Below are positions 1 through 64,000 of a stretch of DNA of 64,000 nucleotides, piece after piece. The stretch comes from Polytrichum commune (lineage: Eukaryota; Streptophyta; Polytrichopsida; Polytrichales; Polytrichaceae), in NCBI GenBank assembly GCA_950295325.1, contig OX485805.1, forward strand, positions 38,739,501 through 38,803,500, given 5' to 3'. The position numbers and the translations under genes are program-made. Position 1 is the first letter of the stretch, and each line of letters opens with the position of its first letter. The notes beneath the pieces were generated by a model, which made no database searches, was not told where the DNA came from, and saw only the letters and a list, made by a program, of their open reading frames with translations.

Positions 1-1453
1 ATGTTTTGGGTGTGCATGGTAGGCATTGTCATCAAGCTGCCTCCAATTTCAAATTCCAAAATTCGATACACATTCTCTCCAAATTCTCAACTTCCATTTG
101 GATTTTACATATGTGAGTCTTGTAAATTTGAAATTTGAGATTAGCGCCAGTTTCCCATCATCCATTTGTAGAGAGTTTGGCTCTAATCATCTACGAAAAT
201 GGGTGTGTTGGTGGATGATGTCTTTCCCAGAGGATAGAATTCATCCAAGTTCAAACAGCAGGTTTGTGCTTTTCATCTATGAGTAGGTAGATAAAGATAC
301 CACCACGAGGCTGTTGGCATACACTCAGTACCCTCAACACTGTTACAAAGTGTTTTGAATTACATGAATGCTATACTAATCTTGTAACAGAATCATGATA
401 TTAATTCATTGTTGTCAAATAAATTGAAATGTGAACTTTAGTGCAGTCGTGCATGTTCCAGACAGAAGTGAGGCTTACGATTCATTCCACTCCAGTAAAA
501 ATCGACCCACGACACGTTTATGGTTGATTCATCCAGAGAGGGAATTATCACATACGAGCATCCCTTCCTAGGTTTGTTGTCAATTCATCTCAAATGAATT
601 GGACTTGACTAATTCAAGATCTTTGAGGCCAATTCCAGAGTCGAATCGACAAAGCATAGTAGCCTCCAAGATGCATGCAATTTTAGGCTTCTATGTCAGG
701 TGAGTGAGAGGTATGCACTCGTATGCAAGAACTCCCACTCTTCGATTCATCCCACCTTAATTTCACTAGACTAATTTGCGGGCTCTGATACTAATTCTGG
801 GTTCACATTTGCTAAGAACAGAGATGTGCGAGCTATGAGGGGTTCTCAACGTTTTCACCTCCAACTTATATGGAGTGGCACGAATCCTTGGCCAAGTGAG
901 AACGTGTACTCCATATTTGATGATTTTGACCAGAGTGGGGACAACCATTTCCATGCAATAGTCTGCACTAAACGATGGAAAGCCAATCCCTCTTACCCAT
1001 GATGGTATGTTCACCTGTCACGTGGTTTTTACATTGCATTCAACAGCAGGTTAGCACATGGGAAACATAAAATACATGAAAAGAAACACAAGCAATGGGA
1101 GTTTACAAAAGAATAACAGGAGGCAAAATTACCAAGGGGCTTTATTGGTGGATGTAAGATTTACCTAGTTTACAGATGACACTGCTCTCGAGTGCCACCC
1201 AAACTCTCTCCTGAACCATAAGAGAACGAACCGAGGAACTCGTTATTCATTTGAAGCATAACAAGTTCGTTGTACCCAGCCTGCGTTTTTTACCATCTAC
1301 GAAGAAAAAAGAAAAATTGTACATGTATAAAAACCCCTCCTGTGCCAGGATCAATAATGAAGATATTCCTGAAAATATATGCAATTCCAAGAAATGCAGC
1401 AGTGAAAGGGGGGGGGAGTGGGGAATTATTGTCAGTGGGCATCATCGTCATCA
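1..1453. other. 3' flank of the ALWAYS EARLY gene; no gene seen
   Basis: I see no supported coding region here. The open frames are short and do not resemble known families. The part nearest 1,453 is expected to hold the 3' UTR of the minus-strand ALWAYS EARLY gene. A G run lies near 1,409-1,417. Confidence 0.5.
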
Positions 1454-4400
1454 TCAGCTGGTGTGGGTTGCGCCATTTGACATATCCATGAAGGAGATAC
1501 TGGATGGAACCGGTATGTGGGCCATAATCTGTGTCTTCATGATGGCAATCTGCTGCTCAATTTCCTTGTAAACAAAGCTGTTTTTTGACGACTTTGGTCG
1601 CAACGTCATCAATGCCGAGTCCAACGTTTGCTGGAGATCTGTTGTTGAGTAAGGGCTATCCGCTAGTGTCTGCCAGCACACATCATGACAAGTTGCTGGA
1701 ATGAGCAAGAGAATCATGTAGAGCAAGTCTCACCTTCCTTTCTTTCATGCTTTTTAGAATCAAATGGTGATGATTCCATTGAAGAAACAGAAGATACCAC
1801 ACAGGCATCCTGTTACCCTGAGCCAGACTTAGGAGGGAGACCAGGAGGAAGACATAAAATAGAGGCCTATGACCATTCATTGCTAGTGGAGGGCGTATTC
1901 TCTAGCAACATGTACCTCTACAAAACCCTGCAAGTTTTTCAGAACTATAATATACGACCTTTTAACTTCAAATACAAAGTCAGATAGGAGACAAAGATCA
2001 CCTTTCCAAGGACCATCATAAATACAAGACCTTTGCCAGTCATAGGAGGGCACATTATTTCGGGTAATGTACCTCCACAAAACTCGGCACGCTATTCAGA
2101 TTTACAAAAATTACCTCAATTAAAACATCCCTTTCTGCAGATGAAAACTGTTCCCAGCAAATGCTGCCTTAAATGGATGACATATCTCGGATTCAGAAAA
2201 ATATAATCAGAATATAAGAAATTCTAGAATTGAGGCCCTTATTTACGTAATGCTCCAGTGCCTCCAATACTGTTCTGAAACGAATTGCAAATAGGCCACA
2301 TACCTGAAGCATGAACAATGTCGCAACACATGAGGTCATGAGTTCAGTGAGGAAGGCTCCTTCCTTGCTCCCATTTCCTGCCTGGCTTAAATGTTGCACC
2401 AAATCATGTGCAGCGGCCTCTATGGTACATGGATTTGTCTCCCTTGCCTGCAATACCCTACTTGAGCTAGCCATTGTTCCTGCATCATTTTCGGTGGTCT
2501 CTTCTGTCACCGAGGAAGATGATGACTGCCCTAGCGACCCGGGCTGGAATGCTCCTTGCGGTGCATCTCCTTCTTGCATAGCAGGAGCACCATGGGCAGG
2601 AACCGGCAATGGAGATGACACAGACCCTGCCCTGGGTATGGCCTCAAGAGCACATCCCAGTTTCTGAAGTGCATCGTCCCCCACCTTTAGACTATCCATT
2701 GCCTGCCAACCCCAATCAGAATTTAGTAAACACATGAAAACTGTTATTGTATCCAGCTTCACATAGGGTAAGCAGGCCAAATTCGGTTACTTATTGTCAT
2801 CACACACCTATATTTGAGTGGTGTGTGCTTAGGTGTAGATCTAAGAACAACACCAAAAAGATGTGTGTTCACAAGAGGCTGGACTACATGCTCAGAACTT
2901 CAACATAATTAGGGGACCTACATGATCTTTAAGACGAAAGAAAATCTTCAGTGTCATGATGATTAAGATTCTAATATGAGCTCTGAAACTGACTACAAAC
3001 TGAAACTGAAACTGATTCGATTTAGATTTGCTAATCATCTCTTACTGATTGTGTGTTCAGTATCTAGGATAACTGGGGGAAGAGAAAAAAGTAACTATTT
3101 AAGACCCATCTATCTTAAAAATGAAAACAAGACAGGTTATAGAGAGGTACATTCACAGCAGTGGTAACCATAAGCCTTGCGTGCTTTCTGGCCAGAACAG
3201 TCATCTCTGCAAGAGCAGGGGCGGTATCTGCTGTACAATCACTGCTTTCTACATCTGAATTGCCATGTGTGATTGTCCCTTGAGAGGTAAGACGGTGCCA
3301 CGGAGGAACCACATTGTCTTGGTATTTATTTCTTTGGCGCAATTGGAGCAACGCATTAGTTACCTGGTGCAATCCATCCAACCAGAAGCTGAAGTATATT
3401 CTACACTTCAAATGCAAGAAAAAACAGTCTAGCAACATAAACTCCACCTAGGTATAAGGTATTCTGAAACGTAATTTAAAATTTTCTAAAACATACAGGA
3501 GAAGACAACCGTCTAGGTTTACTCCAGGAATACTATCTTGAAGATCAGACTCAGCAACTAAGAAGCTATTCATTCTGGACTAAGAATGTAGAAAAGATTA
3601 CTGTGGCGATCAAAAATGGAAATACTGTACCCACCTGCTTGTTAACATCCTTCAGCTGGAGAACTATGGTAGCATACTGGCGTTGAAATGCCTCAGAAGT
3701 TCTAAATTCACCGTGATTGCAACTTGCCTCATCATTCATTTGCCGTAGCTCCATTACTAGTGCTTCCTGTTAAGATGCAGGGGGATAGATGTCATTGAAA
3801 CATAACACAGATCAAAGGCTGCAGTTAGAAATCCACTACAATCCTTGAAGCTCCCTCCATTGTAGATGAAATCTCATATTCTATATAGGTTTGATGTAAA
3901 AATTGTCCATTCACCATTTATAAGATAGATTTGGACCTTTTTATCAAGTGAGTGGGAGAGGTCAGCTAATGCCCGTGCATCTGCCTCCCTTGCTTGTGAC
4001 TGGGCCACGCTGCAGGATTGCCGTTGACCAACTCTTTGGGCAGCTATAGCTGCCTTCATTGTGACCTCCTTTGCTTCGCGGACTGCCCTGTTTGTCACTT
4101 CCTTTGCTTCTCGTACAGCATCCAGTGTATCCGCCTGTCATGTCCAATAGATAGAAGTAGCTACACATCAAGCGTTCAAGATCTGTACTAGTTCAGTAAA
4201 TGGAAAAGACGGATTACCACCCCTGCATTGCACATAAATATATACATATCACCATAAATTAACTAATCAAAGCAATCAGAGTAGAGACTGCAAACTCTGT
4301 AGGATTACAAACACGCCATTACTCTCTAAAGAAAGTGCCAAGTTTATAAAGGTACTGTCAGAAGACTTACTACCTATCTCATCAGATCTAGGTGACTCAT

Positions 4401-7400
4401 CTACTCGGTCAAGATATGGGAATATAAATTCACTCAGTTTCAGGAGATGGAAACCACCACAAATGATTTCTGCTCCATCTCTAGAGCCATACTGTTGAAT
4501 ATGAACCACGTTCACATATTGACATTCTATCACAGATAGGTTAGATCAGCAATCAACTTACATGGATTCGCCCACACTAGACACCATCTTTACATGGTGA
4601 CAATATCAACATAAAAAGACACCTTGATTCCATTATCACTAGGTGCCTCAACTCAAGTACCTCAAAAGCATTTGACTAGGCACATCAACTCATTTGCCTT
4701 GTCTAGGTCAACAAATAACAACCACAATCCTTCAGTTAGTTACCTGTGCTCGCTTTGACAGATCATTGAGAAACCTTTGAGACAGAAGAGTAAACCGACG
4801 CTCTAGTCGCTCATTCAAAGCCGCACGAGCTGCTCCTCCTACTCCTCCTGAGTCACTCCAGGTTTTTAACTTCAGGTCTACCTTGACATCTTCTACAAGT
4901 GACCTATCAATACCATCCACCACAACCCGCCGCCGACGCATAACTTCTGGCATGTTTTCAAGGGGATGAATTGGCATAGCATCAATGTCCTGAAAAACAG
5001 ACCAGAAATAAAGAGGCACACATTAATGAAGAGCAGAAAACAATATCCAACAAGAACTGAAAAGATCAATGATCTTCTCAATTTTTATGCTTCATATAGC
5101 TAACACCACCTTTACGCTTCTCGTATCACCATAGCATCAATTATCCTTACCAAAGGACAAACAAGAAGAGGGGCCTTGCACACAGTTTTAGGATCCTTCA
5201 CAGGCTGAACCGTCCCTAAATATTATTATTTAGCCTGCAATCATGCAGACAAATTGACACCAAGTTCTAAGCCCTCCTTTATACTTCAAATGATCTGTTA
5301 CTGAGATGAAATCACATTCACACTCTGGCCTAAACCCTCCCTATATACATTGCAAGAACTTCTATTCACAATCTGCCTGTTGGGCTCAAAGATCCATTCA
5401 TTAATCCAGCAAGTACATATAGAGGACCTCGAAACTCTCATATGCTCCCCAAACTAGTTACTGCATAAAGGTTGATGTTCAGTAAAATACCTTAACTAGC
5501 TCCACCCCTAACTCTGGACGGTCAAATTGTACTCGACAACGACTACGGTCAACTGTGAGGATGCTTCCATCATGAATTTCAGAAGTCTTTGGATGTCGAG
5601 CAATCACTTTCTGTCCTACAGTCAAAGGTCGAGCTAAGTCTGTTGGTAGACCATCTCGAATCCCTGTTCGAAGCTCATGGTAATGTGTGCGCACTGATTC
5701 CCTATAAGTCTCCAGTTTTTCCCTCTCTTCTTGCAGAAATCGCTTGGACAATCGTCGAGGCTTCCCAAGAGAACTGCAACACTCCACCAACACAAATTAG
5801 ACTCCCCTCCCTTTATTTCTAGACATAATATCTCATCACTCTCCATAAGTGTCAGATTCTACAAACCTATATAAGCACCCACCAAGCTAAAACCTCATTC
5901 CAAGTGGACTCCATAACTCACCCTCGAATCACGCCCCATTCCACACGAGTAAGTCTAGGCACATGGCCCAGCCCAGCATGATTCAAGTACTCCACAAATT
6001 CATTTCGAGCAAACCATGGCAGGTCGATTGCACTGTAGAACCACTCACACATGCACCATCGCCGAACCTTTGGACAAAGGCAGTGGATAATCCTTGCCTG
6101 TATAAAGTTCCACACCACCATCACCCAAGTCAGGATGATCCCTCCAACCTACATGATGATGCCAGATGATAATAAACACACTTACAAACACCACCATTCA
6201 TAAAACACAATGTGCCAGCATAAAGTTCGACCTTAGCCAGGGTGGAACCTGTACTGACCTTAGCACTTGCTGAACTCAGATCATGGGTGGTATGCGGACA
6301 AAATGGAGGTTCCCGTTTTGGAGGTTCCTTGTAAATTGAAGCCACTCCACTAAGTGGTGCAGGTGGAGATTTTATTTTCTCTGTAAACAATTTCTCTGGT
6401 AAACCTTTCTTTTTACTCCGTAATTTCAAAGGAAGAGAACTCTCATCAATATCCATGGCAGACTCTCCCCCTCCATCCACAGATGCCTCAAATCCATGGC
6501 TCACAGATTCTCCAACTTCTATGAAGACCTCCACTGCTTCTTTCACCAGATTAGGTTCTTGATTTGAATGTGAAGTCTTGCTCACTTCTGCCCTTTTCAA
6601 TTTGATTCGGGACTTCAGCGTTGCTGTAGGCTCCCCCTCAGGTGTTGAAACCTGTCCCTGGAAGGTACAGTAATTCATTATTGGCAGACACAAATCACCG
6701 CACCTCTGGTACTACAACAACAGGTTGCTGGCCAAGCTGGCAACTTTTGACCTTAAAAAACCTAAATGTATGCTGCAACCAAAGAATTCAAATTCATGTT
6801 CTAATCATTCTATAATGCAAGGAAAGAAAGGCCCATACAACCATCCAAGAGCCACATAGGTAAAACCACTGCACCGAGCAGCAGGACTGTCCAACTCATA
6901 ACAGAAGGTATAACTGTTATATATTTCCCTATGCAGTTTACTCATGTTCTTTCACTTATGGCCTATATGAGGTTCCAACGACATACCTTGGGAACCTTAT
7001 CGCCAGAAAGCCTTCTCTTCCTCTTGCCTGAATCTGGAGGTGAGATAGATAGTTGTTTATCATCCAGGTTTGCTCCTTGTTCTTCACCCTTGCGCTCTTC
7101 CACAACTTCAGCACCAGTATCCTCTAGCCCTGTTTCAACCTCTCCTTCCTGCAATCTTATGTCACAATTTGACTGTTTGACATTGGACATAGATTGTTCC
7201 CCGGACTTTGCCTCTGCACCCTCCACTTTATCCTCCAAACAAGCTGCAGCATCTGACAACATGGTACAGAAAGAATATCACTTTGCTGCACTAATTTCTG
7301 TTACAGTCCTTATTGGTGAACGCAATCACAAAACACGAACTTGCTGCAAGTGAGCAAATCTCATGCAGACAGGAGACTTCGCATGAATTTAAGTTAGAGC

Positions 7401-10400
7401 GCAACTTGCAGAGGAATAAGTCTAAATTTGGGGCATCCACCACCACAGATTACTTACTGGCAACAACATTCAGGGATTCACCCAGCTCAAGACCTTCCAG
7501 CTCCAAGCCATCCAGTGAAGAGGCTGCCAAAGTTGCTAAGGCATCCAGCCCGCTGTTACTATCTGCATCAAACAAGTCATCACCACTTTCTGTCTGAGTG
7601 ACCAACACATCACCGGCACTTTATTTCATACTAGTTTAGACCTGCGATTTTGGCCATTGCACCTGTGCATATGAATTATGAATCTCTTGAACATAGTCCC
7701 CTATGGTGCAAGCCTGCAACTTTGCCGTTTCTGTCCACTGTTCTCAGAACCGCTCAGAATGGTGGGGCAAAGGCCTCACCACCACCACGTTGTCCATTTC
7801 TTGTTGTGGATTTTCTCATTCAAAGAACAACATGCTTAAATAAAACAGTCCTAACACAGTTACATATCAAGCATGTAGATCACTACATTCCAAGCAAAGC
7901 ATCAAGGAAACAAACAAGTGAACTGGCACCATTGCCCTACTGGAGGATGATAGCAAGGACAATTGCTTCATTCATGCACTTCTAAATGTACTGCTTGGCT
8001 AATCATACCTCCAGAAAAGAGTTGTCGACTTCTCTTTTTTGGTCTTTGAGGAGGTGAAACTAGACGCCGTCTCCTTTGTGCAGAATGTATTTGACTGGAA
8101 TCCTCAGCAGCATCCTCACCTCCTCCGCTATTCTTCCTCTCTGCTGCTTCCAACAATTCCTTCGCATCTTCCTTCCTTCTCTCCAAACTCTTTGTGCTTT
8201 TGTGCTTCTCATCTGGGTTTGGTACCTTTACTTTCTTTGGGGTTCCCCTTTTCGACTTCATACTGGAGTCTGCAACTGCTGGACTTCTAGCTGCTCCTCC
8301 AGACCTCCCATCACCAAGGTTGCTACTGCTTTCCTTTGCACCACCATCAAAATGCAGCTCTTTACTCTCTGGACTACCCTCTGGCACCACACCAGCTTCG
8401 CTTGTTGAAGCAGCAGGCTTCACAGAGGCATCAGAAAAAGTCCTCAGTAGGAATTCCTGTCAATGAATACTTGGCATTTAGAATAGGAAAAGCAAATAAG
8501 GAGCAGGCTCGACCAATTCATAGAGCAACTCGTACTTTGCATTACTACTTTTCTGAATGCCAACAATCTCAAAGACAACTTCACCTCTGTATTCTAGCCT
8601 CGCAGAAGCCAGCCTACCCTCTCACCACAGACTAGGGGGACTGCTAATACCTTGTCTCCATTGCTTTGAACTGTGGCTTGCCGCAGGCTTCTCCGGGATG
8701 GAGTGTTTGACCCAGATGGTGATGCAGTCCCTTTCGAGACTCGATTGCTGGCAGTCGCCATATTAGAAAGAGCATCATCCTCAACCCTCTCCTGAAGATT
8801 TGAATGAGAGACTTTGCTGATCTTTGCTCTCTTTTCTAATGCACTGCTTGGAAAGCGCGGTGTTCGTTTGCCAACAGTCCGAGATCGATGGGCTGTACCA
8901 CATAGCACACATGAGCTCAGTTTGTAATAGCACATTCCTCACAACAAGGATTGTGATAACCATTACGTCTCACACACATGGTACATTGAGGAGTACAGTG
9001 TGAATAATTTAGCTACCAATGCCAAACTAACAAGTCGACGGCATTCAAACCGTCCATAACCTAAGGGGCTATCCACCAGGAACTTGAGGCAGCCTTAAGT
9101 CACCCACTGAAACATCTTACATATCTAGAATGTGTACTTAACAGAACAAATTTTCTAAGCCTGCAGAACAAACCACTTTCTTTACTTCTCAACACATCCC
9201 TCTTGAAGGGATATTCAGTCTTGCAAAGTTGTAACATGAGACATGCCATACACAAAGATAATACATCCTAGACATGCATACACAAATCAGCATTGTACCC
9301 AAAAAAGAATATTACTTCTTGGTTTCTTGGCAGGTGAAGGCCCTCCAGAGCTTGTCGATCCAACCAGACCATTGGGACGGATGCTGCTACTTTCCATGGC
9401 TACACTATCAACTCCTTTTCTAACCTTTGCAGGCTGAGTGTGATGGGACGGATCATCTGAGCCACCAATCTCATCACTAGTTTCTTCATCTGGACTCTGG
9501 CTTCCATCCTAAAGCAAGACCACATCAATCCATGCCTTAAAAATTTGCACCAATACATTTGAAAGTCTTCTTGGTAATAAATTAATCTCCACTGAAAGTA
9601 CAGCACCTGACCAATTAGATAGTAATCAGGTAGAACCTACTTGTCATGCAGCAAACAACCTGTTGGTAAAAATAAGAAGATACACAAGGAGCTCATCCTC
9701 CTTGACATTCAAATCCTACTGCCAATACATGTTACACCGTTGTTTGGTGGAAGATAAGTTTCCACATGGATAGGCAACAAAACATAGTTCATATCTCTAG
9801 AAAATACAAGTCAAATTAATAAACATACCAGAAGGTTGTAGTGGTCTGTCATCATTGCAATTAATCCAGCAGCTGATGCAGCTCCTTCAGGGAGGGACAA
9901 GTAAGCCTACAAAGAGAGGCCACAACAATCTTCTGAACAGGCTCAACAACCTGAGGATCCAACATCAATACAATTATATCAACCAATACGAGAAAAACCT
10001 TCTAGAACTCCCACAGTAAGCTCACCTTATTGGTAGTATATAGTGCTTCAACCATCTCCACTGTCCTCTTGTGCAAACTTCCAGACACCTGAGTGTCAAT
10101 GCATCTTGTTACTTTACAAATCTCGCAACATGATACTCTCTCAAAAGCCTTCAATTGTGAATCCAACATTTGACTCCAGCATATGCTATGAGAACCCTCA
10201 CTGTATTCACAACTCTGGGCAAACACTCGTTTCACTCGCTTCCGTTGACCAGATTACTATTTTATCCAGGATTGGCAAGATTTAACCTCACTATTTAACC
10301 TCATTGCACCTGGAGCCTCTATTCTTGTTTCAAATGACCTGTCATATCCAAGATGTTTTTAAGAAAAGGAGCACAAATGCCCTTCTTGACAATGTGCCAA

Positions 10401-11061
10401 TTTCTTTGCTTAACCTGTTTATAACTTAGTGAGATTCTAAGCCTTGGAAAGCAAGATGTAAGGCATCAATGGCACAGGGACTTTGAGTTTGACCCAATAA
10501 AAAAAAGCCCTTGGTTTTCAAAAATTTGCTCCAGGAATGAACATTCACATAAATTAAATTTTAAGCATGACCAGAACATACAAGTTTCAATTGCAAAGAA
10601 ACATTCAATGAAAAGTATAATTGGAAGTTGTCAGCACAGAAGAAGAAAAGACTTGATGTACAACTAATTTCATCAGTACCTTCTTCCAGTCCTTTCCATG
10701 TCTTCGAAAGGCCTGATAAAATTGCTCAAGATCCCCTTTGCTCCAGGGAGGCCCAAGCATATCAGCCAGTTTCCGCTTCTGCATGACAAACCATCATCCA
10801 TGTTTTAGACCCTAGATATTAGTGCTAAGTGCCTCATTTCAAGAGAAATAAACCCTACAATTCAACAACACGGTACTATTTCAGTTCACATGAGCAGTCA
10901 ACAAAGTACATGCTACATGTTGCAAGTAACAGAATTATGAAGATCTCTGTTCTCACCCTTTGCTTACTCTTCTCCCCTGCATCTTCTTCTCTGTCTGTAC
11001 CACCTTCTGTACTTTTTATGACAGGTCTAAATGACGTTCTTGGACGCCTGGCTGATGCCAT
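1454..11061 (-). CDS. ALY: ALWAYS EARLY (LIN9-type) DREAM-complex protein, 18 coding exons
   Basis: This is a nuclear LIN9/Mip130-family protein, the ALWAYS EARLY subunit of the plant DREAM/MuvB-type cell-cycle transcription complex. Coding exons, all with GT-AG borders and joining in frame: 11061-10957, 10778-10680, 10088-10026, 9906-9829, 9508-9316, 8892-8651, 8456-8009, 7589-7458, 7252-6987, 6657-6259, 6097-5922, 5773-5491, 4989-4744, 4134-3937, 3766-3635, 3363-3151, 2702-2304, 1669-1454. They total 3,888 nt (1,295 residues plus stop), slightly longer than the roughly 970-1,130 residues I recall for Arabidopsis paralogues. Visible domains are SANT/Myb at about 36-115 ([14 protein letters not shown], then [23 protein letters not shown]); acidic and Lys/Arg-rich linkers at about 260-540; DIRP at about 690-765 ([35 protein letters not shown]); a Tudor-like segment at about 775-835; an Ala/Glu coiled coil at about 915-970; and a conserved C-terminal helix ([13 protein letters not shown]). 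The start is the first ATG before the SANT exon, and the N-terminus is basic as in homologues. Family assignment is firm; individual borders were read by eye. Confidence 0.93.
2785..2910. repeat. Intronic copy of a dispersed repeat
   Basis: This segment of an ALWAYS EARLY intron contains the phrase ACACCTATATTTGAGTGG, followed by TAGG, AATCTAAGAA and an ACTACxTGCT motif. The same order of motifs recurs on the same strand near 19,665-19,800. The two copies look like diverged members of one dispersed repeat. Its class is unknown and no ends or target duplications could be set. Confidence 0.5.
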
Positions 11062-14000
11062 TCTGCTGTTGCTACTTCTTAGTTATCCACTTCACAACAA
11101 CTGGATGCACCTGGTCCCATACACGATTCAAGAGACCACATTTGAATGGCTAAAGATCGGAGGTACTCCAAAGAGTTATGCAATATCCCTGAGGAATTCT
11201 CACCCTCTTCTTTCAACCTCAACTTCTGCACAACAACAAAATTTTGTTTCAGGATGGATCAAGAACCTCCCAGACCAGGAGTAGTTGCCTCAATGCCAGT
11301 AACCTGAGTCACAACTCAAGACAAAGATGCATCTACTACGTGACACATGCTTCGCTCGCTAGAAATTGACCTTTGAGAGGCAACATCTGTTTGCAGTGAC
11401 GAAGCACGCATAGAAGTGGATGTAACTACATAGACTGTAAGAAGGGGGAACAAAGTACTAACAGCCAATAACGATTTCTGTGACCACAATACAAGTGCTA
11501 TGGCAAGCACTCAATCATCACATCAGAACCCCTGCAAGCTTGTAAGACGCCACTGTGTAAATGGAGACTGTCAGTATCATTTCACTTTGAATCAAGTTCT
11601 AAAGAATAGATAATATATATCAAAAAATCAGCAATATCCATTGCTTGCATATTTTCATTTATACAACAAAAACAAAGGATCCATCAGGTTAGCATTACAG
11701 ATCGTAAAGAAGAGAAACCTATGTGTTTGCTTTCACAAAAGTAGTTCATGGATGAACTCTGTGTGAAACTCCTGGACAGTAGTAATCTGAGGTAAAATCT
11801 ACGTGGCCTTAAAAGCCACCAGTCTCTAAGTAGGAACTTAAGATCAACTATTGGAAAACTTTCAGATCAGAATGGACCAGAAATCATTCTTCCACTCTCG
11901 CCACCTATATAGCACACTCAAGCAAATAGAGAAGAATAATGCCTCTTCTGCGATGCGGCCAAGGGTTTAATGAGAGGAATAATTGAGGTTTAGTTCCTGA
12001 AATCGGAGCCAAAATTATGTTAATTTGTTTCCAAGACGATCATCACGTATCTTAGAATTTGTGCTATGACATGATAGACTTTATAAGACCGGTTGTTGGA
12101 AGACAGATATCTCACTAAGGATGCACCAGGTTGTGCCTTGTCACCAGTCCCCGAGGAACAGAACAATCTACGCCAAGACAGAACTGTCTGCACTCGCTCT
12201 TAGATGGTAGAGACAATTGAGGTAACCCTGCAGAGGATATATTGAGGTAAAAGGCGAGGCAGCAAACACTGCGCTTACCTTCACCTGTACGCAGTTTCTA
12301 GACTAACATTACGGTGACGCATTGGAATAATCCAAAATGTTTGAACGACCATGTTTCACAAGAACAGGGTAACGCACGTCGTTTTCGAAAAACAACAAAG
12401 CCTAGTTTCATGAGCAATCTTGAATAGAGAAACAGCCAAAACCGATAGAGTACATCAGTGTATATCCAGATTTGCGCACCTAAACTGGAGCAAACCAGCT
12501 CCGACAGAGAAATGGACTTCTGGACTTGAATACCAGAACCAGAACCTCAATTGGAGCGCAGACAACCAGAACGAGGAGATACTTCGAGAAAGAAGAAAAT
12601 CGTGCGATGAAGTTCATCAAGAAGCAACCGAGAACGCGAATAGCTTAATCAAAGCCTAAATAAGAATCAGGTCTGGCACCACATCCGTAAACCATAACAG
12701 AGAATTTATAAATCAATGAACCAGAAGCCACCTGACGCACTCCGATTGACCTCCTTAGATCATCACGCGATGACTACAGAGAACTAAACAGACAGAAAAA
12801 TTGACCTGCACACCCCATCCGAGTGAGAGGGCAAACGACACCCAGATACAACCTGGCAACAAACTCGCATGAGCCTCTCATATTCCAATCTATGTTATAT
12901 ACTCCAAGATGCGATGCCGGAAAAGAGTGTGAAGTAATAGCAACCGCGGAAACTGACCAGAATCTTATTCCTGACCGCATCACCTAACCAGAAGAATCTC
13001 AACACCCAAGCGTACTACGCCGCACCTAATGCCACCAGCATTCTCTACTCCTACGCGAGCTAGAAACGTTGGAGGTGGAAGTAGCCGAGTTCACTGAATC
13101 CTTTAAAACCTTAAGTCAAATTTCCCCTGTACAGACGTCTGAAATCAAGCCCAAAATCTGCACCGCCAAAATGCCACCAGCTCTGCGCTTTCATGTCCAC
13201 ATCCTAAGGAATCGATAGCCACTTCAAGCAAAACCGAACCGTTACCAATTTCGCTTTCCTGGACCGCAAGCCGAAGCTTCAAACAGCTAACAAACCTCGC
13301 GTCGAACTGCGAGTATATAACCTACATCCAATCCCTCTCTAAGATTCGAAACAAGATGTTTCGTCCTGAAACTTAAAGCAAGTTCACGCAGCGGCGAAAC
13401 CATACCAAATTTCGCTCCCTGAACCATACACGTAGCCAAAAACCACGCAGCCGATCTCAAATCGAGCCACGAAAATTCCCGCCTCGCGCATTTCTGATTG
13501 TTTTCATCCGTGTGAGGTCCGTCGAGATGTGAATGGAGGAGAGAGAACCACAAGGCTTTGCCGAAGAGCGGAGCGAGCAGGGGGGCATGCTCTTGGTGCC
13601 TGCAGAGAGCAAGTTTGTGTTGGAGGGCTTCCTCTTCCTTTTTTCAAAAGACCTAGCAGTGGTAAGCCCCAGTGACCTCCGCTCCCAGTCGCCGCCCATG
13701 GGTCTCAGCCCCTCGACCTCCGGTCAGCGGATGCCATTTGATTTCCAGGACCAATGAAGCACGAGGACCGAACGCCGTTCGGAGAACGGTGAGAGCGTCT
13801 GGTGGTCGGGGCGGGGCAGGTTCGTGCTCATTCCCCTCGCGAAATTTTGAAAATGGGAAGGGAAGGCAGGGAGCCAATGAGGAGTTTGTTGGCTGCCTAT
13901 TTCCCAGGGCATTATTGGGAAGGAGGTGGAAAGACCTCCCACTGGATGAATGATAACCTTCCAATTCCCCTATATTCCATCCAATCCGTTTCTTTGATCA

Positions 14001-14100
14001 TCCATTGCTGTCCAATTCAATGCAGACCCAAGCTTTCCTCCTTACAAAACAAGGAGCACAAACAAGTCTAACATTTATGCCCAACCACACTATTTCCCGT
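11062..14100. other. Upstream region of the ALWAYS EARLY gene, GC-richer near 13.4-13.9 kb
   Basis: No protein-coding gene is supported. The stretch between about 13,020 and 13,900 is richer in G+C and CpG than anything else between 12 and 37 kb, and overlapping open frames there are a by-product of that composition. This is the likeliest place for the minus-strand promoter and leader of the ALWAYS EARLY gene, with one or more introns in the 5' UTR. That placement is inferred only from composition and position. Confidence 0.35.
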
Positions 14101-15944
14101 AACATCTACATATCCATCTCAAGCCGCACACTTCAAATAATTTCGTTTGGATATTTGGATGATACCATTTCATTTGGATGATACCGTTTCATTGATATGA
14201 TAAGGGTAGGGTGTGCGGGTATAAAATACCCAACCCGATGGTTTTATTACAAATTTTTAAGGTATTTTATGATTATGTTTATTACCGTAACTCATTCGGT
14301 ATCATATTTTACAATTTCTTTATGATCATCCGATAACATGAAATCAAGGTATTTGGAGACTATTGGTTTTAATGTCCTTGACTGTTGCTTCGGTTCCAAA
14401 ATGGAGGAAGTGGAGTTCTTATATACACATAAGTTGTGAACGTGTCAATTCCACAGAGTAAACATCGAACTCCAAGTTAACTAATGATTTTATCTAGAGT
14501 TAGTAAACTCTTCCCAGTTTTGGAGTGGAGGATCCGTGCAAAAGTTAAGCAACCACCCCGGTTGTTTGTTTTGAGCCACACTCTACATGAAATATTGTTA
14601 ATTAGTGTTACCAATCCTTATTGTCGTGCTCAATACTAATTGTAAACCGTTGATGTAGTGTCATTAACACTAAATGCAAACATTGAACATTATGTGTGAG
14701 TCCATGTTAAAAAAAATGGGACGGGACATTGTAGAATTATAATGTTGCACAAATTGTCACTTACTATGTGATTTCATCCAAGTTTCATTCATCCATGACA
14801 ATACTTCATAATTGTTAAGATGCAAAATAAACCAAACTTTGTCTCGATTATTGACATAGATTTCATCCAAATCTTAACCATTCATGTGGCGCCCTTCATA
14901 CCATTGCATATTTGAATTCTCCATCCCATCCCAATGTGTTTTATTTCTTTTAAAAGAAGGTTATGCTCAAGCTACGGATGGATGTACTTTGGTACACATA
15001 ATAAAACTCCGTCACTTTATTAGTAGGGGAGATCATCACTTATGTATGGATTTGACATCCGCAACAATAGACATGTAATGCCATGTCATAATACCCATGA
15101 AACATTTCATCCTCACAAATGGATTTAAAGGGTGACACCATTTTAAGTGGGCATGCAAAATACTTCACTTTGTAATCACAAATGGCTAATTTAAAATCGA
15201 GAATAATAAATTCAACCACGTGGGTAAAGCTCCATGACACCTATTGGGGAGAGGGTGAAAATGCAAAGAAATGTTATATTTACCAACGGGCTAGGGTTTG
15301 CAATCTAGTTCATAACATTACTTAACATCACAATTTGTTCAGTGGGCCTTTGGAATACAACAGTCAAATGCTTGAAAAGGTGAGAGGAAACCTGGATTTC
15401 TAAGTATCTAACTGTTATATTTATTAGGATTTATGAGTATCTAATTGTTATGTTTATTAGGATCCAACTCAAATAAATTAACAACAAGCTTGGGAGGGAC
15501 GAGTATTTATTGTATCCTTCCCAATGAGTGTCTAAATTGAAATCCCGATTGTATCATTAGATGACAACATAAGATGTTTGTTTTTAAGAGTAAACATTAA
15601 TTGCAAGTATGTCTTTGAGTTAGAATACATAACAAGTATGCATGATGCGATTTCATTTTATTAAAGTCCTTTATCAGCCCCTAAGTGTCTAAGAGGTCCA
15701 GACTAGGCCTCTCCATTCATAAAATGTATATTTAAGCTACACGTATTTCATTTTTAATCAGCTATGTCAAAAGAGATTCTATATAAAATTAATCGATTCT
15801 TCAAATGCACTTTTTGAATCAACGTAGAGTCAATTTTTCTTAATTTTTGCCTCAATTAGAAGAAGAAGAAAAATATTGTGAAAAGAGGCCAATTAAAACA
15901 AGACATTCTATTAGCATGTGATAAACCATGTCATAGACTAGGAG

Positions 15945-15977
<33 letters not shown>

Positions 15978-18056
15978 AGGAGATTGTAGAAAGCCATGGG
16001 ATGATAGGAGTAGTCACCACCATATAAAATCAACACATGCCTTGTTGTTGTTATATATAGGCAGTGGATTTCTAAAGAAAGTGCATTAGACCATAAGTTT
16101 ATCATCTCGAACCTATGATGGAATGACAATTGACTTTTGAAGCAAATTGTGATGATATTAGAATTAAAGCATTTGTGAATAAAATGCACCCTAGTTTGTG
16201 AAGGCTAGTGGTTTTGTTGGACGAGAGTGATTCTCCAGTCCATTGTCTGATTATTTTTGTGTATTATTGAGAACTTTACTTTGGAGTGAATATTGTGGAA
16301 ATTGTTTAACAATTTCCATGTGCAAGTCAATGGTCTATTTTCTATGTTGTGAGTTGGTTTGATTTCTATTCGGAAAGGTTGAATTTAAGGTCATGTTTAT
16401 GTAGTGAGAGACTTGCAAATAACGTTGCGTATGTTGGGAGAAGTACAAAGTCAATGGTATGTGGCACAATGGGGTTTAATAGACAATTGTGTGAGGGAGT
16501 CTATTGATAGTTATGACTCAATATGTTGGGAAAATGCCACAGTGTACCTGGTGCGTAAGTGAATTCATGGTATACTGGAAGAACAAATTCTTCAAGTTGA
16601 TTGACCTTTGATGTCACCACAGTCTCATATATGAAAGGCAATTGGTTGATTAATTGATAATGTGTAGATCATATGAGAGGACATACAAAGGGAAAATTAA
16701 GATGGATTCCATCTCATTATGAGAATCCTCGATAATTACCAAAATCAAGGGAGAATTGATTTAGAACAATTGACTGGCCTTAATGTTGAGAGAAACTTGA
16801 AGGATATGAACATAGAGTCATGAGTGTTAATCAGAGAAAGATTGAGTGGAGAAAATAGGGAAGTTGATTTAGTAAATACTATGGTCTTATAGAATTCCAG
16901 TGATATAGTATGAGTGCACAACCAATAAAACCAAGTGGAGATGAATGCCTTGGAAGCCAAGAGGCAATAACTTATGCCAATTGGGTACCCCAGTTGTATT
17001 ATGTGTTGATTGGCATGACAAAGAACTTGAATGGACAACAATTCGAGACCTTTGGTTGTGAAGAGGCCAAGAAGGCAAGATAATTTGATGGTTGAAATTC
17101 TAGTAAGTATTGTGCTTTTATTGGATGTACTAAAGTGATTTTACTCTAGTATGCTCGAGTGGTGACCTTGAAGTAGTCAAGATATAGTAAATGAACACAC
17201 TAGCCAATCGTCTTGGAACATAAGAAATGGAAGAAACATCCAAAAAGACTACAGAGCAAGATAGCAAGAGCATAAAGTGAATTTTAAAATAAAATAAAAT
17301 AAAATAATGAATCATGCCATGGTCTAATAACCCGCATACGTGGTTTTTCTTATTATCACAAATCATCGACATCACATTATGTTGGCCAAAGACCAAGTAA
17401 AAGAACATTGTCAAACAATGTAATTAAAACAAACAAAAACAAATGATAACTTCAAATCATGGAAGGATGACTACATTACCTTTTTCAAGTTACATAAAAG
17501 AATGCTTAATCAGCACGAGATCATTGATTATACCAAAGTGCTATTGGCTTTGATGAAAATACTAAAATGGGATACTTTATGCATGACTATTGTTGATGGC
17601 TATTCCTATGTTTGTGCACCATACTTGGTTCAAATAAAATGAACTTATTGCCAAATTATGCAAGGACGAGTGACTGCAACAAAATGTATATAATGTGATT
17701 GATTGATTTTAGTGTTGTTATGTTAACTGGAGTGAAACGAGACTTTAAAACTCGTAATAACATGAAATAACACTATGATTATCCTAATAAAACTTATATG
17801 TGACACCTATATGTTTTACGAATCACCTTTTAAGTCTTCCCTAATCGTTTCCCTAGTTTTTGTCATATTCAAAATCTTGACTATAATCATCTAAATACTT
17901 TGATGTTATTGAAGATTCAATCCAAATGCACAACCATAGTGACCTTGTTTGCACATACATATGTTTGTATTTTGATCATCAATGACAAGTACAAGTCCAT
18001 TTTTATTTTGTCCTTGACATAAGACAATGTATAGAACAAGGTTAGAAACCCATAAC
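14101..18056. other. AT-rich intergenic DNA, no gene
   Basis: I see no coding region with family similarity. A short tandem repeat of CATTTGGATGATACC units lies at about 14,150-14,195. The open frames present are short and low in information. Confidence 0.5.
15945..15971. repeat. (AT)n microsatellite
   Basis: A run of about 13 AT units, read directly from the sequence. Confidence 0.95.
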
Positions 18057-18785
18057 TAAGGTAGAGGGTGCTTAAACCAACACTTTAAGCTATTGCACAT
18101 ACATATGGCTATGTGGTTGATATATAAAATATATATTCATATTAGCCTTTGGGCTAAACATAGGTATCAAGAAAGAAAATATATTTTTAGTCTCAATTGA
18201 ATATTTGATGAATATTCAAAGTCAAAACTACTAGCTTCCTTATACCAATCCATAGGCCCCGTGTATGGCAACCTCGCATATGATGAGGACCCCCACCTTC
18301 ATTGCCTAGAACCAACACAACATAGCTGGGTACTAGACCCAAACTACATCAAAGCCCAATGGTAGTAGTAATGGTATGCAAAGCCACACGGCTACCTCCA
18401 TGATCCCTCCCGGTTTGCTTGCAAAACCATCACCTTGCATCCCGGGAACCGATCCCCTTTGCATCCCGGGAAATGACCCTTTTGTGCTTTGTGGGCCTAC
18501 CTCCTTGGCATTGTGAATAGAATGACTAGAATAGGCATTGACAAGCCACCCTAATCCCATCTTGAACCAACCCGAGATAGAGTGGAGCCCATTACATACC
18601 CTACATGAAGGTCATTGAGGCCACTATGAGGTGGCACCACTAATGGCACCTAAAACCGTCACTTCGTGGGCCCAGACACTCCTACACCGCCGGGTACAGT
18701 TCAAGGTTGTAGAGTGTTGGCAATTGGGAGGCGTTTATAGGTGTTGGTTTTGGATGGGGTGTTGGTTTTAGCACCCTCTACCTTA
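18057..18785. mobile_element. Non-autonomous TIR element (unassigned DNA transposon)
   Basis: The ends are inverted repeats. The left end reads TAAGGTAGAGGGTGCTTAAA and the reverse complement of the right end reads TAAGGTAGAGGGTGCTAAAA, with similarity extending through CCAACAC. The 729-bp interval has no transposase-like frame. The flanks share CATA but no clean target duplication could be read, so the superfamily is left open. Confidence 0.6.
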
Positions 18786-20286
18786 CATAGTATACAATTT
18801 ATGAACTTGGTGAGGCCTGTGCAAATTGTTTATTTGGGTGCATATTGAAATCCCACTTCCTTTAGTTCCGGGATTAGAGAACATTACAAATAGGTAACCT
18901 CCAAATCATGCCTTAAAATAACTACTTTGGTTGGATTCATATTCACCGTGTTTGGGATCAAAGTCAATTTTGATCACCACTCTCAACGTCATTGGAATTT
19001 AGATGTGCATAGGCCAACCCTAAGCACTTACAAGGCCCTACAAGGGGTTTGACAATCCACAAACATGTGCATTCTAATTTACATCGTATCATTTGAAAGC
19101 AACTATGCCCTATTTATAAGTAAGATAAGTGTAATCTTTTTTCATCTGATTGTCCTAATGCAATTAAAGATTTGGCTTTGAATACATGCCCTTGGATGCA
19201 AACACATACTTAGTATATTGATCATTATTATCAAACATGAATACGCTTATATATCTTCATGAGTAATGTGACTTCCAACCAGAATTAAGAAACAAGTGAC
19301 TTTGAGACTTCGCAAGGGTCATAGAAATGGTGTAGATGGGTTCGTACACTAGGCACATACACCCAACACCAACACCTAAATCTAAAATCACACTATATAC
19401 CAAAATCATACATGTAGGGGCTTCAAATCTGCTATACATTTACAAACATTGGAACAACGAGGTAATCTAGACAATGATACAACCTTCGTTCCAAAGTCCC
19501 GAAACAATTATTTGTCAGCGGTGGCATGTTGAACAAACTGTGCATGATGGCCCATATGCACAAATCTAAGGATGACACTAACCCAAACTAATGTATGATA
19601 AGGGCAAGTACACAATGTTGGTTTTAGGTTATGTGTAAGTTCTAAGTAAATAAAGCATACTTAATTCGGTTACTTGTCATAAGCAGACACCTATATTTGA
19701 GTGGTTGTCATTAGGCGAGGATGTGCAAATCTAAGAATGGAAACCAAGAGAATCGTGTTTGGTAGAGTTTGAACTACGTGCTAAAAACTTGTGAACCATT
19801 CTAGACTCAATAGTCAACGTAGTTGGGGGAATTATTTAAGATAATCATATAAGCTCCGAGAGTATGAGGGAAATGGCTATGAGGAATATGACTTAATTGC
19901 ATGTGTCATATCCTACAAAGAGTGGTTGTATGACTAAAAGTGTCCGTTTAAGGCTTACCTTATGGTTATCTTAGGCCTCTAAAGGTGAAGCTAACATCAA
20001 TAACTATGTTTTGGATCTTGGAATCAAGGGTGGTGTGATTATGGGTAACTAAGTTAAGTAAGTTAAATGCAAGTGCCAATCTTTGTCTCGAGTTTAATTG
20101 GTTTTTTTCACTAATTAATTCACTTTAAAGCTTGCGGAAGTAGTAACTATGTCATTAGTAGTTGTTCATACTTATTGCCAGATACTCGCTTCAATGTGTC
20201 TCTCGCATTGAAAGGTTGACACAATCATTAAGCTTAACCCCCACAAGCATAATCAGGAATCCACTTTTCATACTTTTAAAGCTATC
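18786..20286. other. Intergenic DNA with one dispersed-repeat copy
   Basis: No gene is seen. The segment at about 19,665-19,800 is a diverged copy of the repeat found in an ALWAYS EARLY intron near 2.8 kb (shared ACACCTATATTTGAGTGG). Confidence 0.45.
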
Positions 20287-20289
20287 TTA

Positions 20290-20823
20290 GGGCCGCTTTA
20301 CACCTAGAGCCCGAGCCAATTCTCCTTGAGGCTAATTGCATGAAATTTCAGTTCCTTTTGGGTTGGAGGTTGGCCTCAACTACACATTGTAATAAGATTA
20401 TAATGGGGACCAATTATTTTCCCATATGTAAAGGCCTTAGGGCCAAGAAGCTAGGCTGGTTCAAAAAATATAGCATAATCCAACGGATCTAGCATAATCT
20501 AGCATACAACCATTCATATTTTCACATAATCCAATGGAAATGGTTTGTTGAAAAATCATATTTTAAAAAAAAAATTATTTATTGAAATTTGACTTTGGCC
20601 CCGAGGCCAAGAATTGGCCCTCCATTTTGGGTGCACCCAATTGAACGAGCTCGGGCCATGTCACACCATGCATTTTTTGATTAAAATTTTCATGCCACCA
20701 AATTGGCCCGGCCTCTAGATGTAAAGGGGTTGGGGCCGATTTCAACCTTTTGGCCAATCACAAGTGAGGATTTCAAGCCTCTTACACGATGAATTGGCCT
20801 GGCCTTTAGGTGTAAAGCGGCCC
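20290..20823. mobile_element. PIF/Harbinger-like MITE, GGGCCGCTTTACACC ends
   Basis: The element begins GGGCCGCTTTACACCTAGAG, and the reverse complement of its other end begins GGGCCGCTTTACACCTAAAG. Perfect TTA duplications flank it at 20287-20289 and 20824-20826. Terminal GGGCC and a 3-bp TTA target site are typical of PIF/Harbinger MITEs. It is 534 bp and non-coding. Its ends resemble those of the GGGCCACTTCACAC family that follows immediately. Confidence 0.8.
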
Positions 20824-20856
20824 TTAGGTACTTAGATATATGTTGATTGAATCCAA

Positions 20857-21285
20857 GGGCCACTTCACACACAAGCCAAGAGCCATGACCATGACATTGT
20901 GAGAGCCCAAAAGAAAGTGTCCAAAGGCCATCCCAAGACACCTCGAAAATTATGTAGTTGTGGTCACGGATCTTCCAGTGTAGTGTGAAGTCATATGTAG
21001 AATAAACCAATGGTTGTGAGCGTCTAGAGTGCCATGGTCTCCTGGTTTTGTGTTAGGACTATCTCTAAAAGGTGGTTTTGGAAATATTCCAAGTGACCAT
21101 GAACCATGATCCATTCGATGCCATGCACGAATCCATGTGGATGTTACATCCATCTTGCATTCACATACTCCGTTGGTCCCTCAAGCGTAGTGTGAAGCGA
21201 ACTTGACCGGCTCCACCTTTTCCACCAATGAGAGTGCTTGAAGTGTGTTGGTCACGGGCTCTCGGTCTCGTGTGTGAAGTGGCCC
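20857..21285. mobile_element. MITE of the GGGCCACTTCACAC family, short form
   Basis: The left end is GGGCCACTTCACACACAAGC and the right end is its near inverse (TGTGTGAAGTGGCCC). Internally it matches the copies at 30.5, 35.1 and 46.9 kb but lacks about 70 bp of their central segment. The flanks are CAA and TTA, so no intact target duplication remains. It contains no coding sequence. Confidence 0.8.
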
Positions 21286-23112
21286 TTACTTTCAATATTA
21301 GGTTCAATAAATCGAGTAGTTTTGATTAATTTGCTTGAGATAGTTTCATAATATTACTAAGTTGTGAAGGCTATGGTATTCATCAATAAATTATCCCCGT
21401 AGCATATGGATAATATTCTCCAAATTCTTTGACATTCTACAAACAAACACTCTTTCAAAGACCAGAGTTCTTCTTCTTTGAATTAATCACATCATTTTAG
21501 AGGCGTGTTCAATATGATAGCTTTGGTCCCTACTTGTCCCAACTCATCCGAATCAGTCATATTCAACTGTCAACTGGCAATGACATGGTGGGGTAATCAC
21601 ATGATGGGTAGTAGTGACATGTTGGGCAACAACATCGTGGGGCATATTTGGTAGCGCATGTTTAGAAAGAGAACAATGGTGGGACTTTGAGTCATGTTTT
21701 GTTGTGCTTGCTATCACTATAAAGTGTGAAACTTAGTGAATCTTATTGAAGAAGAACTAACCAAAGCACTTTAGGCCCTTGTAAAAGGTAAAAGCCCAAG
21801 CCTAGATGGGTTGATGGCAAAATTCTTTCAATCTTGCTGAAGCTTCATGAGTGACAACTTCACAAGGATGGTAAACGAATCACTAGCGAGGGGCTGACTT
21901 CCAAACATGGTAATGAGAGGACAAATTGCACTACTATTCAAAGAAGGGGACCGCTCGAGGTTAACTAATTGGCGACCAATCACGCTACTCAACACCACCT
22001 ATAAGATCTTCGCCAAAGCCCTACAACGACGACTCCAACCATTGTTAGTAGAGGTAATGAATAGTGATCAAACTGCCTTTCTACCAGTTTTATTCATTCT
22101 AAACAACATTCTACTCACACATGAATCAATTCAATGGGTGAAGGAGTTGCATCAAGACTCTATTTTCCCCAAACTTGACTTCAGCAAAGCCTATGATAGA
22201 GTTGATTGGGCCTTTATGTTCCAAGTGATGGAGAAACTAAGAATGCCAAACACATTTATTTAAATGATTTAAATGTTATTTCATGACACAATGGTCTTTG
22301 TCAATATCAACAACCAAACAACATAGCCTTTCAGACTGCATAGAGGAGTTCACCATGGTTGCCTTCTTGTGCCCTATTTGTTCATTATCACGGTACATGC
22401 ATTAAATGCAGCAATAAAACATTCAATGATAATGGGTAACCTCAAAGGCATTACCCTTCCACAAAACAACTCCCAACATATCATTAGCCAATACGTTGAT
22501 GATACATCCTTCACGGTTAAGGTAGAAGAAACCAGCGTGGACCACCTTGTTGGAATCATCCACAAGTTTGGTAATGCCTCGGGACTTGAGATAAATTGGC
22601 ATAAAAGTGTGGCGTATTGGTGCGGTTGAGGATGTCCGCCAAGATGGGTGGGAAAATACCAATGAAAATGGGCAACCACTGGGGACCTATCAAAACTTCT
22701 AGGCACCCCATTTGGTCTTAAATTGGAATTGCAGGACGTAGACCAAATTTTGGTCAATAGGATCAAGGGCAAGTTCAAATATTGGAGCTCCACGAACTTG
22801 TCACTTGCGGGGCGCACCCTCATTGTTAACCAAGTCTTGATGTCATCCCTCTGGTAATTTGTTGCGGTGTGGGCCGAGTCAAAGAAAATTCTAGGGAGGA
22901 TTAGAGTTTTACTCTGCAACTACCCCTGGTTTGAAACAGAAAATGCGGCCATAGCACGTGTTAATTGAGATGATTGCACAATACTTAAGAAAGTAGGAGG
23001 CCTTAGTCTTACCTCGCCAAAGAACGCCATGGAAGCCCTCATGAGTAAATGGGTTATCCAGGCCTTACTTCCTGGCAAATAGAATCTTCAAATTATCCTG
23101 AGGCATCGCATC

Positions 23113-24046
23113 CAATGTGTATGTTTGACAAATTTCATGTGACGTTCAACCTCAAATCCAAAGTGTCACGTGACATTTTCAAAAACAAAAATGAATGTCA
23201 ATTGACATCTACATTTTATTCCAAAATGTCACCTCAATTTTTGGCTTACACAATATTTTAGAAAACTAATATTTTGAATAATAAAAAACAAACTTGATTT
23301 GTAACAAAAAAAACTATCAATCGAGTGTAAGTATCCTTCGGTCTCGCATGTTTCTCCAAATGTTGAAGATGGTAGCCCAATCCATTGCATCCACTTCAAG
23401 CCCACAAAGAGAAACCTGCATAAGAGCATCAAGGGTCTTCAAGGTCAACCTATTGCGCAAGTGGCTTTTGATTGCATTTTGTTTGGAAAATCCTCTCTCA
23501 CAAACAACTATATTTGATGGAATGAGTATAATTTTTTGCCAAAGTTGCATAAGTTTAGGCCAATTTGTGTGCCATTCCAAATTGCTACCACATATACGCC
23601 AAGCCTCAAATATCGTTTTGTTCTCACACTCATGTCGAAGTGTTTCCGTAAATTCCAAGAGTTCTCCCTTACACATGTCACTCTCTTCTTCAGTGTATTG
23701 CCATGTTCCTAGTTAGTCTTGCTCTCCGATCACTGTCTTAGCTCCCGGTTACAAAGGAAATTGCAAGAGCAAAGTTGAACTTAAGTATGTGAGTGAGTGT
23801 AGGAAGTTCTCCTACTGTTATGGGTTATGTTTTCCGGATACTTGAGCTGCACTTTATAGTACTCAAGTAATACGTGTCATTTCAATTTCTAGTGTGTCAA
23901 TTGACGTTTGGTTTTCTTCTTCACAAGTCACAGTACGTGTCAATTTCTAGATTGTGCATGTCAATTGACGTGCATTTTTTTTTTGTGCAAGCTTTTGCGT
24001 GTCAAAAGAGAAAAACTTGCAAAAACTTTGTCAAACATATACACTG
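23113..24046 (-). mobile_element. hAT-family element inserted in the LINE
   Basis: The element is bounded by a perfect 8-bp target duplication, ATCGCATC, at 23105-23112 and 24047-24054. Its ends are inverted: the left reads CAATGTGTATGTTTGACAAA and the reverse complement of the right reads CAGTGTATATGTTTGACAAA. An 8-bp duplication and CAGTG-type ends are hallmarks of hAT. Only the C-terminal part of a transposase is inside, so it could move only with help in trans. Removing the element and one duplication restores the LINE protein similarity across the junction. Confidence 0.93.
23317..23676 (-). pseudogene. hAT transposase C-terminal (dimerisation) fragment
   Basis: The 119-residue frame carries the hAT C-terminal dimerisation signature: a Trp-rich lead-in (WHTNWPKLMQLWQKIILIPS), then VVCERGFSKQNAIKSHLRNR, then LDALMQVSLCG. 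Complete hAT transposases are several hundred residues long, and here the DDE core and BED finger are missing. The frame is open to its stop. It is best described as the residual coding end of an internally deleted element. Confidence 0.85.
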
Positions 24047-25669
24047 ATCGCATCATGTAGTTACAACCTTCATCCCACGGACCATGGATTCTTTATTATT
24101 TTTTTCCCCGCAATTTTCTATAAAGGATGGATCCAAAGTTTGGCACCACATAACCCAATCGTGGAAGGTAATGGCAAAAATAGTTACATACCTTTCTCCG
24201 ACAACTCCCGAAGATATTTTGCAACTCAATCTTTGGTGGAGGGAGGAATACCAAGGACTTCACTTTGGCATTATCATGAGCAAGAAATACACCTTGAACA
24301 ATAATGGGTTAAGGCATTTTAGGGATATTTGGGACCCAGGGTAGTATGATTTCAAAAACTGAGAAAATACTAAAGACAAATTCTCCTTAGAAGAAGTTCA
24401 CCGTGAATTTTGGCTTAAACTTATGGAATTCTATGGACCTTTCCGTGAAAAATCGCTCAACCAACAAAATGCCGAGCTCACCTCATAAGAATGGGTTGGT
24501 CTTTTTAAGAACACGGAGGATGCACTACCTAAATGGGTCGTCTATGCTGGTTTTCTCAAGGAATTTAGCCCTAGACTTGTACAGTTTAGTGCCAAATTAA
24601 TGGGCATTTTTTCCAAATCTATAGTGGGATCACAATATTTCACTCTCACCGAGATTAAACCTAACACTAAGAATGCACCACCACCAACAATTTTCAGTGG
24701 TTGGATAACACGTGTAAGGGTTGGTAGGCTCACTAGAGGTAATAGCGAAACTCAATTCAATTTATTTTCTGAGAAACTCAATCAGTTTTGTTTCAACCCC
24801 GCTCGCTGGTGGTGGCCAGAGATCACCCCCTTCTTTGCTTACTCAGCCAAGAAAGGAGGAAATGGATCACCAAGCAAATAGGCCTCAAGAAGTCAATATT
24901 ACATAAGTGGCAGACCGAAATTACCCCCTCCACCTCTCATAGGTGGAATACCATTTGGCACAAAACTAAAGCACATAAAGTGGCAACATTCCTCTAGTCA
25001 ATTATTCATAAGGCAGTGGCAATTAACAAGTGGCGCGATAAAATCTCAGTGGAGATTGACCAAAGTTGCCCCCATTGTGGCCCTTAGTAGGTGGAATCGA
25101 TGGAGCACATGTTCTACAGTTGTCCCCTTGCTCAACATGTGTGGAGATACTCTTTTCCAAAAAAAGGAATCTCGGCCCGCACAAATCCTTTTCCATGTTG
25201 CAATTTCTTTTTGATCACCCTTTGTGCATAACACTCAAACGGTTCATTCGCATTTGGTTTTTCTTAAGAAGTGGTCTTCGTGGATCATTTGGCGACAACA
25301 TAATGATTTGATTCTTAATAAATTGCAATGGCCAGTTGAGAAAACAAGTCAAATCAATTGGGATGCTTTGGGAGATTACGGGAGGATTGAATGGAAACGG
25401 ACACTTAGGGATTTGGAAAAAGCCTTGGACGTGGCCTACCATGACATTCTTAACAAATTTGATTTGACTTGGGGGGTCAAAGGTCTTATTGTGACCCGAA
25501 GCAACTTAGTCGTTAATCGGAAGGATAGGCCTCATATGAACATTATTTCTTAATTTCCACTCGGGATGCATTATTCGGCCGGGTTGGTTGTATTTTGGGT
25601 TCTCTTTGCAATTGAATTTTCAATTTGTGCCACCCAACCAAAAATAAAAATAATAATAATAATAGTGTT

Positions 25670-28600
25670 GATTCACACACGGAGCCAAAAGATGAATACG
25701 TCTCCCACTCTTGTATTATTGTTCATATATACAATGAATATGGTGTACTTTGATGATTGGATTGTTAATGTTGCATGGTCATAATACCATCTATCGGCGG
25801 TGATTGCTTGTAGATAATGCATGGATATCCTAACAACAAGTCTTCTTGAAAATGTAGAATCCCATCACTTGAGCTCCACCCCCATTTTTATACAATCAAT
25901 GTGGTAACATGTTAACAAGCTTCTCATGCACCTTTCATACACGTTGGCATCGTCTTCAACGTTGTTGGTGTTGTTGTATGTGTATTGTTTGATTGTTGCA
26001 ATCATGGCATGGTTGCATTGCTTATTTGCAATGGTATGTCTCGTATTTGTCAATAGAATCAAGGTCATCCATCTCGGTGTTAGAGCTCATCAAAGCCAAG
26101 CATAAGGAGCACATAAACAACTCCCAAATGTTAGAAGCCATATGGTCAACGCAACATCAAAATGGAAGTAGGTATTTGAGGATATTATACGCACATGATT
26201 TTGCATGACCAAGTGCAATGCAAAGGCTTGCAAATAGAAGTGGAACTCCTTGAATGGCTCATTGTCAAGATGTTGCATGATTGTTTCAATGGCATTGGAA
26301 ACGACATGTCTTATTGTGAATTATCTGCAAAGGAGCAAGAGATAATGCATTTGCTAGAGCAATATGCAAGGGAATTCTACCATGTCGTTTTAGCATTTGA
26401 ATAACAATGTGCCATGCACACAACTACTCGTGTAGGTGATCTCCAATCACCAATTGATGCGGTGTTTACACCTTCAAGATTGGGCACACCATCTATGCCA
26501 TGGTTTACACTTGAAGAGCCTCCACGTTGTCATATGTTGCATGAAAGCTCTCATCTACACCAACGTCATCCATGTCCAGTTCATATGCTCCACATGTTCT
26601 CATTGACACCAAATATTCTACAAACATGGATCATTTTGTGTATTGAACTAAAACATATGTACCATGAAATATACATGATAAATGAAGCATACCTCACCAT
26701 TGCTTTGCGTGATTAATGCTACAAAGCAAGATAGTAAGGATGTTATAAAACCCATTGATTCAATCAACAAGTTGCAACTTGCCAAGAAGGAAAATTATGT
26801 AGATGGTATAGGTCTAGCTCAATCTCATCATCTTGAGTACCTTGTCACCAAAAGCAAGGTGGCACAAAATCACAAACAAACCAATCATCCAAGCAGTGTC
26901 CAACCTCTCTTGAGCAATGTGCCATGCTTTTATCTATGACCGATCGCCAACAACATGAAAAACTTTATGCTTCGCAGCAACATGAAGCAACGACAATTTG
27001 TGTCGCCAACAAAAATGCTTCTAATTATGATGGCGGATGACTTCATACATTGTTCACATTGCAAACATTGGGAAAATTTCACATTTCATTTTTTTTCACC
27101 TAATTATTTTTGTACATGAGGATATATTTTTGGAAGATTCCAAAAACTAGATGAACAATTTGTCAAAATTTTCATTTCACTTAACCTATGGCTTAGTTGT
27201 CCAATTCATACCACTGTGTGATTCTGAGTCTTAATGTTTGATATTTGGCCACATGAACGGTTGATAAACATATGAAATTTTGTAGACTTCAAAGGAACCA
27301 CGTCCATATGGTTATATGTTTTGAAAACGTTATGGATCTTTGTCCCAATAAACATTGAAAACATGATGTTGTTTTGACCCAATTTAAGCAAAAAAAACCC
27401 CAAGTGCATTTAGGAGTCAAGGTGGCCAACATATATATGGCAAGCATGGTTGAGTTGTATTTGTTGGGTATCATGTCTTGGAGATGCCGTTCACACATAT
27501 TCTGCATTGTTGCGACAGACAATGGTGACTGGTGGACAAATGCACCACAATAATGGCATGTTGTGGACGCCACTTATCTCAATGGGTGTCTGGGTCGGCT
27601 ACCAACGCAATCAAGAAAGAGTGCTTTTAAAATAATTTTTTTGTATGCCCTTTTCACAATTCACGACAAGATTGATTTTTGGCCATAGGAATAGAAAGTT
27701 GGTGCTAGTTATAAGTTGAAGCTTTCTTTACAAATCGAGGCATTATTGAATACCACATGGTATTTCCTTCAACACCATCACAAGCATGGAGATTTCATCC
27801 ATCCAAAGTATATACTCGATATTTACTCTCAAATGAGATGAACTATAAATTCAATTAATTCCAAAATCTCGTCAATACATATGCATCATGAATCATGCCA
27901 AGCCACACAACACATTGTGGCACTTGTGGTGTTGATATGACATTGCTATACTAGATCCCTATATATATATGAATAAGAATCATATTGAAATACAATTTTG
28001 GAGTGTTTAGTGCAATAACATGAATTTGATTTATACTTTTTGGAAACCAAGGATTAGATCAAATATTTTGATATCTAAACTCATGTCTATAGATAGATAG
28101 ACTAGAAGAATGAGAGAGAGAGAGAGAGAGAGAACTTTGCGTTGGCATGAATGAGGGACGCTTTGCCTTTTATCATAGTTGCAAACTCATATGTAAACTT
28201 GAAGCATGTTTATGGAATACAAGTATGGGATAAGTGTTGCAATATGTAAAATTCAAGTATGTTTGCATGAAATTGCATGCACAATCATCGTCTACACCTC
28301 ATGAAGGCTTGCGTCACAAGAGATTTTTGGATGATTTGATATCTTCAAGATCATACTATGCTTATAGATTTCCACCAAATTCATAGTATATGTAGTTTCA
28401 ACCAATCAAATGAAGTTTCTTGTAACTCGTATTTAAGTAAACGAACATATTTTCAAATTTTGGACTTTTGGTTCACCTTCATTTTATGGGAAGATATGTG
28501 GATACTCTTCAATATATCCATAGTTCATGGGAGATATGTGAATCCCCGTTGTGCAAGGGGGGGTGGTTGGAGTTTTCATATCATGTATGAGCTAATGTGA

Positions 28601-30212
28601 GTGTAGGAAAGGGTATTATTTGAGGCATTAGTGTACATAGTATAAGGGAGATGTATTATATTTTTTGCCTACCTCTAGTGTGTACATTTAAAAAGGCCAT
28701 TAAGAATTTTGATCTAAAGGTAGATGTTCAAAAGGGGCTCTTGAGATTCAAAAGAAAATTGACATTACATGTGCTAGTTTCATCCAATTTCTCTTATTTC
28801 ATCTAGATGATGTGTTATAAGGTCATATTAATATGAGTTAAATTCTATAGATGAAAAAAGAAATGAAATGTCTTTATTGTTGGAAAGCGAATGTGGATCG
28901 AATGTGTAATAAAGGCCCGTTTATTTCACAATGTATATTTTGTTTACATAGTGTAGGCATTTATCATTAAAATGAATTTTGTTATTATAAATACACGAGT
29001 CCATTTTCTAGCCCACAATTAGTACGTCTACATTTGTTTTCTCTATAAATATCATATATACATGGGGTATCATTATAGAGTCACCCACGCATGTCATTTA
29101 GGTTCCCAACGAAGAGTCCACCCCCTAGGTGTGAATCCTTGGTAATTTTTCGCATGTTGCGATACATAAGTATGACGCTAACTAATCAATATTGCTTCGA
29201 CAATGAAAGGATCACTTCAACATTGCTTTAGTACAATGCTAATACACCGAGAGACACACAACTTATTGGATTGCAAGATCCCTAGGAAGGTTTGCGACCT
29301 CTTAAAAAAGATTGGGGCCAACTTTGGTAACCTCCCACACAATTTGGAAGGAAGTTACCACATGCACCGTTCCATGGATGAAGACTAACCATGTATAGAT
29401 ATATAGATATAGATATATAACCCTAACCCTAAATCCTAAACACACACAAATATATATATATAAAAGAGGGAGGAGTATGTGTGGGACATGCAATGAGGTG
29501 CAATCCTCTAACAACCTTGGTGAGCTCAAAATATGATGGTCTTCTCCATTGAAGACAATAGTCATAGAGTTTGGAGTGATACGTATATGCGGGTATGGCC
29601 CATGGATTTCACATAACGAAATTTGTTGGGTTTAGAAGTGCATACAATCAAGCGGCACTTGAGGCCGATTTGATCCAAAGTTGATGCGTCAACGAGGTGC
29701 TTTGTATTGTTAATTTGCCTCCCCTTCTTTAGAAATTGTCCCCCCCCCCCCTTGTCCCAAAGCTACTGACATGGATGGCTCCCAATCTAGGGAGCTAGAG
29801 TAGATGACATGGATCCTTATGGGTATTAAGAATTTATTTTTGTATTTTCCAATATATATATATATATGCTATTTTTCTTATGATTTATTGATGAATAATG
29901 GAAACATTTTTTCAATATTTTCATAATCATATATAAATAGTCTACTGGAAGATCCCACAATACAATTCAGCATAGTGTAATTGTAAATTGGGCATTGGTC
30001 TAGTTTTTTTTAAATGTAAATATTGTTTCTGTCAAAAAAGTGGGATTTGTGACTATAATCAAGTAAATTACTTTGAAACCTATTATAGAAGGTACAACAA
30101 GTGTATTCCATGGGTAATGATGTGATTCATTGACAATGCCTTGTATGTTCTCTTTTTCAATTAAATCTCAAGCGAACCTTAGAAAATGTATTACCCCTCG
30201 GCTGATCATAGT
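25670..30212. other. Intergenic DNA, no recognised gene
   Basis: Short open frames occur at 25,993-26,939 and near 27,289-27,635, but they show no motif I can assign and are interrupted by stops. Their spacing suggests decayed mobile-element coding DNA, which is a guess. Simple repeats are present: (GA)n at 28,112-28,133, TATAGA/TATA repeats with two CCCTAA units near 29,395-29,440, and a C run near 29,741-29,752. Confidence 0.45.
28112..28133. repeat. (GA)n microsatellite
   Basis: About eleven uninterrupted GA units, read directly from the sequence. Confidence 0.95.
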
Positions 30213-30474
30213 CAGTGTCCCGGGAGGAGTTTTTGGACATAATTGGTCAATGTCCTAGTGCTTTCAAGTCCAACTAGTTACATGTTGACGGCTTCCGGAT
30301 TTTCTTTTATTGATTTAAGAGTATATTCTATAGATTCTTCTTAAAATGATCGGTAAATTGTCCTCAAGTCTTGAACTTCAATTGGTTATTTTACAAACTT
30401 AACAAGTTATTTTACAAACTCAACCAATTCATCGGTCATAGGCATGTTCCAAAGTTCAATCTGGTTGAGTTTGA
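30213..30474 (+). repeat. Dispersed repeat R, copy 1
   Basis: This copy starts TGTCCCGGGAGGAG. It contains landmarks shared with the copies at 46.05, 46.67 and 48.34 kb: TTCCAAGTCCAAC-like, ATATTCTATAGATTC, AAAATGATCGGTAA, and CTCAACCAATTCAT. It runs into the MITE at 30,475. The class is unknown; it could be part of an LTR or a SINE. Confidence 0.65.
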
Positions 30475-31536
30475 GGGTCACTTTCACACACGAGCCAAGA
30501 GCCATGACCATGGAATTGTGAGAGCCCAGAAGAAAGTGTCCAAAGGGCGTCCCAACACACTTCCAAAATCATGTAGTGTGAAGTCATATGTGACCGGGCC
30601 TTCAACCAAATGCTATTTCAATGAATTTATATTAATGTAGGTCTTTATGCATGATAAATTAGGGTCACTTCACACATGAGCCAAGAGCCGTGACCTTGTA
30701 ATGGTGAGGACCCTTGACTCTCATCCAAAGGCCGTACCATGGGTGTTGGGAAAGCTGTTTTATGTAGTCACGGGCCCTCAAGCATAGTGTGAAGTGAGAA
30801 TGGACCATGTTGCGGGACCATTGGATATTTTGTCGGCGGAAAAAGAGGGGAGGATTTGGTTTAATATGATATGTCTGAAACTTTATCAATTCAAGAGAAT
30901 AACTTGGTGGTGTTTGTGTATCCTGGAATATGCCTTGGAATCTATCTTGAAATATGTCATGCTGGAAAAAATATTTAAAAAAAAGAAGTCATGGTCTCCC
31001 GGAATTTTCGTCGGGCCCATCTCTTAGAGGTGGGCCTGACGCAAATTCCGGTAGACCATGCACCCTTATCCACAACCTGCCATGTAGGACTCCATGTAGA
31101 CTTTTCATCCACAAACTTTTCTTTGGACCTTTAGGCCGTCACCTCCTAGTGTGAAGAGAACTTGGACAGTCTCCGCCTTTTCGACCAATGAGAGCTCTTA
31201 CATTGTCATGGTTAGGGGCCTTTAGCCTTGTGTGTGAAGTGGCCCCTAGACTAAATCAATGGTTGTGAACGTTTGGAATGCCATGGCCTCCGAGTTTTGT
31301 GTTAGGCCTTCCTCCGAGAGATGGTTTCGAAAATAGTATAAGTGACCATGAAACATGATCCATTTGATGCCATGTAGGAATCCATGCAGGCTTTACATCC
31401 ATCTTGCATTCACATAACTCCATTGGTCCCTCAAGCGTAGTGTGAAGCGAACTTGGACCGGCTCCTCCTTTTCCACCAATGAGAGTGCTTGAAGTGCAAT
31501 GGTCATGGTCTCTCAGTCTCGTGTGCGAAGTGGCCC
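30475..31536. mobile_element. GGGCC-family MITE with a second MITE nested inside
   Basis: The outer element begins GGGTCACTTTCACACACGAG and ends GTGCGAAGTGGCCC. Perfect TGA duplications flank it at 30472-30474 and 31537-31539. Its interior matches, in opposite orientation, the copies at 35,120 and 46,943, apart from a related element inserted at about 30,662-31,245. There is no coding sequence. Confidence 0.82.
30662..31245. mobile_element. Nested MITE, second subfamily
   Basis: This 584-bp element begins GGGTCACTTCACACATGAGC and ends GTGTGTGAAGTGGCCC. It sits within the centre of the outer MITE, in a segment that is continuous in the copies at 35.1 and 46.9 kb. The flanks are TTA and CTA, a one-base mismatch from a 3-bp duplication. 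Its interior (GCAAATTCCGGTAGACCATG) matches the element at 35,632 rather than the outer one, defining a second subfamily. Confidence 0.75.
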
Positions 31537-31539
31537 TGA

Positions 31540-31632
31540 GAACTAGCTGGTTGAAGTGCAAGACTTCAGGACTCTTACCAATCATTTAAGATGTTCTATA
31601 GAATCTATAGAACACTCTTACATTAACCCAAC
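31540..31632 (-). repeat. Dispersed repeat R, inverted partial copy
   Basis: On the minus strand this segment reads TTCTATAGATTCTATAGAAC, then AATGATTGGTAA, then GAAGTCTTGCACTTCAACC. These match the centre of repeat R copy 1. Copies in opposite orientation therefore flank the compound MITE. Confidence 0.55.
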
Positions 31633-32353
31633 AAAAGAAAAAGAAAAAAGAAAAAGAAAAAAGTGAAAGATCCGAACATGTACATAAGCCGTTGGATTTG
31701 GGAAGACTAGGATTTTGACCAATTATGCCCCAATAAATCTACCCGGACACTGTTTTCCTTGATAAAAAGCAACCTCGAAGTCTGAAACAAAGTATTTTGT
31801 CCTACCAATCTACCAGTAGGTCAATCATTGCCAATAAAGAGTGCATGTTTTTTTAATCATATTCACATAGTCAACCCAAAAATCACATGAAAATAATCTC
31901 TCTTTATCGAGTGCGATTCCCAATTATTTCGACAGTCAAAGTAGTATTCAAGATTTGGAAGAAAAAAAAAGGAAAAATAACAACACAGCTGCCTCCATTA
32001 GCATTTGAAGCCTCTGCGAGCGATTGTCAAATACGAAATCCTATTCAATTATCGAGATAAGAATGGAGGTGCTTTGATTCCGCATTCAAATAAAGCATAA
32101 CTTAGACCTCTCATTATGTATCCAAACTAGTTTGAGCCAATACCATTCCAACCCCTTGCATCCATGCACATGAACCAATGTCTTGGGTTATCTTTGCTTT
32201 ATGTTGCTCAACATGTTGTCATTGACGGTCAACCATTTTCAAACTTTGGAACAACATTTGCATGTGATATAGGTTTGTCAACCGCTATTATATGGGCATC
32301 TTTGCCCTTAGATTTTGATTGCAATATAACAATGCCATGGTGCAAGGAGTTGC
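31633..32353. other. Intergenic DNA with an (AAAAAG)n tract
   Basis: No gene is recognised. A purine tract of AAAAAG units lies just after 31,633. A 70-residue open frame near 32,164-32,376 precedes the Tc1-like sequence, but it has no motif I can assign. Confidence 0.45.
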
Positions 32354-32937
32354 TTGGTGTCTCGTATGGTGACTAAGGTAAATCGATTTCAATTTGATGG
32401 TTGCGCTTGGTGGTGGGTGAGGGATGGAGAATCTCAATTACAAGCTCATCATGTGAGTCAAACATTAAACATGGAGGTGGTGCAATTTTGTGTGGGGTTG
32501 TATGACTTCTTGTGGCATGGGTTACATGTGCAAGATAGAGAAGAAGACGTCACAAGCTATGCATCTTAACATTCTTCAAAATGGGGTCAAGAAGACAATT
32601 GAATGGTACTATCTCAACCCTTCTCATATCATATGTTTGCATGATAATAATCCTAAACATACTGCAAATTAGTCAAGCAATGGTTGTCAATGCAAAATTT
32701 TGCTATACTTACTTGGCCTCCTGAACCACCTAACCTTAATCCAATTGAGCATGTGTAGGCATTTGTCCAACATAAATCAAATGAGTATCCAACACCAACC
32801 AAAGGAATGCTTCAATTGTGGGAGCATGTGCTTCTTTCCATTCCACCACTCATGAGCAATGTCAAAAATTCTATCATAGCATGCCCAATCGTATCCAAGT
32901 TGTTTTAGCATCTAAAGGAGGGTGGACGAATTGTTGA
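32354..32937 (+). pseudogene. Degenerate Tc1-like (DD34E) transposase, C-terminal two thirds
   Basis: The sequence reads as a decayed Tc1/mariner transposase across several frames. A VNRFQFDG segment is followed by WVRDGESQLQAHHVSQ, then HGGG-like residues, WGCMTSCGMGYMCKIE, and HLNILQNGVKKTIEWYYLNP. Next come the catalytic block HDNNPKHTA, then QWLSMQNFAILTWPPEPP, NLNPIEHVW, YPTPTKGMLQLWEHV, and the C-terminal signature VVLASKGGWTNC before a TGA. Allowing for one single-base frame change, 34 residues separate the second Asp from the Glu, which is the DD34E spacing of Tc1 rather than the DD39D usual for plant mariner elements. The first catalytic Asp is not visible (the SDETK position reads MVTK), and the N-terminal DNA-binding part was not found. 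Ends and target duplications were not located. Confidence 0.82.
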
Positions 32938-35116
32938 TCTATAGGTAGACGTAGGTTACAAATCGAGTCAATATACATAGTTCTCTTCAAATCATTGTTT
33001 TTTCATGTGTAGTTTTACCATAGACATGAGACGTTGAAAATGATGTACTAGAATATGATTATTAACTTACATAAGCGAAAGTTGGTATATTCATATTTTG
33101 ATTTGTCTGGCATTCTGTGTGAAAATTGATGTAGTGAGTCATTGACTTAGTTTTGAGAGTTAGTGTATGCCAAACTGGAACCTTTGTCATTGCGCCCAAG
33201 TTGGCACTATAGTTGGGACTTGACACTACATTTGGGACCCATGACCAACACTTGCCATTTGAAATGGAAAAGTGTTTGTTGTGATTCAATATGGAAATAT
33301 AGTCATACATTTTATGTTCCAACAACGTTGCTTATCGACTCTCCCCTCACATGCCCCTCGCATGTGAGGTGGAATGCAATTATTTACAGTGATTCTTTAT
33401 TTGGAGATGTTCATCGAAGTAGAAGGGTCTTAAATGATCACATTTTAATGATCAAATTACTTCTCCATCGGGTATTAAACATGTGAATGATATGAGATGA
33501 TCAGCGAGATTAAATGGCCTGGGGCCTTAGACACTTTCCTTGTATATTTTGGAGCTTAATAGTTGAGTGAATTATTCATGAATGTGGACTAGAAATATTG
33601 TGGCTTGTTATAGAATGTTAAGACTATAGTATTACAGCATCACAAAATGATACTATATATTTGTCAACAAATTGATTAAATACTATTGATGAAGTAAAAT
33701 GAGAGAATATTCCACACTAATTATGTACTCTAAGTTAACCATTGTGGGCCACACATTTCAATCGTCTTGATGAATATCTAATGTGGGTATACATGATCAA
33801 TGTGATCCACGAAGGGTTTGTTCCATGTAGGCCTCCCTCCCCCTAGATTCTAGATAATAGTGGGTTGGAGGTGTTCTCATGTAGATAAGCACAAGCCGCC
33901 AACCAACCACATTTGGGTGGCCTATTGGAATGTGGAGGTCCGTGGACATGGGCCACTAGATTTCATGTGCAAATTAAAGCACTTTTTAACTTACAAGTGC
34001 CGGTCACCAACGGGTCAAAGACCTAGAAGTCCATCCTAGGTAACCTGGAGGAGGCCCAGAAGATGAGAGTGACTAGTTGGCACATACGAGCCTTACCCCA
34101 TTAGGTTCCATCTATATTTGGGCAAGTTTGTCCTTATTACCACTAGAATCTTGTGGGCAAGTAGATTACATGGGAACTCACCCTAAATCCATATGTAATG
34201 ATCAGTGTTAGAGTCTCACAATCAACGTGCCTTGTACTAATAACCACAAGTAATGAAATACTCACTGAGTGGTCTTGACATGTTTCACACCGATTGAAGC
34301 GAAGATTGCAGAATATGTATGAAGAGGTTGTTCGTGGTTCGTTTCTCCACATTACCAACGTAAATAAGCATTTTCAGATGTGTCAAATTGGGGTTTCAGT
34401 TCACAACACCTACCACAGGAAGAGTAAAAACATAACCCTCCCAATTTTGTTGTTAATCCATTTCAACCGAGTCCCATTAGACTAAACGGAGGATTTAACC
34501 CCTAAAATAAAGAAAATACGATGGCTTGATAAAGAAACAATCATATATGCAATGTTTCTTTGCGTTTTCACCCTCCCTCTTTGGTAAGTGGCACAAAACA
34601 TCACCTTCCAAAATGAAATATGCTCAGCATGGCTACATACTTGTCATTACAACATGCCGATCATGCTAAAACATGACAAGTTGTATCCAATGTTTTAGAA
34701 TCATCATCTATCATATAAATAATGTATTGAGAGCATCATGATGATACTACCCAAGTGTCATTTATTTAGGTTTGACTTATTCAAAACGCATGCAATGGAA
34801 GTTAGTGGCCATGTCGTTGTATTTGTTGCATTGCTTGTATGGCTTGCCACCTGACACAGTCAGAGTAAGGCCAACCGTTTTGTTATTTTTATTTTTTAAA
34901 TCTTATTTATTTATTTTTATGTTTGTGTTTTTATGGTCTCTGGCTTGCAAAGGCTTCACTTTACACAAGTAGTAAGTCGGCAACGTCCATTTCAACTTTC
35001 ATTGTGCTTCTGCTTTGTATTCATTTAGTAATGCATTCTTCAGTAATCAAGGGAAATAAATATGGATATAGGAAAAGGAGTGCCTAACCCACCTGCAGTG
35101 CTCAAGCTTTTCTTTC
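32938..35116. other. Intergenic DNA, no gene
   Basis: I see no coding sequence with family similarity. Short frames such as those at 33,163-33,486 and 34,772-34,972 carry no recognisable motif. Confidence 0.5.
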
Positions 35117-35119
35117 TAA

Positions 35120-35619
35120 GGGCCACTTCACACACGAGACTGAGAGCCCGTGACCATTACACTTCAAGCCCTCTCTCATTGGTGGAAAAGGCGGAGCTGG
35201 TCCAAGTTCGCTTCACACTATGCTTGAGGGACCAACGGAGTATGTGAATGCAAGATGGATATAAAGTCTACATGGAATCCTACGTGGCATCAAATGGATC
35301 ATGTTTCATGGTCACTTGGATTATCTTCAAAAACCACCTCTTGGAGGTAGGCCTAACACAAAATCATGAGACCATGGCACTCCGAATGCTCACAACTGTT
35401 GATTTATTCTATTTTATTATGTGTGAGGACATGCATGAATAGAAATTCATTGAAATAGCATTTGGTTGAGAGCCCAGTCACATATGACTTCACACTGCAC
35501 TTGAAGATCCGTGACTATGCTACATGATCTTGGAGGTGTCTTGGACGGCCTTTGGACACTTTCTTTTGGGCTCTCACAATTTCATGGTCACAGCTCTTGG
35601 CTTGTGTGTGAATTGGCCC
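35120..35619. mobile_element. GGGCC-family MITE, full-length 500-bp copy
   Basis: It begins GGGCCACTTCACACACGAGA and ends TGTGTGAATTGGCCC. Perfect TAA duplications lie at 35117-35119 and 35620-35622. This is the cleanest uninterrupted member in the window, inserted in the opposite orientation to the outer copy at 30.5 kb. It is non-coding; the 61- and 64-residue frames inside it are incidental. Confidence 0.88.
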
Positions 35620-35631
35620 TAACTTAACTTA

Positions 35632-35971
35632 GGGGCCACTTCACATACAAGACTGAAGGCCCGTGACAAATTGCATTCTAAAATCTCTCATTGGTTGAAA
35701 AGATCGAGATTGTCTAAGCTCACTTCACACTACAAGGTGAAGGTCGAAGGGTTCAAATAGATTATCATAGATGAAAAGTTTACATGGACTCCTACATGGC
35801 AGACTATTGATTATATTTCATGGTTGGCCATAATTTGTGTGAAACCCACCTCCAAGAGATAGGTTTGATGCAAATTCCGGCAGATCATGTCAATGGCACG
35901 ACTTCTGAATGAGAATCAAGAGTCCTCACAACTACATGGTCATGACCCTTGGCTCGTGTGTGAAGTGGCCT
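35632..35971. mobile_element. GGGCC-family MITE, second subfamily, 340 bp
   Basis: It begins GGGGCCACTTCACATACAAG and ends CGTGTGTGAAGTGGCCT, with TTA at both flanks (35629-35631 and 35972-35974). The interior shares GCAAATTCCGGCAGATCATG with the nested element at 30.7 kb, in inverse orientation. It lies only 12 bp from the previous MITE. Confidence 0.78.
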
Positions 35972-35974
35972 TTA

Positions 35975-38527
35975 ATTGTTGGCTTTTCTTGTCAAAAAGC
36001 ATTTCACCTACTTCCTTTAAGACCACTTCCTTCTTTTGAAAGTGGTGTCTATTCAAAATTCATTGAGGAAAGGCCCAACGTAGACATAAGGTGATTGACC
36101 CATAACTAACAACGAGCTATAATAAATCATGACATATTGGTGACATATATGAGTGGCATATGAATCTAGAAGCACATATCCAAAAGAAAATCATTTGAAG
36201 ACATCACTTTGAGTATTCATAAGGTATTTGGTTGGCACGTGGCATTGTACGATGTTTACAACGCCCCCCCTCCCAATCACATACACACACATTTGTAAAT
36301 GTTTTAAATTATAACAACAACAACAACAACAACCTATCAATGAGGGCAAGGGGCAACGAGGGATATGGAAGCTAGAGACGAGTGTAAGTTTTTTGGGGTA
36401 GGAGTAATGTTAGGTTACATGCGCATTCTTTGAACAATCATGTTCATTGAATCAATCTAAAGGCAATCGGGCCTCGGGAGTCAAGATTGTCAAATTGGTA
36501 TCAAAATTGCAATAAAGATTTAATTTAGTGTGGTTCACACTATTCATTATCGACCCATGTATATTATCTTGTGATCACTAGGTGGTAATGAGAAAGGATG
36601 TCATATGACACTTGGTGCTACGTGCAAACAAGTCATGAAGACCACTATAATTACACACCAATTCTAATCACAAGCTAGATAAAAAGTTCAGTATATTCAT
36701 TGCATGTTTATTTACATTTAAATGTAGATCTAATGGTGAGCATGGGAGGCCATAACTTACCACTTGCAATGCGAAGATGAACTCTCCACATGCGGGTATC
36801 CAACTTCCCACATCAACCATTCCATGCATCCATGACACATGACCCATGACCCATGATCCACCACCTTTTATTTATTTATTTATTTGATGTCTAGACTAAT
36901 CCCAGTCCATGGTTCCTACTACGTGCAAAAACATAACTAACATAACCCATGAATGGGTGTAAATGACTTGTTGAGGAAATGAACATGTAAGTATAGAATG
37001 CGTAAATTATGTGTATGACAAGGTACTTTGCATTCATGCATGATGTATTATAAATCCACTTGTTAACTTAATTAATTATTTTAATAGTGGTGCGGGCCAC
37101 ATGTAAACCCTATGCAAAGTAAATGTCAGTTACGAAACGGAAAGAAGGTAAGTAGGCAGCGGAACTGGAAGGAAGAGCAGTGTCCGAAACGGAAAAGAAA
37201 ATTTGGAAACGGAAAAGAAAAATGGAAACGGAAAGAAAAACGTGGGGGACGACAAAGTGGCAGCGGCAGAAAGAAAGTGAGACAGGGAAGGAGAGAAAAG
37301 AGGAAAAAACAAATGAAAAGTGAGTCGCCGGGAACGCTTTGTGGAAGCCCGCGTTGCTGGTCGCGGCTGTTCTCCCCTGTTTCGCTGCTCTTCCCTCCCT
37401 CCATCGCCCATCGCCATCGCCAACCAAAAGTCCAAACAAACCTCCCTGCTCTGTTCGACCTGTGCTTGTTCCCGTTCTCGTTGCGCCGTGCTGTGTGACG
37501 GCGTTCCTCGGCGCGGAGTCACCCGTACGTCGGCGAGCCACTTGCGGCCCGTTCCTCGTGCTTCAGGAGCGCATTTGAAGCCACGATTTGTTGGCCGTTT
37601 TGGGGCACGTTTTGGCAGTGTCCCATCGTCCGTGCTAACTAATTATTTTTTTCCGCGATCCCGGAGTATGGCAGGGTTGGTCGGGTCGGGTGTGTCCTTC
37701 TGTCTGTGATCTGCCTGCCCTCAGCAGCTCGTGATTGAAGGAAGGAAGGAATGGAATATTGCTGATGAGCAGCTTGGAGAGGAGAGCGTCTGGGCTGCTT
37801 TGAGGTCGGGGAGAGAGGGAGAGAGAGAGAGAGAGAGAGGGAGTTCCATTTCATTGTGGAGGTGAAATAATGGTGTTGTGGAGGATGAGGATGATGATGG
37901 AGTAGGAAGTTTGCAGTCTTCCAAATTTGTGGTTACTGGCAGTTTGTGGCCTCGCGGTCTTGTGAGGGGACGGAATGTATCCTTAGGTGTGAAATAAGGC
38001 CTGTGGGTACTTACAAGCCGACGTGTGACCGTCACAGTGTTTGGTTGGAGATCCGAGTTTTCTTCCGAGTTGCGACTCTTGGTGTTTGTACATTTGTTCC
38101 GAAGCATTACGGTGGTGGATTATTTGTAGAATAAGAGTGCCAGGTGGAGGTCAGAATCACGAGGCGAAATTCACCAGGTTGTTTCTAAGAAATCGGCCTC
38201 GGTGTTCGGTTGAGGAGATTCTTGCTAATGGCCTGGACGAGATGTAGTGATGGTGGCTCTTGTTGATTTTCCGTGGAATTTTTCCTTATGCGGTGGAACT
38301 AAAGGGGGCAAATGTGTAGTTTCTTTTCAAAATCATCGAATCCCTGATATCAGAATTACCTAATTTGAGCTCAAGCTGCATAAGGCAAATTGAATCGCTA
38401 CAACCATGTACGATGGAATTGATTTCGCATTCCACTTATGAACGTTTTCATCCGGCAGTTCAACTCGTAGCGTTCTCAGGGTCTAATTACCCTGAGCTTG
38501 GGAGTGCAACTTCCTCCTGACATTGAG
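35975..38527 (+). promoter_or_regulatory. Intergenic DNA, then promoter/5' leader region of the transporter gene
   Basis: The left part, to about 37,000, is AT-rich with (AAC)n at about 36,313-36,333 and TTTA repeats near 36,867-36,885. From about 37,110 the composition changes. A purine-rich tract of GGAAACGGAAA-type units runs to about 37,320, then GC-richer CpG-containing DNA, then a (GA)n tract at about 37,812-37,838, a common feature of plant 5' leaders. The coding start lies at 38,528. I did not identify a TATA box or transcription start. The many overlapping open frames at 37.1-37.9 kb reflect composition. Confidence 0.45.
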
Positions 38528-41500
38528 ATGGAGGCTCCTCCCTCCAATTCTCCGAGAACTCCTCGCAAATTCGGGACACCAGGTCAGTGTTTCCCTTGAC
38601 TTGATTTTGTATCGTGGACGATACCTTGATAAGTTTATCTCTGTCACCAGACAATATGTACCAGAAAATATAGCACGATTTTCTTAGTTTCTTATAAACA
38701 TCATCATTCGGCAGGCAGGAAAGCTCAAGATGTCAATGAACTTGGTATTGTTCATTTTAGGGCAACAAGGTATTGGAGGGGATTCTACGTTACACACAAC
38801 CACAACTACGGTGGTACTTGGTTGTAGTTTACTTTCTTTGGCTCTGCTTTTGAGGAAAAAGGAGGGATAAAAACCACAACTACTTTGACTTCATTTAACG
38901 GTGATATAAGGCGTAATAGCGGAGGGCTGTTGCGATTATTGTTCTCTACCTTCTTTGGTTTTATAGAGTCTGTAGTTATTATCTGACACCGGGAGAAAAC
39001 TTCAAGGCCTAAGCATGGGAAAGAGTTTGTCGGATGCAATTACTCTTGGACGAACTTTGCACGAGAAATCATACCCTGTTTGTCTCCACTCCATGAATTG
39101 CACCAATAGGAGTAACAATACTTGAGGTCAAATCTACTCTTAACTGCAACTACACCTTGTAAGTAAACGAATAAAGGTGGTAGTTGTGGTTGAGTTGGGC
39201 CTCATCCACAACGACAACCACTAAAGTCGTTGTTTGTAAACGCCCCTTGAGGCTGATCAGGATAGCACCATCTTTAGCCTCAGCCCATGCTTGTGCAGAG
39301 GACAGCTGAAGTTGTACCGACATGCCTCATAGTTATTATGAGACATGGATTCATATAATAGATCGAAGTTGGTATTATTGAGTTGACAGTTCCTATTTGG
39401 GCTGCAAAGCTTGCTCCTGAAAGATGGACTGCGAACCTAGTTTAGTGTGTCTAGTTGGCACCCGCCTGAAGTTGATTCATTGAGTTCCTTTTGAAGAGCA
39501 GTCATGACTAGTGAGGCTCTGAATTGTCGTTTAGCCTGTTAGTGATATTGTCCTTTTCATGATCAGCTCAGCAAAGGAGTGTGTGAAGGAGGAAGACGTT
39601 TATTTGGCAAGTATCTCAATTTCAAAGCCATTTGACATCTCGTTTGTGTTGTACAGATTCTGAAATGGAAAGGAAACGATTACTTGATGTGGAGGAAAAG
39701 GCGATGCCCACCCTTCATGAAAATGCTGACCATCTTAGGTCACTGTATTCTCAACATTTGATGAGTGCTGCTTCTGCTACGGCTTATGGAGTTGTTGGCC
39801 TACTTATGGGCTTTGTTAATAAGGTACACACTCTGGATTGTCTTGACTGCAGTCACCTGATCCTGATTAACACACACTTAATATTTAGCTTAGGAGACAT
39901 CCTTAGTATGTTGAAAGTGATCTGTGTACATCATATTGTAATAAGGGCTGCTGGGGTTTCACTAACCTTCAAGTGTCTTGCAGGCAGTTTTGATGCAGTG
40001 GCCCTATCCAAATTCATTCCTTGCTCTGCAAATGGTGGCCTCAATTATGGTCGTCTATGTATTGAAAGCTTGGGGCTTAGCAACTGTGCAACCGCTGCAC
40101 ATGAAAGCTGCAAAGGCGCTATTGCCTGTAGTTTTCTTTTACAATACAAATGTTGCCTTTGCATTGGCTGCAGTGAGGTCTCTGAGTATCCCTGTTTATC
40201 ACGTCCTGAAGCGTTTGACACCTGTCATGGTGTTGCTGGGTAAATGGCTTATGGGTGGAGGCACTCCTTCCAAAGAAATCACACTGTCCGTGGTTACTGT
40301 CGTGTCAGGTAATTGTTGTTCATACAACATATTCTATGCCAGTATCAGGCCAAATGATAAGGCAATCTTCAATGTGTAAGATTTGGTGTGTTTGATGATA
40401 GCAAGGACAGCACAATGTAATAAATGTTTGAGGACGCTTCTGCAGTGTCAAATAAGTGTAGTCATTCCATGGTGGATGAATCTGCATCGAAGTCCTTGCA
40501 GTTTGTTGTTCAGAATGTGCAAAATCTGCATTTATAAAGGATGGAAGGGGATAGCTATGTGCTGATGATCAGGCACTTAGATCTCTCAGTGTCTTCCCAA
40601 GTAAATAGACTGAAGCAGTTGTTTGACTTGCAGGTTGCATTATGGCTGGCTTTGGAGATTTGAGTTTTGTTTGGAGTGGTTACTCTGCAGCGCTCATCAG
40701 CTGCGTTTTGCAAACATCCTACTTACTACTTGTGGAGAGAACTGGCACTGAGAAAGGTGGTTCCTGCTCTACATTCATTCAAGCGAGACATATTTACATG
40801 GTTTCAAATACTTGCAGTTGTACTTGCTAATAGGATTCAACTTTGATTGCAGATCACACATCACATATCTACTGTCTCTGCCTGTTTGTAAGTAACACAA
40901 ATCCCTATGATACATACTGAGCTTAAGATGTTATAACTCTCTTACAGGTTTCAACTCAATGGAGCTGCTACTGTACAATGGGATACTATCTTTACCAGTG
41001 TTACTAGTCATCATAGCAGTGACAGGAGAGGTGTGGGATTCTGTCCAGAGTCTAACAAGACAATCTCAAGAGTCTTTGGCGTTCCTTCCCCTCCTGGTCG
41101 CCTCATTATTGATGGGCTCACTGTTAAATTACTGCTTGTTCCTCTGCACACTGTGCAACTCAGCCCTGACAACCACCATTGTAGGCACTCTTCGAAGTGT
41201 TCTTGGCACAGTAAGTTCGCATGCCCAGTTCTTGCCTCTTTCTTCTTGAGGTCTTGTCTTGCACTTGTAAATCTCACAATTTGTATAGTCTGTTGTGTCT
41301 TCCTGGTAATTTCAGATATAGTAAATAGGGGACTGACACTCTCCATCAATTGCTTTGTCCTCAGGTGATGGGGTTCTTTGTATTTGGAGGAGTGAGAGGC
41401 ACCATTTTCATCTTTCTGGGTGTAATATTCAACACAATAGGTGGTGTCTGGTACACAGCGATCAAGTATAGGGAAAAGCAGGCAAAAGAAAGGCAGTCAA

Positions 41501-41565
41501 AGGAGCAACAAGTAAAGGACCAAGTCATTAGCCTGGAGAAACAAAATAGTTTAAAGGGAGGCTGA
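38528..41565 (+). CDS. Nucleotide-sugar transporter, UGNT1-like (NST/TPT family), six exons
   Basis: The predicted product is a multi-pass transporter of the nucleotide-sugar/triose-phosphate translocator superfamily. Such proteins exchange cytosolic nucleotide sugars for nucleoside monophosphates across Golgi or ER membranes. Coding exons are 38528-38582, 39657-39823, 39984-40308, 40634-40756, 40948-41210 and 41365-41565, all GT-AG and in phase, giving 377 residues. The polar N-terminus of about 50 residues is cytosolic-like, and about ten hydrophobic segments follow. Motifs resembling Arabidopsis UGNT1 (a UDP-GlcNAc transporter) include MGFVNKAVLMQWPYP, VFFYNTNVAFALAAV, PVYHVLKRLTPVMVLLGKW, GFGDLSFVWSGY, LLLVERTGTEKG, NSALTTTIVGTLRSVLGT and GGVWYTAIKYREKQ. 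The tail is rich in Lys, Glu and Gln. The first ATG after the GC-rich leader is used; exon 1 (MEAPPSNSPRTPRKFG) joins exon 2 by a split Asp codon. Substrate specificity is inferred from similarity only. Confidence 0.92.
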
Positions 41566-43365
41566 AGACATATATATATTTATGTATAAATGTGTGTGTG
41601 TCTAGGACAGTTGTTAAAATGCTCACTGCCAAACCCCTCACGCAAGATTGTGAGTTGAGCTTGTTCTTCCATTCATCGCTCTATGTCGATCTCATGCTTA
41701 TAACGGTTAGAACAAGGGACTGCATTTTATTCGCCATTAGCTCCTGTTACTGTCCCTGCTCTAGTGCAGCTCAATTTATTCTGAATAGGTCAGCCGTGGC
41801 TGATTCTTTCACGAGGGATTCAAAACCTGTATAGTTTTGAGAAGCCTATTAGAAATTCCATCCTAATGGATGAAGATTACTTTAGGTGTGAGAGAAGGTA
41901 TGGGGAGGCCTTTCAATGACGACGACCCCAAGACTTAATGAAATGGTCCTTGATAATACATTCTTTGCATGCTTACTTTGCAGCTTATGGCATTTATTGT
42001 ACATCTATATTGATATATTGGATTGCTGACCTTCTGTGCTGCAAGACAGGTGTTATACCCACGGTCTTTGTATAGTTATTGTCATTGTTATGGTCAGTTG
42101 TTGGCATGGGTCCAATGTTGAGGAACTTAGAATGTTGAAGAGGATACAAAATATGTGTCTCTGGTTTTTCCTTCTATTTTGTCAGGTTTTGTGCAATATG
42201 GTGTCCTGACACCTCTTGGTGATCTTGACTTCGAATCATCGTATGCAGCCTCTAGTTCTTTCAAGCAAAACCATTGCAACATAAGATATGTGGCCTTGTT
42301 GTGGCCACTTCCAACTGCACAGATAATGTTGGCCGTTGGCTCAGACCAGGAATCGACTCAACCAGTAAGCAACTATGAATCATGCAGATTGTCATTTCGA
42401 GTTTCGGAGGATCTTAGGAGGTCAAAGCGAAGATTCTCTTTCTTTTGAAGTGATGAGAAAGACACTCCCAATTGTGTACACAATTGAATCCATAGATTTT
42501 GTTTATATGCTGAGCACGTAGTCCAATTTTATTGCAACACGTGTTCGTTTCCCGCTTTTTTCAATTACAGAACATCCAATATACCACTCAAATATAGGTG
42601 TCCGATGAAGAAGAGGGACCCCATGATGCTTCTTCCTCATTGGCCATAAGCTTCTTAAATTTACATCCTTGCAACATCACCTGTCTACAAAGACCAAAAG
42701 TGTTTCCAAATTGCTTACATAAGATATGCAAAATTGCTTACCATAAGATATACAACAAGGCCACATATCAAACAAGGCCAATTACCAAACTTAAGTATGC
42801 GAAACCCATGTTTTTTCTCCCTTCCCGAAGTGTATTCTCAAATCCAAGCTTCATTGACTTTGGTCAACAGCCAACCAACTATGACGGGTTGCATCAAACA
42901 TGAAACCGTTTATGCAAGCCAATTTTTCATTCAATAATTTGGCTTACGGATGACTTTATGGGCAATGATTCTGGTGGTTTTGGGATAAATTGTTTTATAA
43001 TATAATGTAAAAAATCATGTATTTCTGAAATGATAATGATGATAATAAAGTAAACAATAATAGCAATAATAGAGTTGTCCTTAAAATGTTACGTAGAGGG
43101 TGAAAAAAAACAAGGCTAAATCTTAAGTTTTCTAGGGTGTTCTATTCATGTGTAGCTTGTCTCTTGTGTGTTGAGAACTATGAATAGACAAATCTTCCGA
43201 GATTTTTTCTCTTTTCTCGACCTCACCAAAGTTTGTTCTTGAGTTTGTTCCGGAGTTTGTTCAAAAGAAGTACACTAAATAAGTCTTGTTAGTGTGGGTG
43301 GACAACTAGTGTGGAAATAATCAACATGGGCCACACTAATTTCTAGTTATGGTGGAATAACATAG
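41566..43365. other. 3' flank of the transporter gene; no further gene
   Basis: The first few hundred bases probably hold the transporter's 3' UTR. Open frames at 42,155-42,448 and 42,598-42,903 show no motif I recognise and no splice-linked partners. A (GATAAT)-like tract lies near 43,030. Confidence 0.4.
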
Positions 43366-43375
43366 GTCCAAGAGC

Positions 43376-43709
43376 TCGGGGGGGGGGGGGGGTAGTCATT
43401 GGTTGGAGTAGCAATATACGTGTGAACAAATGATAGGGTATTTTAAAAACATGGGGGCAAAAAATTATAAATGGACTTAAGAGTAATATAGGGTATCAAA
43501 AATGGCACTAGACATCTTTAAAGTACTATAGGGTATGGAATAATAGGTAATTTGGAATCATAAGTAATGCAAGCCATTTTTCTATTAACCCAAAGTAGAA
43601 ATTTGCATAATGATAGCATGTGAAAAAAAAAATTGAAAGTAATACCCCCCTATAAAATAGTGGTTGTTCGCACCTATATCTTTAACTTTTTAACACACTG
43701 CCCCCCCGA
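43376..43709. mobile_element. Small non-autonomous element with poly-G ends and 10-bp duplication
   Basis: The element starts TCG followed by a 15-G run and ends in seven Cs then GA, so the ends are inverted TCGGGGGG repeats. The direct repeat GTCCAAGAGC, extending by one T, flanks it at 43366-43375 and 43710-43719. A 9-11 bp target duplication is the range of Mutator-like elements. It is 334 bp with no coding sequence. Superfamily assignment is inference from duplication length only. Confidence 0.7.
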
Positions 43710-43939
43710 GTCCAAGAGCTGAGGTCTTCCTTTAAGTCTTCATGAAGACTCACAACCAACACATTGGCTATTAGTTATGGGACATAAGTAACACAAAATT
43801 TAATAATCACCCACATTAGTATTCTAAATAAAGAGTGTGGCCCACACCAATTTTCTATTGAAATTTGGATTGAGTTGAAAATTAATGTGGCCCACATCAA
43901 GTCTTATTATGAGAATTAACAGGGTCTCTACTTGGGATG

Positions 43940-44820
43940 TGCACCTTTGATTAAAAATCAAGAACCATGTGTGTTCGCAACATACTCTAAAAACCCCCTA
44001 TATACAAGTTTTTTGTTTGTAAAATCAAACAATACATGTACAATTTGAATGATAAAAATTTGAGTGACAATATATATACATAGAAAAGATTACAGTGATA
44101 TAAAGTCACTAACGTAAGTATACAAATATACTTTTGAATAATAACGAACCCCTAACACATGTATAATGTGAAACCCTAGCATTCATTCATAAAGTTGTTG
44201 ACGACTTTTCATCCCTTGGATGTAACCCATAAGCATCTAAGTCTACAACATATGTCATAAAGCTAATGGAATTATTGTTTCTAAGTCTATCATCAAATGA
44301 TATGTGAGATCGCAAGTTTATTTATTGTTGGTTTGATACCAATCTCCATGCTTAATCCTAGAACTTGCAAAACGAGTGACGCCTGAATGATTGATCCAAA
44401 TTGTTGCACACATTGGAGGTTTCCTAAAGATACGAAAACGATTGAGAGAAAACCCACTTGGGAATCAACACCTTCACAATTTCAATGCCGTCCATGATCT
44501 AATGAAGGCATCAGCCACCCACATCAATCACAAAGAAGCGCCACAAATAAGTGCTAGTTGTTCCTCTTACAACCCTACCCAAGAAGTGGCCACATTCTCA
44601 GCTCAACCACCCCTTCCAAAACCCTAATATTGCCTCTTCCAAACATACATGGATGAGATAAGGAAATGAGAAATTGTTCATCCTCGTTGCATCCAATATT
44701 AAATACTTATTCATAAAGTTTAGTGACCCTACCATACAAGTTTAAATGTTATATATATTTTCTAAAGGTCCTTCATATATGTACATGATTACGAGTAATA
44801 ATTTACGTAGCATATGTATT
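43940..44820 (+). repeat. Diverged local duplication, copy 1 (interrupted)
   Basis: This segment matches 45,140-45,650 in order. Landmarks are GCAACATACTC, CCCTATATACAAG, TACAATTTGAATGAT, AAATATACTTTTGA, CTAGCATTCAT, AATTATTGTTTCTAAGTCTAT, and a later block CTACCATACAAGT...AAAGGTCCT. Copy 1 carries about 360 bp extra at roughly 44,330-44,700. The extra segment holds a 78-residue open frame (44,391-44,627) that I do not recognise. Confidence 0.6.
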
Positions 44821-45139
44821 AACAAAAACAACTTATTACAGTTTTCAACCCTCTATCTACTTACCACCTTTTGTACATTCGCGCATACTCATACGTGTTA
44901 TGAAAGGTGCACCCCTCGGGGGTTTCTAGGACATTATTGTGGCCCATAGTAAAATGATTATTTATTGTATATATCAATTTTGGATGAGACCGAATACCTC
45001 CTAGGTCGCAGTTTAGGGTTTAGGGTATTATTGGAGCAACATAGTAATTGGGATTATGTTGAAAATATGGGCATCATCATCGTAGAACCCCTAATTGTGG
45101 TGAGATGGTGCTTTAGAGAACGGATGTTAACCCATGGGG

Positions 45140-45650
45140 TGCAAGAATCACGTGCGCTTGCAACATACTCCCAAACCCTCCTATATACAAATTTTTTATT
45201 GGTTGATTGAATTAAGCAATGTGTGTACAATTTCAAGGATTAAAATACAAATGACAATATGTATACATAAAAAATTGTCATCAACATAAGCATATAAATA
45301 TACTTTTGAGTAACAATCATATGTATAATACAAAATTCTAGCATTCATCAATAAAGTTGTTGAAGATTTTTTCATCTCCCAGATGTAACTCATAAATATC
45401 TAAGTGTGCAAGATGTGTCATACAAGCTAGTGCAATTATTGTTTCTAAGTCTATATCAAATGACTAGTATTATTGTGTGTACACTTGTTCTTGGTTCCTT
45501 TTTGATACAAACACAAGCGACTTGTGCTATAAAGTCCAACGATACTACCATACAAGTACATAATGTTGTATATATTTTTAAAGGTCCTCCATACATGCGC
45601 ATAATTAACAGTTATAATGTGTGTAGCAAATTATACATAATACGGCAAAG
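45140..45650 (+). repeat. Diverged local duplication, copy 2
   Basis: Same-strand partner of the segment at 43.9-44.8 kb, sharing the listed landmarks without the middle insertion. Two telomere-type TTTAGGG units lie just upstream, near 45,012-45,027. Confidence 0.6.
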
Positions 45651-46042
45651 TTCAAATTGATACCCTTTATGTGCAGTCACATACAATTGTACGTATTTAG
45701 AACAATGCACCCCTGGGCTGCTAACCAACCTCAAATACAATCAAGAAGCTCCACCCAAACATTTGACACAATTGCAGTGACTATGAGAAATGGTTAGATG
45801 TGAACGTGATACTTGTTGGGGAAAATCTCCGGTCACTAACCTATTTCAAGGCCAAAACCATGACAAGTGCCCACAACTGGGGCAAAACAACCCATACACT
45901 GGCTCCTTGGAGACAAGGCTGACAATATCATCCAACAAGGAACCAATGTATGAGCTAGTTCGCCCTCCCCAATGCCCACTGACTCAATGAATTGATATGA
46001 ATCCTTAACCTTGGAGCAATATAGATGATGGACCCACAGTCC

Positions 46043-46265
46043 AAGGTGATTTTTGGACATAATCGGTCAAGATCCTAGTGTTTCCAAGTCACAAGTTGCG
46101 ATCTTTTGGTTTTTATTTATTTATTTGGAGTATATTCCATAGATTCCTCTAAAATGATCGGTAATTTTCCTGAAGCCTTGAACTTTGATCGATGATTTCT
46201 CAAGCTCAACCGGTTTATCTGTAACTAGCGGATCGATTCTCCCCTTTCATTGCTTTCGATAAACC
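46043..46265 (+). repeat. Dispersed repeat R, copy 2
   Basis: It shares TTTTTGGACATAATCGGTCA, CCTAGTGTTTCCAAGTC, ATTCCATAGATTCCTCT, AAAATGATCGGTAAT and GCTCAACCGGTTTAT with the other copies. All four long copies lie on the same strand. Confidence 0.7.
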
Positions 46266-46664
46266 CCTAAATCACTCAGTTGGGGATGATCCACCTCACA
46301 TCAGGAATAAATCATAGACTATTTCTAGTGTTATACTAATGCCCAAATACTTGTGGTACCTAATTGGCAATGTCGATGTTAATTACGTGGTGAGAAGAAA
46401 GAGGGGGAAATATCGTATACAAGCGTACCTCTCTTTCATCCAACATAGAAGCCTTGAAATAGTATGCAACCTAGAGGTTGATTTTCTAGTTGCTTTGACG
46501 TTGGAATTGGTTTCAAAGACTCCCAAACTGGTGTACTTGAGGTCCTTTGAGATGAATCGGCAACAAACTTTTAGGAGATCAAGCTCTCGTATTGGATGGA
46601 TGAGAGGTATGCTCATATACAATAATAATTCCCTCTCTCTAAGGATATTCCAAGAATGTAGCAA

Positions 46665-46905
46665 CGTCGTCCCGGGAGGATTTTGGGCTTAAATCAGTCA
46701 AAATCCTTGTGTTTCCAAGTCCAACTGGTTACGTGTTGTGATCATTCAAGGTTTTCTTTATTGGTGTGAGGTAGATTCCATAGATTCCTCTTAAGTGATC
46801 AGTAATATTTTTGAAGTCTTGATGAGCTTCAATCGGTTATTTCTCAAACTCAACCAGTTCATTTGTAACTAGCAGTCCATTCTCCTTGTACATCATGTTG
46901 AATCC
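46665..46905 (+). repeat. Dispersed repeat R, copy 3
   Basis: It begins CGTCCCGGGAGGATTTTGGG, as copy 1 begins TGTCCCGGGAGGAG, and continues through TTTCCAAGTCCAACTGGTTA and CTCAACCAGTTCATTTGTAA to TTCTCCTTG. A (TTTG)n tract follows at 46,907-46,935. Confidence 0.7.
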
Positions 46906-46942
46906 CTTGTTTGTTTGTTTGTTTGTTTGTTTGTTGGACTCA

Positions 46943-48095
46943 TGGCCACTTCACACACGAGCCTGAGGGCCCATGACCATTGCACTTCAAGCACTTCCAT
47001 TGGTGGAAAAGGCGGAGCCGGTCCAAGTTCGCTTCACACTACGCTTGAGGGACTGACGGAGTATGAGAATGCAAGATGGATGTAGAGCATGCCACATTTA
47101 GATAATATAAGATTTCATGGGCGCTAAAAATAAGAAGTGAATGTTTTGTCCGGAAACGCTGCACAAACGTGTCATTGGAGGTGTTCTCTGTTATGACACT
47201 ACCCTCGATGACTAGGTGTCCGTAGAGTCGTAGACCCAACCTCGTCGTCGAGGACGCTCGTTGTCGTAGAGGGAACTTGGCTCCAAGCTTCTCATTGATA
47301 AGCATGATCATACAATGTTCTTCAATATGGGATGGGATGATATGAAGGGATGCTTTGAGCATTTGCGAATGTCCTACAGTGGATTGGAAAATGCTTTTGC
47401 CAACACAACAAGTGTTGAGTCAAATTTTTGCATTATGAAATGGTGAAGGAACGACTTTCGACAGTCAATAATGAACCTGATGCTGGAGGGCATCTTTCAG
47501 GCCAAACAACTCCATGTTGTGATGGGAATTCTTGTTCCGATTGGGTTCGATGATGGCGATGGGGCCTTATAGAACGAGCAACTGACACTTTCACAACTTA
47601 CATCACGAAAATTGATTAAATTCGAGGCAATTTGCCACTTTTAATATTTTTGCTGATTTTGAAGATTTTTTAACGCCGAATTTAAGCTAAAAGTGGTAAA
47701 ATTGGCGTTTGCCATATCCTAGGAAGCCTGATGTAGAGTCTACATGGATTCATACATGGCATCAAATGGATCATCTTTCATGGTCACTTGGGATTTTTTT
47801 TCAAAAACCATCTCTTGAAAGTAGGCCTAACACAAAACCAGGAGACTCATGGCACTTTGAATGCTCACAACCGTTGTTTTATTCTATTTTATCATGTGTG
47901 AGGACCCGCATGAATAGAAATTCATTGAAATAGTATTTGGTTGAGGGCGCGGTCACATATGACTTCACACTACACTTGAGGCTCCGTGACCACACTACAT
48001 GATTTTGGAGATGTGTTGGGACGGCCTTTGGACACTTTCTTTTGGGCTCTCACAAATTCATGGTCACGGCTCTTGCTTCGTGTGTGAAGTGGCCC
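46943..48095. mobile_element. GGGCC-family MITE interrupted by another element
   Basis: It begins TGGCCACTTCACACACGAGC and ends GTGTGTGAAGTGGCCC, with TCA at both flanks (46940-46942 and 48096-48098). Its two halves match the element at 35,120 in the same orientation. They are separated by an insertion of about 640 bp that carries its own target duplication. Confidence 0.83.
47088..47730. mobile_element. hAT-like insertion inside the MITE
   Basis: The duplication ATGTAGAG flanks this segment at 47080-47087 and 47731-47738; a preceding G makes it 9 bp if counted. Taken as 8 bp, the ends read CATGCC and, on the other strand, CAGGCT, short imperfect inverted ends in hAT style. Inside, plus-strand residues at about 47,310-47,580 (SGLENAFANTTSVESNF, then FRQSIMNLMLEGIFQAKQ) look like a transposase C-terminus, with stops. 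Class is probable, not proven; a Mutator-like origin with 9-bp duplication is the alternative. Confidence 0.6.
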
Positions 48096-48337
48096 TCAAC
48101 GTTGTCCGAGGAGCTACGAAACCTCCTCCAATAGCTTTTTGCATACACCAATTTGAAACTTTTGTGGCATGATGAGATTCAATGTCGCAAGATGTCAATC
48201 GGTGTCATCATTTATTGGTCTCATGCAACTTTATTCCTACAACTGGCCTTAAAAGAGGGAAGAAAGTTGTAAGAATCGAAAAATGGGAGAAAAAAAGGAT
48301 TCCAATGCAATAATCTTTTTAAAAAAAATTGACGTGA

Positions 48338-48570
48338 TATGCAGTGTCTGGGGAGGTTTTTGGGCATAATCGTCAAGATCCTAATGTTTCCAAGTCCAAC
48401 CGGTCACATGTTGATATCTTTAGGTTTTTCGTTAACATTTTGAGCTATATTCTCTAAATTCCACTAAAATGATTGGTAATCTTCCCGAAGTCTTAAACTT
48501 TCAAAGCCCCTTCTCACACTCAACCGGTTCATTTGTAAGTAGCAGTTGGTTCTCCCCGTTCATTGGTCAT
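48338..48570 (+). repeat. Dispersed repeat R, copy 4
   Basis: It shares GGGGAGGTTTTTGGGCATAA, GATCCTAATGTTTCCAAGTC, AAAATGATTGGTAAT and CACTCAACCGGTTCATTTG with copies 1-3. Confidence 0.68.
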
Positions 48571-51500
48571 ATGCAAAAAGATTGCAATGAAGATCTAACG
48601 ACTTCACTACAATCTTAACCTTCATATTACGACACTCAATTATACGACTCCTCGACTATACGATGCATTTCCCATCAACCAAACTTTGTAGTGTTAATTT
48701 ACCTCCATACTACGTTTATGACGTTTGTGATATGACATTTTTAGGTTCAATTTGTGATATAATAGTGGTAATCAATGTGCATAAGTTGTGGGATCCAAAT
48801 GTATTTGAAGGTTCATATCTTAGTAGTACTTTGGAACATGCAGGGGAATCTTAGGGAACGTTGGACAAAGAGAGGGAGGATAGATAGATGGTTAATGGCA
48901 AGTCTATGAGTGAGGTGCGGTAAGCAACAAGATTTTGTGTTGGGGTGGGGTCTATGGTTGCTTCAAGTATGATTCACATGGATAGTTAAGAAAGTCCTTG
49001 AGGTGAAGGTAATCTAATTTCTTTCATGTGAGGTGGAAATAGTTCCACTTTTGAGCAAGGAAAGGCATGTTTCATAGCATCAAATGTGATTTTTGGTAGT
49101 GTTGGGATGTCATGGGTTTCCCATTGTGGTAGAGCCCAAGATGCCTTCCAAATGGCTGTCATTTTGTTCTATGTGTCAAATCCTTGTTCGGCTAGGTGTC
49201 GAGAAAGTGAGGATGCTGGACTGACTAACCAATAAGAGGGTAAGTGGGCAAGTCGTTGTCGTAAACCTAGCTTAAGTGCACATAATTCCATGGGAAGTTC
49301 TCCAAATCAACCAACAATATATGGTAGGGTGTCAAAGAATGCACTTTGATGTGAATCATCGTATGTATCCTCCTGCCTATCTCAAAACCTTGAATCTTGA
49401 AGCTTGTGCCCCATTTCATGTGTCTCTTGGAAATGTAGATGTTATTCTATGCATGCCAATATTCTTGTAGCAAGTATGTTTTCAACCTTAGATCTAATAT
49501 TCTTAATAGAAACCTTGGAAAAGGATGGAATAGAATTAACCAATATCCTTGGATATAGTCATTTTTATGCTCCAAGATGCAACTATAGGAACATCCAATC
49601 ATGCACCACCATTTGAGGACATGGAGGCACGGTTGTGTCCATAAAGAAGACTATATGTACTTGAGTTTCATATCTCCCATCCACTCACACGTACACACAT
49701 ATGTGGATCCCACAAGGATATAGGCCTGCCCACAAATATCTATATTTGTATATGCTATTTCCCACCGTTTGGTGCTAACCAACAAATCTACATATATAGA
49801 CCATGACACTCTTCTTTTCACTGAGTTTGTTTACTATCAATCTTTAGGTGAGGATTTTTTAATAAGTGATTTTCATGCTCGCATTGCTTTTCACTAGGGA
49901 CAAGACTTCCACCTTGATATGAATGGTATTGATCTCCTAGAGGTTCCTAGACCACATTGGAAGAGAGAGTCCAAAGACAATGGCCATTACAATGCTTTCA
50001 ATATATTTTTTGGTAGAAATTTGATGCTTCTCTAGCTTTGTGATTCTTAATGGGGTAAATAAACTATGACAAAATTTCACATGTTTATCTAGTATGGGTG
50101 GGGTTGGTGTAGGTGATTATCTTATAGGGCATGCCCAAGATTAATTACATTTGATACTATGTGCAGCTCAACCATTTATCCTTAAAGAATTAGGGGGCAA
50201 ACAAATAGGCAGACCAACAAATGTCAAGAGGGTTGGAAAAACTATCATAATGCATTATACTTTGATCACTTGGTCAACACTTCAAGAACAACTTTAAAAA
50301 ATTATTGCATGGTGATTGGATTAAGAAATGCTCTTACTTGAAGTGCAAACAAAAGGTGAATTTGCATCTCTTCTTGAAAAAAAACCCAAAATTGTTTTGG
50401 AAAAGGTTTGAAGAGAAGGACAACTCAATCCTCCAATACACACCACAAGCGGTGGAGTATTCCACACAATTATACACTTAAGGATAAAGTGGTAGTGAAT
50501 ATCATGTTCCAACCATTCAATTTCCAAATGCTTTAACGGGAGGGGAAGTGTGGGCCACTATAAGAGATTTGGCAAATCATGAGGTATGAAATATTCACTA
50601 TCAAAACTTGGGTTTCTAGTATAGGCAACAAATGATCTATGTGAATCAATCACAAAGTTATTTAACTTAATGGTTAGAGAGGGATTTTGAGCCTCATGGT
50701 TGAGGTTGATTTCTACCCTCATAACTACTTTGCGCCATAAGTAAAAAATGTGATGAATTGCAATTTTGAAAGCCTTGTTGACCACCTCAAAGAAAGAAAT
50801 GATAGTTGGAGTCCCATGTTGAGAACTCAAATCCCATTTATTCAAGGCTTTGGTGCTCCCAACCTTTCCATATGAATATGTAGTGCATAAGGTAGGTATT
50901 GTAAAGGCAAAAGAATAAGTCATCTATAAACTTCATCAACTCTAAAGTTGCAAAACATCAATGTGAGACTTCTCATTACATGAAACAGTCACCAGAGAAA
51001 TGCGAGCTACGTTAGTTTCGACAAATCTGCACAGAATCACCCAAACCATACGAAATCCCCACTACTTTACATTGACTACCTGCAACTGATTCAAGCGATT
51101 GAAAAAATATTCAACATCTTATAAAAGTTTGTAAGAGCCGTGCAATAGGTTCAGTGAAGTGAAGAAGAAAATGGAACAGATTGTTCGTTAAGGAACTGTG
51201 AGATATAGAAAGCGCAAAACTTTAGCACCAATTTTGCATGCAGGAAAAAGTAATCATGCACCACCTCCCAAATTCGTCAAACCTTTCCTTTGCAATACTC
51301 GAGTTTCAGTTATATTGCATGAAAGAGACACGCAGGAGAACACGAGATCACACATATTATTAACATTCAACCTCTACGTTCAAGTATTTCAAGTCTGCTA
51401 AGAAGATTCAATGTCTTTGCCAGTTTTTTTAGAATTTGGAGAAAAGGCACTCATGAACCTGTGTTATACAAGGTGCACAGTATCCTCCCTTGTCTTGAAC

Positions 51501-52156
51501 CATTCCAAGCAACCCTAAACCATCCTGATTCACTGAACTTCACAGAAATTTTATTTTGTAAGCAATCGCAGTTCCAACAGGATTACCGACCTTGCATTCC
51601 AAGAGCAATAAATACTTCTGAGCCTACATGCGTAACGAAACGCCAATAAAAACAAAGACATTTCTACAAGTGTTTCAACCTTGCAAGTAATAAAAGATGC
51701 AAACAGGTGATCTTTTTCTGTAGCCAGGTCTATAAATACTAAACTACTATGCCCCTGCAATCAGGAACCAAATAGAAAGGATTCTTTCTGTAGCTTGGTT
51801 TATGAATAGTGTGTACTCGGTACAATGAAACCCAGAGGTGACCTACAGGTTTGAAGCTGCAACGAACTTTCCCTACTCCACAGTTCGGCAAGCCGTTTCC
51901 CGTCCATTCCATATCCAGGTTCTAGATTTGTGGCTGTCTTGCTCTACATCTCCTTCGTAATACAAACAGCCGTTCTACAGCGCAAATTCTGTTGTTCTAA
52001 GAAGAACAATACTCTGAAAATTGCGACTACCCCTACAAAGGTTTCTGCAATGCTTACAATTACACACTACGATGACACCGGTGCTCCAAAGCAATCAACA
52101 AAGAATTTGAAACTGAAAGTGCTCAATTGAGTATAGGTGGACAGGTTTCACCACAT
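48571..52156. other. Intergenic DNA, no recognised gene
   Basis: Short open frames on both strands (for example 49,276-49,616 plus and 50,558-50,923 minus) have no motif I can assign and are broken by stops. The last few hundred bases should contain the 3' UTR of the minus-strand DsbA-like gene. Confidence 0.45.
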
Positions 52157-52849
52157 TTACTGACAGCCGTCCCTAGTGCAAGCACCAGTTGCGGAGGAAT
52201 TGAGTTCCTCCTCCCGCTGCTTTGCGGACAATTCGAAAGCTTCAAGAAACGATTCGGGAGGTTGAGCACCGGAGATCTGGTAGCGACCGTCCACGATAAA
52301 ATGCGGAACTCCACTCACTCCTCGATGATGTTTACGCTCCTCTTGCAACACCTCCTTTAGACCAGCCTGTGGGTCCTCGAGAAATTCCTTCGCCCCGCTG
52401 ACTCCGGCTTTCTCCGCTGCCGCTAGCAGCACATTCTTGTCACCGATGTACTTCTCTTGCGTGAAGAAGTTCACAAAAAGCTCCTCGACGACCGCATTTT
52501 GCTTGTCCATACCCTGGCGGCCAGCGAACTCGATCAATCTGTGACTGTCGACAGTGCTGCCTGTCTCGCCGCCAAGAGAGAACTTGTATCCTAAATTCGC
52601 AAACGCACCCCCAATGCGATCAACGATCATTCGTGTCCGTGCCTCTCCAAACTTATTCGCGTAGTACTGCTTCTTGTTCACGCCAATTGGCGATGCCTCA
52701 GGGTTCAAGAAGAACGGGTGCCATCGGACCTCGACGTCATACCGGTCCTTGCTCGCCGCTATGGCTTGCTCCAGGTGCTTCTTCCCAACAAAGCACCAGG
52801 GGCAAACTGTGTCGGACGTGACATCAACGCGAATCACTTTCTTCGCCAT
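52157..52849 (-). CDS. DsbA/FrnE-like thioredoxin-fold oxidoreductase, intronless
   Basis: This uninterrupted frame encodes 230 residues of the DsbA (FrnE-type) family, a thioredoxin fold with a helical insertion that catalyses thiol-disulfide exchange. The N-terminal strand leads to the active-site CPWC at residues 16-19 (DVTSDTVCPWCFVGKK). The helical domain follows (KQYYANKFGE, DSHRLIEFAGRQG, EELFVNFFTQEKYIGD). The cis-proline loop GVSGVPHFIVDGRYQISGAQ closes the fold, and a polar tail ends in CTRDGCQ. No signal peptide is visible, so a cytosolic location is likely. The chosen ATG gives the compact family length of 210-230 residues; in-frame codons further upstream lack an ATG. Eukaryotic members resemble the bacterial FrnE group. 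The physiological substrate is unknown. Confidence 0.93.
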   Translation of the reverse strand: MAKKVIRVDVTSDTVCPWCFVGKKHLEQAIAASKDRYDVEVRWHPFFLNPEASPIGVNKKQYYANKFGEARTRMIVDRIGGAFANLGYKFSLGGETGSTVDSHRLIEFAGRQGMDKQNAVVEELFVNFFTQEKYIGDKNVLLAAAEKAGVSGAKEFLEDPQAGLKEVLQEERKHHRGVSGVPHFIVDGRYQISGAQPPESFLEAFELSAKQREEELNSSATGACTRDGCQ

Positions 52850-53508
52850 CGCCACCACTCTCGCCACGACGGACAACCTTTAGACTGAAAGGAAGAAAAT
52901 GCTTAACACTACTACGAAACAACACCACGTGTGGCGTAGTAATAAAGTCTCCGAGCGCTACAAAAAATTCAAGAACGCCACAGATGGCTACAAATAAAAT
53001 TTTCCGAACTCCAAAACACACCCCTACTTACAACATTCCTGCAACAGAAGCCGAAATTCCCTGTGTACATTCAACTCCCTCAATTCTCAAAATCGATCAT
53101 CTACCAAATCTTTCGCAGATACTTCAAGTCCTCTGCCAGAAACTAACAACATACACTATGTACACAATCCAGCTATATATACACAGTACAATTAGGGTCC
53201 CGGCACCGCTGTGAAGATTCGAGTAACAAGTGGCGATGGAACATACTGGAAACATCGCATACGAGAGGATTGGTGACGTGGCAAGATTTGAACCCTTGGA
53301 TCTCAAGATCGACGGTCAGGGAGTCGTCTTCCTCGATTGCTTGGGGGCCATGAACTGAGGACAGCCGAGGGCTTCCGCGGAAGCACTCATCAGCCCGGTT
53401 TGAATGAGGTGGGGATGAACTCTGTCCATATTAGTGCCGCTTTTGGTATAGGACGTATGGATGATTTTTGTCCGTGGAAGGTTCTGCTGGTGCTTCCTTA
53501 CAGTATCC
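52850..53508 (-). promoter_or_regulatory. Upstream region of the DsbA-like gene
   Basis: No other gene is present. On the minus strand GTGTATATATAGC at about 53,173-53,184 is a good TATA-box match, roughly 325 bp before the start codon. That would imply a leader of about 290 nt. This is a pattern match only. Confidence 0.35.
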
Positions 53509-53510
53509 TA

Positions 53511-53738
53511 CACTAATATGTGCAATGAGGTTGCCTCTTTACCCATGCAAATTACCTTGGCCAAAACCAAAACACAAAATCTTATACCATTCTTTATTCA
53601 TCCATATAGAAATTACAATACAACTGATTACTATGTTTTTTCACTACGGTAATTGAATAAATCAGTGTTGTATTCAATATACTATAATGTGGAATGTTGA
53701 TAAATTAGTGTGGGGCAACCTGATTGCACATACCATTG
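53511..53738. mobile_element. TA-duplicating MITE, copy 1
   Basis: It begins CACTAATATGTGCAATGAGG and the reverse complement of the other end begins CAATGGTATGTGCAATCAGG. Both continue into TTGCC, and TA lies at both flanks. TA duplication and CA-starting ends are typical of Tc1/mariner (Stowaway-type) MITEs. It is 228 bp and non-coding. The internal sequence matches copy 2 in inverse orientation. Confidence 0.78.
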
Positions 53739-53825
53739 TAGTGTTGTACACTGCTCATGGTCAATACAGCGGTGCATTGTATATGAACACACAAGATCAA
53801 CCCAAAGATAGCTTATGAATACCTA

Positions 53826-54064
53826 CATTCATATGTGCAATTAGATTGCCCCACATTACTTTATCTACATTTTACAGTATTTTGAGTATATTTTACTACA
53901 ATAAGAAAATACATGAGTTTTATTTTCTTCATTTTCTTTATTGGGTTGCTATGTGAATGAATGAATAAAGTTCTAAGTTTTAGGCATTAGTTTTTACCCA
54001 AGGTAATTTGTATGGGTAAAGAGGCAACCTAGTCGTGAAGGCAACCTAATTGCACGTATCAATG
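53826..54064. mobile_element. TA-duplicating MITE, copy 2 (inverted relative to copy 1)
   Basis: It begins CATTCATATGTGCAATTAGA and the reverse complement of the other end begins CATTGATACGTGCAATTAGG, with TA at both flanks. On the minus strand it shares CTCTTTACCCATACAAATTA and CCTTGG with the start of copy 1. It is 239 bp long and lies 87 bp from copy 1. Confidence 0.78.
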
Positions 54065-54156
54065 TAGACATGGTCGCAATGCATTTGGGAGGATTATGTT
54101 TTATGCGATGCTCAATTGTTGGCATACTAAAATTGTTTCCAACAACTAGATAGTCC

Positions 54157-54324
54157 CATAACATTATTAAGATCCATAACAATGCTTTTGTGGGATTGAA
54201 AATATTCCATGGAATATTCCTATACATTCCCCACATTCACACCGACGGTGGGAAATATATACGAATATTCCATGGAATATTGTCAATCCCACAAAACATT
54301 GTTATGGATCTTAATAATGTTATG
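54157..54324. repeat. 168-bp near-perfect inverted repeat (hairpin)
   Basis: Two arms of 78 and 77 bp (54157-54234 and 54248-54324) flank a 13-nt loop. By eye they differ at about four positions plus one single-base gap. The outer end is CATAACATTATTAAGATCC, and each arm also contains the palindrome AATATTCCATGGAATATT. TCC lies at both flanks, which could be a 3-bp target duplication. It may be a small foldback MITE or a hairpin-RNA source. No coding function is suggested. Confidence 0.9.
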
Positions 54325-55520
54325 TCCTTCGCCATTTTCTGTTTCACAATAACCAAGCCTCTCATTTCTCCAACTTCCCACCCCATTGTCCAATTTCTCC
54401 TCCAAGTACATAGATTGTCCATTTGAGCCAAAGCTTGAGAGAGAGGGGAAAAAAAGAAGAAAAAGAAAAGAAAAAGAAAAAAACCCTCCATTTTTAAACA
54501 TGTAAGTATAAAGTACCTCAACCTACTTATTCTAAGGTATCAACAAGGACTTTTTTTAATAAAACAAGAAGTGGATGTTGAAGTGGTTGAATTCATGTAC
54601 TTAATTGACACTAGTAAAGCCTCTCTTGTTTCAAAAAATTCAAATGACAATAAATATTCCTTGGTCACATGGCTCATACAACATTGCTCACCCATTGCTC
54701 AAGGGAGTTGGTTTGTTATTGCATGAGACCGACGAGATATAAGTGTCGATGCTAGAATCTATGAGTTTTCAAACTAAATGTGTACCTGAGGCTTGCTTTC
54801 AAATAGAAAGAGAACATAAGATCGATGACCCTTGAGTAATGTTATGTAAGTATAAACTTGTGATTACACTAATGTTGATGACGAGTCCTTTTGAAGAAGG
54901 TTGCTCTCTTTCATGTGTACCCCTGACCACCTTCAATTCTCAAGCATCGAAATATTATGATAATTGACCTACTTGTTGGCCATCTTCCGTTTTCAAGCAT
55001 ATAAGCCATTCGATGTCTAATCTAGTCGATACAAGCAAGCTTTAGTTCAAGTTCATCTGCAAGTGACACGTCTTATCCATGTTCACATGGAGAAATGATT
55101 CAATGACCGATAGGATTTACTGTTCTTCTCGCTTGTGTGTTGCAATGCACATTCTCAAACATGGCCAACTATATTTGGTTTAAGAAGCAATGGATGAGTG
55201 GTGGCAGGAACGGAGGAGATTAGGGGAGGAGGGTTACATCGGTCAAATCCGACGGTCGAGAAAGCACATGCAACGTGGCCTCAAATAGATAGATAGAAAC
55301 TCCGGTCCCAATTTAAGGGGCCGGCGTGAATGAAGTGTTCGTTCGTATTGTCAAATGACCCAATGCCTGCCAGACAAGAGGAAATTTGGACAGTACTACT
55401 CTCCCCTTTCGAGGATGGACACTATAGTAACCGGAAGACAAATAAGAGTAGCCCACCGTAGTTGTTTAGCAAGTAATTACGTTTGTGTTATAGTATAAGT
55501 TGTGGTTTGTTGTGTTGGTG
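54325..55520. other. Intergenic DNA, no gene
   Basis: No coding region is recognised. A purine-rich GAAAAAAAAGAAG-type tract lies near 54,445-54,485. Confidence 0.5.
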
Positions 55521-55524
55521 GTCG

Positions 55525-55740
55525 CCAAGTCATGTTTCCTCGGTTGGTTGAGGAAGGATGTTTGTATTACACTTAGACGGTCCGGGTTCGATTCCCGTTG
55601 AGTCCGTCTGATCGTTTAGTGTGTTATACATGACTTGGTGCTGCTAGTGATTTATAGGCAGGAAAATTGTATCAACCAACCGGCTCCTACCCATCTTCTT
55701 GAGCTATTGGTGTATATATTCTTCAATAAATAATGGTCAT
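55525..55740 (+). mobile_element. tRNA-related SINE-like sequence
   Basis: GGTTCGATTCC at 55585-55595 is a consensus RNA polymerase III B box inside a CGGG/CCCG stem. TTTCCTCGGTTGGTTGAGGAAGG upstream, split here as TTTCCTCGGTTGG and TTGAGGAAGG, resembles a tRNA D-arm with A box about 45 nt before it. A matching acceptor stem is not visible, so this is not a functional tRNA gene. A tRNA-derived SINE head followed by an unrelated body to the AATAAATAATGG stretch is the best reading. Its boundaries are approximate. Confidence 0.6.
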
Positions 55741-55762
55741 CATTATGATCCCTTCTCTTATT

Positions 55763-56489
55763 CTATTGGTATTGCTTGGTTGTTTTCGATACGTCTTTTA
55801 TGTAGAAGGATTGAACTAGCATATTGTATGGCAAATTGGCAATAGTGTTTATTTCTTTGAATGTATGTTTTACAGAATTTTCAGGTAGTTCAAATGTTTG
55901 TTCAAGTTGTTTCATTGACGGGGCGTACGTGGTTCCTCTAGCTTCAGCCGTAATGACTATAAGTGGATCTATTTTCCAGCCTTGCTGAGTGATGTCATTA
56001 ATTAGTGGTTGATATTTTTGAATTTTATTGTTAGTTGTATCATGTGGGAATCTGTCATTTGTGTACGTATGTGAATTCAATAAATTATACCGTGAGGTTG
56101 TCTGTTAGATGTGGTGGTGGGGTACTTTGGTGTGGGAGTTCTTTAATACACAGAAGGTCGGGTTTGAATCGTGTGTTGCAGTGACATCTTTGTTGTTCAC
56201 ATGTACATGGTAGGAGCCATGTGGGGACTGTATTCTCTTGTGGGTTGTTGTTGAATGTCCCTACATTCATAAGGATGTAGCATCTTGATTTTTGCGATGA
56301 TAGAATTAGTTTTCTTAGTTCCCATACTGCTTTGTTATGTCTTTTGGTTCTTAAAGCATGTATATGGTGTTGGTTGCATTTTAACAGTACATGTAGCCAT
56401 GTATCTGCATCAGAGGAGTTGCAGATTGGGCATGTGATAGATGAGAATCTTTCTATGCCAAAAAATAGTTGTTTTCTAACATTGCCCAT
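55763..56489 (-). pseudogene. LINE C-terminal region: Cys/His cluster and restriction-like (PD-(D/E)XK-like) domain
   Basis: The upstream frame has CPICNSSDADTWLHVLLKC followed by HHIHALRTKRHNKAVWELRK, then a second Cys patch (CTCEQQRCHC) leading into RFKPDLLCI. After a stop (TVQ-like codon changed to TAA near 56,085) and a frame change the sequence continues FIEFTY, NDRFPHDTTNNKIQKYQPLI, then GWKIDPLIVITAEARGTTY. The order K/R-PD, E-hydrophobic-T, then KY matches restriction-like endonucleases of R2-type and Dualen-type LINEs. Domain identity is inference from motif order. Confidence 0.65.
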
Positions 56490-56709
56490 GTATTGTCCAG
56501 TTCGGAATTTTAGTATGCATGTTTTTGTGAATATGATATTGCAGGGTTAGACCAGAAATTGTTGGATATTTCGTTATCTATATCAGGGTTCATTGTCCAT
56601 TTGCTAATGTTGGAGAATTGTTCTGCCATGGTTTTTAGGTTGTTATCTCTGTTATGTTTAGTGATATATGTTTCAAGGCATCTGACAGGGCCTTTGTCAG
56701 GTCGCTTAT

Positions 56710-57260
56710 TTAGTCCAGGCCATGTGTCTTTTTGGAAATAGTATGGTGTAGTGTGTGCGTATTCGTATGCTTTGGCAACGAATCCATTTTTTTTTTAGTG
56801 CCCTGTTTTGCTAACTGGTCTGCTTGCTCATTCCCGTCAATGTTTGTATGTGTTTTTACCTTATATATTGTAGTGGATTGTGTTCGGCTTTTTAGCATTT
56901 CTACCATAGATGTTAATATGGTTGTATCAACATGGTTGTTATGGTGGGTAGGGTGTTTTATTTGTATGTTAAGTACATATAGACAATTGAGGCAATCCGT
57001 GAATATGTGTGCTGGTTCATTTGTGTATTTGGTAGTAATTAATCTGAGTGTTTTATGTATGGCCATTAGTTCGGCCCTAAAGCTGGTTTGTAGGCCAGAC
57101 AGTCTTTTTGATATACGTATTTCTGCTTTTGTTGGGTTGTAAATTCCGTAGCCAACTTTTTCTTTCTTCCAATGCCCGTCATTATCTTTTATGGGTGGGA
57201 TAAACGAACCATATGTGTAGTAGCTGTATTGTGGCGGGAATTTTAATGTAGTGTTTATTT
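56710..57260 (-). pseudogene. LINE RNase H domain, catalytic Asp lost
   Basis: The RNase H layout is clear: SYYTYGSF, then FRAELMAIHKTLRL (catalytic Glu), HIFTDCLNCLYVL (catalytic Asp) and KVKTHTNIDGNEQADQLAK (final Asp with the NEQAD motif). The first motif is normally YTDGS. Here the Asp codon is replaced by a Tyr codon at 57211-57213, so the enzyme would be inactive even without the other damage. This domain lies far downstream of the reverse transcriptase. Confidence 0.8.
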
Positions 57261-57749
57261 CATAATTTGGTAACGGTGGTGTATTTGTGGTTGACGGGTT
57301 GATATGAGGTGGATAGAATATTTTATTCCATTTAGCGTTTTTGTTTACCGGTGTGTTGTGGGATGTGAGTGGGGCCTTTTGTATGTGGTATTATATTATT
57401 TGTAGATTTTTTATTGTTGTTTTAATTGTGTCTATTTGGTTGAATGTGCCGATGTTGTGGTTTGGTGGTGGATGCAAAAGATGTGTATTGCTAATGGTTC
57501 TATCCGAGGTTTGTTTATGTTTTTGGGGGTTGTTGGTTCATCATATGTGATGGTATCTGCAGTGAAATGGGCTAGGACATGTGTGTCAGGGAATGGTCCG
57601 GTGTGTGGTGAGTAATTTAGGTACCAATTAATGTTCGGTGTGACTAGTAATGTGATGGTGTTTGGGTCATGTTTAGCTGCTAATCTTGCCTAGTGTATTG
57701 CTTGCTGGGTCATTTCTTCATTATGTGGGTGGTCATACCCAATTTCACT

Positions 57750-58995
57750 TCATTTATATTGAAAGGCGGTGCCTAGTGATCCAAAAATTTTGTCTCTTGC
57801 AAATGGGGAGTAGAATTTTGTAATATGTGTAAAACATGTTACTGGTGAGGAGAAATATGAGTGTGAGATGTTGAATGTTTTTATGATGAAATCAAAGAGA
57901 TTTTGGGGGAGAGTGTGTAGTGATGTGTTTAGAGGGTTTTTTTTCAGTATTTTAGTGTTATATCTTTGGTAGAGCCATACTACTTCGGTTTTAAATGATT
58001 GTGGGGGAGGTACTAGATCGTGTGTGTTGTATCTGTCTTTGTTGTATTGTTGCCATAGCCATTTTAGTCTGGTGGTTGGGATGGTGATGAGGTGTCTCCC
58101 GGTGTCTTCATATATATGTGTTAATTCGTTTTGTGTATGTATAGTGTTTTCTACAGTGACAATGATTTTTTTTGGGTTGCATTCTATTACTAATATTTGG
58201 GTGTGTGGCATTATTGTAGGTGGTGGTATGAATCTTGGATCTTTGGCTTGTGTGGGGGCTAGATGTGTATTTACGATGTTATTATAATAATTGTGTTGAT
58301 GTCGTGTGTAATATTCTTTTAGTAATTTAATGTTGTGTTCAATTACTGGGGGTTGGTTAAATGGGAAGAATTTACATTGTGGCAGCCATTTGTGATATGT
58401 TGTGTTGTTTTGGAGTGACCATTGGCATAGGTATTTGTTGAATATTTTATTTATTTTTCGTTTCGTTTGATTTATAATTTAGTATGATGTGTATGGGAAA
58501 TATGAGTGGGTTATTTTTTATGTTGGAGGGTGGGTTGGGTTGTTGGGGTTGTTGTGGTAGCGGTGGTAGTGGTGGGTGTAAGGGATTTTCCTGCATTCTG
58601 GGTGTTAGTTCTCTGTTGTTTAATATGTATTTTGTTCTAAATGTGCGGGCTTGTGGGTGCCTATTACATGGGTTTGAGCAGTTTTGGTTACAACTTTCGT
58701 GGCAAAAAAGTTGTTCCGCTATATGTAGTGCATTTTTTTCTAATTTTGTCGGTGTTTTATAATAAGTTTGAAAGTCTTTTGGCGACATTAAGTTTGTGCC
58801 ATTGGGGAGGGAGATGTGTTTTACCTTTTGTATGTTGTGAGTTAGGAGTTTATGGAGTAGTTTGAGAGATAACTCGGTGTTTAGCTGTGGTAGTACAGTT
58901 GTGGCTTGTGTTCTCCATTCTTGTTCTAGTTCTGTCATATGTAGTTGGAAGTTTGCTTCTATATTTTTAAGGTGAGCCCCTCCCTCCTTTTTCAT
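57750..58995 (-). pseudogene. LINE linker region between RT and RNase H
   Basis: Two long open segments (58447-58995 and 57750-58211) lie between the reverse transcriptase and RNase H. The first has a Cys patch, CHESCNQNCSNPC, followed by a Pro-rich stretch. The second reads RLKWLWQQYNKDRYN and EVVWLYQRYNTKI, two repeated W-x-Q-Y-N blocks. I do not recognise a known domain in either. Confidence 0.55.
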
Positions 58996-59220
58996 CAGAA
59001 ATAGTGTTCGTGTCGTAGGTGATCTGATACAGTCTTGGTATTTGATTCTTTGTATATCCTCTGGCCCTCCGTGTTTGGCTAGTATATGTTATATGAGTCT
59101 TTTGTAGATTATTCATAATCTTCCGGGATCATTTAATGCGTTTCAAAGTTGTTCATTAATACATCTTAGGTAGGCATTTTTTAGTGAGAATGCTTCTAGT
59201 CCAAATAGGTCATGTGGTAG

Positions 59221-60480
59221 TCAGGTTATTATGTTTGCTATGCATTTGGGTAAGCCACAGATTACTTTTTGGATTCCAATAAATTTTTTGTCTAATTTTT
59301 TTATGGTTGGTAATGAATATGGAACTGCGTAGAAGCTGTAGGCTATATCGGCTCTAATGACGGTATCCACCATGCTTATTTTTTGTTTGAGTGTAGCTAG
59401 ACAGTTTGTTAGTTGTTTGCATTGGTCTATTATTTTGGCTAAAGTGATTTGTGTTTGGAGCTTCCACTTTAGTAAAGGTTCTAGCTGTATGCCTAAATAT
59501 ACGTAGGGTTCGTTTTGGTGTAGGATAGGTAGTGGTTGATTTATGTAGTTGATATTTTGGGCTTGGATTTTGGCTTTGAATGTTTTGGGTTTTGTTTTTG
59601 ATTTATTTGGGCATCCTGTGATAGCACATTTTGGTACTCCCAAGTCCATTCCGGCCCAATCACAGTATTTGTCCAATTTGTTTAGTTGAGTTTGTATTGA
59701 TTGGAGGTTGTTTGTGATAGCTGCTAGGTCGTCTGCGTATGCTGCCGAGCTGATTGTTAGTTTGGATGTACCAAATGTGTATCCGTTTTTTTCTCTTTTT
59801 GTAGCCATCTTAGTAGAGGTTCTAGGAATATCAGAAAGAGGTATGGGTTAAGTGTATCGCCTTGTATTGTGCCTCTTTGTATTTGTATAGGTTTTGTCTT
59901 TCCGAAGTGTTCGCCAGTGAATATGGTATTGGAGTTTGAGTAATTGTTTCCTATTAGAATCACCGCGTCTTCTGGGTATCCTAAATCTTCGTTATGGCTA
60001 ACAACCTTGCGTGGTTAAGAGAGCCGAAGGCGTTCTTGAAGTCGATATATAATAGGTATATGTCTTGGTTTGTAAATCTTACGTCTTCTAGTGCTGCTAT
60101 AAGGAGTTGAAGTTGTCTGGACGTGCTTCTTTCTACTCTGAATCCTTCTTGACTATCGTGTAGGATTTGGTGTTTCTCCCCGTATGCTGATAGTATGAAT
60201 GTTAGGGTACTTGTAAAAAAATTGTATATTGTGTTTACGAGTGCGATTGGTCGGTGGTTTGGTAGTTTTGAGGGATCTCCTTTTTTATATAGGAGTATGG
60301 TTAAGCTTATTTTCCATGACGTGGGAATTTGTTTTTTTTGTAACAGTGGGAGAAGAATAGGAAAAGTAGTTTGTGGAAGCTTTCGGGCATGTTTTTTAGA
60401 ATTGTGTTAGGGATTTTATCAGGGCCGGGTGTTTTGTTGTTTGCTAGGTTTTTAAGGCAGATGTCGTATGTTTATCTGTC
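59221..60480 (-). pseudogene. LINE reverse transcriptase domain
   Basis: Reverse-transcriptase motifs are read in sense order: NNKTPGPDKIPNTILKNMP, then RPIALVNTIYNFF, DSQEGFRVERSTSRQLQLL, YLLYIDFKNAFGSLNHARLL (catalytic Asp), QRGTIQGDTLNPYLF and the active-site AAYADDLAAI (Y of YADD near 59,739). GMDLGVPKCAITG then follows, with Q-x-Y-x-YLGIQLEPLLKWK-type thumb residues. A frame change separates the QRGTIQGD part from the YADD part at about 59,800. The catalytic Asp residues are still present. Confidence 0.88.
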
Positions 60481-61269
60481 GAAGTATTCATGTAGTGGAG
60501 TTTGTGGGTTCCCTCTTTTGTCATTGACAAATCCGTCAAGGTCATGCCATGGGTATTGTCTTATTCCGCAAGTACAGTATGGTATGTATTCTCGTTGATG
60601 ATAACATGTTGGTAATGTGGGTCTGTTACTGATTGATTGTTGTTTGTGGATTTCATTGGCTATGTCTACGGGGTTTGTAAGTATATTGTTGTGTTCGTCT
60701 GTAATGCAGTCAAATGGGGGTGTTTTTTGGTTTTTAAAGATTTTTATTTTTATTTTTTTTGGATTTTTTTAATATAATTGTCTGTATTTGGATATTATTT
60801 TTTTGACACATTCTTGGGTGTATTTTGTGGTAATTTTTCGAGCATGTATATTTGCGGTTTTGGCTATTTGAGCTACTATTTTTATCTATTCTTATTGATT
60901 GGGTTCTTGATTTAGGAGGGGTGGGATGACAGCTTGGGTATGGTTTTTTAACTCTTCTATTATTGGGTGTGTTGACCAGTTTGGTGAATTTTTTATGAGG
61001 TAAATTGCTTTCCTGATTATATGGTAGGTGGAAAGGTGATTTTTCCATTTCTTTTGGAGTTTTCTTGGTAGAAAGCCTCCTTGTTGTGATATTCAGTTTG
61101 TGAGATCTGGGAGAGGTGGTGCACTGCACGTGTCTTGGATTTTGTCATAATTTTTTTGTATTAGGTGGTCTAGTATTGTGCAAGATGATTGTCATTGGTC
61201 GTTTGTTATTTGGTCGTTTTTTAATGTGTTTGTAAGTTCATTTATCTGGAGTGCATTTTCTACAAAAAA

Positions 61270-62160
61270 TTATGTTTTGAATTTTTCAATATTTTCATGT
61301 GGGATAGGGTATAATAACCTTGGGGATTTATCTGTAATTGGTGGTATACAACGGGCTAGTAATGTATTTGGTGGTATATGTAGTGTTACTGGGGAGTGGT
61401 CTGAGTTAAGGTTGTAGTCATTATTTGTGGTTGAAGTATATAGGGCATTGTTGGGTATTTTAATGTAGTATCCGTCTATTAAGCTAGTTTGGTTGTAGTT
61501 AAGACCACCTTGTCTAGGATATGAGCTATTCGTAGGGATGTATATGAATTGGAGGTTGTTCATAAATGTACTCCATTCTATATCTTTTGCTTGAGGTGGT
61601 GTTGTGATGTATTCGTTTTGACGTCCTATAAGGGCTATGTCTCTATTAAAGTCTCCGCATAGAATGTGTATGTGGTTTGGGTGATTAGTGGTTTGTTGTG
61701 TTATGTTTTGTTGTATTATTGGTATAAATTTTATATCTTCTTCGTGTGACGGCATGTAGATGTGTATTATTAACCATGGTTGTAGAGGTTGGTTGTTTAG
61801 TTCTATTATTTGTAGGTACGGTGATATTGCGGCTGGAGTGGGGATTTTAGTGATGTTGCCTGGATATGCGTATATTTTATTTATGAGTGTAAGGAGTCCG
61901 CCTCTTGCAGGTGTATATGGCATTCTTTGTTGTATACATCTTGTTAATGCATGCGTATTGTTAAATATTAGTTTAAATTGTGGGAATAGATTTTGTATGT
62001 ATTTTGTGCATTTTGTTGCGGTTAGTTTGGTTTCTTGTATAGTGATAATTGTTGGGTTGTTTGGTGTATTTGATATAAGTTTGTGGAGGTTTGGTAGGGC
62101 TGTGTTTAGTGATGAAGAGTTCCATGTGATTATGTGTGTGCTGCGATTTGTTATCTGGTT
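61270..62160 (-). pseudogene. LINE APE-type endonuclease domain
   Basis: The AP-endonuclease-like nicking domain is recognisable from IITWNSSSLNTALPNL near 62,130 (N of the WN motif), IITIQETKLTATKC (catalytic Glu), IIHIYMPSHEED, ILCGDFNRDIALIG (GDFN motif), and LNSDHSPVTLHI (SDHSPV) near 61,400. Much of it, 61270-61923, is one open frame. It would nick target DNA to prime reverse transcription. Confidence 0.87.
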
Positions 62161-62223
62161 TGGCTGGGGACGTAATGTGGGTATGTTGGGTAGTGGTGGG
62201 GGATGGGAGTATTCATGTAGTGG

Positions 62224-62772
62224 CTATTTGCATTTTAGTGCTTCTGTAAGTAATTTTTCTAGTAAAAAAGGGAATTTGTCTGTCATTAGTTGTATGGTTA
62301 GTGGTGCGTTACTTTGTTTGATGAAGTTATATATTTCTTTGTGTATGGTGTTTGGTGGGTTGATAATATCTTGATTTGTTTGTAGGAATTGTGTGTATGG
62401 GTGCATTCTTATGATGTGTCTTTCGGGTGGATTTTGGAGTGAGGCCATACGCTCTAAGACTGTTGTTGTGCAATCTGGTTCTGGAGTTTGTATTAGTATG
62501 TGGTTGCATGTCTCTATTACTGGGCTAATTGTGGTAATAAGTGCATATAATATGCGTGGGGGTGGATGGTGTTGGTTTTTGTAGATGTATCTTGATAGGT
62601 ATGGATAATCTATAATTGTGTCTTGGTGTTTTGGGTGTGCTAGATTTATGATAGGGGAAAATTGTTTTGCTAGGTATTGGTATTCAGGTTGTAACTTGAT
62701 TGTGCATTCTATAAAGTACATTTTGCATTTGTTTTTGTGTGTGGATGGGTGTGTTTGTAGAATATTGGGCAT
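62224..62772 (-). pseudogene. LINE region upstream of the endonuclease (ORF1-like, unrecognised)
   Basis: A 182-residue open frame ends 60-70 bp before the endonuclease motifs and may be either the end of ORF1 or the N-terminal part of the polyprotein. It has aromatic- and Ile-rich segments (DYPYLSRYIYKNQHH) but no CCHC knuckle or other motif I can assign. Confidence 0.45.
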
Positions 62773-62789
62773 GGGTCCCAGGTTGGTTT

Positions 62790-63960
62790 CAATGTCTCCG
62801 TTGAGTAATAGTAGTAAGTGTAAGGAGAATGCGTGGATAATGGGGAGGTTTGGTCGTTCTTTGTAGGTTATGTACCATTGTTTTTTAGTATTTGTTATTT
62901 TATAGTCTGGGTTTGTTATGTGGCTTGGATGTTTAATGGTTTTTTTTTGTGTTTGTTTGGTATGTCTGGTCTTGTGTTGGTTTTTCTTTCTTATTTTAAT
63001 TTTTTGGTTTTGGGCGAGGCCGGTAGGCCGAGCCCTTTTTGGGTGGTTTTATGGATTATATGTTGTGTTATTTTGTTTTGGTGTTTTGGAAACTTCTTTG
63101 GGAGGGGTGGGGTGTTGTTGTGGTTTGTTGTTTTTTGAGTGGTGTAGGGTGTGTTTGTTTGTTTCTTTATTGTCTTTTGTGTGTTGTATGGTTTTAGTTT
63201 TTTGTATGTGTTTTTAGCTTTCCGGAGGCGTTTTTTGGTTGTGGTTAGCTTTTCCTTGTGTTTATTTGTAAGGTTTATGTTTGTTTTGTTTTTGTTTTGT
63301 ATGGTCAAAGGTATTAAGAGATGTTTTGTCTTTATTATTATTTATAATTTTGGGTGTTTGCGTTTGTTTAGGGTTTTTTGAGCCATTGTTGTTTTGTATT
63401 GGGCTATCGGTCTTATTTTGTTTTGTGTTTTGTGTGGGAGTATTGCAAAGTGTTGTATTTGTGATTTTTTGTTGTTTAGGTTTTGGTGATCTTTCTTTTG
63501 GTCTATCTTTTTTGTTTTTTTGTTGTGTGGTTATTTTACCATTGATTAATGTTATGTGATATAAGGTTAGAGTGGGAGTCTTTGGTGTTATTATAGGGTT
63601 TTTTTTTGCACATGTTTGGTTGGTTGTGTGGTGAGGGTGGTGTAGTTAGGTATTGTTGTTTGTTTTCTTATTATCTTTTGTGTTTCATATGGTTTTGGTT
63701 TTTTGTGTGTGTTTTTAGGTTTTCGGGGGCGTTTTTTTGGTTATGTTTATCTTTTCCTTGTTTTTGCTTATAAGGTTTAGGTTTGTTTTTGGTGAGGTTT
63801 TAATGTCTCCACTATGTATTACTAGTAGTTGTAGGGAGGGTGGTTGGTTTACGGGGAGATTTTCACGTTCTATGTGGTTTGGGCTTTGTTGTTTGTTATG
63901 GTTTTTTGTAGAGTTTAGGTTTGTTATATGACTTGGGTGTTTTGTGTTCCTTTGGTGTGT
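62790..63960 (-). repeat. Repeated blocks in the 5' region of the LINE
   Basis: Two blocks occur twice. One is near 63,125-63,300 and again at 63,640-63,795, with shared plus-strand GTGTTTTTAG, GGCGTTTTTTGG and TTTTCCTTG. The other is near 62,790-62,960 and again at 63,810-63,960, with shared AATGTCTCC and GGGGAG, plus TTTGTTATxTGxCTTGG. In sense order they read X', Y', Y, X, as expected if a preceding unit ends and another begins here. Confidence 0.5.
62991..63308 (-). pseudogene. LINE N-terminal basic segment (unrecognised)
   Basis: A 105-residue open frame dominated by Lys, Thr, Asn and Gln, for example NKHKEKLTTTKKRLRKAKNT. It could be a nucleic-acid-binding N-terminus or simply a translation of A+C-rich non-coding 5' DNA. 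Confidence 0.3.
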
Positions 63961-64000
63961 TTGTTTGTTGATATGTGTGGTTTTGTATTGGTGTTTTCTA

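Follow-up and report, generated by a model that had tools for sequence, protein, structure and literature searches.

Given the proposal that one minus-strand LINE in a 64,000-nucleotide stretch of Polytrichum commune DNA (GCA_950295325.1, contig OX485805.1, positions 38,739,501 to 38,803,500; referred to here as the window) encodes both an APE and a restriction-like endonuclease, we asked whether the two nucleases are truly present in a single element and, if so, to which group of LINEs that element belongs. The initial annotation read APE motifs, an RT, an RNase H, a CPIC Cys/His cluster and a terminal KPD/EFT/KY segment laid out like R2-type restriction-like endonucleases (RLE) at 55745-63310, and suggested a land-plant extension or refinement of the Dualen/RandI clade of green algae, with RNase H far downstream. 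Its observation is confirmed by our analysis. Its interpretation is supported only in part: a single element does encode an APE and an R2-type RLE, with RNase H far downstream of RT, but the grouping with Dualen/RandI is not settled.

Domain content of the element at the locus

All of the motifs named in the initial annotation are present on the minus strand, and they recur in the same order in intact copies elsewhere in the genome, which rules out chance occurrence. The interval given was too short at both ends, and the PCIF1-like and chromodomain-like parts, ORF1, the 2A-like motif and the 5′ RNA fold had been missed. The 5′ end is likely rather than certain, since a second 11-bp match, further from the tail, occurs in the same search and the 5′ RNA module of other copies was not detectable in this copy. 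The window copy itself is dead, with several frameshifts and stops in addition to the substitutions listed in the table.

Features of the LINE copy, in window coordinates; positions above 64000 lie beyond the window end
Feature	Coordinates	Strand	Observations
Part of the LINE copy within the window	55284..64000	-	5′ end likely about 5 kb beyond the window end; blastn to intact copy C1a over 55285-62799 at 79%
Probable 3′ target-site duplication (11 bp)	55273..55283	-	TGAGGCCACGT
3′ UTR	55284..55760	-	ends in CGGAGTT plus (TCTA)n tail, as in intact copies
R2-type RLE	55838..56222	-	KPD..EFT..K..KY; broken by a stop and a frameshift
CCHC knuckle	56295..56462	-	CPIC..H..C with RHN, laid out as in R2
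RNase H	56788..57252	-	PF00075, E 5.9e-13; first catalytic D changed to Y
PCIF1-like (cap methyltransferase family) domain	57537..58121	-	PF12237, E 5.7e-10; HPHN where PCIF1 has NPPF; at least two in-frame stops
Chromodomain-like region	58257..58527	-	frameshifted
Cys/His cluster after RT	58594..58734	-	
Reverse transcriptase	59368..60480	-	YIDF; YADD in 59368-59799; PF00078, 3e-6 and 1.8e-4 on its pieces, both below cut-off; broken by frameshifts and a stop
APE-type endonuclease	61348..62139	-	WN, QETK, GDFN, SDHSP; PF14529, 9.5e-7, over cut-off
2A-like motif	62731..62799	-	GDIETNLGP (GDIETNPGP in C1a)
ORF1 relative	65515-67023		35% identical over 508 aa
Likely 5′ end	near 68982		
5′ copy of the probable duplication (11 bp)	+68983-68993		in the adjoining piece

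Intact copies have one stop-to-stop ORF2 frame of 2625-2924 codons, found in five of five copies picked for long frames, on four contigs; three of these are about 99% identical to each other over 10.7-12.0 kb. ORF2 is composed, in order, of a 2A-like GDIxxNPGP motif, the APE, the RT, a Cys/His cluster, a chromodomain-like fold, a PCIF1 (cap m6Am methyltransferase)-like domain, RNase H, the CCHC knuckle and the R2-type RLE. In three whole ORF2s, Pfam RT, RNase H and PCIF1_WW were over cut-off in 3 of 3, whereas Pfam missed the APE in 2 of these 3. Three full copies measure 12.0-12.7 kb and carry ORF1, a covarying 5′ RNA fold and a (TCTA)n tail. Element hits lie on all seven large contigs.

Conservation and predicted folds of the domains

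Catalytic residues are conserved in the aligned copies. The APE N, E, Y, N, S, D and H are present in 11 of 11 (the D of GDFN in 10 of 11), the RT D and the DD of YADD in 7 of 7, and the RNase H D-E-D-H-D in 14 of 14, while the RLE D, E, K, K and Y, the C, C, H and C of the knuckle and the H of RHN are present in 17 of 17 (the P of KPD in 15 of 17). Median dN/dS values of 0.058 for RT, 0.13 for RLE, 0.136 for APE, 0.14 for the PCIF1-like domain, 0.148 for RNase H and 0.26 for the chromodomain region indicate purifying selection, although dS is often near saturation.

The RLE was not recognized by sequence: no PDB match was obtained at E<=10, and Pfam gave only single-member, non-significant matches (DUF4177, 0.13; L_protein_N, 0.14). 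Its assignment, including the PD-(D/E)XK fold, thus rests on residues and on a moderate predicted model (mean pLDDT 68). Foldseek with this model gave 6 hits at E<=0.001, all of them R2 proteins, and VIA-align placed seven R2 chains at Z 10.2-11.6, with the next row at 7.1.

The PCIF1-like domain matched PCIF1_WW (PF12237) in 15 of 15 aligned copies at E<=0.01 and in 150 of 150 scored genome hits over cut-off, drawn from 697 candidates; in this search a cellular PCIF1 gene of the host could not be told apart from element copies. The only PDB profile hits at E<=1 are PCIF1 (0.0036 and 0.03), and PCIF1 chains are the top fold rows (best Z 5.8), though this part of the model is poor (pLDDT mostly under 60; rmsd 9.3-9.4 Å, Z 3.9-5.8). 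The catalytic NPPF motif of PCIF1 is not retained, aligning instead to HPH[N/T] in 14 of 15 copies and HPPN in 1, with HPH in 17 of all 18 pieces extracted.

The chromodomain-like region was compared with the three-strand barrel plus C-terminal helix of chromodomains and with Pfam Chromo. Chromodomain chains are the best VIA-align rows for model residues 72-162, at Z 2.8-5.7 and mostly 4.7-5.7, though for VIA-align a Z under 8 may mean only a common arrangement. Pfam Chromo was below threshold (4 of 13 members, best E 0.062), with DUF6805 doing about as well (4 of 13, 0.089), a PDB search with the alignment gave none at E<=5, and Foldseek with the model spanning the chromodomain-like and PCIF1-like parts gave nothing at E<=0.001.

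Insertion sites, RNA features and host

Target-site duplications of 11-13 bp were found in 15 of 15 copies with both ends readable, against 6 of 240 mismatched pairings reaching 11 bp; 2 of the 17 copies considered were dropped because their 3′ end was not in the stretch examined. Those of two copies, C5 and C1b, were found by searching 6 kb, where a 12-bp chance match is not impossible. No Rfam family reached its gathering score in five loci (27 kb), and in a 1-kb stretch of the 5′ UTR, searched at E up to 10, the six matches (five microRNA families and one lncRNA region) were all below their gathering scores, with no ribozyme among them. ARAGORN found no tRNA in five loci, ORF1 of two families gave no Pfam match at E<=0.1, and scans of viral contigs with three of our profiles (A1, A3 and A2) found no relative. 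The host genome gave 58 chlorophyll a/b-binding matches and 4 LEAFY-type matches, and is therefore on gene content that of a green plant and very probably a land plant; LEAFY also occurs in some charophyte algae.

Proposed function and relation to known LINEs

We interpret the locus, with good confidence, as a decayed copy of an abundant, probably recently active, two-ORF non-LTR retrotransposon of a very probable land plant. In this view ORF1 would be an RNA-binding, coiled-coil protein, and ORF2, perhaps split from its N-terminal part by a 2A-like skip, would perform target-primed reverse transcription, with a nick at R|T, priming of RT on the (TCTA)n-tailed RNA, removal of the RNA by RNase H and a second-strand cut about 12 bp away. 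As both the APE and the R2-like knuckle and RLE are kept by selection, both probably act, though R|T and the duplication lengths do not tell which nuclease makes which cut. The PCIF1-like domain belongs to the methyltransferase family but lacks the NPPF motif, suggesting a pseudo-methyltransferase that binds nucleic acid or cap, for example the 5′ end of the element's own RNA, while the chromodomain-like part probably binds chromatin. The duplication lengths are observed, whereas the ORF1 function, the 2A-like skip, the activity of the nucleases and of the insertion mechanism, and the binding roles of the PCIF1-like and chromodomain-like parts are inferred from sequence and predicted models alone.

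The closest known elements are the Dualen/RandI LINEs of Chlamydomonas and relatives (PMC8226300), a label (LINE/Dualen) also used for cryptophytes (PMC12747079). APE plus RLE is what sets Dualen apart (PMC3636483; PMC4640811), RNase H is also listed for Dualen/RandI (PMC4640811), and Chlamydomonas SINEs paired with RandI end in short repeats such as (ATT)n and (CTTT)n (PMC3747384), comparable to the (TCTA)n tail here. The present element differs in its plant host with LEAFY genes and in the chromodomain-like and PCIF1-like domains between RT and RNase H. Dualen reportedly also carries a cysteine protease (Kojima and Fujiwara 2005); no Pfam peptidase was found at E<=0.5 in three ORF2s, which is weak evidence against membership given the missed APEs. 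With R2 the element shares the predicted C-terminal RLE fold and the CCHC knuckle, but it adds the APE with its catalytic residues, RNase H, ORF1 and the PCIF1-like domain, and its hits are spread over the large contigs with target-site duplications. Plant L1 likewise has APE, RT, often RNase H, and ORF1 (PMC9033089), but here an RLE is present and the tail is not (A)n. From PCIF1/CAPAM the domain differs in the lost NPPF motif and in forming part of a retrotransposon polyprotein.

Dual-endonuclease LINEs are seen as the intermediate between RLE and APE retrotransposons (PMC4640811) and were listed under green algae only in a 2015 survey table (PMC4438587), while a 2022 land-plant review names only L1 and RTE LINEs (PMC9033089); among the openly licensed papers searched, no LINE with PCIF1 or a chromodomain was listed. 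A high-copy lineage with near-identical intact copies makes the question of which nuclease cuts which strand directly testable, and a PCIF1-type domain in a retrotransposon would link cap biology to retrotransposition.

Of the alternative placements, a true member of the Dualen/RandI clade that reached or persisted in land plants and later took in the chromodomain and PCIF1-like domain is somewhat more likely than not, resting on the shared layout rather than on RT phylogeny: the RT profile scores turtle R2 best (117 bits), followed by finch R2 (106), human L1 (75) and Bombyx R2 (69), and an 11-row tree containing no Dualen reference leaves the element on its own long branch (1.79 changes per column), apart from both R2 and L1. 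A bolder possibility, which we consider unlikely but not excluded, is a new clade of dual-endonuclease LINEs in land plants that recruited a cap-methyltransferase fold as a catalytically dead cap or 5′-end reader next to a chromodomain, such that the element may hold both ends of its own RNA (5′ via the PCIF1-like domain, perhaps with the covarying 5′ fold, and 3′ via RT) on marked chromatin while the two nucleases cut the two strands about 12 bp apart. An independent dual-endonuclease lineage, either an APE LINE that captured an R2-like C-terminus or an R2-like LINE that captured an APE, is doubtful; the isolated RT branch is in its favor, but it comes from eleven rows with long branches only, and parsimony would favor one origin of the APE plus RLE layout. 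That the PCIF1-like domain is an active N6-adenosine methyltransferase modifying the element's RNA cap is improbable, for although the family match and nuclease-like purifying selection are compatible with it, the NPPF motif is replaced, and mutating this motif in PCIF1 lowers activity (PMC6318281). Capture of the extra domains once from a host gene, followed by hitch-hiking in decaying copies such as the broken window copy, is contradicted by the presence of the same domain under purifying selection in 15 of 15 aligned copies that differ by up to 45% from the first.

Domain content of the element and its intact relatives

An ORF listing and translated alignment of the window copy placed every motif named in the initial annotation on the minus strand, in the order APE, RT, RNase H, CCHC knuckle and RLE, and the observation made there is confirmed. 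Pfam scored the APE (PF14529, 9.5e-7) over cut-off, two RT pieces (3e-6 and 1.8e-4) below cut-off, RNase H at 5.9e-13, and also returned an unexpected match to PCIF1_WW (PF12237, 5.7e-10) over cut-off. The window copy is broken by several frameshifts and stops and has lost one RNase H aspartate.

Positions of the element's parts and of other features, in the window unless another sequence is named
Feature	Position	Strand
APE	61348-62139	-
RT	59368-60480	-
PCIF1_WW match (PF12237)	57753-58478	
RNase H	56788-57252	-
CCHC knuckle	56295-56462	-
RLE	55838-56222	-
2A-like motif	62731-62799	-
Second, weak 2A-like stretch	63769-63828	-
Direct repeat	62878-62959 and 63886-63967	
Decayed L1-like RT fragment	21931-22743	+
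Open frame resembling a DsbA/FrnE-type protein	52160-52879	-
5' UTR module (sequence piece L030, and 14 other copies)	L030:2590-2712	-
3' UTR, example (sequence piece L007)	L007:90-571	-
Cluster of chlorophyll a/b-binding matches (genome contig C5)	C5:1751760-1846160	

The same genome (408 Mb, 64 contigs) holds many copies of the element, with at least 150 RLE-piece hits (150 of 150 scored, from 3456 first-look candidates) and at least 150 PCIF1_WW hits over the curated cut-off (150 of 150 scored, from 697 candidates). Five copies chosen for long frames, on contigs C5, C4, C1 (two copies) and C2, have one stop-to-stop ORF2 frame of 2625, 2924, 2919, 2625 and 2625 codons, respectively. The copies on C5 and C2 and one of the two on C1 (C1b) are about 99% identical to each other over 10.7-12.0 kb, which suggests recent activity. 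An ORF1 lies upstream in another frame and overlaps the ORF2 frame slightly; two versions of it gave no Pfam match at E<=0.1. All five intact copies carry GDI[E/K]xNPGP, a 2A-like motif; GDIExNPGP is positioned roughly 280-600 codons into the stop-to-stop ORF2 frame and is broken to NLGP in the window copy. The second 2A-like stretch of the window (SGDIKTSP, E 0.052), together with a 74% direct repeat of 82 nt, hints at a duplicated leader.

Nineteen further loci were fetched, and domain pieces covered to 90% or more in one open frame were extracted. After identical and some near-identical rows were dropped, the alignments held 11 of 14 pieces for the APE, 7 of 11 for RT, 13 of 18 for the chromodomain region, 15 of 18 for the PCIF1-like domain, 14 of 21 for RNase H and 17 of 19 for the RLE, and the catalytic residues are conserved. 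Median pairwise dN/dS (Nei-Gojobori, with only pairs of 0.05<dS<2 kept) was 0.058 for RT (7 of 21 pairs), 0.130 for the RLE (25 of 55), 0.136 for the APE (23 of 28), 0.140 for the PCIF1-like domain (29 of 66), 0.148 for RNase H (35 of 55) and 0.260 for the chromodomain region with its linker (28 of 45; highest pair 0.448), though many dS values are near saturation and the pairs are not independent, so these values are indicative.

Predicted folds of the RLE, PCIF1-like and chromodomain-like regions

The RLE profile found nothing significant by sequence, but its AlphaFold model (mean pLDDT 68, with ten-residue blocks of the core at 75-92) exhibits similarity to R2 proteins, which are its only Foldseek hits at E<=0.001 (6 of 6) and the seven best rows in structural alignment with VIA (Z 10.2-11.6, rmsd 3.6-4.1 over 179-189 residues). 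The next row, a viral polymerase with a cap-snatching nuclease, reached Z 7.1.

The PCIF1-like profile hit only PCIF1 chains in the PDB at E<=1 (0.0036 and 0.03), and PF12237 is matched by 15 of 15 members of the alignment at E<=0.01. In a joint model of the chromodomain and PCIF1-like regions, which is poor overall (mean pLDDT 50.5), PCIF1 chains are the top VIA rows, colinear over residues 201-452 (Z 3.9-5.8, rmsd 9.3-9.4), and chromodomains follow over residues 72-162 (Z 2.8-5.7, most 4.7-5.7, rmsd mostly about 3). A Z under 8 may, however, reflect only a common arrangement, Foldseek gave nothing significant for this model, and Pfam Chromo reached only E 0.062, in 4 of 13 members, with DUF6805 about level. 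The NPPF motif of PCIF1 aligns to HPH[N/T] in 14 of 15 copies and to HPPN in 1 of 15; NPPF is described as characteristic of adenosine methyltransferases, and its disruption lowers PCIF1 activity (PMC6318281).

Insertion sites, termini and the 5' RNA module

Both ends were sought in 17 copies and were readable in 15, the other two being dropped because the 3' end was not in the fetched stretch. All 15 have a TSD of 11-13 bp (10 of 15 exactly 12), while the same search on 240 mismatched pairings reached 11 bp in 6 and 12 bp in 1 of these. For the C5 and C1b copies the 5' copy of the duplication had first been found by a search over 6 kb, and the flanks of these two and of the C2 copy were then cut around the place already found, so these three do not provide an independent test; for C2 the duplication sits at the edge of the alignment. 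The window copy shows a likely TSD of 11 bp. The base before the duplication is a purine in 15 of 15 (G 11, A 4), and all 15 duplications start with T, which may be shared with the tail. Tails are (TCTA)n. Three full elements measured 12.49, 11.97 and 12.70 kb, and the window copy would span about 13.7 kb.

A module of about 110 nt recurs in the 5' UTR near the 5' end (34 matches, the query's own place included), though it was not detectable in the window copy. In 15 sequences a 25-pair fold with covarying stems keeps 94.6% of cells paired (90.4 in shuffles), and 10 pairs have changes on both sides, compared with a mean of 4.6 in shuffles, of which 2 of 500 reach this number, and at most 5 in slid versions; the number of further pair types is not unusual, as 63 of 500 shuffles reach it. 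No Rfam family matches at its gathering score, and since the module lies some way inside the 5' end, it is not an obvious 5'-end ribozyme. By eye, the 3' UTR of copies holds an antisense stretch like a tRNA B box (reverse complement GGGTTCGATTCC) with an A-box-like part, but ARAGORN called no tRNA in five loci.

Placement, inferred mechanism and other features

The RT profile scored R2 of turtle at 117 bits, R2 of zebra finch at about 106, human L1 at 75 and Bombyx R2 at 69 and 65, and an 11-row tree, which contained no Dualen references, put the element copies on their own long branch. The initial annotation's interpretation is partly supported: one element carries an APE and a predicted R2-type RLE, while its proposed grouping with Dualen/RandI remains a possibility on present evidence. 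Dualen has been described as encoding both an APE and an RLE (PMC4640811, PMC3636483), with Dualen/RandI listed under green algae (PMC4438587), Dualen found in Chlamydomonas relatives (PMC8226300) and LINE/Dualen reported in cryptophytes (PMC12747079), whereas land-plant LINEs are given as L1 and RTE (PMC9033089). Literature searches linking PCIF1 or MT-A70 to retrotransposons and transposons, Dualen to transposable elements, RandI to moss, restriction-like endonucleases to land plants, and methyltransferases or chromodomains to non-LTR elements returned, among CC-licensed papers judged for the most part by listing rather than full text, none that by title or abstract describes such an element.

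The domain content, its conservation, the TSD size, the tail and the 5' fold are shown by the present analysis, while TPRT with both nucleases, a pseudo-methyltransferase that binds the cap or nucleic acid, chromatin binding and 2A skipping are inferred. Elsewhere in the window, a decayed L1-like RT fragment shows 25% identity to the element's RT (E 1e-10), and an open frame of 240 codons reads, by eye alone, like a DsbA/FrnE-type thioredoxin-fold protein. The cluster on contig C5 comprises 14 chlorophyll a/b-binding matches with equal Pfam scores.
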